The translations under genes were made by a program, and so were the position numbers. Below, one piece after another: positions 1 through 38,775 of a DNA stretch of 38,775 nucleotides (the first letter of the stretch is position 1; the number at the start of each line of letters is the position of its first letter). The DNA is from a virus: IMG/VR virus record IMGVR_UViG_3300032278_000037, positions 1-38,775 of that record; one strand, given 5' to 3'. The notes under the pieces were generated by a model. The model worked only from the letters and a program-made list of their open reading frames with translations. It made no database searches and had not been told where the DNA came from.

Positions 1-612
1 CATTTCATGGTCGACACCATCTAGGGTGGCGTTAGCGTTTAGCTGACTGCTAAGCGCGCCCACCGGTTGTCCGATGCCGTCATCATGGCCATAGCCGCGT
101 ATCATGGCGCGCCACAGTTGCAGTGTATCTGGGCAGTCAATCGTCTGAGAAACGCTATCTAGTACAGCATCATGGGGCAGCGAGTTAAAAAACTTGCTTA
201 CGTCTGCCTGTACGACGTACACACTATCCCAGCGCCGCTTAGCCTTTCTGAGCATGCGTTGCAGAGCAAGCACCCCTGCTTGGGTGCCCTTTCCCTTGCG
301 ACAGGCGTAGCTGTGATAGATAAACCTGCGCTCAAATAGTGGTTCTACCAAGTCCACCACGGCGTGATGCAGCACCCGATCTTTAAACGGTGGGGCTTGA
401 ATCATCCGCATTTTAGGCTCCAGCACCACAAACTCTCTGGCGCGGCCCGGTTGCCATGTTTTGTGAACCAAGTGGTTGTGAAGGTTTAGGAGGTTTTCTT
501 CCAGGTTGGCGGTGTATTTCACCACCTCTGGCCGGTAGCGCTTGCGCTTTCTGGCGGCATGATAGCCGCGCATGAGGTTATCGAAATCAATAATGTCTTG
601 ATAAAGCGACAC
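1..612 (-). CDS. DGR reverse transcriptase (C-terminus beyond window)
   Basis: This reverse transcriptase copies TR RNA into adenine-mutagenised cDNA for transfer to VR. The visible 204 residues carry the N-terminal fingers and palm: an RxIQAPPFKDR block (about 69-79), SYACRKGKGT (101-110), the first catalytic aspartate in QADVSKFF (D137) and GQPVGALSSQ (181-190). The serine-glutamine ending of that last block is typical of DGR enzymes rather than group II intron RTs. The YxDD active site lies outside the window. I chose the GTG at 610-612 because AAGGA lies 7 nt upstream. An in-frame stop further upstream at 673-675 leaves only short alternative starts. It lies downstream of TR in the same transcript, as in BPP-1. 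The identification is firm and the start is moderately sure. Confidence 0.93.
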   Translation of the reverse strand, partial: MSLYQDIIDFDNLMRGYHAARKRKRYRPEVVKYTANLEENLLNLHNHLVHKTWQPGRAREFVVLEPKMRMIQAPPFKDRVLHHAVVDLVEPLFERRFIYHSYACRKGKGTQAGVLALQRMLRKAKRRWDSVYVVQADVSKFFNSLPHDAVLDSVSQTIDCPDTLQLWRAMIRGYGHDDGIGQPVGALSSQLNANATLDGVDHEM

Positions 613-914
613 CGCATTGTCCTTATGCAGTTTGTGCAAAATGAAACGCGGCCACCCGTAGGCCGCCGCGCTCTATTGATGTTTCGCCGTGAAGCGAGGA
701 AAGCCGCCCCGAGGGATGTGGCACTGCCCGCCAACCCGTAGGCGGGCGGTTTCTGGCCGGTAAAGCGGTCGCTCGCGAGACGCGCCCCGATGTTGCTGTT
801 CGAGTTCGACGCCGAATTGTTGCAGTTCACGTACCAAAGCCCGGCATTCGCGCCATTGCTCCAGTTGCCGCCGACGTAGGGGCACATCGAAATAAGCGAC
901 TTCCCTTTCTTGCT
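613..914 (-). ncRNA. TR-spacer RNA region of the DGR
   Basis: This non-coding stretch lies between the avd stop and the RT start. It holds the template repeat and a structured spacer. After TR, in minus sense, come two hairpins: 726-747 (stem GCCCGCC/GGCGGGC) and 648-666 (stem GCGGCC/GGCCGC). Both present the same loop core, UACGGGU in RNA sense. In BPP-1 the spacer between TR and RT is needed for cDNA synthesis, so a structured RNA is expected here. The transcript ends are not visible. Confidence 0.6.
772..882 (-). repeat. DGR template repeat (TR)
   Basis: This 111-bp segment is near-identical to VR at 1338-1448 (offset 566). There are six mismatches, at 800, 820, 832, 848, 865 and 866. Each is T on the plus strand, that is, adenine in the TR coding sense. 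TR holds about 24 such adenines. If read in the VR frame, TR is rich in AAC and AAT codons, which adenine mutagenesis converts to many other residues. It is the invariant master copy and is not itself a gene. Confidence 0.95.
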
Positions 915-1328
915 CTACTTGCTATAGCCCTGCTTGGCCCGTTCGTGGCGCAGCCAGCCGCCAAGAATAGACCCCAGAGCGCTTATGTGTTCTGCCCAAT
1001 CTCTATATTGGCGACCTGAGATATAGCCGTACCGCTCGGCCTTGCGCACCTTGCGGCGTAGTATCTCTATCTCAATATCCAAGTCGGTGAGGGTGGTTTT
1101 CTTCTGATAGCGCTTCCATGCAGTAAGCGTGATTCGCTCGATGCGCTCAATACACAGCCGCACCTCCGCGCTGAGCAAGTGTCGCTCACTTTTCGGAAAA
1201 TTCACCAGGGCTCGACGACTGTAATCTTCCAGCTCTTCCACCTTAGTGAGCATGCCCTCAAAGGGTCGAAGGTGTTGGTACGGGGCGCTACCGCGCCCCT
1301 GAGCTTGACGCTGATTTGCCTGACTCAT
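915..1328 (-). CDS. avd: DGR accessory variability determinant (Avd-like)
   Basis: A 137-residue, positively charged, mostly helical protein of the Avd/four-helix-bundle type. In BPP-1 such a protein forms a pentamer that binds the reverse transcriptase and the TR RNA. Basic clusters such as RRKVRKAERYGY and the tryptophan in LTAWKRYQKK fit the family. I chose the ATG at 1326-1328. It overlaps the target-gene stop as ATGA (1325-1328), so translation is probably coupled to the diversified gene. A longer in-frame reading begins inside VR and is rejected. The gene sits between VR and TR, as in classical phage DGRs. Confidence 0.88.
   Translation of the reverse strand: MSQANQRQAQGRGSAPYQHLRPFEGMLTKVEELEDYSRRALVNFPKSERHLLSAEVRLCIERIERITLTAWKRYQKKTTLTDLDIEIEILRRKVRKAERYGYISGRQYRDWAEHISALGSILGGWLRHERAKQGYSK
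1282..1299 (-). promoter_or_regulatory. DGR target-site hairpin downstream of VR
   Basis: A perfect 7-bp inverted repeat in minus sense, GGGGCGC-GGTA-GCGCCCC, begins 38 bp past the end of VR inside the 5' part of avd. The loop fits GRNA. BPP-1 and related DGRs need a 7-8 bp hairpin or cruciform with a GRNA tetraloop just downstream of VR for efficient retrohoming. Position, stem length and loop all match. Confidence 0.8.
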
Positions 1329-3208
1329 GACACGACCCTCGCGAGACGCGCCCCGATGTTGCTGTACGAGTTCGACGCCGAATTGCTGCAGTTCACGCAC
1401 CAAAGCCCGGCATCCGCGCCATTGCTCCAGAAGCCGCCGACGTAGGGGTAATACTCCCCAGCATCACGCCACCGCACGTAGTCCGGCAGCGTGGCGGTGC
1501 TGTCGTTACTGGTTGAATAGGTGTCGGGGATAAATTCTAGCGGGGCTGAATTGCGGAACGTGATGGGGTAAGTGGCGGCACCAGCGTTAGGAACGCTCTC
1601 GCCCGTACTTTGCCACGCGCCGTTATAGTCACGCCGCTCAATGACACTATTGAGCGTACGGGCTCCGTCCATCCACTGATAGACGTTACCCCATAGCCCA
1701 ACGATGCCGCGATACGTCGCTTGGGCTACGTCAGCGGCATCGACAGCGGCGGCGCTGGACTGATTAACGCGGCCCTCGCCCGTTTTCGTTTGGCTATCCA
1801 TCGTCGCGTTTTCGACCAGGTATAACCACTGAATGGCCAGCCACATGTCGTAGTGGTGCAGCCTAAAGCCAGCGACGCCGCCCACGTTACGGGCCTCGGC
1901 ATCTGCCAGGAACTGCGTCAAGCTGCGCGATGCCGTTGGCGTAACGCCCGGCACAGACTGCAGCTTGCCGCCGCTGAGCGATGCCTGATATTTGCCGTAC
2001 TGGAATGCGGGCACCTCAACACCATCTAGCAGAAACGCAGGATGCACCTCATACCCCGCCAGCGGTTGGTCGCTAATCCACCACGCGGGGTCGCCACCTG
2101 CGGTGCCGCGCCTTACGTAGAACTTCGGCACCTCCACCATGGCCTGACCATCCACCGTGACATCTTGCATGCCGCCAAAAATCGGATGGGCGTTAAACCA
2201 GGAGGCGCTAGGAGTGGCAATGGTTGCGCCGGTATCGTCGATATGATCCCACGTACCGCCAGGGCCGCCCGTGGCGCGCAGCGCAACACCCATTACCTGG
2301 GCAGCTAGCACGGTCACTGTTTCGCTATAGGTGGCTGTCGAGGCGCCAAGGCTGTCCACTGCCTTCACGCTAAACGTGATAGCGATATCGTCAGTAACAT
2401 CGGGCGCCGTGACTTCTACAATCTCTCCGCCAGCAATGCCCGACGTCTTGGCAAAGGTGAACGCGCCTGTGTCAGTGATCGTGTAGCTGATCGAATCGCC
2501 GTCCGGGTCGGTCGCGCCACTAAAAGAAACTTGGAACGTGCTGTTCTTGCCGGTCTGGGTGGGCGCGCTTATCACAACAGGGCCTTCCGGCACGCGGTTG
2601 GCAACTACATCAGCCGTAACGGTCTCGGGTGCGCTGGCATTGCCGATGTCGTCAAGCGCTCGCACGGTTGCTGAAACGACACCTCCTACTGGCTGATCCA
2701 CCGCTCTGGAGAGCGTGGCCGCGCCGCCAGCTGCCGCCACTGCTTCGGTACTGCCGTCCCACCACGTCACCTCAAACGACGCGATACTGCCACCGCTCTG
2801 GCGACTAATGGCCGTGGCATCAATCGACCAAGTATCGATATCGCGAATTTCAGGCGGTGAAGTGAGCGACTGCATCACCGCAAGCGTATCTGCAGGCTTC
2901 TCGGCCAGGCTGCCCGCTGTCATGCGCAGCTCAACAGGCGTGCCAGGGTCATAGGCGAATGCCACCGTACCCTCTTGGCTGCGCTCAACTGTCATTGTAT
3001 TGGATGAGAGCGCGGTCACCTTAACGATCTCGTGGTCAAATTCACGGATGCCGTCACTCGCAAACTCCCAGCGATAAAGCGTCGCGCGGTACCAATCACC
3101 GCCCGGATCTGGGAAAGAATGGCCCGCCTCAAGGGGCAGGCTTTGATCCCCTGCCGTGACAGGAGAAGCTAGCTTGCCGCGAGCGTTGTTCGCGTAAATT
3201 TCCGGCAT
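1325..3208 (-). CDS. DGR-diversified receptor-binding fibre protein
   Basis: A 627-residue tail-fibre or receptor-binding protein. Residues 1-110 look like a virion attachment module. Residues 110-300 look like two Ig- or cadherin-like beta domains (a segment reads DPDGDSISYTITD). From about 300 on it resembles the formylglycine-generating-enzyme type of C-type lectin fold used by DGR targets (Mtd, TvpA); supporting motifs are HHYDMWLAIQWLYLVENAT, GIVGLWGNVYQWMDGA and the terminal GFWSNGADAG to NIGARLA block. VR forms the C-terminal 38 residues. The expected role is display of variable side chains for host-surface binding. The start at 3206-3208 follows GAGAGAAT and lies just after the preceding gene. 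The avd start overlaps its stop. Confidence 0.9.
   Translation of the reverse strand: MPEIYANNARGKLASPVTAGDQSLPLEAGHSFPDPGGDWYRATLYRWEFASDGIREFDHEIVKVTALSSNTMTVERSQEGTVAFAYDPGTPVELRMTAGSLAEKPADTLAVMQSLTSPPEIRDIDTWSIDATAISRQSGGSIASFEVTWWDGSTEAVAAAGGAATLSRAVDQPVGGVVSATVRALDDIGNASAPETVTADVVANRVPEGPVVISAPTQTGKNSTFQVSFSGATDPDGDSISYTITDTGAFTFAKTSGIAGGEIVEVTAPDVTDDIAITFSVKAVDSLGASTATYSETVTVLAAQVMGVALRATGGPGGTWDHIDDTGATIATPSASWFNAHPIFGGMQDVTVDGQAMVEVPKFYVRRGTAGGDPAWWISDQPLAGYEVHPAFLLDGVEVPAFQYGKYQASLSGGKLQSVPGVTPTASRSLTQFLADAEARNVGGVAGFRLHHYDMWLAIQWLYLVENATMDSQTKTGEGRVNQSSAAAVDAADVAQATYRGIVGLWGNVYQWMDGARTLNSVIERRDYNGAWQSTGESVPNAGAATYPITFRNSAPLEFIPDTYSTSNDSTATLPDYVRWRDAGEYYPYVGGFWSNGADAGLWCVNCSNSASNSYSNIGARLARVVS
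1338..1448 (-). repeat. DGR variable repeat (VR)
   Basis: The VR forms about residues 587-624 of the fibre gene and ends 10 bp before its stop codon. Relative to TR it has AAC to TTC (N to F), AAT to GAT (N to D), TAC to TGC (Y to C), AAC to AGC (N to S) and AAC to TAC (N to Y). All six base changes are at TR adenines. The invariant GC-rich end (GGGGCGCGTCTCGCGAG in minus sense) is the likely initiation-of-mutagenic-homing region. Confidence 0.95.
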
Positions 3209-3209
3209 G

Positions 3210-3506
3210 TTAAAATTCTCTCACGATGACAAAAAATTCATCTTGGCGGACACGGCCTTCTCGCGTCCGCGTCGTTATCTCTATCTTATAGCGCTCGCCA
3301 TCCGCACCGCCAGACAGCCAAACTTTCACGCGCTTGTTGTCGTAGTCACGCGTCACTGACTCGACCATCAAGCCCTCCGGCGATGCCGTCACTTCCGGCG
3401 CGACATTTTCCGAAAGGCCGTCGGATTCGGGCATCCACTCGCTGTAATCAATGTCGTAATCCCACTCGTCAGCGGGCTGCATCGTGAACGTGCCTAAAAT
3501 AGCCAT
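3210..3506 (-). CDS. Small phage structural protein, Ig-like
   Basis: A 98-residue protein with a beta-rich C-terminal half (KVWLSGGADGERYKIEITT). It resembles small accessory proteins next to phage fibre genes. The start overlaps the upstream stop as TAATG (3504-3508), and only 1 bp separates its stop from the fibre start. A role in attaching or capping the fibre is inferred from position only. Confidence 0.6.
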   Translation of the reverse strand: MAILGTFTMQPADEWDYDIDYSEWMPESDGLSENVAPEVTASPEGLMVESVTRDYDNKRVKVWLSGGADGERYKIEITTRTREGRVRQDEFFVIVREF

Positions 3507-4702
3507 TAAAAAACCACCATTGTCCGATTTTCCGCAGGCACCACCATGGCGCGCGACTCGAAAGGCGCGACCATCTGGCGAGCAGGGGGCGCTTGATTCG
3601 TTAGATTGACGCTCAAGCGATTGCGCATAACCGACCCCACCCCATCGAAGGTAACGCTCAAGTAGTAGATGCGGTTGGCGTAGGCGTAGGCAGTGCCTTC
3701 CACGCTGGCATCAGCTGCTACAGGTCGTATGCGCCAAGGCGTGGCCGTTAGTGATGCGCCACTAACAACGAGGGTTTTGCGGGGCTCAACAATCAGCGAC
3801 CAGGGGGCTGTTACAAATGCTTTCGCATCGAGCGTAGAGACGCCTGCTGACGTTCGCGTAGGGTTTGCCGTCAGGGCTGACTGAGTCGTGAACGTGCACT
3901 TTTCATAGTTGAACGCCCACCAAACAGCCGTTAGCTCAGCGGTAACGATGCCTTCGTTTACCTGCGCGCCGCGCCCTGGCAAAGCCGACGCATCAAACCA
4001 AGACGCCACTAAGCCGTCCGTATTTCCGCCCGCCATGCGGTCGCCGCCGACAGTTAGACGGGTAACAACATCTAGGGCAGACCACCCGGGCTGGATGCCG
4101 TTTAGGTGGGGCTCTGCAAAGAAGGCGCTGTACGGCACAAAATCAGTAATGCCGCCAGCGAATATATCTCCATCAAACGACGCTGTTGCTGTTGCCAGCA
4201 GGCCGCTTTCCCCGGGCCGCTCTCGCGTTGCAAATATCTCGCCGGTAGCGTTTACCTGAATCTCAGCGACGCCAGGGCGAATGCCCCAAGCCTGAACCGG
4301 ACCAATCTGCGCCGACGCCTGCATGTCAGAGAAGAAGGCGTAGCGAATGGCGTCAGCACCCAAGACAGCCTTTGCTTCAATGCCCGCGACGCCAGCCCGA
4401 ATAACTAGGTGCTCAGGTTCTAAGCTGCCCGTCGCCCATATCTCGGCGGTGGCCAAGTCCCATGGCCGCGAAACATCAAAGATGGCCGCTGGGTAGATCA
4501 GTGTTGAGGCTGCGCGCTCAGCTACCGCTCGTGGCTCATGGATGCCAGCCTGAACAGGCGCATCCGTTGCGCCATACTGGGTGCGCAACGGCTCCGCATT
4601 TCCGGTAGATGAAACCGCCAGCACAGCCGATGCCAGCAGGACGCGAACACCCCCAGAGCCAGCATTGTATGCTGCCCCATTGAAACGGGAGCCGTTAAAC
4701 AT
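3506..4702 (-). CDS. Phage fibre/structural protein, function unclear
   Basis: A 398-residue protein. The N-terminus MFNGSRFNGAAYN resembles asparagine/phenylalanine-rich starts of other phage tail-surface proteins. The body is beta-rich and degenerately repetitive, with recurring patterns such as ATAEIWATGSL and NATGEIFATRE and a run of V/A-G segments. This suggests a stacked beta-domain fibre shaft. The C-terminus has three short repeats ending in MVxP or MVVF. It lies between the neck genes and the diversified fibre, so it may link the two. The exact family is not recognised. Confidence 0.55.
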   Translation of the reverse strand: MFNGSRFNGAAYNAGSGGVRVLLASAVLAVSSTGNAEPLRTQYGATDAPVQAGIHEPRAVAERAASTLIYPAAIFDVSRPWDLATAEIWATGSLEPEHLVIRAGVAGIEAKAVLGADAIRYAFFSDMQASAQIGPVQAWGIRPGVAEIQVNATGEIFATRERPGESGLLATATASFDGDIFAGGITDFVPYSAFFAEPHLNGIQPGWSALDVVTRLTVGGDRMAGGNTDGLVASWFDASALPGRGAQVNEGIVTAELTAVWWAFNYEKCTFTTQSALTANPTRTSAGVSTLDAKAFVTAPWSLIVEPRKTLVVSGASLTATPWRIRPVAADASVEGTAYAYANRIYYLSVTFDGVGSVMRNRLSVNLTNQAPPARQMVAPFESRAMVVPAENRTMVVF

Positions 4703-4713
4703 TACCTATCCCC

Positions 4714-5139
4714 TTAATCGAGACGCAGGATAAGCGCGCCTGAGGCGAACGAAATAACGTCACCCACTTCGAGGGTTTTCGGCGTCGTTAGCGCTTCGTG
4801 ATACAGCAGGTTGCCCGCCACATCGGAATCATAAATACCGATATGGGTGATGGTGATGGTGTGCGCCGGGTTCGCATTCTGAACAGCATCAAACGTAATG
4901 CTCGCGGCGTTATCCGTCCGCGTGCGCCCTTCGACATCAACACTGGGGCTAGACCAATTGCCCGTTTGCTTTCTCAAATACCATGTTTCGCCCACCTCGT
5001 TGGTGGTGACGTTGTCGTCGGTAGGATCGGCGATGAAGAGCGCAAGGTGTAGATCAGACACAGCAGGGGCAGTGAAGTTATCACCCCGTAGCGTGGCATT
5101 AATCATGCGCTGTTCAAGATAGTTCGACATTGCTCCCAT
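4714..5139 (-). CDS. Gp80-like phage virion structural protein
   Basis: A 141-residue protein with the layout common in phage tail or neck proteins: YLEQRMINATLRG near the N-terminus, then LHLALFIADPTD, ITHIGIYDSDVAGNLLYHEAL, and the terminal pattern VGDVISFASGALILRLD. The ATG at 5139 has AGAGG about 8 nt upstream. The alternative ATG at 5130 is too close to its purines. It lies between the adaptor-like gene and the fibre genes. Confidence 0.65.
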   Translation of the reverse strand: MGAMSNYLEQRMINATLRGDNFTAPAVSDLHLALFIADPTDDNVTTNEVGETWYLRKQTGNWSSPSVDVEGRTRTDNAASITFDAVQNANPAHTITITHIGIYDSDVAGNLLYHEALTTPKTLEVGDVISFASGALILRLD

Positions 5140-5171
5140 GGGGGTTACCTCTCGGCAAGTGGGGAGTGGAT

Positions 5172-5726
5172 TTAGACAAAGCGCCGCATCTTGACGCGCG
5201 CGCCACCTCGGGCATAGCCGAGTCGGGATTGCTGCTTAGCATCGGTAATGCCTGCCAAGAAGCGTCGTTGGTAGTAGCTGGCTAGCTCAGGGTCTCGCCA
5301 GGACTGGGGCAGTAAGAGCAATCGCCATCGCGCGCCGTCGGCGATAGGCTCACCCCAGCGCGACAGCACCACATCGGCTGGAAAATCACCTCGCTTTGGT
5401 CGGCACGCCAAGCGACCGCTTATCACTGCCTGGCTGGGTGTCTGGCTAAACACGATCTCAGTGGGCGACCGCTGCTCGAAGCCTTCGCCTTGCGTGACCA
5501 TTCGGCCATCCATAGTGAGCGACACAATCCGAATCGCCTCTCCTGTGGGAGCGACTATTAGCGGGTAGTCAGAGTCGGCGCCATAAATCACCGGGCCTTC
5601 TTCCGTTACCCAGGCGTCAGCTTCGGTGCAGAACTCGCGCGACGCCCAGGAGAGCATGTCCCGTATCGTCGCTCGTGGCGCGTCTGGCACCTCAAGGGCC
5701 GCGCTGTCGATTAGCTCATCCAGCAT
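5172..5726 (-). CDS. Head-tail adaptor/neck protein, hypothetical
   Basis: A 184-residue protein (start ATG at 5724-5726, after GGAGG). The N-terminal helical part precedes a beta-rich middle (VTEEGPVIYGADSDYPLIV) and an arginine-rich C-terminus. It overlaps the end of the upstream DUF6682-like gene by 11 bp. The pair looks like an adaptor and tail-completion module of a podovirus. An earlier in-frame ATG at 5741 lacks a good ribosome binding site. The family is not firmly recognised. Confidence 0.5.
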   Translation of the reverse strand: MLDELIDSAALEVPDAPRATIRDMLSWASREFCTEADAWVTEEGPVIYGADSDYPLIVAPTGEAIRIVSLTMDGRMVTQGEGFEQRSPTEIVFSQTPSQAVISGRLACRPKRGDFPADVVLSRWGEPIADGARWRLLLLPQSWRDPELASYYQRRFLAGITDAKQQSRLGYARGGARVKMRRFV

Positions 5727-6366
5727 CTTGCCCGCCTCCATTAGGTGAGGTCATCGCATCGCCCTGTGTTTTCATACCGATGCCTTCCATTGCAGCGCGG
5801 TAGTGCATTTGCGCGCGACTTAGATTGGCTGGGTTTTCAGCATCTTTTGAAAAGGCGCGATACAACACAAGATCAAGCAAGGCCGGGGCGTAACGCTCAC
5901 TCACGCTCAAGCTGCTCGCCATATCGGCCACCGTATGCGACGCTGGCTTAGCGACGTAGCTCGCCTCTACACGAGCACCTGCTTTTGCCGGCGGATAGAC
6001 CCAAAACTCACGAGGCATGCGTTCATCAAACACAAAGAATTCAGTGGCCAATGAAGCGCGCTCGTTCATCCAATTAGGGCGCATAGTCGCCAGCGTACGG
6101 CGCTCTGAAGCGCGAATCGCTCGCCCTTGCTCTGTAGAAAGAACGTCCATAAGGCGCAGCCCGTCAGCGGGTATCTCTTGCCGCGCACCCGCCACCAAGC
6201 TGATCATGGCTAGCTTGCTGTGGGCATCCGGTCGCTGAGTAGCAACAATGACATAAGCCTCGTTGAGCCATGCCACCAGCTCTTCCACTGTCCAGCGAAT
6301 ACCGCTGCCTCGCTCTTGAAGGATGCGCTTAGCGCGATCAATAACGCCGCCGACGGTCTCCGCCAT
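5716..6366 (-). CDS. Phage adaptor protein, DUF6682-like
   Basis: A 216-residue protein beginning with VIDRAKRILQERGSGIRWT followed by ELVAWLNEAYVIVATQRPDA. This opening helix-turn pattern and the later FWVYPPAKAGARVEASYVAKP match phage adaptor proteins of the DUF6682 kind, which dock below the portal. It lies between a small head gene and the second neck gene. The start at 6366 follows the upstream stop by 3 nt, so translation is probably coupled. Confidence 0.62.
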   Translation of the reverse strand: MAETVGGVIDRAKRILQERGSGIRWTVEELVAWLNEAYVIVATQRPDAHSKLAMISLVAGARQEIPADGLRLMDVLSTEQGRAIRASERRTLATMRPNWMNERASLATEFFVFDERMPREFWVYPPAKAGARVEASYVAKPASHTVADMASSLSVSERYAPALLDLVLYRAFSKDAENPANLSRAQMHYRAAMEGIGMKTQGDAMTSPNGGGQDAG

Positions 6367-6369
6367 GAC

Positions 6370-6690
6370 TTACACCTCTTGCATGTAGCGGTTTTTAGCC
6401 AAGGCAGCCGTCCACGGGAAGGTTCGCCCGTTCTTTAAGTGTTTGAGCATTCGGCCCTTGTACTTCGGTTTTTCAGGCTCGACAGCTTCGCTCGGCGCTT
6501 CACCAGTGCCTAGCTCGCCCTCTTCCGTTACACCTTGCTCTGCTAACGTTTCAGCGGCTTCAAGCAGCTCGGCGCGGATAGTCTCGACGCCTTGGCGCTT
6601 ATTGATCTCAACGCCCAGTGTTTCGGCTAGCGGCTCAAAATCATCTTTGGTTACCGCTTCTTCAATCTGCTCAATCAGTGATTTAGTCAT
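6370..6690 (-). CDS. Small acidic head-associated protein
   Basis: A 106-residue protein with an acidic, helical N-terminal half (IEEAVTKDDFEPLAETLGV) and a basic C-terminus (KPKYKGRMLKHLKNGRTFPWT). The start is preceded by GAGGAAATACGC. It lies directly downstream of the capsid gene and its hairpin terminator. A capsid-decoration or head-completion role is inferred from position only. Confidence 0.5.
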   Translation of the reverse strand: MTKSLIEQIEEAVTKDDFEPLAETLGVEINKRQGVETIRAELLEAAETLAEQGVTEEGELGTGEAPSEAVEPEKPKYKGRMLKHLKNGRTFPWTAALAKNRYMQEV

Positions 6691-6711
6691 GCGTATTTCC
6701 TCGCGGAAAGT

Positions 6712-6735
6712 AAAACGCCACCCCGAAGGATGGCG
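6712..6735 (-). terminator. UUCG-loop intrinsic terminator after capsid gene
   Basis: In minus sense the stem CGCCATCC and GGGTGGCG (one G-U pair) encloses TTCG and is followed by TTTTA. UUCG is an exceptionally stable tetraloop. It would let high capsid expression drop before the neck genes. Confidence 0.75.
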
Positions 6736-6746
6736 ATATGGAGCCC

Positions 6747-7691
6747 TTAGGCGGCACGCTCGGCGTACAGGTGACCCATGGCGTTAGGGTCAATGACCTC
6801 ATAGCCAAATACGTTTAGGCCGCGCACTAGCTGGCCGAAGTCCTGCGGGTTAGGCAAGTTCTCCATCTTGGTCATCTGCGACGCAAAAGTAAGCGCCTTC
6901 TTGTGACCGAAGAGGCAGTTAGTAGCCTGCCGTGTGGTGGTGGCGTCGGTGACTTTCGACATGTTGTTGCTGATATACACGTCGAAGCGGTCGAGCATGC
7001 CTACCTTGCCGTTACGGAACACCGAGGTGTTATCCCCCATGTGGCTCGCGTCGCGCAGGTCGGACTTCTTGAGCATGCCATTCATCCAGGCGGGCAGAAC
7101 AATCCAGCGACCGTCGTCAGGCACGTTCTGCTCATCCAGCACCGAACCACAATCAACCAGTACATCGAGGATGTTGGTTTTGCTCACGGACACCGGCGCA
7201 CCGGCCGCACCCATGTTGTACCCGCCAGACTCACGACCAGCGGCAGCGCCTGCGTTCTCTGCAGCCGCATCGGCGAACACGTCACCGAGAATCACCTTGT
7301 CGATGGCGATCTTCATCTGCTGGCCAGCATCGTCCGACCAGTTGTCCATCAACTTGATATCGGCTTGATACTCGTCAACGTCGTTCACCTCGAAGGCAAA
7401 ATACTTCGCCTTGTCGATGTGCAGCTCTACTTTGTCGCTGGTCGGCTTCTCATAATTGAGGCCACCACCAATCTCATAGTCGTTGATCGTGATAGACGGT
7501 GTGGTGCGGATCATCACCGTGTCGCCTTGCGACTTGATCTCACCCTCGTAGTAAGTGTTGGAGATTTCAGCGAAACAGGTTCGCTGATACAGCTTTTCAA
7601 CCATCTTTCCCGACCAGACCTGCGGGATGAACCCGGAGGCGGACGTGCTGGAGTAGTCGGGATGACTTGCGTCGCGTACTGGACCTGCCAT
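6747..7691 (-). CDS. Major capsid protein, HK97-type fold (inferred)
   Basis: A 314-residue protein downstream of the scaffold gene, in the place of a major capsid gene. Features include an N-terminal arm (FIPQVWSGKMVEKLYQRTCFAEIS), a beta strand region (GDTVMIRTTPSITINDY), the helical spine (KAKYFAFEVNDVDEYQADIKLMDNW) and an A-domain-like C-terminal half with WIVLPAWMNGMLK. The size is close to the BPP-1 coat protein, which has the HK97 fold. The start ATG at 7689-7691 is preceded by AGAGG and, 15 nt upstream, by a GUGA hairpin. Confidence 0.85.
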   Translation of the reverse strand: MAGPVRDASHPDYSSTSASGFIPQVWSGKMVEKLYQRTCFAEISNTYYEGEIKSQGDTVMIRTTPSITINDYEIGGGLNYEKPTSDKVELHIDKAKYFAFEVNDVDEYQADIKLMDNWSDDAGQQMKIAIDKVILGDVFADAAAENAGAAAGRESGGYNMGAAGAPVSVSKTNILDVLVDCGSVLDEQNVPDDGRWIVLPAWMNGMLKKSDLRDASHMGDNTSVFRNGKVGMLDRFDVYISNNMSKVTDATTTRQATNCLFGHKKALTFASQMTKMENLPNPQDFGQLVRGLNVFGYEVIDPNAMGHLYAERAA

Positions 7692-7706
7692 TGGAATAAC
7701 CTCTTA

Positions 7707-7720
7707 TCGCCTCACGGCGA
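7707..7720 (-). promoter_or_regulatory. GUGA-tetraloop hairpin upstream of capsid gene
   Basis: In minus RNA sense UCGCC-GUGA-GGCGA: a 5-bp stem closed by a GNRA loop, ending 15 nt before the capsid start, with the ribosome binding site in between. It belongs to a family of eight such hairpins in the late region. Confidence 0.6.
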
Positions 7721-7743
7721 GAATCGTTGAACCGCCAGCCGGG

Positions 7744-8694
7744 TTAGCGAACCCGGCCTTCACGTTGGGCGGCGAATATGTCGGCTTCCAGGCGTTGCGC
7801 TTCATCGGCGGCATAGCGGCCAGCGGTCTTGTCTCGATAGAACTGGGCAATGTCGGCACCCGTCCACAACTTGCCGCCTTGAGAATTCGGCGTTTGCGTT
7901 GCTTTCGTGGTGCGCGGCTCCACTTGTTCATCGGGGACTTGGCGCTGCTGCTGCGTTGGCTTCGCCTGGTTCAGATAGAGTTTGAAAACGTCAGCCACCC
8001 CTTTCGCGTCTAGGCTCTGTTGCGCCTGGCTGAGTGCCTGTTGGTACTGCTTACCCGTTTGTGGATTGAGCGTGCTAAGGAATTGCAGGAACGCGGGATC
8101 ACTGTTGACCTGTCGGAAATTGGGCACCGCTTGCTCTAAGCTCACCCAAAAGCGTGCTTCAGCGTCTTCGTGCTTCTCGGATTCGAGACGATCCAGACGC
8201 TCCTGCAGCTCTTTGGTGTTACCGGCATCAGTTGGGGCCGCTCCCTTTTGGGTCATGCGCTCAATGAACGTCACCAGGTCTTCGCCAAACTCCTGCTTGA
8301 AGTGGGCGAGCTGGTCGTCAGTGATGCCGCTGCTATCGGGTGCAGGCGCTTGTTTTTCAAGCTCATTAATGCGCCGATCCTTGCCAGCGACGTGCTGTTT
8401 TAGCTGTTCGATCTCTTTGCGCAGCGCTGGAAGCTCACCGTTGTACTTGCCTTGCAGCACTTGAAATCGATGCTGCCAATACAGCGCATCTTGGATTTCT
8501 GGCTTCGGCTCGTCTTTCGGTGGCTCGGCGGATTGCGTATCGGGCTTGTCAGTGTCCGGCTTCTCAGCGTCGCGTGGCGGGTTTTGCTCACTGTCAGGAG
8601 CCTTGGCCTTATTGGCGTCGGGATTCTCTGGCTCGCGGTCAAAGTGCTTAGCGGCAGCGGCAGCTTGTGCCTGTACGGACTGGGGTAATGACAT
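7744..8694 (-). CDS. Capsid scaffolding protein
   Basis: A 316-residue, highly charged and proline/aspartate-rich protein. The N-terminus is disordered (SEQNPPRDAEKPDTDKPDTQ). A central coiled coil (about 85-115, ALRKEIEQLKQHVAGKDRRI) and a helical region with LQERLDRLESEKHEDAEARF follow. A basic C-terminal tail (AAQREGRVR) is a typical coat-binding end. Composition and position between portal and capsid are those of a scaffold. The start is preceded by AGGAG and a GUGA hairpin. Confidence 0.78.
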   Translation of the reverse strand: MSLPQSVQAQAAAAAKHFDREPENPDANKAKAPDSEQNPPRDAEKPDTDKPDTQSAEPPKDEPKPEIQDALYWQHRFQVLQGKYNGELPALRKEIEQLKQHVAGKDRRINELEKQAPAPDSSGITDDQLAHFKQEFGEDLVTFIERMTQKGAAPTDAGNTKELQERLDRLESEKHEDAEARFWVSLEQAVPNFRQVNSDPAFLQFLSTLNPQTGKQYQQALSQAQQSLDAKGVADVFKLYLNQAKPTQQQRQVPDEQVEPRTTKATQTPNSQGGKLWTGADIAQFYRDKTAGRYAADEAQRLEADIFAAQREGRVR

Positions 8695-8707
8695 TTCAAC
8701 TCCTATG

Positions 8708-8721
8708 ACGCCTCACGGCGT
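8708..8721 (-). promoter_or_regulatory. GUGA-tetraloop hairpin upstream of scaffold gene
   Basis: In minus sense ACGCC-GUGA-GGCGU, a 5-bp stem, ends 13 nt before the scaffold start with AGGAG in between. The closing pair differs from the capsid copy but pairing is kept. Confidence 0.6.
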
Positions 8722-8795
8722 GTCTGTGAGCCGGTCTTAGCCGGGGTTCACGATTCGGGTAACGTGTTCAACCTGCAGTGTTGAGCGTTGCCCAC

Positions 8796-8823
8796 AAAAA
8801 AGCCGCCTCCAAAGAAGCGGCTT
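8796..8823 (-). terminator. Intrinsic terminator between portal block and scaffold
   Basis: In minus sense AAGCCGC, a 10-nt loop, GCGGCTT and then TTTT. It would end the terminase-portal transcript before the scaffold unless antitermination acts. A second, unrelated hairpin (8833-8848, stem GCCGGA/TCCGGC with loop TGCG in minus sense) lies just before it, at the end of the small gene. Confidence 0.75.
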
Positions 8824-8847
8824 GCTTGTGAGGCCGGACGCATCCGG

Positions 8848-9072
8848 CTACTTAAAGCGCGTGTCGATAACATCACGCGCGGTTTCTAACTTTTCGATAA
8901 GGCCCGCTAGTGCAGTGGCCTCGCCCTGCTTACGCGCTAACTCTGCGCTATCGCGGCATTGCTCCAGCAGGCTGCGACAATCCTCGCGCTGGGACTTGAG
9001 CATTTCCCGCAGGTGCTGGCCCTCTGGGCTGCTGTTGATTCGCGACAGGGCTTTCCACTGCTGCTCGTTCAT
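8848..9072 (-). CDS. Small helical phage protein overlapping portal end
   Basis: A 74-residue, almost wholly helical protein (QREDCRSLLEQCRDSAELARKQ). It starts at 9070-9072 after GAGAGG inside the portal gene and overlaps its last 125 bp in another frame. It is followed by a hairpin and a terminator. Similar small ORFs between portal and scaffold occur in many podoviruses. Function unknown. Confidence 0.6.
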   Translation of the reverse strand: MNEQQWKALSRINSSPEGQHLREMLKSQREDCRSLLEQCRDSAELARKQGEATALAGLIEKLETARDVIDTRFK

Positions 9073-11203
9073 TCTGGCCTCTCTGCGTTTCGGCAATGAG
9101 CTTGGCAATCTGTGCCAGCAGGTGTTGGGCATCCAGCGGTGCCATTTGCTGGGCGATCTGGGTGTCGGCTTGGGTTTCAGCCGCGTCGGCGCCGTACTTC
9201 TTAGCCTGAGCCTGCTTGACGGCCACTTCAGCCTGCGCCTTGGCTTGCTCAATCTGTTGTTGAGCCTCTAGCTGCGCTTGCTGTGCCTTCTGCTGCTCGG
9301 CTAGGTTCTGCTCCATTTGCTCTTGCGTGGGGATCAGGCCTGGCATATCCAGCTTCTCAGCCACGCTATCCAACAGCTTGCGACGGCCTTCCATACCCAC
9401 AATACCCATATCCATTTCATTTTGAGTCAGCTGCAGGAACTGCTGGCGTAGCATGTTCGTCTGCTCGCGAATCAGCATGGCAGAGCTACCACGCGCGACA
9501 ACGTTGCAATCACCTTTGATGCTCGGGTCTTCGCTGTACTGCATGTTGTAGAGCCAAAGCGCCTCGATCACTCGGCGCAACACACCGCGGTCAATATGCC
9601 GGATGGCGTCTTTGATCCCCTTATTCGCGGATTCCATGAGCATCGATAGGCCACTCGCAGTATTACCAGCACCGCCTACGTTCTCATTGCCATAGGTGTA
9701 GCGAGGTATGTTGGTCGCATCATCGGCACGGCGCTCAAATTGATCGTAAACAGCGAGCAATTCAGCCGCGTTACTGCTGGGCTGGTAGAAGCGAACGGCG
9801 GCGTTATTACCGGTGACCTGGCTATCTTTGGTACGCCAGATTTTCCACGGATAAATGTTGGTCGGGTCTTCTTGAGGTTGCAGGCGGTCTTCATACACCT
9901 CCACCTGCGGCCCGGAGGAAATAGCGAGGTTGTTCACCAAGCTGCGTGCCGTGGCGTTGCACACGTCTTGAATATCAGCCATCAGCTCGGGGATAGCTTG
10001 GCCCCAGAAGCTGCCTGGCACCGGTTGATAGCTCGCCTTGTGGTACGGCCGACGCTCCAACGGGTCACGGTTAATGCGAACGCGAATAACGTGCTGGCCA
10101 ATCAAGATGGCCTCAATCTCATACTCTGCCAGCGGGTCCTCGATCTCGTCAGGGTTGACGCCCCACTGCAGTAACGTGACGCCCTGAGCACCGCCGGAGT
10201 AGATCAGGCCATCGATAGTTTCACCATGGGTAAGCCACTCATGGCCACGCCCCTCTAGCTCGGCACGCTCGCCATCTGTCCATAGCCAGTCACGTAATCC
10301 GCCTTGGCCGTACTGCTCCAGCACACGACGAATCGACTCTTCATTGAACGACGGCACGCCAATCAGCTGGTTAAGCTGCATCCGGGTAAAGCGCGCGCGC
10401 TCAATGATGAATGCGCCGTCGTCTACGCTGGTGGCGTCCGGGCTGGGGTACATATCGAACGGTGATACCCGCTCAAACTCAGGTCGGATAGTGGTGCTCT
10501 TGACCGGCTGCCAGCCTTCTAGCCATTCCAGCGTAGGCACGCGACGCAGGATTGGTGCTCGCACAAACGCAGCAGGATAAGTGACAAAGTCGTCCACGAA
10601 TTGCTCAAACGCCTCAGACCAGCCACCTTCGGCTAGCTGATCGGCAATCACGTCTTCATGGCGTTCGGCAGCTTCCTCGGCCTTCTCTTGCGCCATTTGC
10701 CGCACTTGCTCGCGGGCTTGTTCGATCAGCGAAACCATATCCACCTGCTGGCCCTGCTGCTGCGCCTGCATCGCTTGCTGCTGGAGCTGCTGAAACACGG
10801 GCATTACGTACTCATCGGGCACGTCAGCCACTGGTGTAGGCTGCAAGCCCCACGGCTGCTCATTCGCAGGCATCATAATGTCGCGAATCCAAGCACCGGC
10901 GGCGCGGCACTTGGTGGCGGTCAACATCATGTAAATCTCAGCACCACCTTCCTTGCGAATCGCCGCTAGCTTGTTGGGGTCGTACTCGCCTTTACGGCGG
11001 CGAAGGCAATCAAGCAAGCGGTACTCGACCTCCTGCTTAGCGGTCTTGGCGGATTCCCATGACCGGCGAATATGCGCACCAAGCGACGACTCCATGATCT
11101 GGCGACGGCGCTCTTCCTCGGCCTGCATTTGCTGGGCTTCGGCGGCCTGCTCGGCGTGCATCTCAGTCGCCGACTTGTACTGCAGTAGTCCCAAACTAGC
11201 CAT
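8948..11203 (-). CDS. Portal protein, P22-like
   Basis: A 751-residue portal protein that forms the dodecameric DNA channel at the capsid vertex. Length and layout match the P22 family. There is a charged N-terminal helical part, the core with PFDMYPSPDATSVDDGAFIIERARFT and the NPDEIEDPLAEYEIEAILIG to RRPYHKASYQPVPGSFWG stretch, and a long glutamine/alanine-rich coiled-coil barrel at about 640-715. The C-terminal tail is proline-rich. I chose the ATG at 11201-11203, which lies just after the upstream stop region. It is preceded by the TerL block and followed by scaffold and capsid. Confidence 0.88.
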   Translation of the reverse strand: MASLGLLQYKSATEMHAEQAAEAQQMQAEEERRRQIMESSLGAHIRRSWESAKTAKQEVEYRLLDCLRRRKGEYDPNKLAAIRKEGGAEIYMMLTATKCRAAGAWIRDIMMPANEQPWGLQPTPVADVPDEYVMPVFQQLQQQAMQAQQQGQQVDMVSLIEQAREQVRQMAQEKAEEAAERHEDVIADQLAEGGWSEAFEQFVDDFVTYPAAFVRAPILRRVPTLEWLEGWQPVKSTTIRPEFERVSPFDMYPSPDATSVDDGAFIIERARFTRMQLNQLIGVPSFNEESIRRVLEQYGQGGLRDWLWTDGERAELEGRGHEWLTHGETIDGLIYSGGAQGVTLLQWGVNPDEIEDPLAEYEIEAILIGQHVIRVRINRDPLERRPYHKASYQPVPGSFWGQAIPELMADIQDVCNATARSLVNNLAISSGPQVEVYEDRLQPQEDPTNIYPWKIWRTKDSQVTGNNAAVRFYQPSSNAAELLAVYDQFERRADDATNIPRYTYGNENVGGAGNTASGLSMLMESANKGIKDAIRHIDRGVLRRVIEALWLYNMQYSEDPSIKGDCNVVARGSSAMLIREQTNMLRQQFLQLTQNEMDMGIVGMEGRRKLLDSVAEKLDMPGLIPTQEQMEQNLAEQQKAQQAQLEAQQQIEQAKAQAEVAVKQAQAKKYGADAAETQADTQIAQQMAPLDAQHLLAQIAKLIAETQRGQNERAAVESPVANQQQPRGPAPAGNAQVPARGLSQPAGAMPR

Positions 11204-11645
11204 TAGCAGCACCCTGCGTTATCGCCTTGTAGATAGCGGCATCGGCAGCGCGCTTGTGGGTACGCATGCGCTGTACGTTGCGGCGCATCGGGCCTAGCTG
11301 TTTAAAGAGGTCGGTCACGTAGCCAGCGGGATCGTCTAGGAACTCCAATAGCTTGACGTTGAACGTCACGCCCATGTTGCCCTCGACCTCAAACTGCAGG
11401 CGCATACCAGGCTCTGGCGTGGTCACCTTCTCTTCGATGAGGATCATATCGATTTGCACGTTGCCAACGTCGGGACGGAAACGCTTGGAGGGAATTGGGA
11501 TACCGTACTTCATCAGCTCTTGCGCAATACCCATGGCGGCATCGCGGGCAAACTTCTCAATGTCACGGCTTTGCAGTCCCGCGAGGCGCAATGCTGCCGT
11601 GCGCGCCCGCTGCTGTTGCGAGCCGTTCGGTGTGGTGTGGATCAT
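11196..11645 (-). CDS. Hypothetical protein between terminase and portal
   Basis: A 149-residue protein (start at 11643-11645 after GGGAG). The middle has a beta-strand pattern, PGMRLQFEVEGNMGVTFNVKLLEFLDDPAGYV, and the C-terminus is a basic helix (MRRNVQRMRTHKRAADAAIYKAI). It overlaps the portal start by 8 bp. The role is not recognised. A DNA-packaging or portal-assembly accessory is possible from position only. Confidence 0.55.
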   Translation of the reverse strand: MIHTTPNGSQQQRARTAALRLAGLQSRDIEKFARDAAMGIAQELMKYGIPIPSKRFRPDVGNVQIDMILIEEKVTTPEPGMRLQFEVEGNMGVTFNVKLLEFLDDPAGYVTDLFKQLGPMRRNVQRMRTHKRAADAAIYKAITQGAANG

Positions 11646-11665
11646 AGCGACTCCCAGCGGTGGTA

Positions 11666-11905
11666 TCAGGTGTGGGCGGCTAGCCGATTGTCGGCAGTGA
11701 TAGTGCGGCGTACCTGCTCCAGCCAGGAGTAACGGCCATCCAGATCGTCTGGAATTGGTGGGACGCATAGCATGACTCGCTCTTTTCCGTCCTGCCTGAT
11801 GTAGTAAATACGAAGCGCTCCATCTTCTTCCCGGGTCGCATCAACGACCCCTTCGATGTCCTGAATAACCATTTGGCACAAGATGTCTTGCTTGACTGGC
11901 TGCAT
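11666..11905 (-). CDS. Small hypothetical phage protein
   Basis: A 79-residue protein with a strand-rich centre (LRIYYIRQDGKERVMLCVPP). The ATG at 11905 follows GAGAGAACG. It lies 9 bp after the TerL stop. Not recognised. Confidence 0.5.
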   Translation of the reverse strand: MQPVKQDILCQMVIQDIEGVVDATREEDGALRIYYIRQDGKERVMLCVPPIPDDLDGRYSWLEQVRRTITADNRLAAHT

Positions 11906-11914
11906 ATCGTTCTC

Positions 11915-13510
11915 TCAGGTATGAGCGTTCCAGCCGCCACGCGACTCGCGGTTAGCGGAGGTGGTGGGCAGCTGCGCTCTGGTAAATAGCGATGAGCGTG
12001 CGAGGGTTTCTAGCGCTTTGGCACCGTGGGATGCCCAATCGTGGCGAGGCGTCGATTTGTATACGCCGCGCTTGTCATCCCATTCCTTGCGATAGTTGTC
12101 GAGACATAGCACGCCCTGGTGGCATGCTTCCTCGTCTATCCAGCACATCGGCAAGAACTGGCGCGTGGCCTGCACGCCCTCGGCGTGATTACTAATGCGT
12201 GGCACTGTTTCAAAGTTAATGCCAAAGCCTTTGGCAACATCGGAACGACTCAGGCCAGTGCCTAGCTCTCTAACCGCCAGATCGTGCGGCCCGAAGTGGC
12301 CACCATAGCGGTAGCCCTTCTTGTTCAGCAGGTCAGCGTAATACTCGATGCCTTCTCCCTCGCCTTCGAGGTAGTCCACCAGGTGCACTTCACGCCCAAC
12401 GACCTGAGCAAACCAAATCGCCATAGTGTCGTTCATGCCCAAGTCCCAACCAGTATAAACCGGCAGGCTCGGGTTGACCTGCACCTCAGACGTGAGGCGC
12501 TTGTTCTTCCGTAGATGCTGCATTTGCGTGGCGAAATACGCACCTTCCACCGACTGGCTAAACGCCTCCTCTGGTGTGCTGGGGTACTCGCGCTGCATAT
12601 CGTCTTGCAGCACCTCTGATTTCTTTGCATACCAGGCGCGCTGTCCATCACTAGTCTTGATGCCGTGCTTATGCTCTAGCTGCTCGAAGTATTCGTTTAG
12701 CCGCTGCGGTATCACCACACCTTTAGGGTCGAGCGTATACGCTGACTCTTGCCACCAAGGGAAGAAATGAAACTGGAAGTCCATCGAAGTTGGGTTGCGG
12801 CCTTGATCCTGCAGTTGACGCGCTGACTCGCAATAGCTGAAAAAATAGCCTTCACGACCTTCAGCGGTACTTTCTAGTGTTATCTGATTGCCAAGACCAA
12901 CAGCCTCAAACGCACCGGTAACGATCTCTTGCGCTTTATGCGGATACTGGCGGCATATCTTACCGAACTCGGAAACGTGCAGCCGTTGGAGCGTACCGCC
13001 ACGGTATGACGTGCTGACTCGAATAGAACTGCCGTTATCGAACACATACGCACCACTGCCGCTTTTATCGCTAGACGGCTTAGGAAACCTCAAGCCGATC
13101 ATGTCGAAGATAGCAAGCCATGCATCGCTGACATTTTGGTATGCAAACGTGATCTTGTTCCGGAATATATCCTGTGCGTCATCGAGCTTGTGACAGATGC
13201 AGCCAGCGCTGAAATTATCGATGAACAAGCAGTCATCCAGGGCGTCGATCATTTCAAAGGTCGTGAAGCCAAGCTGACGTGCTTTGAGGATAATGTCGCG
13301 GCAATGCCGGTTGATATAACGCTCTCTCTGCGCATCGTTCGGTGTGAACACCTGAACGCGACCATCCTTATCTTTGATCTTGTACAGCGCGCAGATACGA
13401 AACCACTTGAGCGCCAAGGCCTCGACCAAATCAGCCTTTTCAGTCAGGCGGCCTTTCTCAAGTGCTCGCAAGTACGCATTAGCGCGCTTAACTTCTTCTG
13501 CTCGCGTCAT
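11915..13510 (-). CDS. terL: Terminase large subunit
   Basis: This 531-residue protein is the ATP-driven DNA packaging motor and headful nuclease. A Walker A-like KARQLGFTT lies at about 76-84, a Walker B/C-type segment LQRLHVSEFGK follows at about 170-180, and the RNase H-like nuclease domain begins at VYTGWDLGMNDTMAIWF (catalytic Asp near 356). Further acidic residues lie in HFGPHDLAVRELG and PRHDWASHGAKALE. The start overlaps the TerS stop as ATGA (13507-13510). It is assigned to the P22/Sf6-like terminases by context with the portal. Confidence 0.93.
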   Translation of the reverse strand: MTRAEEVKRANAYLRALEKGRLTEKADLVEALALKWFRICALYKIKDKDGRVQVFTPNDAQRERYINRHCRDIILKARQLGFTTFEMIDALDDCLFIDNFSAGCICHKLDDAQDIFRNKITFAYQNVSDAWLAIFDMIGLRFPKPSSDKSGSGAYVFDNGSSIRVSTSYRGGTLQRLHVSEFGKICRQYPHKAQEIVTGAFEAVGLGNQITLESTAEGREGYFFSYCESARQLQDQGRNPTSMDFQFHFFPWWQESAYTLDPKGVVIPQRLNEYFEQLEHKHGIKTSDGQRAWYAKKSEVLQDDMQREYPSTPEEAFSQSVEGAYFATQMQHLRKNKRLTSEVQVNPSLPVYTGWDLGMNDTMAIWFAQVVGREVHLVDYLEGEGEGIEYYADLLNKKGYRYGGHFGPHDLAVRELGTGLSRSDVAKGFGINFETVPRISNHAEGVQATRQFLPMCWIDEEACHQGVLCLDNYRKEWDDKRGVYKSTPRHDWASHGAKALETLARSSLFTRAQLPTTSANRESRGGWNAHT

Positions 13511-14049
13511 CGCTCGGAGCGCACCTCTTTCAACAGGTCAGCAAGGCTTTTGCCAGCGTTATGCTCATGCTCGTGCTTTTCAGCCCACTGGCCAAGCTGT
13601 TTGCCCATGTGCTTACCGATCAACTCTAGCGGCCTGATCTTGTCAATCATCTTGATCTTGTGCAGGTACTCAACTTCAGGCTCCTCATCTTCCTGGCCTG
13701 GAATCATCTTCGTGACTACTTCAATGCTTTGCACTGCAGCTGCCGTATCGTCATCCAGATCGTGAACCGCCTTCAATCGTCCGTCAGGCGTGAACAGCTT
13801 TCGGACATCAGACATACCCATGCGAGCAAGCTGCAAAACCACTTCATCAGCAGTTAACTGAGTACGCTCAGAGCGTTTTTCCATGCGCTGCTGGATGGCT
13901 TCGGCAATTTCAGGTTTTTTCAGGTTTTCGTGACCGGTTCTCCCTGCCGTTTTCTCGCTATAGCCGGACCGAATCGCCGCTTTAGTAGCCGAAAGGTCAA
14001 CCAGATACTCATCGACGAAGCGAGACTGTTTTGCTGTTAACTTCGCCAT
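13507..14049 (-). CDS. terS: Terminase small subunit
   Basis: A 180-residue DNA-recognition subunit of the packaging terminase. The N-terminus, MAKLTAKQSRFVDEYLVD followed by ATKAAIRSGYSEKTAGRTG, is the helix-turn-helix of the Terminase_2 family, and KPEIAEAIQQRMEKRSE follows. The start at 14047-14049 lies directly against the U-tract of an intrinsic terminator, so no standard Shine-Dalgarno is visible. GGGTGG in the descending arm of that hairpin may serve instead. Confidence 0.9.
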   Translation of the reverse strand: MAKLTAKQSRFVDEYLVDLSATKAAIRSGYSEKTAGRTGHENLKKPEIAEAIQQRMEKRSERTQLTADEVVLQLARMGMSDVRKLFTPDGRLKAVHDLDDDTAAAVQSIEVVTKMIPGQEDEEPEVEYLHKIKMIDKIRPLELIGKHMGKQLGQWAEKHEHEHNAGKSLADLLKEVRSER

Positions 14050-14078
14050 AAAAAAACGCCACCCTTAACGGGCAGCGT
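14050..14078 (-). terminator. Intrinsic terminator abutting the terS start codon
   Basis: In minus sense ACGCTGCCC, loop GTTAA, GGGTGGCGT (two G-U pairs), then six or seven T residues running into ATG. It would block entry to terS unless antitermination acts, and it also occludes the only purine-rich leader. Confidence 0.72.
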
Positions 14079-14087
14079 CTCCATGCT

Positions 14088-14285
14088 TTAGTGAATCGTT
14101 GCGGTTGCGTAGCTATCAACGCTGTCGGCGAACCAAGTTCCATCGGGCAACTCAAGGACAAATGCGCGGGCACCTTCGCAGCCACACTCGTCGCCTTCAT
14201 TATCCATGAGCGTGTCAATCTCGACCGTTTGGCCTGTGTCCAGCAGCGCCAAACGCTTGCGCAGGTTGATGGCTTCGACATCCAT
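14088..14285 (-). CDS. Small hypothetical phage protein
   Basis: A 65-residue acidic protein with CGCEGARAFVLELPDGTWFADS near its centre. The ATG at 14285 follows GGTGGAGCGTT. Five GUGA hairpins lie just upstream and the terS terminator just downstream. Not recognised. Confidence 0.55.
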   Translation of the reverse strand: MDVEAINLRKRLALLDTGQTVEIDTLMDNEGDECGCEGARAFVLELPDGTWFADSVDSYATATIH

Positions 14286-14310
14286 AACGCTCCACCTGAA
14301 TAGGTGCCGG

Positions 14311-14425
14311 ACGCTTCACAGCGTGCGGCGGTGGGTGGCACTGCCTCACGGCATGGCCTACATGGCGGCGCTTCACAGCGCGACCGGTGCAACGCTTCAC
14401 AGCGTGGCGTGTCGCCTCACGGCGA
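14311..14425 (-). repeat. Tandem array of five GUGA-tetraloop hairpins
   Basis: Five hairpins lie at 14311-14324, 14342-14353, 14368-14381, 14392-14405 and 14412-14425. Their minus-sense stems are ACGCU/AGCGU, UGCC/GGCA, GCGCU/AGCGC, ACGCU/AGCGU and UCGCC/GGCGA, and every loop is GUGA. Stem pairs covary while the loop is fixed. Centres are 30, 27, 24 and 20 nt apart. The array fills the gap between two small genes. Confidence 0.65.
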
Positions 14426-14428
14426 GAG

Positions 14429-14656
14429 TTAAACTACTTCGGTATAGCCGTCGTCAAATACGTGCTTCGGCGACCAAGACTCGTAGTGGTCTACGGTGTC
14501 TTTGTTGTAGATGACTAGGTAGCCAGGGTCGTCGGGGAAGCCATCGCTGGATGGCTTGGCCATCTTGCTGTGATTGCTCTTTGCAACATGGCGTGAGTAT
14601 TCGCCGCGACTCATCGGCTCGGCGTGAACTTGCTTGTGGGATTGATAAAGCTTCAT
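14429..14656 (-). CDS. Small hypothetical phage protein
   Basis: A 75-residue protein, MKLYQSHKQVHAEPMSRGEY at the start and aromatic/acidic at the end (YNKDTVDHYESWSPKHVFDDGY). It is 3 bp downstream of the Gp49-like gene. Resembles small conserved phage proteins near lysis genes. Function unknown. Confidence 0.5.
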   Translation of the reverse strand: MKLYQSHKQVHAEPMSRGEYSRHVAKSNHSKMAKPSSDGFPDDPGYLVIYNKDTVDHYESWSPKHVFDDGYTEVV

Positions 14657-14659
14657 GGC

Positions 14660-14986
14660 TTAGCTCCCGCCTCTAATATTGCCCTGCTGCTCGTGCAGCC
14701 GCTGACGCAGCAAGTACCCCTCTAGCTGCCACACTTGTTCACGAGCCTCGTTATAAGCCTCCTGCTTGCCGCGATCCCAGTCATGCTGTTTAGGGTCGAT
14801 TGCGCCATAGTTAGTACCAACAAGCTTGGTGCCATTGCGCAGAGTCAGGCAGCACACCGTGACGGTTGTGCCAGGAAATACATGGCAGGAGCCAGCAATA
14901 ATCATGTCGTCGATGTGCTCGGGCGACAGGCGAGGTGAAGTTAATTGCTTATCTAGAATCTCTTGCTCAATCGCTTGATCGTTCAT
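14660..14986 (-). CDS. N4 Gp49/Sf6 gene 66 family protein
   Basis: A 108-residue protein. The core reads IDDMIIAGSCHVFPGTTVTV and then CCLTLRNGTKLVG, followed by an acidic helix and VWQLEGYLLRQRL. This is the pattern of the widespread Gp49/Sf6 gp66 family, whose function is unknown. The start at 14984-14986 follows GAGGAAGTCGAG. Longer readings upstream lack a ribosome binding site. Confidence 0.75.
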   Translation of the reverse strand: MNDQAIEQEILDKQLTSPRLSPEHIDDMIIAGSCHVFPGTTVTVCCLTLRNGTKLVGTNYGAIDPKQHDWDRGKQEAYNEAREQVWQLEGYLLRQRLHEQQGNIRGGS

Positions 14987-15085
14987 CTCGACTTCCTCGC
15001 GAAGTGTTTGTGTTTGCGATGCCAGTACGTCGACAGTAAAAACGTGGCGACAATCCAGCGCAGCCGAAGCCACGCTTCAACGCGC

Positions 15086-15529
15086 CTACTTGGTGTCAGC
15101 TTCACGGTAGAGGCCTGACTGCGCCTTGCCTTGCTGCCATGAGCTAATGCCCTTCTCCACCGTGCGACCGGTGACGTAGCCACCCACGCCGATGGTCATC
15201 AAGTCCCATAGCCGCTCTGGTAGATCTAGCTGCAGCCCCACGCCGAAGATCGCGCCAAGGTAAGGGGCTAGCAGATAGTTGTTCGCAATCACAGCAACTA
15301 TCACGATCATCAACAGCGGTCGCCAGTTACGCTGCAGCCAGCTCTCGCCCTGCGCTTCGGCCAAGATGATCTGCATCTGAGCCTTGAGCAGCGAGTCTTG
15401 CGACTCGATGAGCTGCGACCGAATCTCCGACTTGAGCCGGTTGGCTTCGTCTTTATCGGTCACTGCCTTGTCGATGACGCCGAACAGCGGGCCAGTGATG
15501 GCGCTCAGCGCTTTCGTGACTAGATTCAT
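15086..15529 (-). CDS. Holin, 3TM/GTA type
   Basis: A 147-residue membrane protein with a helical charged N-terminal region (DEANRLKSEIRSQLIESQDSLLKAQ). A hydrophobic block follows (PLLMIVIVAVIANNYLLAPYLGAIFGVG), and the end is LWDLMTIGVGGYVTGRTVEKG. This matches the holin_3TM family found in phages and gene transfer agents. The stop codons and starts of the two membrane proteins overlap by 4 bp. It probably forms the membrane lesion that releases the muramidase. Confidence 0.8.
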   Translation of the reverse strand: MNLVTKALSAITGPLFGVIDKAVTDKDEANRLKSEIRSQLIESQDSLLKAQMQIILAEAQGESWLQRNWRPLLMIVIVAVIANNYLLAPYLGAIFGVGLQLDLPERLWDLMTIGVGGYVTGRTVEKGISSWQQGKAQSGLYREADTK

Positions 15530-15846
15530 TTTTTGGCACCCCTCACGCGGTCAGCCAGGGCCAGGAGCATTAGGTCGATACTGCGCGGGCCCGCCCAGCC
15601 GCATACCGCTGCCACGGCAGACGCAGGCCAGCCGGTCAGGTCGAAATAGAGATTGATACCGGCAGCGATAGTAATCATCACCACCAGTGCCGGAGCATCC
15701 AGCCACAATCGGCGCGTAAAGAAACGTTCACGCTCACCGCTTTTGACCTCGTGAGCGATCTTAGCGAGTAGACCCATAACGACTGCTACTGACGTACCCA
15801 ACGCCAGCAGCACCTCCTGTATCAGTCCGGTGTTTCGCCATGGCAT
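15526..15846 (-). CDS. Second holin/antiholin-type membrane protein, LydA-like
   Basis: A 106-residue protein with three predicted transmembrane segments (IQEVLLALGTSVAVVMGLLAK, APALVVMITIAAGINLYF and AVAAVCGWAGPRSIDLMLLAL). It resembles holin superfamily III/LydA. It starts exactly at the muramidase stop. Together with the 3TM holin it could form a holin-antiholin pair. Which is which cannot be told. Confidence 0.65.
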   Translation of the reverse strand: MPWRNTGLIQEVLLALGTSVAVVMGLLAKIAHEVKSGERERFFTRRLWLDAPALVVMITIAAGINLYFDLTGWPASAVAAVCGWAGPRSIDLMLLALADRVRGAKK

Positions 15847-16472
15847 CAGGCCACCTCAGTATCAATTTCGGCATACAGCGAAACCGCCATGCTGTCCGCC
15901 TGATCGCTTTCAACTTCGTTGCGCAGATTGACGACGCGCTTAAACCACCCGTATGCGAAGTCCTCTTGTCGTTCGTCTCGCTCAGCCAGCCCGCGACAGA
16001 AGGCGATGCGCACACCGTTGATAGATTCTGCCAGCACGTACAGTCCAGCGCCGCCACGCGCCTTGCGGTAATCGGCAAGCGCGTTCAGCGTGACAGGCCC
16101 CACGGCACCATCCACATTGAGATCAGGAAACAGCTTGCCGCGACTATTCAGCACGTTAAGCGTGCGCTGCAGCTCTTGCGCCGCTCGGCCTGGGCCAGAG
16201 TTAACGCCGAAGTCAAACAGGTATTCTGCCAGCGTGGCGCTGATCGGCGCGATGCGGTCGAGGCGAATGCTTGTCCAGTAGCGTGCTTCATAGATACGCA
16301 CGGCCAGTGACTTCGGCAGGCTGCGCATATCACCCTGGTAGCCGTTCTCACGCGCTACCGCGACAGTGATGCCGTAATTGGTCGGGCCGCCACGATCAGA
16401 CGGGTGATTGACGTAGCCACCCTCTCGATCCATGACCGAGGCGACCAGTCGTTGCTTGAGGGAGGTTGTCAT
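15846..16472 (-). CDS. Endolysin, GH108 N-acetylmuramidase
   Basis: A 208-residue lysis enzyme that cleaves the glycan backbone of peptidoglycan. The N-terminus has the GH108 signature with the catalytic glutamate in DREGGY (E17), then DRGGPTNYGIT. The C-terminal part has a peptidoglycan-binding-like segment (DLNVDGAVGPVTLNALADYR). There is no signal peptide, so export depends on the downstream holins. I chose the ATG at 16470-16472 with GGAG 6 nt upstream. An upstream in-frame extension would cross the hairpin and terminator region. It is the first gene after the late promoter. Confidence 0.9.
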   Translation of the reverse strand: MTTSLKQRLVASVMDREGGYVNHPSDRGGPTNYGITVAVARENGYQGDMRSLPKSLAVRIYEARYWTSIRLDRIAPISATLAEYLFDFGVNSGPGRAAQELQRTLNVLNSRGKLFPDLNVDGAVGPVTLNALADYRKARGGAGLYVLAESINGVRIAFCRGLAERDERQEDFAYGWFKRVVNLRNEVESDQADSMAVSLYAEIDTEVA

Positions 16473-16484
16473 GTAGGGCTCCAG

Positions 16485-16496
16485 CGCCTCACGGCG
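16485..16496 (-). promoter_or_regulatory. GUGA-tetraloop hairpin upstream of endolysin
   Basis: In minus sense CGCC-GUGA-GGCG, 12 nt before the endolysin start, with GGAG in between. Stem of 4 bp only. Confidence 0.5.
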
Positions 16497-16541
16497 GGGA
16501 AAAACAGAAAAGCCACACCAGAGACTGGCAGGGCCTGAAAC

Positions 16542-16570
16542 GAAAACGCCCCGGCTCAAAGCCAGGGCGT
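16542..16570 (-). terminator. Late leader terminator (tR'-like)
   Basis: In minus sense ACGCCCTGGCT, loop TTG, AGCCGGGGCGT, then TTTTCG. The stem is 11 bp with one mismatch or wobble. It starts about 13 nt after the predicted late start site and precedes the endolysin, as tR' follows pR' in lambda. Confidence 0.75.
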
Positions 16571-16582
16571 AGAATTAGATAG

Positions 16583-16618
16583 TGGGGATATTATGGTTGG
16601 TTCGTGCCCATCCTGCAA
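16583..16618 (-). promoter_or_regulatory. Predicted late promoter (pR'-like)
   Basis: In minus sense -35 TTGCAG (16613-16618), a 17-nt spacer, and -10 CATAAT (16590-16595), with a start near 16583. It overlaps the end of the preceding reading frame and is directly followed by a terminator, which suggests control by antitermination. Confidence 0.6.
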
Positions 16619-16619
16619 G

Positions 16620-16820
16620 CTATCCGCTATTCGTGATCTGTTCTAACGCTACTTGCATGGTGTACGACATATCCCGCTCGCGGCGGGATAGATGGCGAAG
16701 TGTGCGCGGCGTCACGCCTAGCTGCTCCGCTAGCTCTTTTTGTGAGCCTGCCGTTTTGGTTGCTGAGGCGATTAAGTCCGGCGCTCTGGCCGGGTCGTAG
16801 TGGGTGCGGGCGTCGATCAT
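16620..16820 (-). CDS. Small helix-turn-helix protein
   Basis: A 66-residue protein. SQKELAEQLGVTPRTLRHLSRRERDMSYTMQVALEQI matches an XRE-type helix-turn-helix. It lies just upstream of the late promoter, and its start overlaps the preceding stop as ATGA. A DNA-binding regulator of late or early genes is likely, but the target is unknown. Confidence 0.65.
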   Translation of the reverse strand: MIDARTHYDPARAPDLIASATKTAGSQKELAEQLGVTPRTLRHLSRRERDMSYTMQVALEQITNSG

Positions 16821-17107
16821 GCATTAGCGGCCTTGTTTTTCATCGCAATGTAGCGAGCGCTTTCGATTGCTTCTTTTTGCGCTGCCCGATAAAGATCATT
16901 CCGGCATTTCTTGATGTAACCAATACCTGCAAACATGGCTGATTGGTGTGTTTTGTGCCCGTCGCCCATGATCTGCATTTCTCTTGCGCTGGTCACATTT
17001 GCCATTTTGCTTAGTGCCCAGCAGAAAGTTCCTTCCCGCGTGCCTTCTGTTACGTCAATGAATGTAGATATAAAAGTATTAATATCGTCTTGAGTTACTG
17101 CCGCCAT
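16817..17107 (-). CDS. Hypothetical phage protein
   Basis: A 96-residue, mostly helical protein (DDINTFISTFIDVTEGTREG, AAQKEAIESARYIAMKNK). It precedes and overlaps the small HTH gene. Family not recognised. Confidence 0.5.
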   Translation of the reverse strand: MAAVTQDDINTFISTFIDVTEGTREGTFCWALSKMANVTSAREMQIMGDGHKTHQSAMFAGIGYIKKCRNDLYRAAQKEAIESARYIAMKNKAANA

Positions 17108-17163
17108 GATAGAAGCTCCTTTGTGTTTTCAGGCTCTGGTCATTGCCAGGGTTTGGTTTTTTA

Positions 17164-17421
17164 TTAGCAAGCGGCGATGATGTCAGTTTTGCGGGTTTTG
17201 ATATGATCGACCAGCTCACCTTCGTCGGCTTCTTCCACAAATTCGCCCAGACTGCCGCCCCATTCTTCGATAATCTCGGCGGGGGTATCGCTGTCGTTCA
17301 GGGCGCTTTTTATTTCATCCCAGTCGGTTTGCTCGCCGCCATTAGAAACCCATAGCGCTACTAGTTGGGTAAGTGCTTCATCGCGCGTGTTGAAAAGTTG
17401 GCCTTGGATGTTGTAGCTCAT
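17164..17421 (-). CDS. Small acidic phage protein
   Basis: An 85-residue, very acidic protein (DWDEIKSALNDSDTPAEIIE). The ATG at 17419-17421 is preceded by GGAGAAAATAAC. It has its own predicted promoter upstream. Acidic composition could indicate a protein-binding or DNA-mimic role, but that is speculation. Confidence 0.55.
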   Translation of the reverse strand: MSYNIQGQLFNTRDEALTQLVALWVSNGGEQTDWDEIKSALNDSDTPAEIIEEWGGSLGEFVEEADEGELVDHIKTRKTDIIAAC

Positions 17422-17461
17422 GTTATTTTCTCCGCTGCGGTTGGTGTTTGCTGCTTCGATA

Positions 17462-17502
17462 ACCACAGGTTAGGGGAAATTATTTCCCATTGCAAATATT
17501 AT
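17462..17502 (-). promoter_or_regulatory. Predicted promoter with palindromic spacer
   Basis: In minus sense TTGCAA, a 17-nt spacer containing the 15-bp palindrome GGGAAATAATTTCCC (17474-17488), and a weak -10 TAACCT. The palindrome differs from the CI operators (GGG-4 nt-CCC), so it may bind another regulator. Confidence 0.35.
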
Positions 17503-17519
17503 TTTTGTTCGCCTTTAGT

Positions 17520-18134
17520 CTAAGCAGCTTTACTAATCAGCGCAGCCACCGGCGCAAGCGCTGAGCACTCCCACGTATCTAGCACGTCTAGCAACCGCTC
17601 CCATACGCCACCCCAGCAAGCGCGGCCTGATCGTGACCAGCGACCAACATCTACCGCTTCCCCATGCTCTGCTTCAATCCACGCAGCAATGCGCCGAGGA
17701 TTATGCAGCCCTGGCCGGTTATACGGGTACGTTGTCTCAGCGTGATGGTGAATCGCAGCCGACACGATCCAGCGCAGCTGACGCGCCGCTTCTGACGGCG
17801 GTCGCTCTGCCTGCCCCTGCCCTGGCAGCCGCATTTGCATGCCGACGTGCATCAGCGCGGTGTGTATCCACTCTCGATCCTCTGCCAGCTCATCGCGGGT
17901 GAACGGCCCGAAGCAATAGCGAGCCAACGCCTGCATGTGCTGCGGCAAACGCTCAACGACGCTAATAACCTGCCCCGCTTCCAAGCCATGCACTATCCGC
18001 CAATCGTTGTTGTTACGCTGCGTCGTCTGTATCTGCGCGCCCATCCTCGCTATCTCTGCAGCGTGCTGCATCACACTGCCACGCTGTTCGTGATACGCAT
18101 CAAAAATACATTGCCTCGCTGATATAAAACGCAT
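17520..18134 (-). CDS. Candidate late regulator (Q position), hypothetical
   Basis: A 204-residue protein of no family I can name. It contains LPQHMQALARYCFGPFTRD, then DREWIHTALMHVG, and a tryptophan-rich C-terminus (WSRSGRACWGGVWERLLDVLDTW). It is the last sizeable gene before the late promoter-terminator pair, the place of Q antiterminators in lambdoid phages. Zinc-finger cysteines of classical Q are not seen. The ATG at 18132-18134 overlaps the upstream stop as TGATG. The Q role is inferred from position only. Confidence 0.5.
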   Translation of the reverse strand: MRFISARQCIFDAYHEQRGSVMQHAAEIARMGAQIQTTQRNNNDWRIVHGLEAGQVISVVERLPQHMQALARYCFGPFTRDELAEDREWIHTALMHVGMQMRLPGQGQAERPPSEAARQLRWIVSAAIHHHAETTYPYNRPGLHNPRRIAAWIEAEHGEAVDVGRWSRSGRACWGGVWERLLDVLDTWECSALAPVAALISKAA

Positions 18135-18454
18135 CACCACCCCCTGCCGTTGCGCTGCCGTTGCGTTTTCGTTGCGTTATTGCGCACCTGTTGCGTTTTG
18201 TTGCCCCGCCGCGTTGCGTTTTTCTCTGCAACTAATTCATTCCAAACGTCTTTTATCCGTTGCGGTGTTGCGTGCGGGAATACCTTCGCCCACTGGCCGT
18301 GCACTGCTCTACGCTGCCCTTGTGGTACTCGGAGCATCTGCTTGGCAACGTACTTCACTTCCTGTTCTCTGGCCCATTCGTGCCACTCAGGTGGATAGCC
18401 GTTCTCGCCGCCTAGTGGGCGACCGTCGGGCCATGCTGCTGGGCGCTCGTTCAT
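18134..18454 (-). CDS. Small basic hypothetical phage protein
   Basis: A 106-residue protein. WPDGRPLGGENGYPPEWHEW precedes an arginine/lysine/asparagine-rich, disordered tail (KTQQVRNNATKTQRQRNGRGW) that could bind nucleic acid. It overlaps both neighbours by a few bases. Not recognised. Confidence 0.5.
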   Translation of the reverse strand: MNERPAAWPDGRPLGGENGYPPEWHEWAREQEVKYVAKQMLRVPQGQRRAVHGQWAKVFPHATPQRIKDVWNELVAEKNATRRGNKTQQVRNNATKTQRQRNGRGW

Positions 18455-18597
18455 CGCGCCACCATCCTCACGCAGTACAGCGCGCTATGCCCGGCCTCTC
18501 GGCATTCATCCCAGATTGATGCGCCCACCCGGGCGCCGAAGGCGATGGCGGCTAGCATCAGCGCGCCCGCCATGATCCATCTGATTGTGTAGCTCAC
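18451..18597 (-). CDS. Small membrane protein (48 aa)
   Basis: A GTG-start gene with GGGAGG upstream. It has one hydrophobic helix (IMAGALMLAAIAFGARVGASIW) followed by a cysteine-containing tail. It overlaps the RuvC-like stop as GTGA and the next start as ATGA, which is strong evidence that it is translated. Function unknown. Confidence 0.6.
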   Translation of the reverse strand: MSYTIRWIMAGALMLAAIAFGARVGASIWDECREAGHSALYCVRMVAR

Positions 18598-19046
18598 TGA
18601 CACCTCCCGTATTCAGCAATGCAGAGCGCGTCGGCCATGCCGTCATGAGGCTTACGCTTGGCGCCTGGGGTCAGGTCAACGTGTGGGAATGCGCGGCGCG
18701 TGAAGCTGATGGCCGCATCTTTGTCCTTTGTAGTGCCTGCCAGCACCTGTTTCTTCCACGCCTGCGGTGTCACCAGCCGATAAGGCAGCCCCAGGGCGTC
18801 ACAGATACCGATGATGACGCCGTATCCCATGCCGAACTTAAACGTGCTAGCAACGCCCTGCTTAGGCATGGAGTGGACTTTTTCGATATAGACCACTGTT
18901 GGCTGCCACTCACGCAGTAACGCAGCAATGGCATGGCCGTCGATCTCTTTGCCAGCCACCGGCATCGGATACGCGAATGAGGCCGCGCCTGACTCGTGGA
19001 TATACGCAATCCCGCCGCTCTGGCCTGGATCTATGCCGACAATCAC
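18594..19046 (-). CDS. RuvC-like Holliday-junction resolvase
   Basis: A 150-residue RNase H-fold endonuclease. Catalytic acids appear to be D6 (IVGIDPG), E55 (VVYIEKVHS), D135 and D139 (KPHDGMADAL), in RuvC order. Phage RuvC-like or Rap-type resolvases cut recombination and replication junctions before packaging. The GTG start at 19044-19046 overlaps a tiny membrane-protein gene as GTGA. It lies in a nin-type cluster with NinB and a YbcO-like HNH protein. Confidence 0.85.
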   Translation of the reverse strand: MIVGIDPGQSGGIAYIHESGAASFAYPMPVAGKEIDGHAIAALLREWQPTVVYIEKVHSMPKQGVASTFKFGMGYGVIIGICDALGLPYRLVTPQAWKKQVLAGTTKDKDAAISFTRRAFPHVDLTPGAKRKPHDGMADALCIAEYGRCQ

Positions 19047-19162
19047 TCTTCGCCCTCCAGCGGCTCACCCTGGTCATCCAGGCCTTTGAAAATGAATGCG
19101 GTGAACGCGATCAACACCGCAGCGCCAATGCCTAGCAAAGCGGGGATAATCCAGATGGTCAT
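19043..19162 (-). CDS. Tiny membrane protein (39 aa)
   Basis: The sequence is MTIWIIPALLGIGAAVLIAF then a short acidic tail. A single transmembrane helix is clear. It overlaps the upstream stop as ATGA and the downstream start as GTGA. Function unknown. Confidence 0.6.
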   Translation of the reverse strand: MTIWIIPALLGIGAAVLIAFTAFIFKGLDDQGEPLEGEE

Positions 19163-19455
19163 TTGGTAGCTCCTACTAATCCGCGTCTTGTTAGTACATC
19201 GAGCGTCAGCACAATGGCGCGATCTAGGCGGGCGCGACGCTGCTCCTGTGTTAAGTGCCTGCCGTTATCAATCTCATGGTGGCAAGGCGGGCAAATCGCA
19301 GCACACAAGCTATCTGATGCCTTTTGTCCCATACCACGGTCTTGGTTGCTGTGGGCGGCTTGTACGCCCCAGCTTCCGCATAGGACGCAATGCTCGATCT
19401 CGTGCACGGCAGATAGCCATTTCCGCGAGCGGTAGGGTTTTGTTTTAAGCATCAC
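19159..19455 (-). CDS. HNH-like nuclease, YbcO/DUF1364-type
   Basis: A 98-residue protein. The zinc/HNH core is CVLCGSWG...AAHSN and CAAICPPCHHEIDNGRH, with two CxxC pairs. This matches the DUF1364/YbcO group of nin-region nucleases, expected to act in phage recombination. The C-terminal helix (RARLDRAIVLTLDVLTRRG) is also typical. It overlaps NinB and the next gene by a few bases. Confidence 0.75.
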   Translation of the reverse strand: MMLKTKPYRSRKWLSAVHEIEHCVLCGSWGVQAAHSNQDRGMGQKASDSLCAAICPPCHHEIDNGRHLTQEQRRARLDRAIVLTLDVLTRRGLVGATK

Positions 19456-19958
19456 GCGGCCCTCGCTTCTTTGTAATCCTGATATTCTCTTAGCGCTGGC
19501 TCCGACCAGTTCACGCCGCTAGCAGCACCCAGCGAATACAAAAACTCGATAAAGTCGGACGTGTCTTTAACGCCCCATTGGGTGGTTGATGGCCGAATGG
19601 ATATGCGCTCGCCTGTCATGGGGTCGATCTCTGTGCGCGGCGGTCTCCGCAGCGGATCACCGTTCAGCTCACGCTCTTTGGCAAACCAAATAACCAAGAG
19701 CGCCTTACAGGTTTCGGCGTCGTATTTAGAGAGCGCGACTCGCTTGCCGGGCATAGTGATAACGGCCTGCTTGTTCAGGTCGCCAATCATTGCGTGGAAT
19801 TTGGCGTTTGATAGGCTCCCGCGCTTGCTCTCTTGATGCTTCAGTGAGACCTCTACAGGAGCGCGATGAATGCCTCTACCGATTGCACTAGTGATGCGGG
19901 CCAATACACCTTGAACCTCGTCGGAGGTTCGAATGGTGTAGGTAAGTGGCTTACCCAT
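19452..19958 (-). CDS. ninB: NinB/Orf recombination mediator
   Basis: A 168-residue single-strand DNA-binding recombination protein. The signature features are VEVSLKHQESKRGSLSNAKF near 37-56, HAMIGDLNKQ, and WGVKDTSDFIEFLYSLGA near the C-terminus. In lambda, Orf substitutes for RecFOR by loading recombinases on SSB-coated DNA. The neighbouring RuvC-like and HNH genes fit a late recombination cluster. Confidence 0.85.
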   Translation of the reverse strand: MGKPLTYTIRTSDEVQGVLARITSAIGRGIHRAPVEVSLKHQESKRGSLSNAKFHAMIGDLNKQAVITMPGKRVALSKYDAETCKALLVIWFAKERELNGDPLRRPPRTEIDPMTGERISIRPSTTQWGVKDTSDFIEFLYSLGAASGVNWSEPALREYQDYKEARAA

Positions 19959-20193
19959 GCTCCACCTCCAGCTCTTGCTCTTCGACGTTTAAATCATGAT
20001 CGTCAATGCGAATCAGCCAGTCCTCGCAAGCCAAGTTTGGAATAGGTTTATCTAGCCGCCATGCTGGATTACCATCAAAAAAATGGTCTTTGTCTTGAGC
20101 GCGCTCAGTTACTTTCATCACTTTGCCGATCATGCTTCTGTCTTTATTCGCATTCACGACTAGGGCTAAGCACCCCGGCTCAATAGGCTTCAT
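19951..20193 (-). CDS. Small hypothetical phage protein
   Basis: An 80-residue protein. IEPGCLALVVNANKDRSMIGK looks like a small beta-barrel (SH3-like) start. The C-terminus is acidic. It overlaps both neighbours by a few bases. Such proteins recur in phage early operons; function unknown. Confidence 0.55.
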   Translation of the reverse strand: MKPIEPGCLALVVNANKDRSMIGKVMKVTERAQDKDHFFDGNPAWRLDKPIPNLACEDWLIRIDDHDLNVEEQELEVEHG

Positions 20194-20408
20194 AGCTCAC
20201 CCCGCTTGCGTAGAATCGAGCGGTGCTGCCAGACCGTGTTGAGGGCTAAGCCCCACTTGGCGGCCACAACCTTTCCTTTCGTCTTGGTCTTGAGATCGGC
20301 AACATAATCAGCATTGCCGAGAATGGATGGACGGCTCTTGCCCCCAGGCAAGGGCTCTGGCTGAGATAGCGCTGCCGTCATCGGTTTGTCGTATTTAGTT
20401 AGCCGCAT
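20190..20408 (-). CDS. Small HTH-like phage protein
   Basis: A 72-residue basic protein. Its C-terminal half (VVAAKWGLALNTVWQHRSIL) resembles a homeodomain-like helix-turn-helix. Start preceded by GGGGGTG. Role unknown. Confidence 0.5.
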   Translation of the reverse strand: MRLTKYDKPMTAALSQPEPLPGGKSRPSILGNADYVADLKTKTKGKVVAAKWGLALNTVWQHRSILRKRGEL

Positions 20409-20447
20409 GACGCACCCCCATAAGTGCGGTGAGGCGGATAGATGGAT

Positions 20448-21023
20448 TCATGAGGCAGCACCTCTCTGTTGCCAGTAGCGCAGCGATACACCGCGAGCCA
20501 TGGCAAGAATTTGGCGGTCAGTCATCTTGAGGGTGTGGAGTCGCGGCGCTGGCGTTACTTGCGCCAATCGATTGCCGAAGCTGTAGGTTTCAACTTCCAT
20601 AAGACCAGCGTAAGCAGGTAGCTCCTCGGGCTTAACGATTCCGGGCTTGGCTACTACCCAGAAATAGTTCGGCGTCGGGTCTTCTGTGTAGTTGAATTCA
20701 GGGCCACTTCTAACTTCGCCACGCGCCCAAGCTGTCTTTAGCGCATTAGCAATATCTTTGGCTTGGTTGAGGCGGGCAGCTCGCGAGCGCTTGGCATTGC
20801 TCTCTGTAGAGGCAATCTTGCGCAGCTCAGCCAGCCAATCAGCGCGGCTGACCTTTACTTCAAATTCATGGCCAACCCGGTTTTTGGTCATGCTCACGAC
20901 ATCGCTTTCATACAAGAACACTGTCCCGCAGTTGGGAACCGTGATTTCGTGGTTACGGGATTGGCAGTGCGCATAAATAGCGTCCTGAACGACGGCTTCG
21001 GTTAGTGCTGGCAGTTCGCTCAT
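20448..21023 (-). CDS. PD-(D/E)XK protein, MmcB-like
   Basis: A 191-residue protein. YESDVVSMTKNRVGHEFEVK with SRADWLAEL next has the D...ExK arrangement of restriction-like nucleases, and the family fits MmcB-like putative repair endonucleases common in phages. The start at 21023 overlaps the DnaC-like stop as ATGA. Longer readings lack a ribosome binding site. The nuclease fold is inferred from motif only. Confidence 0.65.
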   Translation of the reverse strand: MSELPALTEAVVQDAIYAHCQSRNHEITVPNCGTVFLYESDVVSMTKNRVGHEFEVKVSRADWLAELRKIASTESNAKRSRAARLNQAKDIANALKTAWARGEVRSGPEFNYTEDPTPNYFWVVAKPGIVKPEELPAYAGLMEVETYSFGNRLAQVTPAPRLHTLKMTDRQILAMARGVSLRYWQQRGAAS

Positions 21024-21841
21024 GCCGCACCCCGCTGCGTCCGGTAGCTGCCCCAATCCAGCTTGAGCGTGGCGCCGCCGCCTTCCTGCATCCGGTCGAT
21101 GATGCGCTTGCCCATGTACTCCTCGAGCTTGTCGGCTTCCAGATTGCTAATCAGGAGCGTCGGCAACATCTGCTTGTAGCGCTCATTGATGATCTTGAAG
21201 AGCATCAGGCGCTCCCACTCGGTACCGAGCTGCGCGCCCACCTCATCCAAAATCAGCAGGTCTAAGCCGCCGACGAATGCACGGATAGCCTCACGCTCGC
21301 TTGCGCCCTTTTCCTTGCCGAATGCACGCTCTTTGATCAGGTCGATCAGCTCGTAAACATCGATACCCATGACCACGCGGCCACCGGCTAGTAGCGCGTT
21401 ACCGATGGCATAAGCTAGATGACTCTTACCGGTGCCCACGCTGCCGGTGAAGATCAGCCCGCCGCCCTGCTCAAGGCGTTCGTCAAACTTGGTGACATAA
21501 GCCTTGCAGACGTTCAGCACATAGGCTTGCTCTCGGGTATGCGCTTCAAAGCCTGTCAGCGACTTGGAAACAAAGCGCTTCGGAATAAGCGACTCTTCAC
21601 GCAACTTCTCAAGCCGCCGACGGCTTCCGGCTTCGCTGGCTTGACTCACTTCGGCCTGGCTAACACCCTTGGCATCGTCCATCACGCACACAGGGCAGCC
21701 AGCCCACTGCCCGTTGGGCATTATGGTGTTGGTAAACGCGCCATGAATCCGGCAGGTGTCAGCTTTGGTGTAAGCGGTACCGGCGAGCATGCTGGCTAGT
21801 TGGCCGCGCACCTTGGGGGTGGTCGTCAGTGGTTGCGACAT
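21020..21841 (-). CDS. DnaC-like replicative helicase loader
   Basis: A 273-residue AAA+ ATPase that loads the host DnaB helicase at the phage origin. Walker A GSVGTGKSH spans about 133-141 and Walker B LLILDEVG about 195-202. N-terminal cysteines with CRIHG and CPVC may bind zinc. Its pairing with an O-like initiator just upstream matches lambda O-P logic, with a DnaC-type loader instead of P. I chose the ATG at 21839-21841, preceded by GAGGGATTAATC. Confidence 0.88.
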   Translation of the reverse strand: MSQPLTTTPKVRGQLASMLAGTAYTKADTCRIHGAFTNTIMPNGQWAGCPVCVMDDAKGVSQAEVSQASEAGSRRRLEKLREESLIPKRFVSKSLTGFEAHTREQAYVLNVCKAYVTKFDERLEQGGGLIFTGSVGTGKSHLAYAIGNALLAGGRVVMGIDVYELIDLIKERAFGKEKGASEREAIRAFVGGLDLLILDEVGAQLGTEWERLMLFKIINERYKQMLPTLLISNLEADKLEEYMGKRIIDRMQEGGGATLKLDWGSYRTQRGAA

Positions 21842-21843
21842 GA

Positions 21844-22815
21844 TTAATCCCTCGCCCATGCAGGAAGTTCAAGATCGTTAGTGCCGTAAGAGCCCACCGG
21901 CATCGGTTGAGCAAAGCCCATGCGGCCATCGCTGCGTTGGGGCTGTGCACCACGGCCACCCTGGCGGTTAATCAACCACTGAGCTTTGACGCCTTGCCAG
22001 CCTGCCAAGATGGCCTCGTCAATCGCTTGGTCTGGCGTCATGCCTGGGATGGCCTCGCTAGCCTTCACGGCCTCGCCAAGAGCGAGCATGAGCGCCCGTT
22101 GGGTAAGTGGTTTTTTCAACGCCTTGCGGTGGTCAATGAACGCCTTGGCGGCTTCGACAGAAACCCCGTTTGGCAGATCGGTAAGATCAAGCGCTGCCGG
22201 TTTTGCTTTGGCGGGCTTCTTGGGTGCGGTGGGTTTTGGATTTTTCGGAGCGGGATCGCTATCCCCTTCGAACGTAGTGAGAAGGGGTTTGTCTTTCCTG
22301 TCTTTAGAAGCGTTACCATTTTGGTAAGACTCAGATTTACCATTTTGGTAAGAGTCATACCGTTTTGGATCGCCCTGTCCGTTTTGGTAAGTCTCGGTGT
22401 TTTTAGCTTGCTTGGGTGGTGGTGTTTTACGCTCTGGCACCGTCAGCATCCATTGGTCAGCATGCTTGTTTAGCGATACTGGCGAGCGGCTGCCACCATG
22501 GCGAATAACCACGTTCTTTTCGACCAAGGAGGCTAGTGTCTTACTTGCTTTGGTGTCTGGCATACCGGTTAGCTTGGCTAGCAAACCACCCGTTAAACGT
22601 GCTTGCTTGCGGTTCCAGCCATACGTCAGGCGAATAACCGCCATTACAACGCGCATTTCTCGAAGCGTCAGCGGTGCTGTCATTACCTGCTCGAGCAGTT
22701 CGTTGGCGATGCGAGTGTATCCATCCTCCACTTGTGGCCCCTTGCTCGGCGCTGCCGGTGCCTGGGCGTCATCACGACGCTCTGGAAACTGGTAAATTTC
22801 TGCGGTATCGCTCAT
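21844..22815 (-). CDS. O-like replication initiator
   Basis: A 323-residue protein. The N-terminal region, DGYTRIANELLEQVMTAPLT with LREMRVVMAVIRLTYGWNRK next, is the winged-helix DNA-binding domain of the phage replication protein O family. A low-complexity linker follows with repeated YQNG motifs, then a lysine/proline-rich stretch and a C-terminal helical domain. The YQNG motifs are encoded by DNA iterons inside the gene, as in lambda O. It probably binds them and recruits the loader. Confidence 0.87.
   Translation of the reverse strand: MSDTAEIYQFPERRDDAQAPAAPSKGPQVEDGYTRIANELLEQVMTAPLTLREMRVVMAVIRLTYGWNRKQARLTGGLLAKLTGMPDTKASKTLASLVEKNVVIRHGGSRSPVSLNKHADQWMLTVPERKTPPPKQAKNTETYQNGQGDPKRYDSYQNGKSESYQNGNASKDRKDKPLLTTFEGDSDPAPKNPKPTAPKKPAKAKPAALDLTDLPNGVSVEAAKAFIDHRKALKKPLTQRALMLALGEAVKASEAIPGMTPDQAIDEAILAGWQGVKAQWLINRQGGRGAQPQRSDGRMGFAQPMPVGSYGTNDLELPAWARD
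22315..22395. repeat. Iterons in the O-like gene, likely replication origin
   Basis: Four copies of ACCATTTTGGTAAGACTC-like sequence lie at 22315-22332, 22339-22356, 22359-22372 (shorter match) and 22378-22395. They share a TTTTGG core and are spaced 24, 20 and about 20 bp. They encode the YQNG repeats. Their place inside the O-like gene mirrors the lambda origin. Confidence 0.75.
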
Positions 22816-22838
22816 AATTGCCTCACTTGGTGTTCTTC

Positions 22839-22875
22839 AAAGCCCGGCACGCTCCCCAGCGATATGCCGGGCTTT
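22839..22875. other. Long perfect hairpin upstream of O-like gene
   Basis: An 11-bp perfect inverted repeat, AAAGCCCGGCA and TGCCGGGCTTT, with an inner CGCT/AGCG stem. The U-tract is short in either direction, so terminator function is uncertain. Position between early genes and O is like tR1. Confidence 0.5.
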
Positions 22876-22915
22876 GTCGTTTCAGGACTGCCCTACCAGG
22901 GCCTACTATCGAAAA

Positions 22916-22932
22916 GCCGGGCTTACGCCCGA
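22916..22932 (-). terminator. Hairpin at the end of a small gene
   Basis: In minus sense CGGGC-GTAA-GCCCG followed by GCTTTTCG. The GNRA loop contains the TAA stop of the gene that ends at 22923. Weak U-tract. Confidence 0.5.
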
Positions 22933-23135
22933 CCTCCCTCAATCACGGTTAACGACGGCGCAGCAACAGCGGATTGCCGTAGCGCGTACAGCTGCTCTTT
23001 TACGGCGCTAAGGTTTGCCTCCAGCACTACGTCCTCGACGCTCATACGCCGATGCGCAGCTTCTTGCCGTGCTGCCTGCAACCCCTCTGCCGACATACTC
23101 GCTACTGCGAGCGCGATTACCTGACGATCAATCAC
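22923..23135 (-). CDS. Small helical phage early protein
   Basis: A 70-residue, helical protein (LQAARQEAAHRRMSVEDVVLEA). GTG start with GAGGAG upstream. It lies between the ribbon-helix-helix-like gene and O, where CII sits in lambda, but no CII-like motif is seen. Function unknown. Confidence 0.5.
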   Translation of the reverse strand: MIDRQVIALAVASMSAEGLQAARQEAAHRRMSVEDVVLEANLSAVKEQLYALRQSAVAAPSLTVIEGGRA

Positions 23136-23154
23136 TGCTTACTCCTCGGCCCTG

Positions 23155-23481
23155 TCAGGCCATTGCGCGCCGTGCCACGCTTTCCAATAAGTGGCGTTCA
23201 GCGGTTTTTGCCATTAGCTCGGCTAGGGTTTGGCGGGCACGCTCATCCAATGGGCGCCCGTTGGCTAAGTCGTCTAACAGCTGCGCTTGATGAATGCGCC
23301 GCGCTTCCAGGGCTTCCAGAGACAGCTCATGAAGTAACGGCGCGATGCGCCCGCCAGTGGTCATTGCCGCCGCGCGCTCAATGTCCTCTAGCTCAGCATC
23401 GGTGAAGCGCACTTTCACGACGTTGGTTAAGTGTTCGCCTTCTTGCTTACGGCGACGATCATCGGATAGGTATCGAGTCAT
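23155..23481 (-). CDS. Putative ribbon-helix-helix early regulator
   Basis: A 108-residue protein. VVKVRFTDAELEDIERAAAM resembles the start of an RHH-like (MobC/CopG-type) DNA-binding domain. The rest is helical with LLDDLANGRPLDERARQTLAEL. It follows the Cro-like gene in the PR operon. Function inferred only. Confidence 0.5.
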   Translation of the reverse strand: MTRYLSDDRRRKQEGEHLTNVVKVRFTDAELEDIERAAAMTTGGRIAPLLHELSLEALEARRIHQAQLLDDLANGRPLDERARQTLAELMAKTAERHLLESVARRAMA

Positions 23482-23534
23482 GGAATTACCTCTGTACCGG
23501 GAATGTCGCGGCCTTCACAGGCAGGCGGTTGGGG

Positions 23535-23750
23535 TTAAGCGGCTTGGCCGCTGCCAAAAACAGACGGACAAAGCTCGGCAGCTTTGAATTTCCCTTCTGT
23601 GACTTTTTCGGCTCGTAGAGCTACAGCAGGAGACATTCCATGCTTACCGCGCACCCAGCCAGAAACGGTGGTCTGGTCTACGCCAAGCGCCTCAGCGGCC
23701 TTGGTTTGTGTTTTGAAGTGGTCAACCAGCCGATTGAAAAGCGGGTCCAT
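23535..23750 (-). CDS. Cro-like repressor
   Basis: A 71-residue helix-turn-helix protein with QTKAAEALGVDQTTVSGWVR as the DNA-binding core, the Cro/YdaS type. It is divergent from the CI-like gene, with operators between. It should repress the lysogeny promoter and early transcription during lytic growth. Confidence 0.8.
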   Translation of the reverse strand: MDPLFNRLVDHFKTQTKAAEALGVDQTTVSGWVRGKHGMSPAVALRAEKVTEGKFKAAELCPSVFGSGQAA

Positions 23751-23762
23751 GGCCTATCTCCC

Positions 23763-23778
23763 TATGGGTATTCCCCTA
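23763..23778. promoter_or_regulatory. Operator site 1
   Basis: TATGGGTATTCCCCTA, an imperfect dyad with a GGG-4 nt-CCC core, the consensus of five sites in the window. It lies downstream of the PR -10 box. Adjacent sites repeat every 24 bp. Confidence 0.7.
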
Positions 23779-23807
23779 ATCATAGATATGGTTATTCCCC
23801 TTTGCAA
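23779..23807 (-). promoter_or_regulatory. PR-like early promoter
   Basis: In minus sense -35 TTGCAA (23802-23807), a 17-nt spacer, -10 TATGAT (23779-23784). It drives the Cro-like gene and the replication operon. Operator 2 overlaps it. Confidence 0.75.
23787..23802. promoter_or_regulatory. Operator site 2
   Basis: TATGGTTATTCCCCTT, inside the PR spacer and touching the shared -35 box. Confidence 0.7.
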
Positions 23808-23830
23808 GCGTATGGGTCAGCCCCTAATAA
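23802..23830 (+). promoter_or_regulatory. PRM-like promoter for the repressor
   Basis: -35 TTGCAA (23802-23807), a 17-nt spacer, -10 TAATAA (23825-23830). The predicted start falls at about 23838, the ATG of the repressor, implying a leaderless message. The -35 hexamer is the same palindrome used by PR on the other strand. Confidence 0.55.
23811..23826. promoter_or_regulatory. Operator site 3
   Basis: TATGGGTCAGCCCCTA, overlapping the PRM -10 box. This suggests autorepression of the repressor gene. Confidence 0.7.
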
Positions 23831-23837
23831 TTCAGGC

Positions 23838-24557
23838 ATGGAATTAAAAGATCGCCTTAAGCAGGCAAGAAAGTATCGGAAGATGAGTCAGGCCCGTTTA
23901 TCTGAAGCAGCAGGGCTTGATCAGACGACGATCTCAAACTTAGAAACCGGCAAGGTGCTGTCGACCAGCAAGCTTGTGCAGATCGCTCACGCCTTGCGCG
24001 TGGATGCGCGCTGGCTGGCTACAGGTGAAGGCGCTATGGAAGGCACCAAAGAGAAGCGCGCTGGTTCTGCAGCGCGTGTTGATGATTTGGTATTCCATGA
24101 AACAGAAGTGGTTGATGGCGATGAGCCGCTAGGTGCTGACCAAGTAGAGCTACCGTGTTTCTACGAGGTAGAGTTCGCTGCTGGCGATGGCCGCACCCAG
24201 GTTATGGAAAATCATGGCCACAAGATGCGCTTCTCGCTATCCAAGCTAGCGAAACGCGGGATTTCACCAGAGCACGCCGCGTGTGCCACAGCAAGCGGCA
24301 CTTCCATGATGCCCACGATTGCCGACGGCTCTCCTATTGCGATCGACAAAGGCACCCGCCACATCATCGATGGCAAGATTTATGCGCTCGACCACGGCGG
24401 CATGCTGCGCATTAAGCGCCTATACAAGCTGCCGCTGGGGCGTGTGCGCTTGGTTTCTGACAACTCTGATGAGTACCCCGAAGAAGTGCACGGTCTTATA
24501 GGGCCGGATGCGCCAAAGATTATTGGCCGCGTGTTCTGGTGGGAAGTATTTGATTGA
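23838..24557 (+). CDS. cI: CI-like repressor, XRE-S24
   Basis: A 239-residue lysogeny repressor. Residues 1-60 are an XRE helix-turn-helix (MSQARLSEAAGLDQTTISNL). The C-terminal half is a LexA/S24 autoprotease: serine in GTSMMPT (S156), lysine in RIKRLY (K193) and a likely cleavage site A115-G116. SOS induction through RecA is therefore expected. No Shine-Dalgarno is present at the ATG 23838-23840, which fits a leaderless message. It faces the Cro-like gene across three operators. Confidence 0.93.
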   Translation: MELKDRLKQARKYRKMSQARLSEAAGLDQTTISNLETGKVLSTSKLVQIAHALRVDARWLATGEGAMEGTKEKRAGSAARVDDLVFHETEVVDGDEPLGADQVELPCFYEVEFAAGDGRTQVMENHGHKMRFSLSKLAKRGISPEHAACATASGTSMMPTIADGSPIAIDKGTRHIIDGKIYALDHGGMLRIKRLYKLPLGRVRLVSDNSDEYPEEVHGLIGPDAPKIIGRVFWWEVFD

Positions 24558-24572
24558 TAGAGGCTGTAATTG

Positions 24573-24731
24573 ATGAAGAACTGGATAGGGGTAGCTTTCT
24601 TCTCGGCGATTATTCTAGGCTTTGGGATTAAAGCGTCGGTGAAATGCGGAGAAGCCACTTGGGTAGATAGCTGCGCCATTGTTGTTCTGGCTCACAACAC
24701 ACTACCCGGCTTCGATTTATGTAGCATGTAA
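24573..24731 (+). CDS. Small membrane/exported protein behind repressor
   Basis: A 52-residue protein with MKNWIGVAFFSAIILGFG at the start and three cysteines later. It lies between the repressor and its terminator, so it is expressed in the lysogen. Superinfection exclusion or host-range effects are possible but only inferred from position. Confidence 0.5.
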   Translation: MKNWIGVAFFSAIILGFGIKASVKCGEATWVDSCAIVVLAHNTLPGFDLCSM

Positions 24732-24748
24732 AAAGTTTTCAAGCAGCT

Positions 24749-24773
24749 AACCCGCCTCAATGGCGGGTTTTTT
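24749..24773 (+). terminator. Intrinsic terminator of the repressor operon
   Basis: AACCCGCC, loop TCAAT, GGCGGGTT, then TTTTTT. A strong classical terminator. Confidence 0.88.
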
Positions 24774-24790
24774 ATGGGCGAAAGAAAAAA

Positions 24791-24833
24791 TATGGTTATT
24801 CCCCTTGACTGTAATTATGGGTTGGCCCATATT
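24791..24833 (+). promoter_or_regulatory. PL-like early promoter with two operators
   Basis: -35 TTGACT (24805-24810), 17-nt spacer, -10 CATATT (24828-24833). Operators lie at 24791-24806 (TATGGTTATTCCCCTT) and 24816-24831 (TATGGGTTGGCCCATA, a perfect palindrome around TTGG). CI binding would shut the plus-strand early operon. Confidence 0.75.
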
Positions 24834-24839
24834 TACAGT

Positions 24840-25069
24840 CACACCGAGCAGCCGGTTAGCTGCCGACGCGATGAAGCCCGAACGTCTGACACATAGGGTG
24901 GAGCCGAGAGCGAATTGGGCACGTTTCCAATAGCTGAGATGCGCCGACAGGCGATGACGTTAAGCCAACCATTTTGCGGACGTTAGCAATATGGTCGAAA
25001 AGCCCATTCGCAAGAGTGGGCCTTCCTTAGTCGATTCATGGTGAGTCGGCTGAGGTTGGGAGAAAAGCA
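24840..25069 (+). ncRNA. Structured leader of the early operon
   Basis: About 230 nt with no convincing gene (one 20-codon reading frame from 24871). Simple hairpins are seen at 24848-24863 (GCAGC/GCTGC), 24914-24931 (ATTGG/CCAAT), 24942-24953 (CGCC-GACA-GGCG), 25002-25021 (GCCCA/TGGGC) and 25029-25051 (9 bp with two G-U pairs). No boxA or N-type site is recognised. A put-like antitermination RNA or a regulatory RNA is possible. Confidence 0.4.
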
Positions 25070-25192
25070 ATGTTAGACAGCACTGACAAAGTAGTAATCG
25101 ACAGCTTCTTGGCTGAGAACTGGGCAGAGTTTGAGGCTCATTGTGAGCAACATGGCGTTGACGCTGACGAGATTTCAGAAAAGCTGAATTGA
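25070..25192 (+). CDS. Small acidic early protein (40 aa)
   Basis: It starts MLDSTDKVVIDSFLAENWAE and ends DADEISEKLN. TGGGAGAAAAGCA precedes the start, a good ribosome binding site. First gene of the early operon, where N sits in lambda, but acidic rather than arginine-rich, so not an N protein. Confidence 0.55.
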   Translation: MLDSTDKVVIDSFLAENWAEFEAHCEQHGVDADEISEKLN

Positions 25193-25200
25193 TTCGACCA

Positions 25201-25299
25201 GCCCGTTCACTGAGCGGGCATCGGGATAGAGAGCGCCGTGTCGGGTTTCGGCTGCGGACAATACGGCTCACGGGCTGCGGTACGTTCTCTATCCCGATG
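25201..25299 (+). ncRNA. Intergenic structured element 1
   Basis: A GCCCG/CGGGC hairpin (25201-25219) leads into a long stem. CATCGGGATAGAGA (25219-25232) pairs with its perfect complement at 25286-25299, and the stem extends by a G-U and two more pairs to about 17 bp. The 47-nt interior can form CCGTG/CACGG pairs. It shares arm sequence with the element at 25752-25896. Confidence 0.5.
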
Positions 25300-25325
25300 T
25301 TTGATCACGATCACAGGAGAGCGGT

Positions 25326-25508
25326 ATGAGCATCACAGTTTCTAAATCGGGAGCCCGCGAGGGCTTTGATCACTGCCGATTCAAGGCATCCAATGGGCAC
25401 CTGAGCGGGTTTGGGAAAGCAGAGCAAGCGGCTATTGACGCCTTGAAAGAGCGCATCGGCCGACTGGGCTGGAAAGGCGACCATGATTTCACGGTTAAAC
25501 CAGGCTAG
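25326..25508 (+). CDS. Small hypothetical early protein
   Basis: A 60-residue protein (KASNGHLSGFGKAEQAAIDAL) preceded by AGGAGAGCGGT. No family recognised. Confidence 0.55.
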   Translation: MSITVSKSGAREGFDHCRFKASNGHLSGFGKAEQAAIDALKERIGRLGWKGDHDFTVKPG

Positions 25509-25531
25509 CGGCTAATCAACAGGAGGTGGGT

Positions 25532-25741
25532 ATGGCAGCAGCAGATTATTACCTTTGCGATAAATGCAGCAGAAAAGCGTTTTACGACGCAAACCTGAAT
25601 TACGACTTCGATAGAGGCACAGCAAAAGACGGCAGCTTCAAGCTTGATTATGTGGGTGATATGGCAGTGCTGTGCGATGACTGCGCAGAAGGCTACGAAG
25701 TGGTCATTCAGCCCAAGAGCAAGCCGAGTTCCGCTGCGTAG
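25532..25741 (+). CDS. Small zinc-ribbon-like early protein
   Basis: A 69-residue protein with CDKCSRK near the N-terminus and LCDDCAEGY near the C-terminus, two CxxC knuckles. The ATG at 25532 follows AGGAGG. Function unknown. Confidence 0.55.
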   Translation: MAAADYYLCDKCSRKAFYDANLNYDFDRGTAKDGSFKLDYVGDMAVLCDDCAEGYEVVIQPKSKPSSAA

Positions 25742-25751
25742 TGCGGGGAAT

Positions 25752-25896
25752 AGCGCCGCCCTTGGCGCTGAGAATACCAAGGGCCATCGGGATGGAGTAT
25801 CCAAAACATGCAGGCGGTTAGCACTGCCATAAGCAGACCATAAAGGAGAGGGTAGCGCCCTAATTGCTGGTGTGGTTGCCAGCCTCCATCCCGATG
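25752..25896 (+). ncRNA. Intergenic structured element 2
   Basis: CATCGGGATGGAG (25785-25797) has its perfect complement at 25884-25896, a 13-bp closing stem around 86 nt. The interior has an AGGG/CCCT hairpin and a GCTGG/CCAGC hairpin. Upstream, two hairpins compete: AGCGCC/GGCGCT (25752-25769) and GCCCTTGG/CCAAGGGC (25758-25784). Related to element 1 by the shared hairpin-then-CATCGGGAT layout. Confidence 0.55.
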
Positions 25897-25933
25897 CTAA
25901 TACCGGCATCGTCCGGCGCATCACACTGGCATT

Positions 25934-25958
25934 GCCCGGCACCCCGTCGGGCTTTTTT
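25934..25958 (+). terminator. Intrinsic terminator
   Basis: GCCCGGC, loop ACCCC, GTCGGGC (one G-U pair), then six T. It ends the first gene block of the early operon. Confidence 0.8.
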
Positions 25959-26001
25959 ACCCCAGTTGTAAAGCAATCCTTTACACCTCGATGGAGCGCC
26001 T

Positions 26002-26208
26002 ATGTACACCGACAAGAAAGGCCACGTTTACGAAAGCGACACTGATCTAGACAGCGCAATCTTGTGGTTAGAGCAAGATGCGGCTTATTTGCGCGCTCAG
26101 ATTGAGAAGTACAACGACCGCGCGGTTAAGCAAGCAGTGGCCGATAACGCTAAGCACAGCGCTGAGTATGCCGACCACCTGCGCAGCCTGCGCTCAACCG
26201 TCAAGTAA
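26002..26208 (+). CDS. Small helical early protein
   Basis: A 68-residue, helical, charged protein (LDSAILWLEQDAAYLRAQIE) likely forming a coiled coil. Not recognised. Confidence 0.5.
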   Translation: MYTDKKGHVYESDTDLDSAILWLEQDAAYLRAQIEKYNDRAVKQAVADNAKHSAEYADHLRSLRSTVK

Positions 26209-26214
26209 TCCTTA

Positions 26215-26274
26215 CCAGTTGGAATAGCGCTGCATCGACGTTATTCCCGCGCTGCTTGGCTCCCCTTCCACTGG
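26215..26274 (+). other. Intergenic inverted repeat
   Basis: CCAGT-T-GGAA (26215-26224) can pair with TTCC-ACTGG (26266-26274) around about 41 nt. It is a third long-range stem in consecutive gaps but does not share the CATCGGGAT arm. Confidence 0.35.
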
Positions 26275-26330
26275 CACTGCGAGGGGCGCAGATACAGCAG
26301 GCGGCGCGCCTAATTCTATGAGAGGTGTTT

Positions 26331-26906
26331 ATGAAAATAATCGCAATGGTAATGATGAATGGGCGGTGGGCGTATGTTTTCGATAAGCGGCCAGTTTTTA
26401 TTCATCGCGAACAAGTTATCGATGGTAAGCGTTTCATGGTTGGAGTATGCGGGCCTTTCCGTACCTTTCTGCAGTATCAAAAATCTGGCCCTAATTTTAA
26501 GGCGTTCGCTGGTCGAGAAATGACCGTACGCATGGCTAACGGGGAAGACCGGAAACTAAGAGACGACTGGTGGGATTGCGCAGACCCTGAATCAAAAACA
26601 GTGAGCATTGCCTACAACAGCATTGATCAGCTTAAAGAGTGCTACGTGTTTTATGGCGGCTACGTTGATGCGGAAGCGCTGCAGAAATATGTAGATGAAT
26701 ACGAAACCCGGATTGATAGCGACAACATTTGGAAGCATGCCGACGGCGGCTATCGCTACCGATACCGAGAGTTTGACGACCTAATCAATATGCCCCGCAG
26801 GCTATCCCGCGAGCTAAACGAAAATCTAAAGCTGCATCGAGATAAGCAGGCGCTCATAAAAGAAGTAAAGCGCCTCTCGGCTTTGGTTAAGGAGCCTGCC
26901 GTATGA
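26331..26906 (+). CDS. Hypothetical early protein
   Basis: A 191-residue protein (ATG at 26331 after GAGAGGTG). It contains WAYVFDKRPVFIHREQVIDG and ends in a helical, possibly coiled-coil segment (ELNENLKLHRDKQALIKEVK). Base composition is a little lower in GC than its neighbours. No family recognised. Confidence 0.5.
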   Translation: MKIIAMVMMNGRWAYVFDKRPVFIHREQVIDGKRFMVGVCGPFRTFLQYQKSGPNFKAFAGREMTVRMANGEDRKLRDDWWDCADPESKTVSIAYNSIDQLKECYVFYGGYVDAEALQKYVDEYETRIDSDNIWKHADGGYRYRYREFDDLINMPRRLSRELNENLKLHRDKQALIKEVKRLSALVKEPAV

Positions 26907-27007
26907 CTACACGGTACCTACTCCGCGAACAGCGCGGAAACATCATTACGCCGAGACCTGATAAAGGTCTTTTTTTTGGGCCTGCGTTTAGCGAAAGCAG
27001 CGGCTAA
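26903..27007 (+). CDS. Possible 34-aa ORF over a terminator
   Basis: ATGA overlap with the preceding stop suggests translation, but the reading frame runs through a strong intrinsic terminator. It may be an attenuation leader or may not be a gene. Confidence 0.3.
   Translation: MTTRYLLREQRGNIITPRPDKGLFFGPAFSESSG
26954..26977 (+). terminator. Intrinsic terminator
   Basis: AGACCT, loop GATAA, AGGTCT, then seven T. Confidence 0.82.
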
Positions 27008-27049
27008 GCGCCTTGGCTACCCGCCCCAGTTAATCAATAAGGTGACGCG

Positions 27050-27298
27050 ATGAAATGGAATAAAGCGAGCGAATCAACGCCTAACCAGGGCGAGCGCGTA
27101 CTGCTGGCGATCGCTTACGAAGAGTGCCCGGTAGTTGGTTACTGGGGCGAAGGTGAATACGAAGCCTGCACCGTAAATATGGATGTTGACTGCTGTGCAT
27201 TCTGTTACGGCGGCATGGTTGATCGAGCTTTTAAAAGCAGTGACGTGACCCACTGGATGCAAATACCGGAGGTTCCCAATGAACAAGAAAACGCTTAG
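27050..27298 (+). CDS. DUF551-like protein
   Basis: An 82-residue protein. MKWNKASESTPNQGERVLLAI, VVGYWGEGEYEA and the ending HWMQIPEVP match the DUF551 layout (W..P...G..VL...W..IP), common in phage early operons. Function unknown. Confidence 0.6.
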   Translation: MKWNKASESTPNQGERVLLAIAYEECPVVGYWGEGEYEACTVNMDVDCCAFCYGGMVDRAFKSSDVTHWMQIPEVPNEQENA

Positions 27299-27512
27299 CG
27301 CAATCGCGCTGATGTTTTTGGGCCTGAGCATGGTGCTAGCGGCCAATCTTGGCGCGGCTGACAAAGAGAGCCTGCACCGGACGTATTGCGCTGAGGTAGC
27401 CGTCTGGGCTGCTGAGGAAGCGCGAGGCGTTGAGCCATTGGACCGTGTTGGTCACCCCGATTATCGCGGCAACGCTGCCGAGATTTGCCCTGGTCTACGT
27501 CCTGCTGATTAA
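27279..27512 (+). CDS. Small exported or membrane protein
   Basis: A 77-residue protein with an N-terminal signal or anchor (KKTLSAIALMFLGLSMVLAA) and a mature part with two cysteines (C31 region and ICPG). It overlaps the previous gene by 20 bp and has GGAGG upstream. Confidence 0.55.
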   Translation: MNKKTLSAIALMFLGLSMVLAANLGAADKESLHRTYCAEVAVWAAEEARGVEPLDRVGHPDYRGNAAEICPGLRPAD

Positions 27513-27522
27513 GGAGAACCAC

Positions 27523-27777
27523 ATGAACATGGCTTATGCAGTACCCGACAAAACCGCCGTGCGGTATCCGCAGTTCTCGCCAGAAGCCGACAAAACACCC
27601 ACCGATTGCATCGAGGAAGGCGAGCGAGCCGCCTGTGATTCGCTGATCCGCTGGGCACAGCAGCCCGAAAACGAGCACTGGCTGTGCGACATCTTCTTTG
27701 AGCGCAACGCCACGTCGCGGCGGGATGCGGCGATTGCTGAGTGGGATAAGCAGGTTCGCAAGGGGGAGTGGTCGTGA
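27523..27777 (+). CDS. Small hypothetical early protein
   Basis: An 84-residue protein (start at 27523 after AAGGAGAACCAC). It contains ACDSLIRWAQQPENEHWLCD. Not recognised. Confidence 0.5.
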   Translation: MNMAYAVPDKTAVRYPQFSPEADKTPTDCIEEGERAACDSLIRWAQQPENEHWLCDIFFERNATSRRDAAIAEWDKQVRKGEWS

Positions 27778-28022
27778 GCGATTGGAGATCCACTGGCCGA
27801 GCAGGCTGGGATGAAGAAACTGGCGACGCCGTCTACCACGTTACTAAGGGCAGCAAGAGCTTGAACAAGGGCGACCACGACGAGCTAGAGGCGCTGCTGG
27901 CGAATGCTGGCGAAGTACGCGATGCGCTTAGCAATATCGTTGGCTTAGCCAAGCTAGGCGCGGCACCGCTGCACCAATACGCAGCCGCGATAAAGCACGC
28001 TGAGCAGGTGTTGAGCAAATAA
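27774..28022 (+). CDS. Small hypothetical early protein
   Basis: An 82-residue protein. The GTG at 27774 overlaps the previous stop as GTGA. The core is KGDHDELEALLANAGEVRDA. Two GTGs further upstream are possible starts. Not recognised. Confidence 0.45.
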   Translation: MSDWRSTGRAGWDEETGDAVYHVTKGSKSLNKGDHDELEALLANAGEVRDALSNIVGLAKLGAAPLHQYAAAIKHAEQVLSK

Positions 28023-28023
28023 A

Positions 28024-28057
28024 AAGCCCGCTTACCTGGGCAAACAGGTAGCGGGCC
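28024..28057 (-). terminator. Terminator pointing against the operon
   Basis: In minus sense GCCCGC-TACCTG, loop, CAGGTAAGCGGGC (one bulge), then TTTTTATTT. The stem is strong in either direction, but the U-tract exists only for minus-strand transcripts. No minus-strand gene lies nearby. Confidence 0.6.
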
Positions 28058-28093
28058 GGATCGACGTCTGAAGAAGATCATCAAGGAGTTTAT

Positions 28094-28957
28094 ATGAGCA
28101 ATGCAGTAGCAGCAACACAATGGGCTGAGCAATACCCCATGCTGGCCCAGCGTGGCATCGACGAATCAACGTGGAACGCCCTTTGCTCCACGCTGTACCC
28201 AGGCGCCCGCACTGACTCGATCATCATGGCGATTGATTACTGCCGCGCCCGCCAGCTCGACATTATGTTGAAGCCGGTTCACTTGGTGCCCATGCAGGTC
28301 AAAGACGCCCAAAGCGGCAAGAAGGATTGGCGCGACGTGCCGATGCCGGGCATTGGCCTTTACCGCATCCAGGCGGATCGCTCCGGCAACTACGCCGGTG
28401 CCGACGAGCCGGAGTTCGGCCCCACCGTTGAGCGAGAGTTTCAGGGGCAGGACTTCAACAAGAACCCCATCACGGTGAAGGTGGCTTACCCCGAGTGGTG
28501 CAAGTACACCGTCTACAAGATCGTGTCGGGCATGCGCGTTGCCTACACCTCAAAAGAGTATTGGATTGAGAACTACGCCACGGCAGGAGCTTCTTCCGAA
28601 GCACCTAACGCGATGTGGAAGAAGCGGCCCTTTGGGCAACTAGCCAAGTGTGCAGAAGCCCAAGCGCTGCGCAAGGCATGGCCTGAGATTGGCTCGGAGC
28701 CAACCGCCGAAGAAATGGAAGGTAAGCATTTCGCCCATGCCGAGAAAGACATTACCCCGCAAGCCCAGCCTCAACCCCAGGCGCTACCGCACTACCCGGC
28801 AGAGTCTTTTGAAAGCAACTTCCCGAAGTGGCAAGGCCTGATCGAGGCGGGCAAGAAAACGCCAGAGCAGATCATCTCGATGGTCAGCAGCAAGGCTGAG
28901 CTAACCGAAGAGCAGAAAGCCGCAATCCGCAATGTGGCGAGCGAGGAGGCAGCATGA
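28094..28957 (+). CDS. bet: Phage annealase, Bet/RecT-type
   Basis: A 287-residue single-strand annealing recombinase. Core motifs include LKPVHLVPMQVKDAQSGKKD, GLYRIQADRSGNYAG and GQLAKCAEAQALRKAWPE. It pairs with the exonuclease two genes downstream as a Red-like double-strand break repair system. A glutamine/proline-rich linker follows the core at about 225-240. AAGGAGTTTAT precedes the start. Its stop overlaps the HNH gene start as ATGA. Confidence 0.88.
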   Translation: MSNAVAATQWAEQYPMLAQRGIDESTWNALCSTLYPGARTDSIIMAIDYCRARQLDIMLKPVHLVPMQVKDAQSGKKDWRDVPMPGIGLYRIQADRSGNYAGADEPEFGPTVEREFQGQDFNKNPITVKVAYPEWCKYTVYKIVSGMRVAYTSKEYWIENYATAGASSEAPNAMWKKRPFGQLAKCAEAQALRKAWPEIGSEPTAEEMEGKHFAHAEKDITPQAQPQPQALPHYPAESFESNFPKWQGLIEAGKKTPEQIISMVSSKAELTEEQKAAIRNVASEEAA

Positions 28958-29523
28958 GTAAAGCCAGCCCTCCTTTGATAGAGGTATTAGATGCCGCTGT
29001 TTTTCTGGATGCAGAAAAAGGCCTCCTCTACTGGAAAGAGCGGGAAGCGTCAGCTTTTTCTAGCGGCAGGCATTCAGCTAAGCAAGAAGCTGCTAGATGG
29101 AACTGTCGCCATGCTGGAAAGCCTGCTTTCAATAGCATTTCCAGCAGCGGTTATTTTCATGGCCCGTTTTTAGGCAAATGGCTAAAAGCTCATCGGGTGG
29201 TTTTTGCTTTGTATTACGGCAGATGGCCGGAGCTTTGGCTGGATCATATAAATCACGTCAGAACTGACAACCGCCCGCAAAATTTGCGTGAAGTTGATGA
29301 AAACGGGAATGCCAAAAACGCATCAATCAGATCGGACAACACTAGCGGGCACCCAGGCATAACCTTTGAAAAAAGAAGCGGAAAGTTTGTATCTCGAATA
29401 TCTCATAAAGGGAAAAGGATTTTTTTAGGCAGAAGCGATAGCTACATAGAAGCGCTGCATTTAAGGCTAAGCGCTGAAGCTCGCATGGGTTACCACCAGA
29501 ATCACGGAGGCACTTCGCCATGA
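28954..29523 (+). CDS. HNH homing endonuclease with AP2-like domain
   Basis: A 189-residue free-standing HNH endonuclease. LKAHRVVFALYYGRWPELWL is followed by DHINHVRTDNRPQNL, the HNH_3 metal site, then an AP2-like DNA-binding stretch near 128-170 (NTSGHPGITFEKRSGKFVSR). It is wedged between bet and exo with ATGA overlaps on both sides. GC content is visibly lower than in neighbours, suggesting recent arrival. Expected role is its own spread by homing, though a host benefit is possible. Confidence 0.85.
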   Translation: MSKASPPLIEVLDAAVFLDAEKGLLYWKEREASAFSSGRHSAKQEAARWNCRHAGKPAFNSISSSGYFHGPFLGKWLKAHRVVFALYYGRWPELWLDHINHVRTDNRPQNLREVDENGNAKNASIRSDNTSGHPGITFEKRSGKFVSRISHKGKRIFLGRSDSYIEALHLRLSAEARMGYHQNHGGTSP

Positions 29524-31166
29524 AAGTTATTGAAAACATGATTCAAGGTACGGAAGAGTGGCGCTTCTTGCGCGCTCAACGCTTTACAGCAAGCGAAGCC
29601 GCTGCCGTCTTCGGGCAGCACAAGTACATGAGCCGAAATGATCTTTTAAAACTCAAGCATACGGGTGTTCAGCCGGAGGTTAGTCAAGCGCAGCAACGAA
29701 TATTTGACGCTGGGCACAAGGCTGAAGCAGAGGCTCGAGTCATCGCTGAAGAAATCATCGGAAGTGAGCTATACCCATGCACGGTAGAGGATGATAGCCA
29801 GACATATCTAGCGTCAATGGATGGCCTGGAAATCATGGGAGAAGTTGGATTCGAGCATAAATTGGCTTCCGTATCGCTGATCCAGCAAGTTGAGGCCAAA
29901 GACCTAGAAGATCATTACAAGTGGCAAATGGATCATCAGATGATGGTTTCGGGCGCAGAGCGAATACTATTTGTCGCTTCTGATGGCACTCGCGACCGGT
30001 TTGCTCACATGTGGTACGAGCGAGACGAAGATAGGATAAAGCAACTAATCGCAGGCTGGGCGCAATTCAAGGCCGATCTGGAAGCCTATCAGCCGCAGGA
30101 GAAAACGGTCGCGCCGCAAGGCGAAGCGCCGGACAAGCTGCCCGCGCTCAGCATTCAGATGACGGGTGGCGTGCAGGCGTCGAACTTGCCGTACTTCAAA
30201 GCCAAAGCGCTGGCGATGATCGACAGCATCAAGACGGAGCTGGTCACCGACAAGGACTTTGCCGACGCCGAGAGCACCGTCAAATTCCTGCAGAAAGGCG
30301 AGAAGCAGCTGGAGGAAAGCAAGCAGCGCGCCCTTGAGCAAACCGCCAGCATTGCGGAGCTGTTCGATACCATCGATGAGCTGCGCGAAACGATGCGGCA
30401 AAAGCGCTTGTACCTGAACAAGCTGGTGAAAGCCGAGAAGGAAAACCGGCGCATCGAGATTCAGCGCAATGCGGCTGCAGCGTTTGATGCCTTTCTTGCC
30501 AAGCTGGAGTGCCCAATCGTGCCCGCGCACAGCCTGGATATTGTAGGCGCGATGAAGGGCAAAAAGACGATTAGCACCTTGCAAGCCGCCGCCGATGACG
30601 AAGTAGCCCGCGCCAAAGTCGAATGCCAGCAGCTAGCAAACGAGATCAATGGCAACAAGGCGCTACTAGATGCCGAGCAAGGCGAGTATGCCTTCCTGTT
30701 CAGCGATTGGCGCGACCTGATCCAGAAACAGCGCGACGACCTGCAGGCGGTGATTACGTCACGCATCGCACAGCACAAAGCCGCCGAGCAAGCCAAGCTA
30801 AACACCGAGCGCGAACGCATCCGCCAGGAGGAAGCGGCCAAGGCGCAGCGTGAAGCCGCCGAGGCAGAAGCCAAGCGCCAAGCCGAGGAAGCCGAGAAGC
30901 GCAAGCCAGAGCCAGAGCCGCAGCCAGAACCGGAACCTATGCCCGCCGCTGCCGAGCATAAGCCTCTCGATACCAGCCGCCTACATGCCGCTGCCGATTC
31001 ATTCCAGCGCGGCAGCCAGGTGAAAGCGCCGGAGCAAGTCACTATCTCGCGCAAGGAATACGACCGATTGCTCGCCGCCCAGGCCAAGCTAGACGCCCTG
31101 GAGGCCGCAGGCGTGGATAATTGGTCTGGATACAGCGATGCAATGGCCGAGCTAGAAGCGGCTTAA
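29520..31166 (+). CDS. YqaJ/lambda-type exonuclease with coiled-coil extension
   Basis: A 548-residue fusion. Residues 1-190 are a YqaJ/lambda exonuclease domain: SEAAAVFG, GHKAEAEAR, D101 in ASMDGLE and the ExK pair in GFEHK (E112, K114). From about 200 the protein is DUF1351-like, with long coiled coils, a charged A/E/K/Q/R stretch (440-475), a PEPEP linker and a basic C-terminus. It resects 5' ends for the Bet annealase. GC rises sharply near 30060, at the domain junction. The start overlaps the HNH stop as ATGA. Confidence 0.85.
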   Translation: MKVIENMIQGTEEWRFLRAQRFTASEAAAVFGQHKYMSRNDLLKLKHTGVQPEVSQAQQRIFDAGHKAEAEARVIAEEIIGSELYPCTVEDDSQTYLASMDGLEIMGEVGFEHKLASVSLIQQVEAKDLEDHYKWQMDHQMMVSGAERILFVASDGTRDRFAHMWYERDEDRIKQLIAGWAQFKADLEAYQPQEKTVAPQGEAPDKLPALSIQMTGGVQASNLPYFKAKALAMIDSIKTELVTDKDFADAESTVKFLQKGEKQLEESKQRALEQTASIAELFDTIDELRETMRQKRLYLNKLVKAEKENRRIEIQRNAAAAFDAFLAKLECPIVPAHSLDIVGAMKGKKTISTLQAAADDEVARAKVECQQLANEINGNKALLDAEQGEYAFLFSDWRDLIQKQRDDLQAVITSRIAQHKAAEQAKLNTERERIRQEEAAKAQREAAEAEAKRQAEEAEKRKPEPEPQPEPEPMPAAAEHKPLDTSRLHAAADSFQRGSQVKAPEQVTISRKEYDRLLAAQAKLDALEAAGVDNWSGYSDAMAELEAA

Positions 31167-31174
31167 CAACCACT

Positions 31175-31198
31175 AGGCCCTGCGGGGCCTTTTCTTTT
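31175..31198 (+). terminator. Intrinsic terminator after exonuclease
   Basis: AGGCCC-TGCG-GGGCCT followed by TTTCTTTT, just ahead of the next ribosome binding site. Confidence 0.8.
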
Positions 31199-31207
31199 GG
31201 AGGGCTT

Positions 31208-31588
31208 ATGGCTACGAAACCTCCCTGGACACTAGCTGATTACGCTTACCTTAAGCGCCACTACCCAACTAGCACACCCATTGACGACATAGCCGCCTTC
31301 TTGAAAAGGCCTCGTGAGCAGGTTTGCGTACGCGCCAGGGCGCTCGGCCTGGTCAGGCCCCGTCACTGCACTGAGCTAGCGGTGAGGAACTTTGAGCAGC
31401 AAAAGGGTAAGCCGCTGGTTGAGGTGGCAAAGCATTACATGGCCAGACGTTTATCACGAACAGAGCTAGCCGCTGACATAGGCATTTACTACGGTACGCT
31501 CAAGCGCTTGCTGCCAGCAGAGCTATGGCAGTCGTGGCCACATCAAACGGTTGGCAGGCAGCTAGCCGCCGAACAACGCAGAGCCTAG
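31208..31588 (+). CDS. Putative DNA-binding protein, SANT/GcrA-like start
   Basis: A 126-residue basic protein. PPWTLADYAYLKRHYPTSTP is followed by IDDIAAFLKRPREQVCVRAR, which looks like a Myb/SANT-type start, and the C-terminal half has a second helix-turn-helix (LSRTELAADIGIYYGTLKRL). Terminators flank it on both sides, so it may be a separately expressed cassette. Confidence 0.6.
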   Translation: MATKPPWTLADYAYLKRHYPTSTPIDDIAAFLKRPREQVCVRARALGLVRPRHCTELAVRNFEQQKGKPLVEVAKHYMARRLSRTELAADIGIYYGTLKRLLPAELWQSWPHQTVGRQLAAEQRRA

Positions 31589-31606
31589 CCCCGAAAGGGG
31601 CTTTTT
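31587..31606 (+). terminator. Intrinsic terminator with GNRA loop
   Basis: AGCCCC-GAAA-GGGGCT followed by TTTT. It overlaps the stop of the preceding gene. Confidence 0.83.
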
Positions 31607-31623
31607 ACTATCTGGAGATCATT

Positions 31624-31803
31624 ATGCAGTCACTATTCGGAATCATCTTTTTTATCGGTATCGCGCTAGCCACTTTTGGCGCTTATATCCAGCACTTCGT
31701 TACAGCCATTAATGAAGAAATGTGGGTGCTGCTAGTGCTGGGCGCTGTGATATTTCCGGTAGGCGTGCTGCACGGCTGGCTGGTGTGGTTCGGTGTGCTG
31801 TGA
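31624..31803 (+). CDS. Small two-helix membrane protein
   Basis: A 59-residue protein. MQSLFGIIFFIGIALATFGA and WVLLVLGAVIFPVGVLHGWL give two transmembrane helices. It overlaps the next GTG start as GTGA. Superinfection exclusion is a possible role, but not shown. Confidence 0.6.
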   Translation: MQSLFGIIFFIGIALATFGAYIQHFVTAINEEMWVLLVLGAVIFPVGVLHGWLVWFGVL

Positions 31804-32003
31804 GCCAGATAGCCCGCGCACCCACCGGCCACCGCTGCGGCGAATGCCATCAAAAGGCCGTGCTATCTGACGCCCAGGTTAGAGCAATGCGCCACGACCG
31901 AGAGCGCCACGGCATGAGCTATCGGCGCTTAGCGTTGAAGTACGGCTGCGGCGTGAGTGCGGCAAGAGACATTACAAACTACGTGACGCGGTATAGCGCA
32001 TAA
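31800..32003 (+). CDS. Small HTH/zinc-knuckle-like protein
   Basis: A 67-residue protein with CGECHQKAVLSDAQVRAMRH and SYRRLALKYGCGVSAARDIT (helix-turn-helix-like). The GTG start overlaps the preceding gene. No family firmly recognised. Confidence 0.5.
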   Translation: MSQIARAPTGHRCGECHQKAVLSDAQVRAMRHDRERHGMSYRRLALKYGCGVSAARDITNYVTRYSA

Positions 32004-32012
32004 GGAGGCTGA

Positions 32013-32789
32013 ATGAGGCTATCGAAAAAACAGTCACAGCTTCAAAATCAAGTGATGGAGCTTGTGCACTCAGACCGAAGGCTTAGCGAGAATGAGCGAT
32101 ATTTCATCCTCGAAAACTACCAAGAATCAGCGGGCGCCCTTAACAGTTTAAGCGGCGCCTTTTTTACGCCTGAGGGATTGGCCCGCGACTTTGCGATAGA
32201 GGTCAGCGATGGCGTATCGATTATTGATCTTTGCGCTGGGATAGGCCGCCTGGGCTTTGCTTTAGAGCAGAAAGCGACGCGCTTGGTCTGCGTCGAGTAT
32301 TGCGAGGCTTACATTGAGGTTGGCAAGCGAGTGCTGCCGGATGCGGAATGGATACAAGGCGACGTGTTCGACAAGGAGCTGTATCGCGGGCTGGGCTTCT
32401 TTGATTGGTCAGTCTCGAATCCGCCGTTTGGGAAAATCAAGACAGGCAATTACGAAGGAAATTACCGCGGCGGTCTATTCGAGTACAGAGTGATCGAAAT
32501 GGGCTCGCGAATATCCAGCTTCGGCGCCTTTATCATTCCTCAAGAGTCCGCATCTTTTCGCTACTCGGGTGAGCGCTGCTATCGCGAAGAGATCAATGAC
32601 CGGTGCCGAACATTCATGAAGCAAACCGGCATCACTCTTAGCAATAACTGCGGCATCGACACCACCGTTTATCAAGCCGAGTGGCATGGCGTTAGCCCAA
32701 AGGTCGAGATCGTCACCTGCGAATTCATAGAGAAGCCTAGCAGCGAACAGCAGCTAGACATTTTCGCTGATAGCGAAGAGGCAGCATGA
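32013..32789 (+). CDS. Phage DNA methyltransferase, N6-adenine type
   Basis: A 258-residue SAM-dependent methyltransferase. SAM-binding motif I is DLCAGIGRLG (72-81), an acidic residue follows in VCVEYCEAY, and the catalytic NPPF is at 136-139. It lacks a partner nuclease nearby, so it is an orphan, probably protecting phage DNA from host restriction or changing regulation. The target site cannot be read from sequence. GGAGGCT precedes the start. Confidence 0.8.
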   Translation: MRLSKKQSQLQNQVMELVHSDRRLSENERYFILENYQESAGALNSLSGAFFTPEGLARDFAIEVSDGVSIIDLCAGIGRLGFALEQKATRLVCVEYCEAYIEVGKRVLPDAEWIQGDVFDKELYRGLGFFDWSVSNPPFGKIKTGNYEGNYRGGLFEYRVIEMGSRISSFGAFIIPQESASFRYSGERCYREEINDRCRTFMKQTGITLSNNCGIDTTVYQAEWHGVSPKVEIVTCEFIEKPSSEQQLDIFADSEEAA

Positions 32790-32987
32790 ATGAAACCCAC
32801 AACCAAACGCTGCCCAAAGTGCGGCAGTGAGCGCCTACGGCTGTTTCGCTCAATCAATCTGAAACAGTGCGACGAGTGCTTGCATGAATTCGACTGGCAC
32901 TTAGCGCCTGGGCAGAAACCGCTAGTCGGCCCAAGCCGCGACCGCTACATCATTACTGGAGATAACCATGCTGATACCCGTACATAA
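32790..32987 (+). CDS. Small zinc-ribbon protein
   Basis: A 65-residue protein with CPKCGSERL and QCDECLHEF, a zinc ribbon. Start at 32790 directly after the methyltransferase stop. Function unknown. Confidence 0.6.
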   Translation: MKPTTKRCPKCGSERLRLFRSINLKQCDECLHEFDWHLAPGQKPLVGPSRDRYIITGDNHADTRT

Positions 32988-33177
32988 CGGCACCGCTGCC
33001 GAACGCGAAGCAGTGATTGACGACTTTCTTGATCACGTTTTATCGCGCTGGGAAGATTGCGAGCATGAAAAAGAGGCCGCGCTAGCAGAAAACGACGCAC
33101 TGGCGATTGAGAATGCCAAGCTGCGGCTTGAGGTAGCCGAGCAGGCTAAGCAGTTGGCTAGCATGAGGGCGGCGTGA
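32968..33177 (+). CDS. Small coiled-coil protein
   Basis: A 69-residue protein. ALAENDALAIENAKLRLEVA forms a clear leucine/heptad coiled coil. It overlaps the zinc-ribbon gene's end by 20 bp and has GGAG upstream. Confidence 0.55.
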   Translation: MLIPVHNGTAAEREAVIDDFLDHVLSRWEDCEHEKEAALAENDALAIENAKLRLEVAEQAKQLASMRAA

Positions 33178-33428
33178 TGGGCATTAAGCAGAGAACAATC
33201 AGTGAGGTTACTTGCGATATTTGCGGTAAAGAGTGCGGTGAGAGCGACGGGGTTATTAGGGCGCGAGTAAATAGCGGCGATGGTCGTGACGTTGGGCCTG
33301 CTTATATCACTGCCGAACTGAGATTCAGCCAGCCGTATGGTGTTACCAACGGGCTTATATGCCCAGCGTGTAAGCTGAAATACCTTGAAACCTATGTTGC
33401 TAAGCTGCGTGAGCAATTAGAGGGCTGA
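33177..33428 (+). CDS. Small zinc-binding hypothetical protein
   Basis: An 83-residue protein with CDICGKECGE and ICPACKLKYLE. The ATG at 33177 or a GTG 3 bp earlier could start it. Function unknown. Confidence 0.5.
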   Translation: MGIKQRTISEVTCDICGKECGESDGVIRARVNSGDGRDVGPAYITAELRFSQPYGVTNGLICPACKLKYLETYVAKLREQLEG

Positions 33429-33433
33429 TCAAA

Positions 33434-33865
33434 ATGACACCAATGGAGCGAATAGAGGGCGAACTGAACGAGGCACATAAGCGCATTGCCGAGCTTGAGT
33501 ATTTGCTGGCACGCCAGGCTAAAGCCGCCCAACAGGGTATGGATGCGGTCAAGTCGGTGGCAAGTTACGAATTGAAACAAGCCAAGCGGCTGCGTGCTGA
33601 ATGTAGTCCGGAGGCGTTGGAAAGCGAGCGGGCGGCTAATGCCTTGCTAACTGAGCGCGTTGCTGAGCTTGAGGGGCGAGAACAGGTGCTGGCGGCGCAT
33701 GTCGAGAGCATTCGATACGTATTGGTTGATGCAAAACGGTGTGTAGCGGTAGTCGCACATCCGTCAATTTACCGCGCTCCACAATACCAGCCGCTTGCCA
33801 AGCGTGTGATGCAACGAATTGAGAGCATAGGGAAGCGGTGCGAATTTGGGAGTACAAGTTTGTGA
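33434..33865 (+). CDS. Coiled-coil hypothetical protein
   Basis: A 143-residue protein with a long N-terminal coiled coil (ELNEAHKRIAELEYLLARQ) and a second at about 65-90, then a small C-terminal part. Not recognised. Confidence 0.5.
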   Translation: MTPMERIEGELNEAHKRIAELEYLLARQAKAAQQGMDAVKSVASYELKQAKRLRAECSPEALESERAANALLTERVAELEGREQVLAAHVESIRYVLVDAKRCVAVVAHPSIYRAPQYQPLAKRVMQRIESIGKRCEFGSTSL

Positions 33866-33878
33866 CTGAGGCCCAGCA

Positions 33879-34064
33879 ATGACCCATCAGCCCAAGGGCG
33901 GGCAGTGCACAGCATGCCGCCACGCCCTATCCGATTGCAACCACCTACCGTTTAGCCAGATGCCGCCAATGAGCAAGCACAAGGGCGTCGTCATCGTTCG
34001 GTGCACTGAATATGCTCGATCAACTACCCAACGCACGCCGCATCGCCGCGCTGGCAGTGCGTAG
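33879..34064 (+). CDS. Small cysteine-containing hypothetical protein
   Basis: A 61-residue protein with CTACRHALSDCNH and a basic end. A zinc knuckle is likely. Function unknown. Confidence 0.4.
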   Translation: MTHQPKGGQCTACRHALSDCNHLPFSQMPPMSKHKGVVIVRCTEYARSTTQRTPHRRAGSA

Positions 34065-34120
34065 GCGCATACCCGATACGCCGCCGTGGCGGTTATCGAC
34101 ACGACTGTTTAGAGACTATG

Positions 34121-34143
34121 GCCGCGATTAGCGGCTTCTTTTT
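34121..34143 (+). terminator. Intrinsic terminator
   Basis: GCCGC-GATTA-GCGGC followed by TTCTTTTT, 5 nt before GGAGG of the next gene. Confidence 0.78.
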
Positions 34144-34157
34144 GCCTGGAGGTTTTT

Positions 34158-34334
34158 ATGGGACACGTAAGAGGCCCGTTTCTTGAATACGAGTGCACCA
34201 AGTGCGGCTGCACGATCAAGGAAAACGCGCCGCGAAACCAGGAGCGTTTAGTTGATCGAATTGCCGACGCTAACGCCAACCCAGACGATAGAGTTTGCGC
34301 CTCTTGCTGGGATCCTGGTGATAACAATCTTTAA
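34158..34334 (+). CDS. Small zinc-binding protein (58 aa)
   Basis: MGHVRGPFLEYECTKCGCTI at the start and CASCWDPG near the end give a four-cysteine zinc site. GGAGG lies upstream. Function unknown. Confidence 0.6.
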   Translation: MGHVRGPFLEYECTKCGCTIKENAPRNQERLVDRIADANANPDDRVCASCWDPGDNNL

Positions 34335-34345
34335 CGAGGTGAATC

Positions 34346-34573
34346 ATGACCAGCACAGCATTTGATGAACAGTTTGCAGTATGCACGCCGGAGGAAGAAG
34401 AGGCGTTTCGGGCTATCGAGGCACGGCAGCGGGAAGCGGAGATTATGAGGCTAAGCGAGCGAGAGCGGTTTATGGCGTGGTATGCATCGGAGTTTGATGG
34501 CAAGGAGCGTAGCGCTAGGCCAATCGCTTGGGCGGCGTGGCAGGAAGCTTTGTTGAAGCCAGGTGACGCATGA
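34346..34573 (+). CDS. Small hypothetical early protein
   Basis: A 75-residue, acidic, helical protein (FRAIEARQREAEIMRLSERE) with a tryptophan-rich end. Flanked downstream by a terminator. Similar small proteins occur near phage integration genes. Confidence 0.5.
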   Translation: MTSTAFDEQFAVCTPEEEEAFRAIEARQREAEIMRLSERERFMAWYASEFDGKERSARPIAWAAWQEALLKPGDA

Positions 34574-34597
34574 AGCCGCTAACAAGCAACGATTAAC

Positions 34598-34623
34598 AGC
34601 CGCCCAAGAGGCGGCTTTCTTTT
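34598..34623 (+). terminator. Intrinsic terminator before integration genes
   Basis: AGCCGCC-CAAGA-GGCGGCT followed by TTCTTTT. Confidence 0.83.
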
Positions 34624-34638
34624 GCCTGGGAGAATGCC

Positions 34639-34971
34639 ATGGGCGAAATGCTAATGAGCCGCGATGAAGCGGCTAAAGAATTGTCGTGCCACCCCGCCAC
34701 CATTTCCAAGTGGGTGAATAGCGGCACGCTGCCAGGGCTAAAGATCGGCGGCAAAACCTACGTCAACAAGCAAGCACTCAAAGCGATGATTGCCGGAGAT
34801 GCAGCGGTCAGCCACACTACCGATGCACCCGGCGCGATAACGGGAGGTAAGCCATGCCGTATAAGCGCCCAGACTCACCGTTCTGGTGGGTCTACCTATC
34901 CCCGCCGGGAGGCGGCGAGCCAATTAGACGCTCTACTCGGACGACCGACAAGCAAGCGGCTGAAGCGCTAG
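34639..34971 (+). CDS. Excisionase/AlpA-like HTH protein
   Basis: A 110-residue protein. MSRDEAAKELSCHPATISKW, then VNSGTLPGLKIGGKTYVNKQ, is the MerR/excisionase-type winged helix that bends att DNA. The C-terminal 39 residues overlap the integrase start by 118 bp in another frame. Its tail is basic. It lies directly upstream of the integrase, as expected of xis. Confidence 0.7.
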   Translation: MGEMLMSRDEAAKELSCHPATISKWVNSGTLPGLKIGGKTYVNKQALKAMIAGDAAVSHTTDAPGAITGGKPCRISAQTHRSGGSTYPRREAASQLDALLGRPTSKRLKR

Positions 34972-35948
34972 AGGGGAAATGGAAGGCGCAACTTTACCGC
35001 CAGTCCTATTGGGACGAAGCCCCTGAACGCAGCTTTGCCGAAGTCGCCACCGAGTACCTGCTGGCCAGTCAGGACAAGCGCTCATTGGCCGATATCAAGA
35101 TGCGCACCGGCAAACTCTACGACTTCTTTGGTGCCGACAAAGTAATGGGCAAGCTGGAAGGCGCAGACGTTCGCGCCTTTATTGCCTTTCGGCAAAGTGA
35201 AGGCGTCGGGCCTGCCACCATAAACCGAGAGCTGGCGATACTCGCGGCCATGATCACCCACGCGGTCACGCATTTAGAGTGGCCGCTACCCAACCCTGTG
35301 AAGGGCCGGATGCTGAAAGAGCCGCCTGGGCGCGTGCGCTGGATTACCCGCAAGGAAGCGGACACGCTGATCGAGAAAGCCAAAACCACCCGCGAAGGCG
35401 AGCGCTTGGCCGACTTCATCGAGCTAGCCCTGCACACCGGCGCACGCAAAGGCGAGCTATTAAAGCTTGAATGGCGGCGCGTGAATTGGGAACACGCACT
35501 GATAACCCTGGAGCCAGAAGATAGCAAAGCTGGTAAGCGCAGAACGATACCGCTCAACGAGTCGGCCGTGGCCGCGCTCAAACGGCGGCACCGATACGCG
35601 CAAACCTACTGCCCTTCTTGCCCTTGGGTATTCTGCAAGCGTGACGGCAGCCGATACGTCTACCCTAACCCGGTATTCAAAAAGGCGTGCGCGCTGGCGT
35701 GCATCAAAGACTTCACCATTCACGACTTGCGGCATACCTGCGCAAGCTGGCTGGTGTCGGAAGGCGTGCCGCTGGCAGATGTGAAGGAAGTGTTGGGGCA
35801 TTCCACCATCAACATGACCGAGCGTTATGCGCACCTAGCACCCCACCGCGCACGGGACGCCGTGGCCAAGCTACAATCACGTTCTCATCACGTTAAAGAA
35901 CCGGTTGAGAATATCGAGGCATTGCTAGGGAGGAAAAAGAAAGCCTAG
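34854..35948 (+). CDS. int: Tyrosine integrase
   Basis: A 364-residue phage integrase. The N-terminus MPYKRPDSPFWWVYLSPPG is the usual arm-binding start. The catalytic set is R198 (HTGARKGE), K225, H290-R293 (HDLRHT), H316 (LGHSTI) and Y325 (TERYAHL). GGAGGTAAGCC precedes the ATG at 34854. It lies 42 bp from the tRNA-Ser, the attachment site. Probably integrates by tRNA 3'-end recombination. Confidence 0.95.
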   Translation: MPYKRPDSPFWWVYLSPPGGGEPIRRSTRTTDKQAAEALEGKWKAQLYRQSYWDEAPERSFAEVATEYLLASQDKRSLADIKMRTGKLYDFFGADKVMGKLEGADVRAFIAFRQSEGVGPATINRELAILAAMITHAVTHLEWPLPNPVKGRMLKEPPGRVRWITRKEADTLIEKAKTTREGERLADFIELALHTGARKGELLKLEWRRVNWEHALITLEPEDSKAGKRRTIPLNESAVAALKRRHRYAQTYCPSCPWVFCKRDGSRYVYPNPVFKKACALACIKDFTIHDLRHTCASWLVSEGVPLADVKEVLGHSTINMTERYAHLAPHRARDAVAKLQSRSHHVKEPVENIEALLGRKKKA

Positions 35949-35990
35949 AAACGAAAAAAGCACAGTAAAAACGAGGCTTTAGAATCGAGG

Positions 35991-36022
35991 TGGCGGAGGG
36001 ACAGGGATTCGAACCCTGGATA
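35991..36022. other. Probable phage attachment site (attL/attR core)
   Basis: The integrase lies 42 bp away and the tRNA 3' end faces the prophage, so the crossover is expected in the T-arm or acceptor stem. The other copy is not in the window, so the exact core cannot be fixed. Confidence 0.5.
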
Positions 36023-36081
36023 GGCTATTAACCTATGCCGGTTTTCAAGACCGGTGCATTCAACCGCTCTGCCATCCCTCC
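35991..36081 (-). tRNA. tRNA-Ser(UGA)
   Basis: A full minus-strand tRNA of 91 nt with the CCA end encoded. The acceptor stem is GGAGGGA/TCCCTCC. The anticodon TGA lies at 36045-36047 in the loop CTTGAAA, and there is a long variable arm typical of serine tRNAs. The T-arm GGGTTCGAATCCC is intact. Its 3' end faces the prophage, so the att core is expected within it. Confidence 0.95.
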
Positions 36082-36139
36082 GGCTTATGGGTGCGTATAC
36101 TAACAGCTTCTCCTTGTAAGTCAACGCCTTTTGAATAAA

Positions 36140-37846
36140 TTAGTAAAGCCTTAAGCCTACCCGGGTAATGTCGCCGCCTTCCATTTCACTGACGACCCAG
36201 TGAATGCCGTGCCAGTCCACGTCGTCCCCCACCACTGGGTGGCCGCCTACCCGCAGAGAGACGAACTCGGCCAGGGTCATCTCCTGCTCGCCGGGGCTCA
36301 GAGTCAAGCCGTAGGCTTGAGCGATGTCTTGCATTTGGGCGTTGCCGTCCAAAGTAAAGGTGCCAAAGAAGGCGCGCTCTTGCTTGAGCTTGGCATCGCC
36401 ATTGAACAAGCGATTCAGGGCCACCAGGTCTTCACTGCGACCAATCACGCAGACCACATCCCCCAGTTTCAGTCGGGTGCTGCCTTTGGGGTGGAGCATG
36501 ACATGGTTGCGGAACAACGCCGAGATCAAGGCGCCGGAGGGAAACCGCAGCAGCCGGATAGGCACATCGTCCAGGTCCTGGTTTTCTACCGTGTAGACGA
36601 ACATTTCAAAATCGTTTTCCGGCAGGATGCCCAGTGGACCGCGACGGTTGGGCATGGTACCCGCGGGTACTTCTACTTTCAGCCAGCGGGCCATGAGGGT
36701 GAGAGAGCCGCCTTGAATCAGCAGCGACATCAGCACCACCGCAAAGGCGACATTAAAGTAGAGCGACGCGTTTTCGACTCCGCCAATCACTGGAAAAATG
36801 GCGAGCACGATCGGAACGGCTCCGCGCAGGCCGACCCAGGCAATGAAGAGGGTTTCGCGCCAACGGAATTTGAAAAAGGGTTTAATGCTAATCAAGACGG
36901 CCAGCGGGCGAGCAACGAAGATCAACGCCAACGCAACGAAGCCAGCGGGCAGGGCCACGTCCCAAAGCTCGCTGGGCGTCACCAGCAATCCCAGCACCAA
37001 GAACAAGCCAATTTGGCTCAACCAGGCCAAACCATCGTGTACGGGCAGGATGAAATTGAGGTGGCGGCCTGGCTGATTACCAATCATCAGGCCCGCTAGA
37101 TAAATCGCTAAAAAGCCGCTGCCTCCCAGCACGCTGGTCAACCCGAACACGCTAAAGCCAAGTGCCAGCGCCAGCATGGCATAAAGACCAGGTGCCAAGT
37201 CCAGCCAGCGGAGCAGTTTAGCGCTAAGCCATCCGCCCCCAATGCCGACGGCCAACCCAATACCAAACTGAGAAACAAAGAACAGCAACGTTTCGCTGAC
37301 AGCACCGATGTCACCGACCAGCAGCTCTACCAGCATCAGTGTTAGAAAGATCGCCATCGGGTCGTTGGTACCCGATTCGATTTCCAGCGTCGCCCCTACC
37401 CGTTCGTTAAGGTTCACTCCCCGTCCGCTTAACATGGAGAAGACCGCCGCAGCATCGGTAGACCCGACGATGGCACCTACCAGCAGCCCTTGCACCAAGG
37501 AGAGATCAAATACCCACATGGCAATGACACCGACGATGGCACTGGTAATGAAGACACCGAACGTCGCCAGAGAGAGCGCAGGACGAAACCCGACTCGGAA
37601 CGTTTTAAGACGCGTGCGCAACCCACCATCGAGCAGAATCATGGCGAGCGCTAGATGGCCGATCGTAAAGGCCATGGAATAGTCATCGAACTCGACGCCT
37701 AGCAGGCCTTCCTCTCCGGCCAACATCCCGAGGCCCAAGAAAATCAGCAGTATCGGTACGCCCACCATGGAAGAGAGACGACTCGCGAGGATGCTGAGCG
37801 CCATTAGGGAACCACCCACTAGGAAGAACGTATAAATTGCGTCCAT
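36140..37846 (-). CDS. nhaP2: K+/H+ antiporter, NhaP2/CvrA type
   Basis: A 568-residue host membrane protein. Residues 1-390 form an about 12-helix CPA1 Na+/H+ exchanger domain, including GLGMLAGEEGL, GAIVGSTDAAAVFSMLSGRG and LEIESGTNDPMAIFLTLML (the ND pair). After about 400 come a TrkA-C-like regulatory domain (LKLGDVVCVIGRSEDL) and a CorC/HlyC-like C-terminus. It exports potassium in exchange for protons. GGAGAGAC precedes the start. It is chromosomal, not phage. Confidence 0.88.
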   Translation of the reverse strand: MDAIYTFFLVGGSLMALSILASRLSSMVGVPILLIFLGLGMLAGEEGLLGVEFDDYSMAFTIGHLALAMILLDGGLRTRLKTFRVGFRPALSLATFGVFITSAIVGVIAMWVFDLSLVQGLLVGAIVGSTDAAAVFSMLSGRGVNLNERVGATLEIESGTNDPMAIFLTLMLVELLVGDIGAVSETLLFFVSQFGIGLAVGIGGGWLSAKLLRWLDLAPGLYAMLALALGFSVFGLTSVLGGSGFLAIYLAGLMIGNQPGRHLNFILPVHDGLAWLSQIGLFLVLGLLVTPSELWDVALPAGFVALALIFVARPLAVLISIKPFFKFRWRETLFIAWVGLRGAVPIVLAIFPVIGGVENASLYFNVAFAVVLMSLLIQGGSLTLMARWLKVEVPAGTMPNRRGPLGILPENDFEMFVYTVENQDLDDVPIRLLRFPSGALISALFRNHVMLHPKGSTRLKLGDVVCVIGRSEDLVALNRLFNGDAKLKQERAFFGTFTLDGNAQMQDIAQAYGLTLSPGEQEMTLAEFVSLRVGGHPVVGDDVDWHGIHWVVSEMEGGDITRVGLRLY

Positions 37847-37993
37847 GTCTCTCCATCTCTACATTAATGCCGTTCTATTATTGCATATCGTTGCTGAATT
37901 TACTGAGCGTGTTCGCTAGGTTTATGCAAGGGACTAGCCAGATGCTTTGCCTGACAGCTAAACTCCGCCGTCCTACCATCGGGAGTTGAGGTT

Positions 37994-38775
37994 ATGTTGA
38001 ACGCTTTTTGGCGTGAACGTTCATTTCTAGCACTGTCATTGTTCTTTTTTTTATTATTTTCATTTTCAGCAACTTACGCAAACGAAGAGCGTGATTCAGG
38101 AAACCTCGACGCCCCTCTTTCTTTAGAAAGCGATGTAGCGCTTCCTGAAGGGCTGTGGCCCGCAGGCGATAACAGCGCAGCTGAAGTGCCTGAAGAAGCG
38201 CCCAGTATGGCGGTGATTCCCCCGCCCCCTCTCGATCCGCCGCCACTGAAACAGCTAACGCTGATGCTAGATTGGTACTTAAGCCCCCAGCATGCCGCCC
38301 TCATCGTGGCGAAAGAGCGGGCCCTGTTTGCCGCCCAAGGGCTTGAAATCGAGCTATTAACCCCAGCCGACCCCTCCATTGCGATTAAGCTGCTGGCGGC
38401 CGGAGAAGTGGATTTAGCGCTCACCCGCCAGCCGCTGCTACATTTACATGCCCACGATGGCGCGCCAATCACACGCATCGCCACGCTGATAGAAACACCG
38501 TTAAATGCAGTGATCGTGGCAGGTGAAGCGCCAGCACCCGCAGCGGTTGCCGACGCCCTAGCCGATTTACACTACGGTTATTCCACCCGCGAGGGGCGTG
38601 ATGTGTTAGTGGAACAACTTCTGCCCCGTTCAGTGCGCCAAGTCGATGACTTCGTTGCGCCTGAAAGCGTCCATTTTGATGCCGCCGATGCACTACGTTC
38701 GAGCAGAGTCGACGCCGTGGCGGATGGTTTTTTTCATACGCTGCCCCAGCAGCTCGCCTCCGATGGCATCGTCAC
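37994..38775 (+). CDS. NMT1/THI5-like periplasmic binding protein (3' end outside)
   Basis: 260 visible residues of an ABC-transporter substrate-binding protein. An N-terminal signal peptide (about 1-29, cleavage after TYA) precedes an acidic proline-rich linker. The domain then begins at LTLMLDWYLSPQHAALIVAK, with ADPSIAIKLLAAGEVDLALT, as in ThiY/NMT1 proteins that bind thiamine pyrimidine precursors or similar ligands. No stop occurs before the window end. GAGTTGAGGTT precedes the ATG. The substrate is not shown. Confidence 0.8.
   Translation, partial: MLNAFWRERSFLALSLFFFLLFSFSATYANEERDSGNLDAPLSLESDVALPEGLWPAGDNSAAEVPEEAPSMAVIPPPPLDPPPLKQLTLMLDWYLSPQHAALIVAKERALFAAQGLEIELLTPADPSIAIKLLAAGEVDLALTRQPLLHLHAHDGAPITRIATLIETPLNAVIVAGEAPAPAAVADALADLHYGYSTREGRDVLVEQLLPRSVRQVDDFVAPESVHFDAADALRSSRVDAVADGFFHTLPQQLASDGIV

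Follow-up and report, generated by a model that had tools for sequence, protein, structure and literature searches.

How does transcription that starts at an early phage promoter reach the integrase gene at the far end of an operon in which intrinsic terminators lie in its path? The window, by which we mean the whole stretch of DNA analyzed, is a 38,775-base IMG/VR virus record and corresponds to a Halomonas-type prophage. A CI-type repressor gene (23838-24557, plus strand) and a Cro-like gene (23535-23750, minus strand) diverge from a shared operator region, and the PR operon, with Cro and the replication genes, runs leftward on the minus strand. On the 3' side of cI follow a short ORF, a terminator, and a second promoter, PL, whose operators are of the same kind as in the cI/cro region (operator inverted repeat at 24806-24841). 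The PL operon runs rightward through small genes and those for a RecT-type annealing protein, an HNH endonuclease, a RecE-like exonuclease, a methyltransferase, Xis, and integrase, and ends beside tRNA-Ser. An earlier sequence-only reading had placed the integrase at the operon end, and we did find xis and integrase as distal genes of the PL operon. For the C-terminus of the RecE-like exonuclease (29520-31166), the matching phage families carry the annotation host RecBCD nuclease inhibitor. Our analysis suggests, with a probability of about 0.7, that the leader following PL is a cis-acting processive antitermination RNA, which would be assisted by boxA and Nus factors in one type of leader (type A) and be free of boxA in the window (type B).

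Table 1. Features of the PL region and operon in the window (all coordinates are window positions).
Feature	Position	Strand	Remark
Intrinsic terminator	24749..24769	+	separates the cI transcript from PL
Early promoter PL	24805..24833	+	TTGACT-17-CATATT; overlaps CI-type operators
Type B leader RNA core	24842..24965	+	R2 covariance-model match, 145 bits; pairs counted on five sequences
Type B P1	24848-24852/24859-24863	+	
Type B P2	24876-24879/24896-24899	+	
Type B P3	24909-24918/24927-24935	+	
Type B P4	24942-24945/24950-24953	+	
Type B pseudoknot	24882-24886 with 24956-24960	+	
Leader 3' hairpins	24966..25069	+	up to first RBS; partly common to type A phages L003 and L006
First small ORF	25070..25192	+	40 aa, not arginine-rich; phage family without assigned function
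Intergenic hairpin and CATCGG...CCGATG stem, copy 1	25219..25299	+	association with leader inferred from position alone
Intergenic hairpin and CATCGG...CCGATG stem, copy 2	25785..25896	+	just 5' of the terminator at 25934
Intrinsic terminator	25934..25952	+	strong; identical copy in L006
Intrinsic terminator	26953..26971	+	weaker; 3 GC pairs, long T run
Intrinsic terminator	31175..31190	+	strong; 3' of RecE-like gene
Intrinsic terminator	31587..31602	+	strong
Intrinsic terminator	34120..34136	+	strong
Intrinsic terminator	34598..34616	+	strong; just 5' of xis
Excisionase and integrase	34639..35948	+	34639-34971 and 34854-35948; distal PL-operon genes

The six intrinsic terminators that the sequence-only reading had listed in the plus-strand operon are all predicted there, five of them strong and the one at 26953 weaker. 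Terminator counts are predictions throughout, obtained by applying a single strict criterion to all loci; by this criterion the window has 5, compared with 0.2 expected in mononucleotide shuffles. In 13 loci, the PL operons 3' of the leader contained 24 strong terminators in 60.1 kb and the PR operons 1 in 71.3 kb (binomial p ~1e-7), and the antisense strands of the same PL and PR operons contained 0 and 2. Three loci with a related repressor and neither type of leader (L011, L014, and L017, with PL read from the sequence) had 0 terminators in 30 kb (10 kb each) versus 23 in 60 kb for six loci with a leader (p ~9e-5); both p values are guides only, given the small number of surveyed loci and the relatedness of some. 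The three leaderless controls are GC-richer (62-66%), yet L216 (65%) and L016 (62%) have a leader and terminators.

Another element is repeated between genes in the PL operon only: a GC-rich hairpin followed by a long stem, CATCG...CGATG, of 63-141 nt with a variable interior. It is present in the window and in L002, L003, L004, L006, L007, L008, L013, and L016, often close to the first terminator, with 0.05 copies expected per shuffled window. We rejected a tRNA-like nature of the intergenic stems of L003 and L007, for which there were only loose ARAGORN calls and no tRNA at the Rfam gathering score.

A structured leader of about 230 nt with several hairpins right after PL had also been described, and its fold is indeed more stable than expected: the predicted energy of 24838-25070 is -86.4 kcal/mol, compared with -72.1 ± 4.4 kcal/mol in shuffles (z = -3.24, 0 of 200). 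The 3' hairpins (24966-25069) supply much of this stability, and conservation falls on the core at 24842-24965, the type B RNA. It is known from five sequences, in the window, L016, L024, L216, and, in diverged form, L023; L216 and L023 were left out when the type B covariance model (R2) was built. With this model, each phage had a single copy, located only after PL. Between the window and the Halomonas litopenaei prophage L016, the core is 84.6% identical over 123 nt and the repressors are only ~55% identical. Among the type B phages the first genes differ and the core is kept; the repressor operators vary too.

Pairing in P1, P3, P4, and a helix formed by ACGUC and GACGU is supported across the five sequences, with 99.1% of cells paired. 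Two-sided changes occur in 7 pairs and 13 cells, compared with 4.3 cells in shuffles (0 of 500) and no more than 1 in slid controls. Each of the five sequences also forms P2, with varying letters (GCCC/GGGU, GCCCC/GGGGU, CCGCG/CGCGG, and CCGCC/GGCGG). Because the P2 loop contains ACGUC, the distal ACGUC/GACGU helix makes a pseudoknot; its pairs hardly vary, so it is supported mainly by conservation. An arrangement in which the distal helix closes a simple multiloop was dropped in favor of the P2-loop pseudoknot, with which all five sequences agree.

The sequence-only reading had suggested searching Rfam and relatives for a conserved fold. The Rfam part gave nothing for the leader (at the gathering score, Rfam 15 returned only tRNA-Ser in the window and no match in ten relatives), and the part concerning relatives yielded the covarying fold of the five prophage sequences. 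The window leader had no DNA match among 50,697 GenBank phage records, and type B was absent outside Halomonadaceae in 390 genomes drawn from the order. Exact-word searches for type B returned L025, which represents the L016 phage again, and otherwise unrelated loci that match by chance. We found no Halomonas phage antitermination RNA in the open literature searched.

Relatives identified via the repressor comprised 7 viral contigs and 11 genome loci (Halomonas, Vreelandella, and Cobetia). In all 7 contigs and 6 of the 11 genome loci (one with one mismatch), the PL leader 3' of cI contains GCTCTTTAACAA, the boxA of rrn operons, and the exact 12-mer does not occur elsewhere in them. In a Halomonadaceae genome, the 16S rRNA is preceded by the same 12 nt. 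Among ~36 distinct Halomonadaceae prophage leaders of this kind (type A), boxA (GCUCUUUAACAA) is exact in 30 and has a one-base variant in 6. The motif GCUCUUUAACA near the transcript 5' end separates the type A relatives from the window, in whose leader the best 12-mer has 4 mismatches; we therefore ruled out a degenerate boxA. A search with the type A covariance model (R1) likewise found no type A RNA in the window.

R1 detected type A in 27 of 275 Halomonadaceae genomes (E below 1e-18 in 20), and the 390 genomes from the order added no further family, only the Halomonadaceae genomes already found. An exact-pattern search found type A in 18 viral contigs, and there was no match in GenBank phages or plasmids. 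The type A fold also covaries: 96% of cells are paired, and there are 108 two-sided cells, whereas shuffles gave 30 and slid controls no more than 16. Two-sided changes were seen in 14 of 21 pairs in an alignment fitted to the model, and in 11 of 21 when 11 sequences had earlier been aligned freely with MAFFT. As for type B, the leader is kept while the upstream operators change from phage to phage. In L006 (7320-7810), an HNH endonuclease-like gene lies between the type A leader and other leader modules common to L006 and the window. Types A and B appear to be two undescribed RNA families, going by the lack of a match in Rfam and GenBank phages.

The two types of leader are connected at their 5' ends. 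The 5' hairpin of type A leaders (AGGCCCUCACAGGCC), which in type A runs into boxA, is joined directly to the B core in L216. Paired 5' ends of B and A leaders agree at 20 of 23 positions for L024/L018 and 15 of 17 for the window/L005, which base shuffles reach in at most 1 of 2000 trials. The leaders of L004, L051, and L060 retain the hairpin and boxA and have a different downstream domain. From these joins, matching ends, and domain swaps, we conclude that the leader is modular. Judged from the sequences compared, type B occupies the place of boxA and domain A in other phages. Since the same spot holds the host rRNA antitermination signal in most relatives, the leader RNA probably lets polymerase pass terminators. 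That type B is an independent class of antiterminator RNA, pseudoknotted, without a phage protein or boxA, and exchanged with a boxA-bearing leader, is a tentative proposal to which we give slightly less than even odds. In the leaderless PL operons (L011 8448, L014 7980, and L017 10031), a short 5' UTR is followed by an apparent LuxR-type HTH gene, and in L024 a similar LuxR-type HTH-like gene sits between the promoter and the B leader.

If each block beyond a terminator had its own promoter, the leader could do another job, for example protection of the mRNA 5' end. Internal promoters were what the sequence-only reading had set against its own proposal. We found no plus-strand promoter-like site of at least 9/12 at 24840-36000, from PL to the operon end, in a scan that other-sigma or far-from-consensus promoters would escape. 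Separate promoters would also leave unexplained why terminator abundance is limited to leader-bearing operons and why boxA lies at the same place in relatives, and we regard this explanation as unlikely. Slightly less likely still is that an unrecognised trans-acting phage antitermination protein binds the leader, as N does at a lambda nut site. Lambda-type nut sites do hold boxA, and lambda needs N to pass intrinsic terminators (PMC5725501). Moreover, some type A phages encode an arginine-rich 53-aa ORF, MAKPRHTKR..., in the PL operon (L003 5354-5512, L004 7944-8099, and L007 8146-8301). However, this ORF, which has no PHROG match, is missing from the window, and in L004 and L007 the first terminator precedes it. 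No protein family encoded 3' of the leader is common to all leader-bearing phages: the widest, found in 9 of 18 loci, is not arginine-rich, and the arginine-rich one, that of the MAKP ORF, is found in 8 of 18. A 15-nt boxB hairpin is also smaller and simpler than the A and B folds. For the window, the claim that no arginine-rich N-like protein is visible was borne out. There was none among the PHROG or Pfam matches of the PL operon, where a short divergent one could be missed, and among the top candidates of an arginine-rich scan the sole small ORF with an RBS-like sequence has a TTG start and overlaps the methyltransferase gene (32314-32493). A lambda-type N was thus rejected, as both approaches were negative and the MAKP ORF is not general.

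The long structured 5' UTR, with its 14-bp hairpin 5' of the first RBS, might instead suggest translational or attenuation-type control of the first gene or genes rather than an operon-wide device. We consider this very improbable: the core is kept though the first genes differ among phages with a B leader, no terminator lies within the leader or at its end, and no Rfam family matches at the gathering score. With no N-like gene and no consensus internal promoters, and with put, N, and boxA as precedents, the leader RNA most likely modifies the polymerase.

For the antitermination RNA that we favor, we propose the following mechanism. When CI is gone, PL would fire and the nascent RNA of 24842-24965 would fold into its hairpins and pseudoknot. 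The folded leader RNA would join the transcribing RNA polymerase and stay attached, and the modified polymerase would read through the intrinsic terminators and reach recT/recE, the methyltransferase gene, xis, and int. Both the binding to polymerase and the read-through are probable, as far as sequence comparison can indicate. In type A, the rrn boxA and the conserved fold would load NusB/S10 and other Nus factors; as the boxA complex without N is mainly known to act against Rho, type A would need something more for intrinsic terminators. In type B, the boxA part would be replaced by the boxA-free core. Because the window has no boxA, recruitment would have to be direct, as for HK022 put, or via other host factors.

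Use of boxA outside rRNA operons and without N is known for long CRISPR-array transcripts, which it keeps going (Stringer et al. 2020, as reported in PMC12691694 and PMC7862264). These leaders likely target Rho, not intrinsic terminators. We know of no conserved structured partner domain described for them. An exact boxA just 5' of a CRISPR-like array (repeat GTGAGCTGCCGCACACGCAGCTCAGAAA) in a Halomonadaceae genome (L226, about 258-450) fits the published CRISPR boxA leaders. In addition, at least 120 viral contigs (L085-L202) have a sigma70-like promoter with an exact rrn boxA at a distance of 20-50 nt downstream, compared with 13 for the reversed boxA. In several groups of these contigs boxA is preceded by a GC-rich hairpin and the sequence downstream is conserved; others have a lambda-type boxB. 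This suggests that boxA leaders may be widespread in phage early transcripts.

In the type A leader, as in the host rRNA leader, a GC-rich hairpin precedes boxA, and boxA is the same in both. We saw no counterpart of the conserved structured domain of type A in the rRNA leader, and type B lacks any boxA. Antitermination of the rrn type depends on NusB/NusE. Without N, the complex of boxA and Nus factors is mainly known for counteracting Rho rather than intrinsic terminators (PMC5725501). With lambda N/nut, the PL operon shares an early position, a CI-controlled promoter, terminators to be passed, and, in type A only, boxA. It differs in having no N-like protein and no boxB-sized hairpin right after boxA; the short hairpin of type A precedes boxA.

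HK022 put RNA defeats both intrinsic and Rho-dependent terminators on its own by binding RNA polymerase; it is about 70 nt long, has two stem-loops, and follows both PL and PR (PMC9378689). A trait of put is read-through that needs no protein and involves the beta' zinc-binding domain. Like put, type B stands at the beginning of an early phage transcript, has neither boxA nor an N protein, and by analogy would let polymerase pass intrinsic terminators. The sequence-only reading had proposed RNA-based antitermination as with put. The RNA-based part is well supported by comparison, through the conserved covarying RNA after PL, its exchange with a boxA version, and the confinement of strong terminators to leader-bearing operons; the likeness to put stands as an analogy. 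R1 and R2 had no significant match in HK022 26.0-34.5 kb (8.5 kb that include PR, with putL not placed), and our promoter scan of HK022 did not locate PL. Type B has ~124 nt, hairpins plus a pseudoknot, and a copy only after PL. As type B differs from the published put RNA in length and arrangement and has no copy after PR, we do not claim kinship with put. The leader would hence belong to a known kind, the cis-acting antiterminator RNAs, though it may turn out to form a separate class. Detailed knowledge of RNA-only phage antitermination comes from HK022 put, and in the present phages two apparently undescribed RNA families occupy one regulatory position in one phage group, one with the host rRNA boxA and one without. 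The pair makes it testable how a leader RNA takes over from protein N, whether a boxA complex combined with an RNA domain can overcome intrinsic terminators, and which part of the type B fold stands in for boxA.
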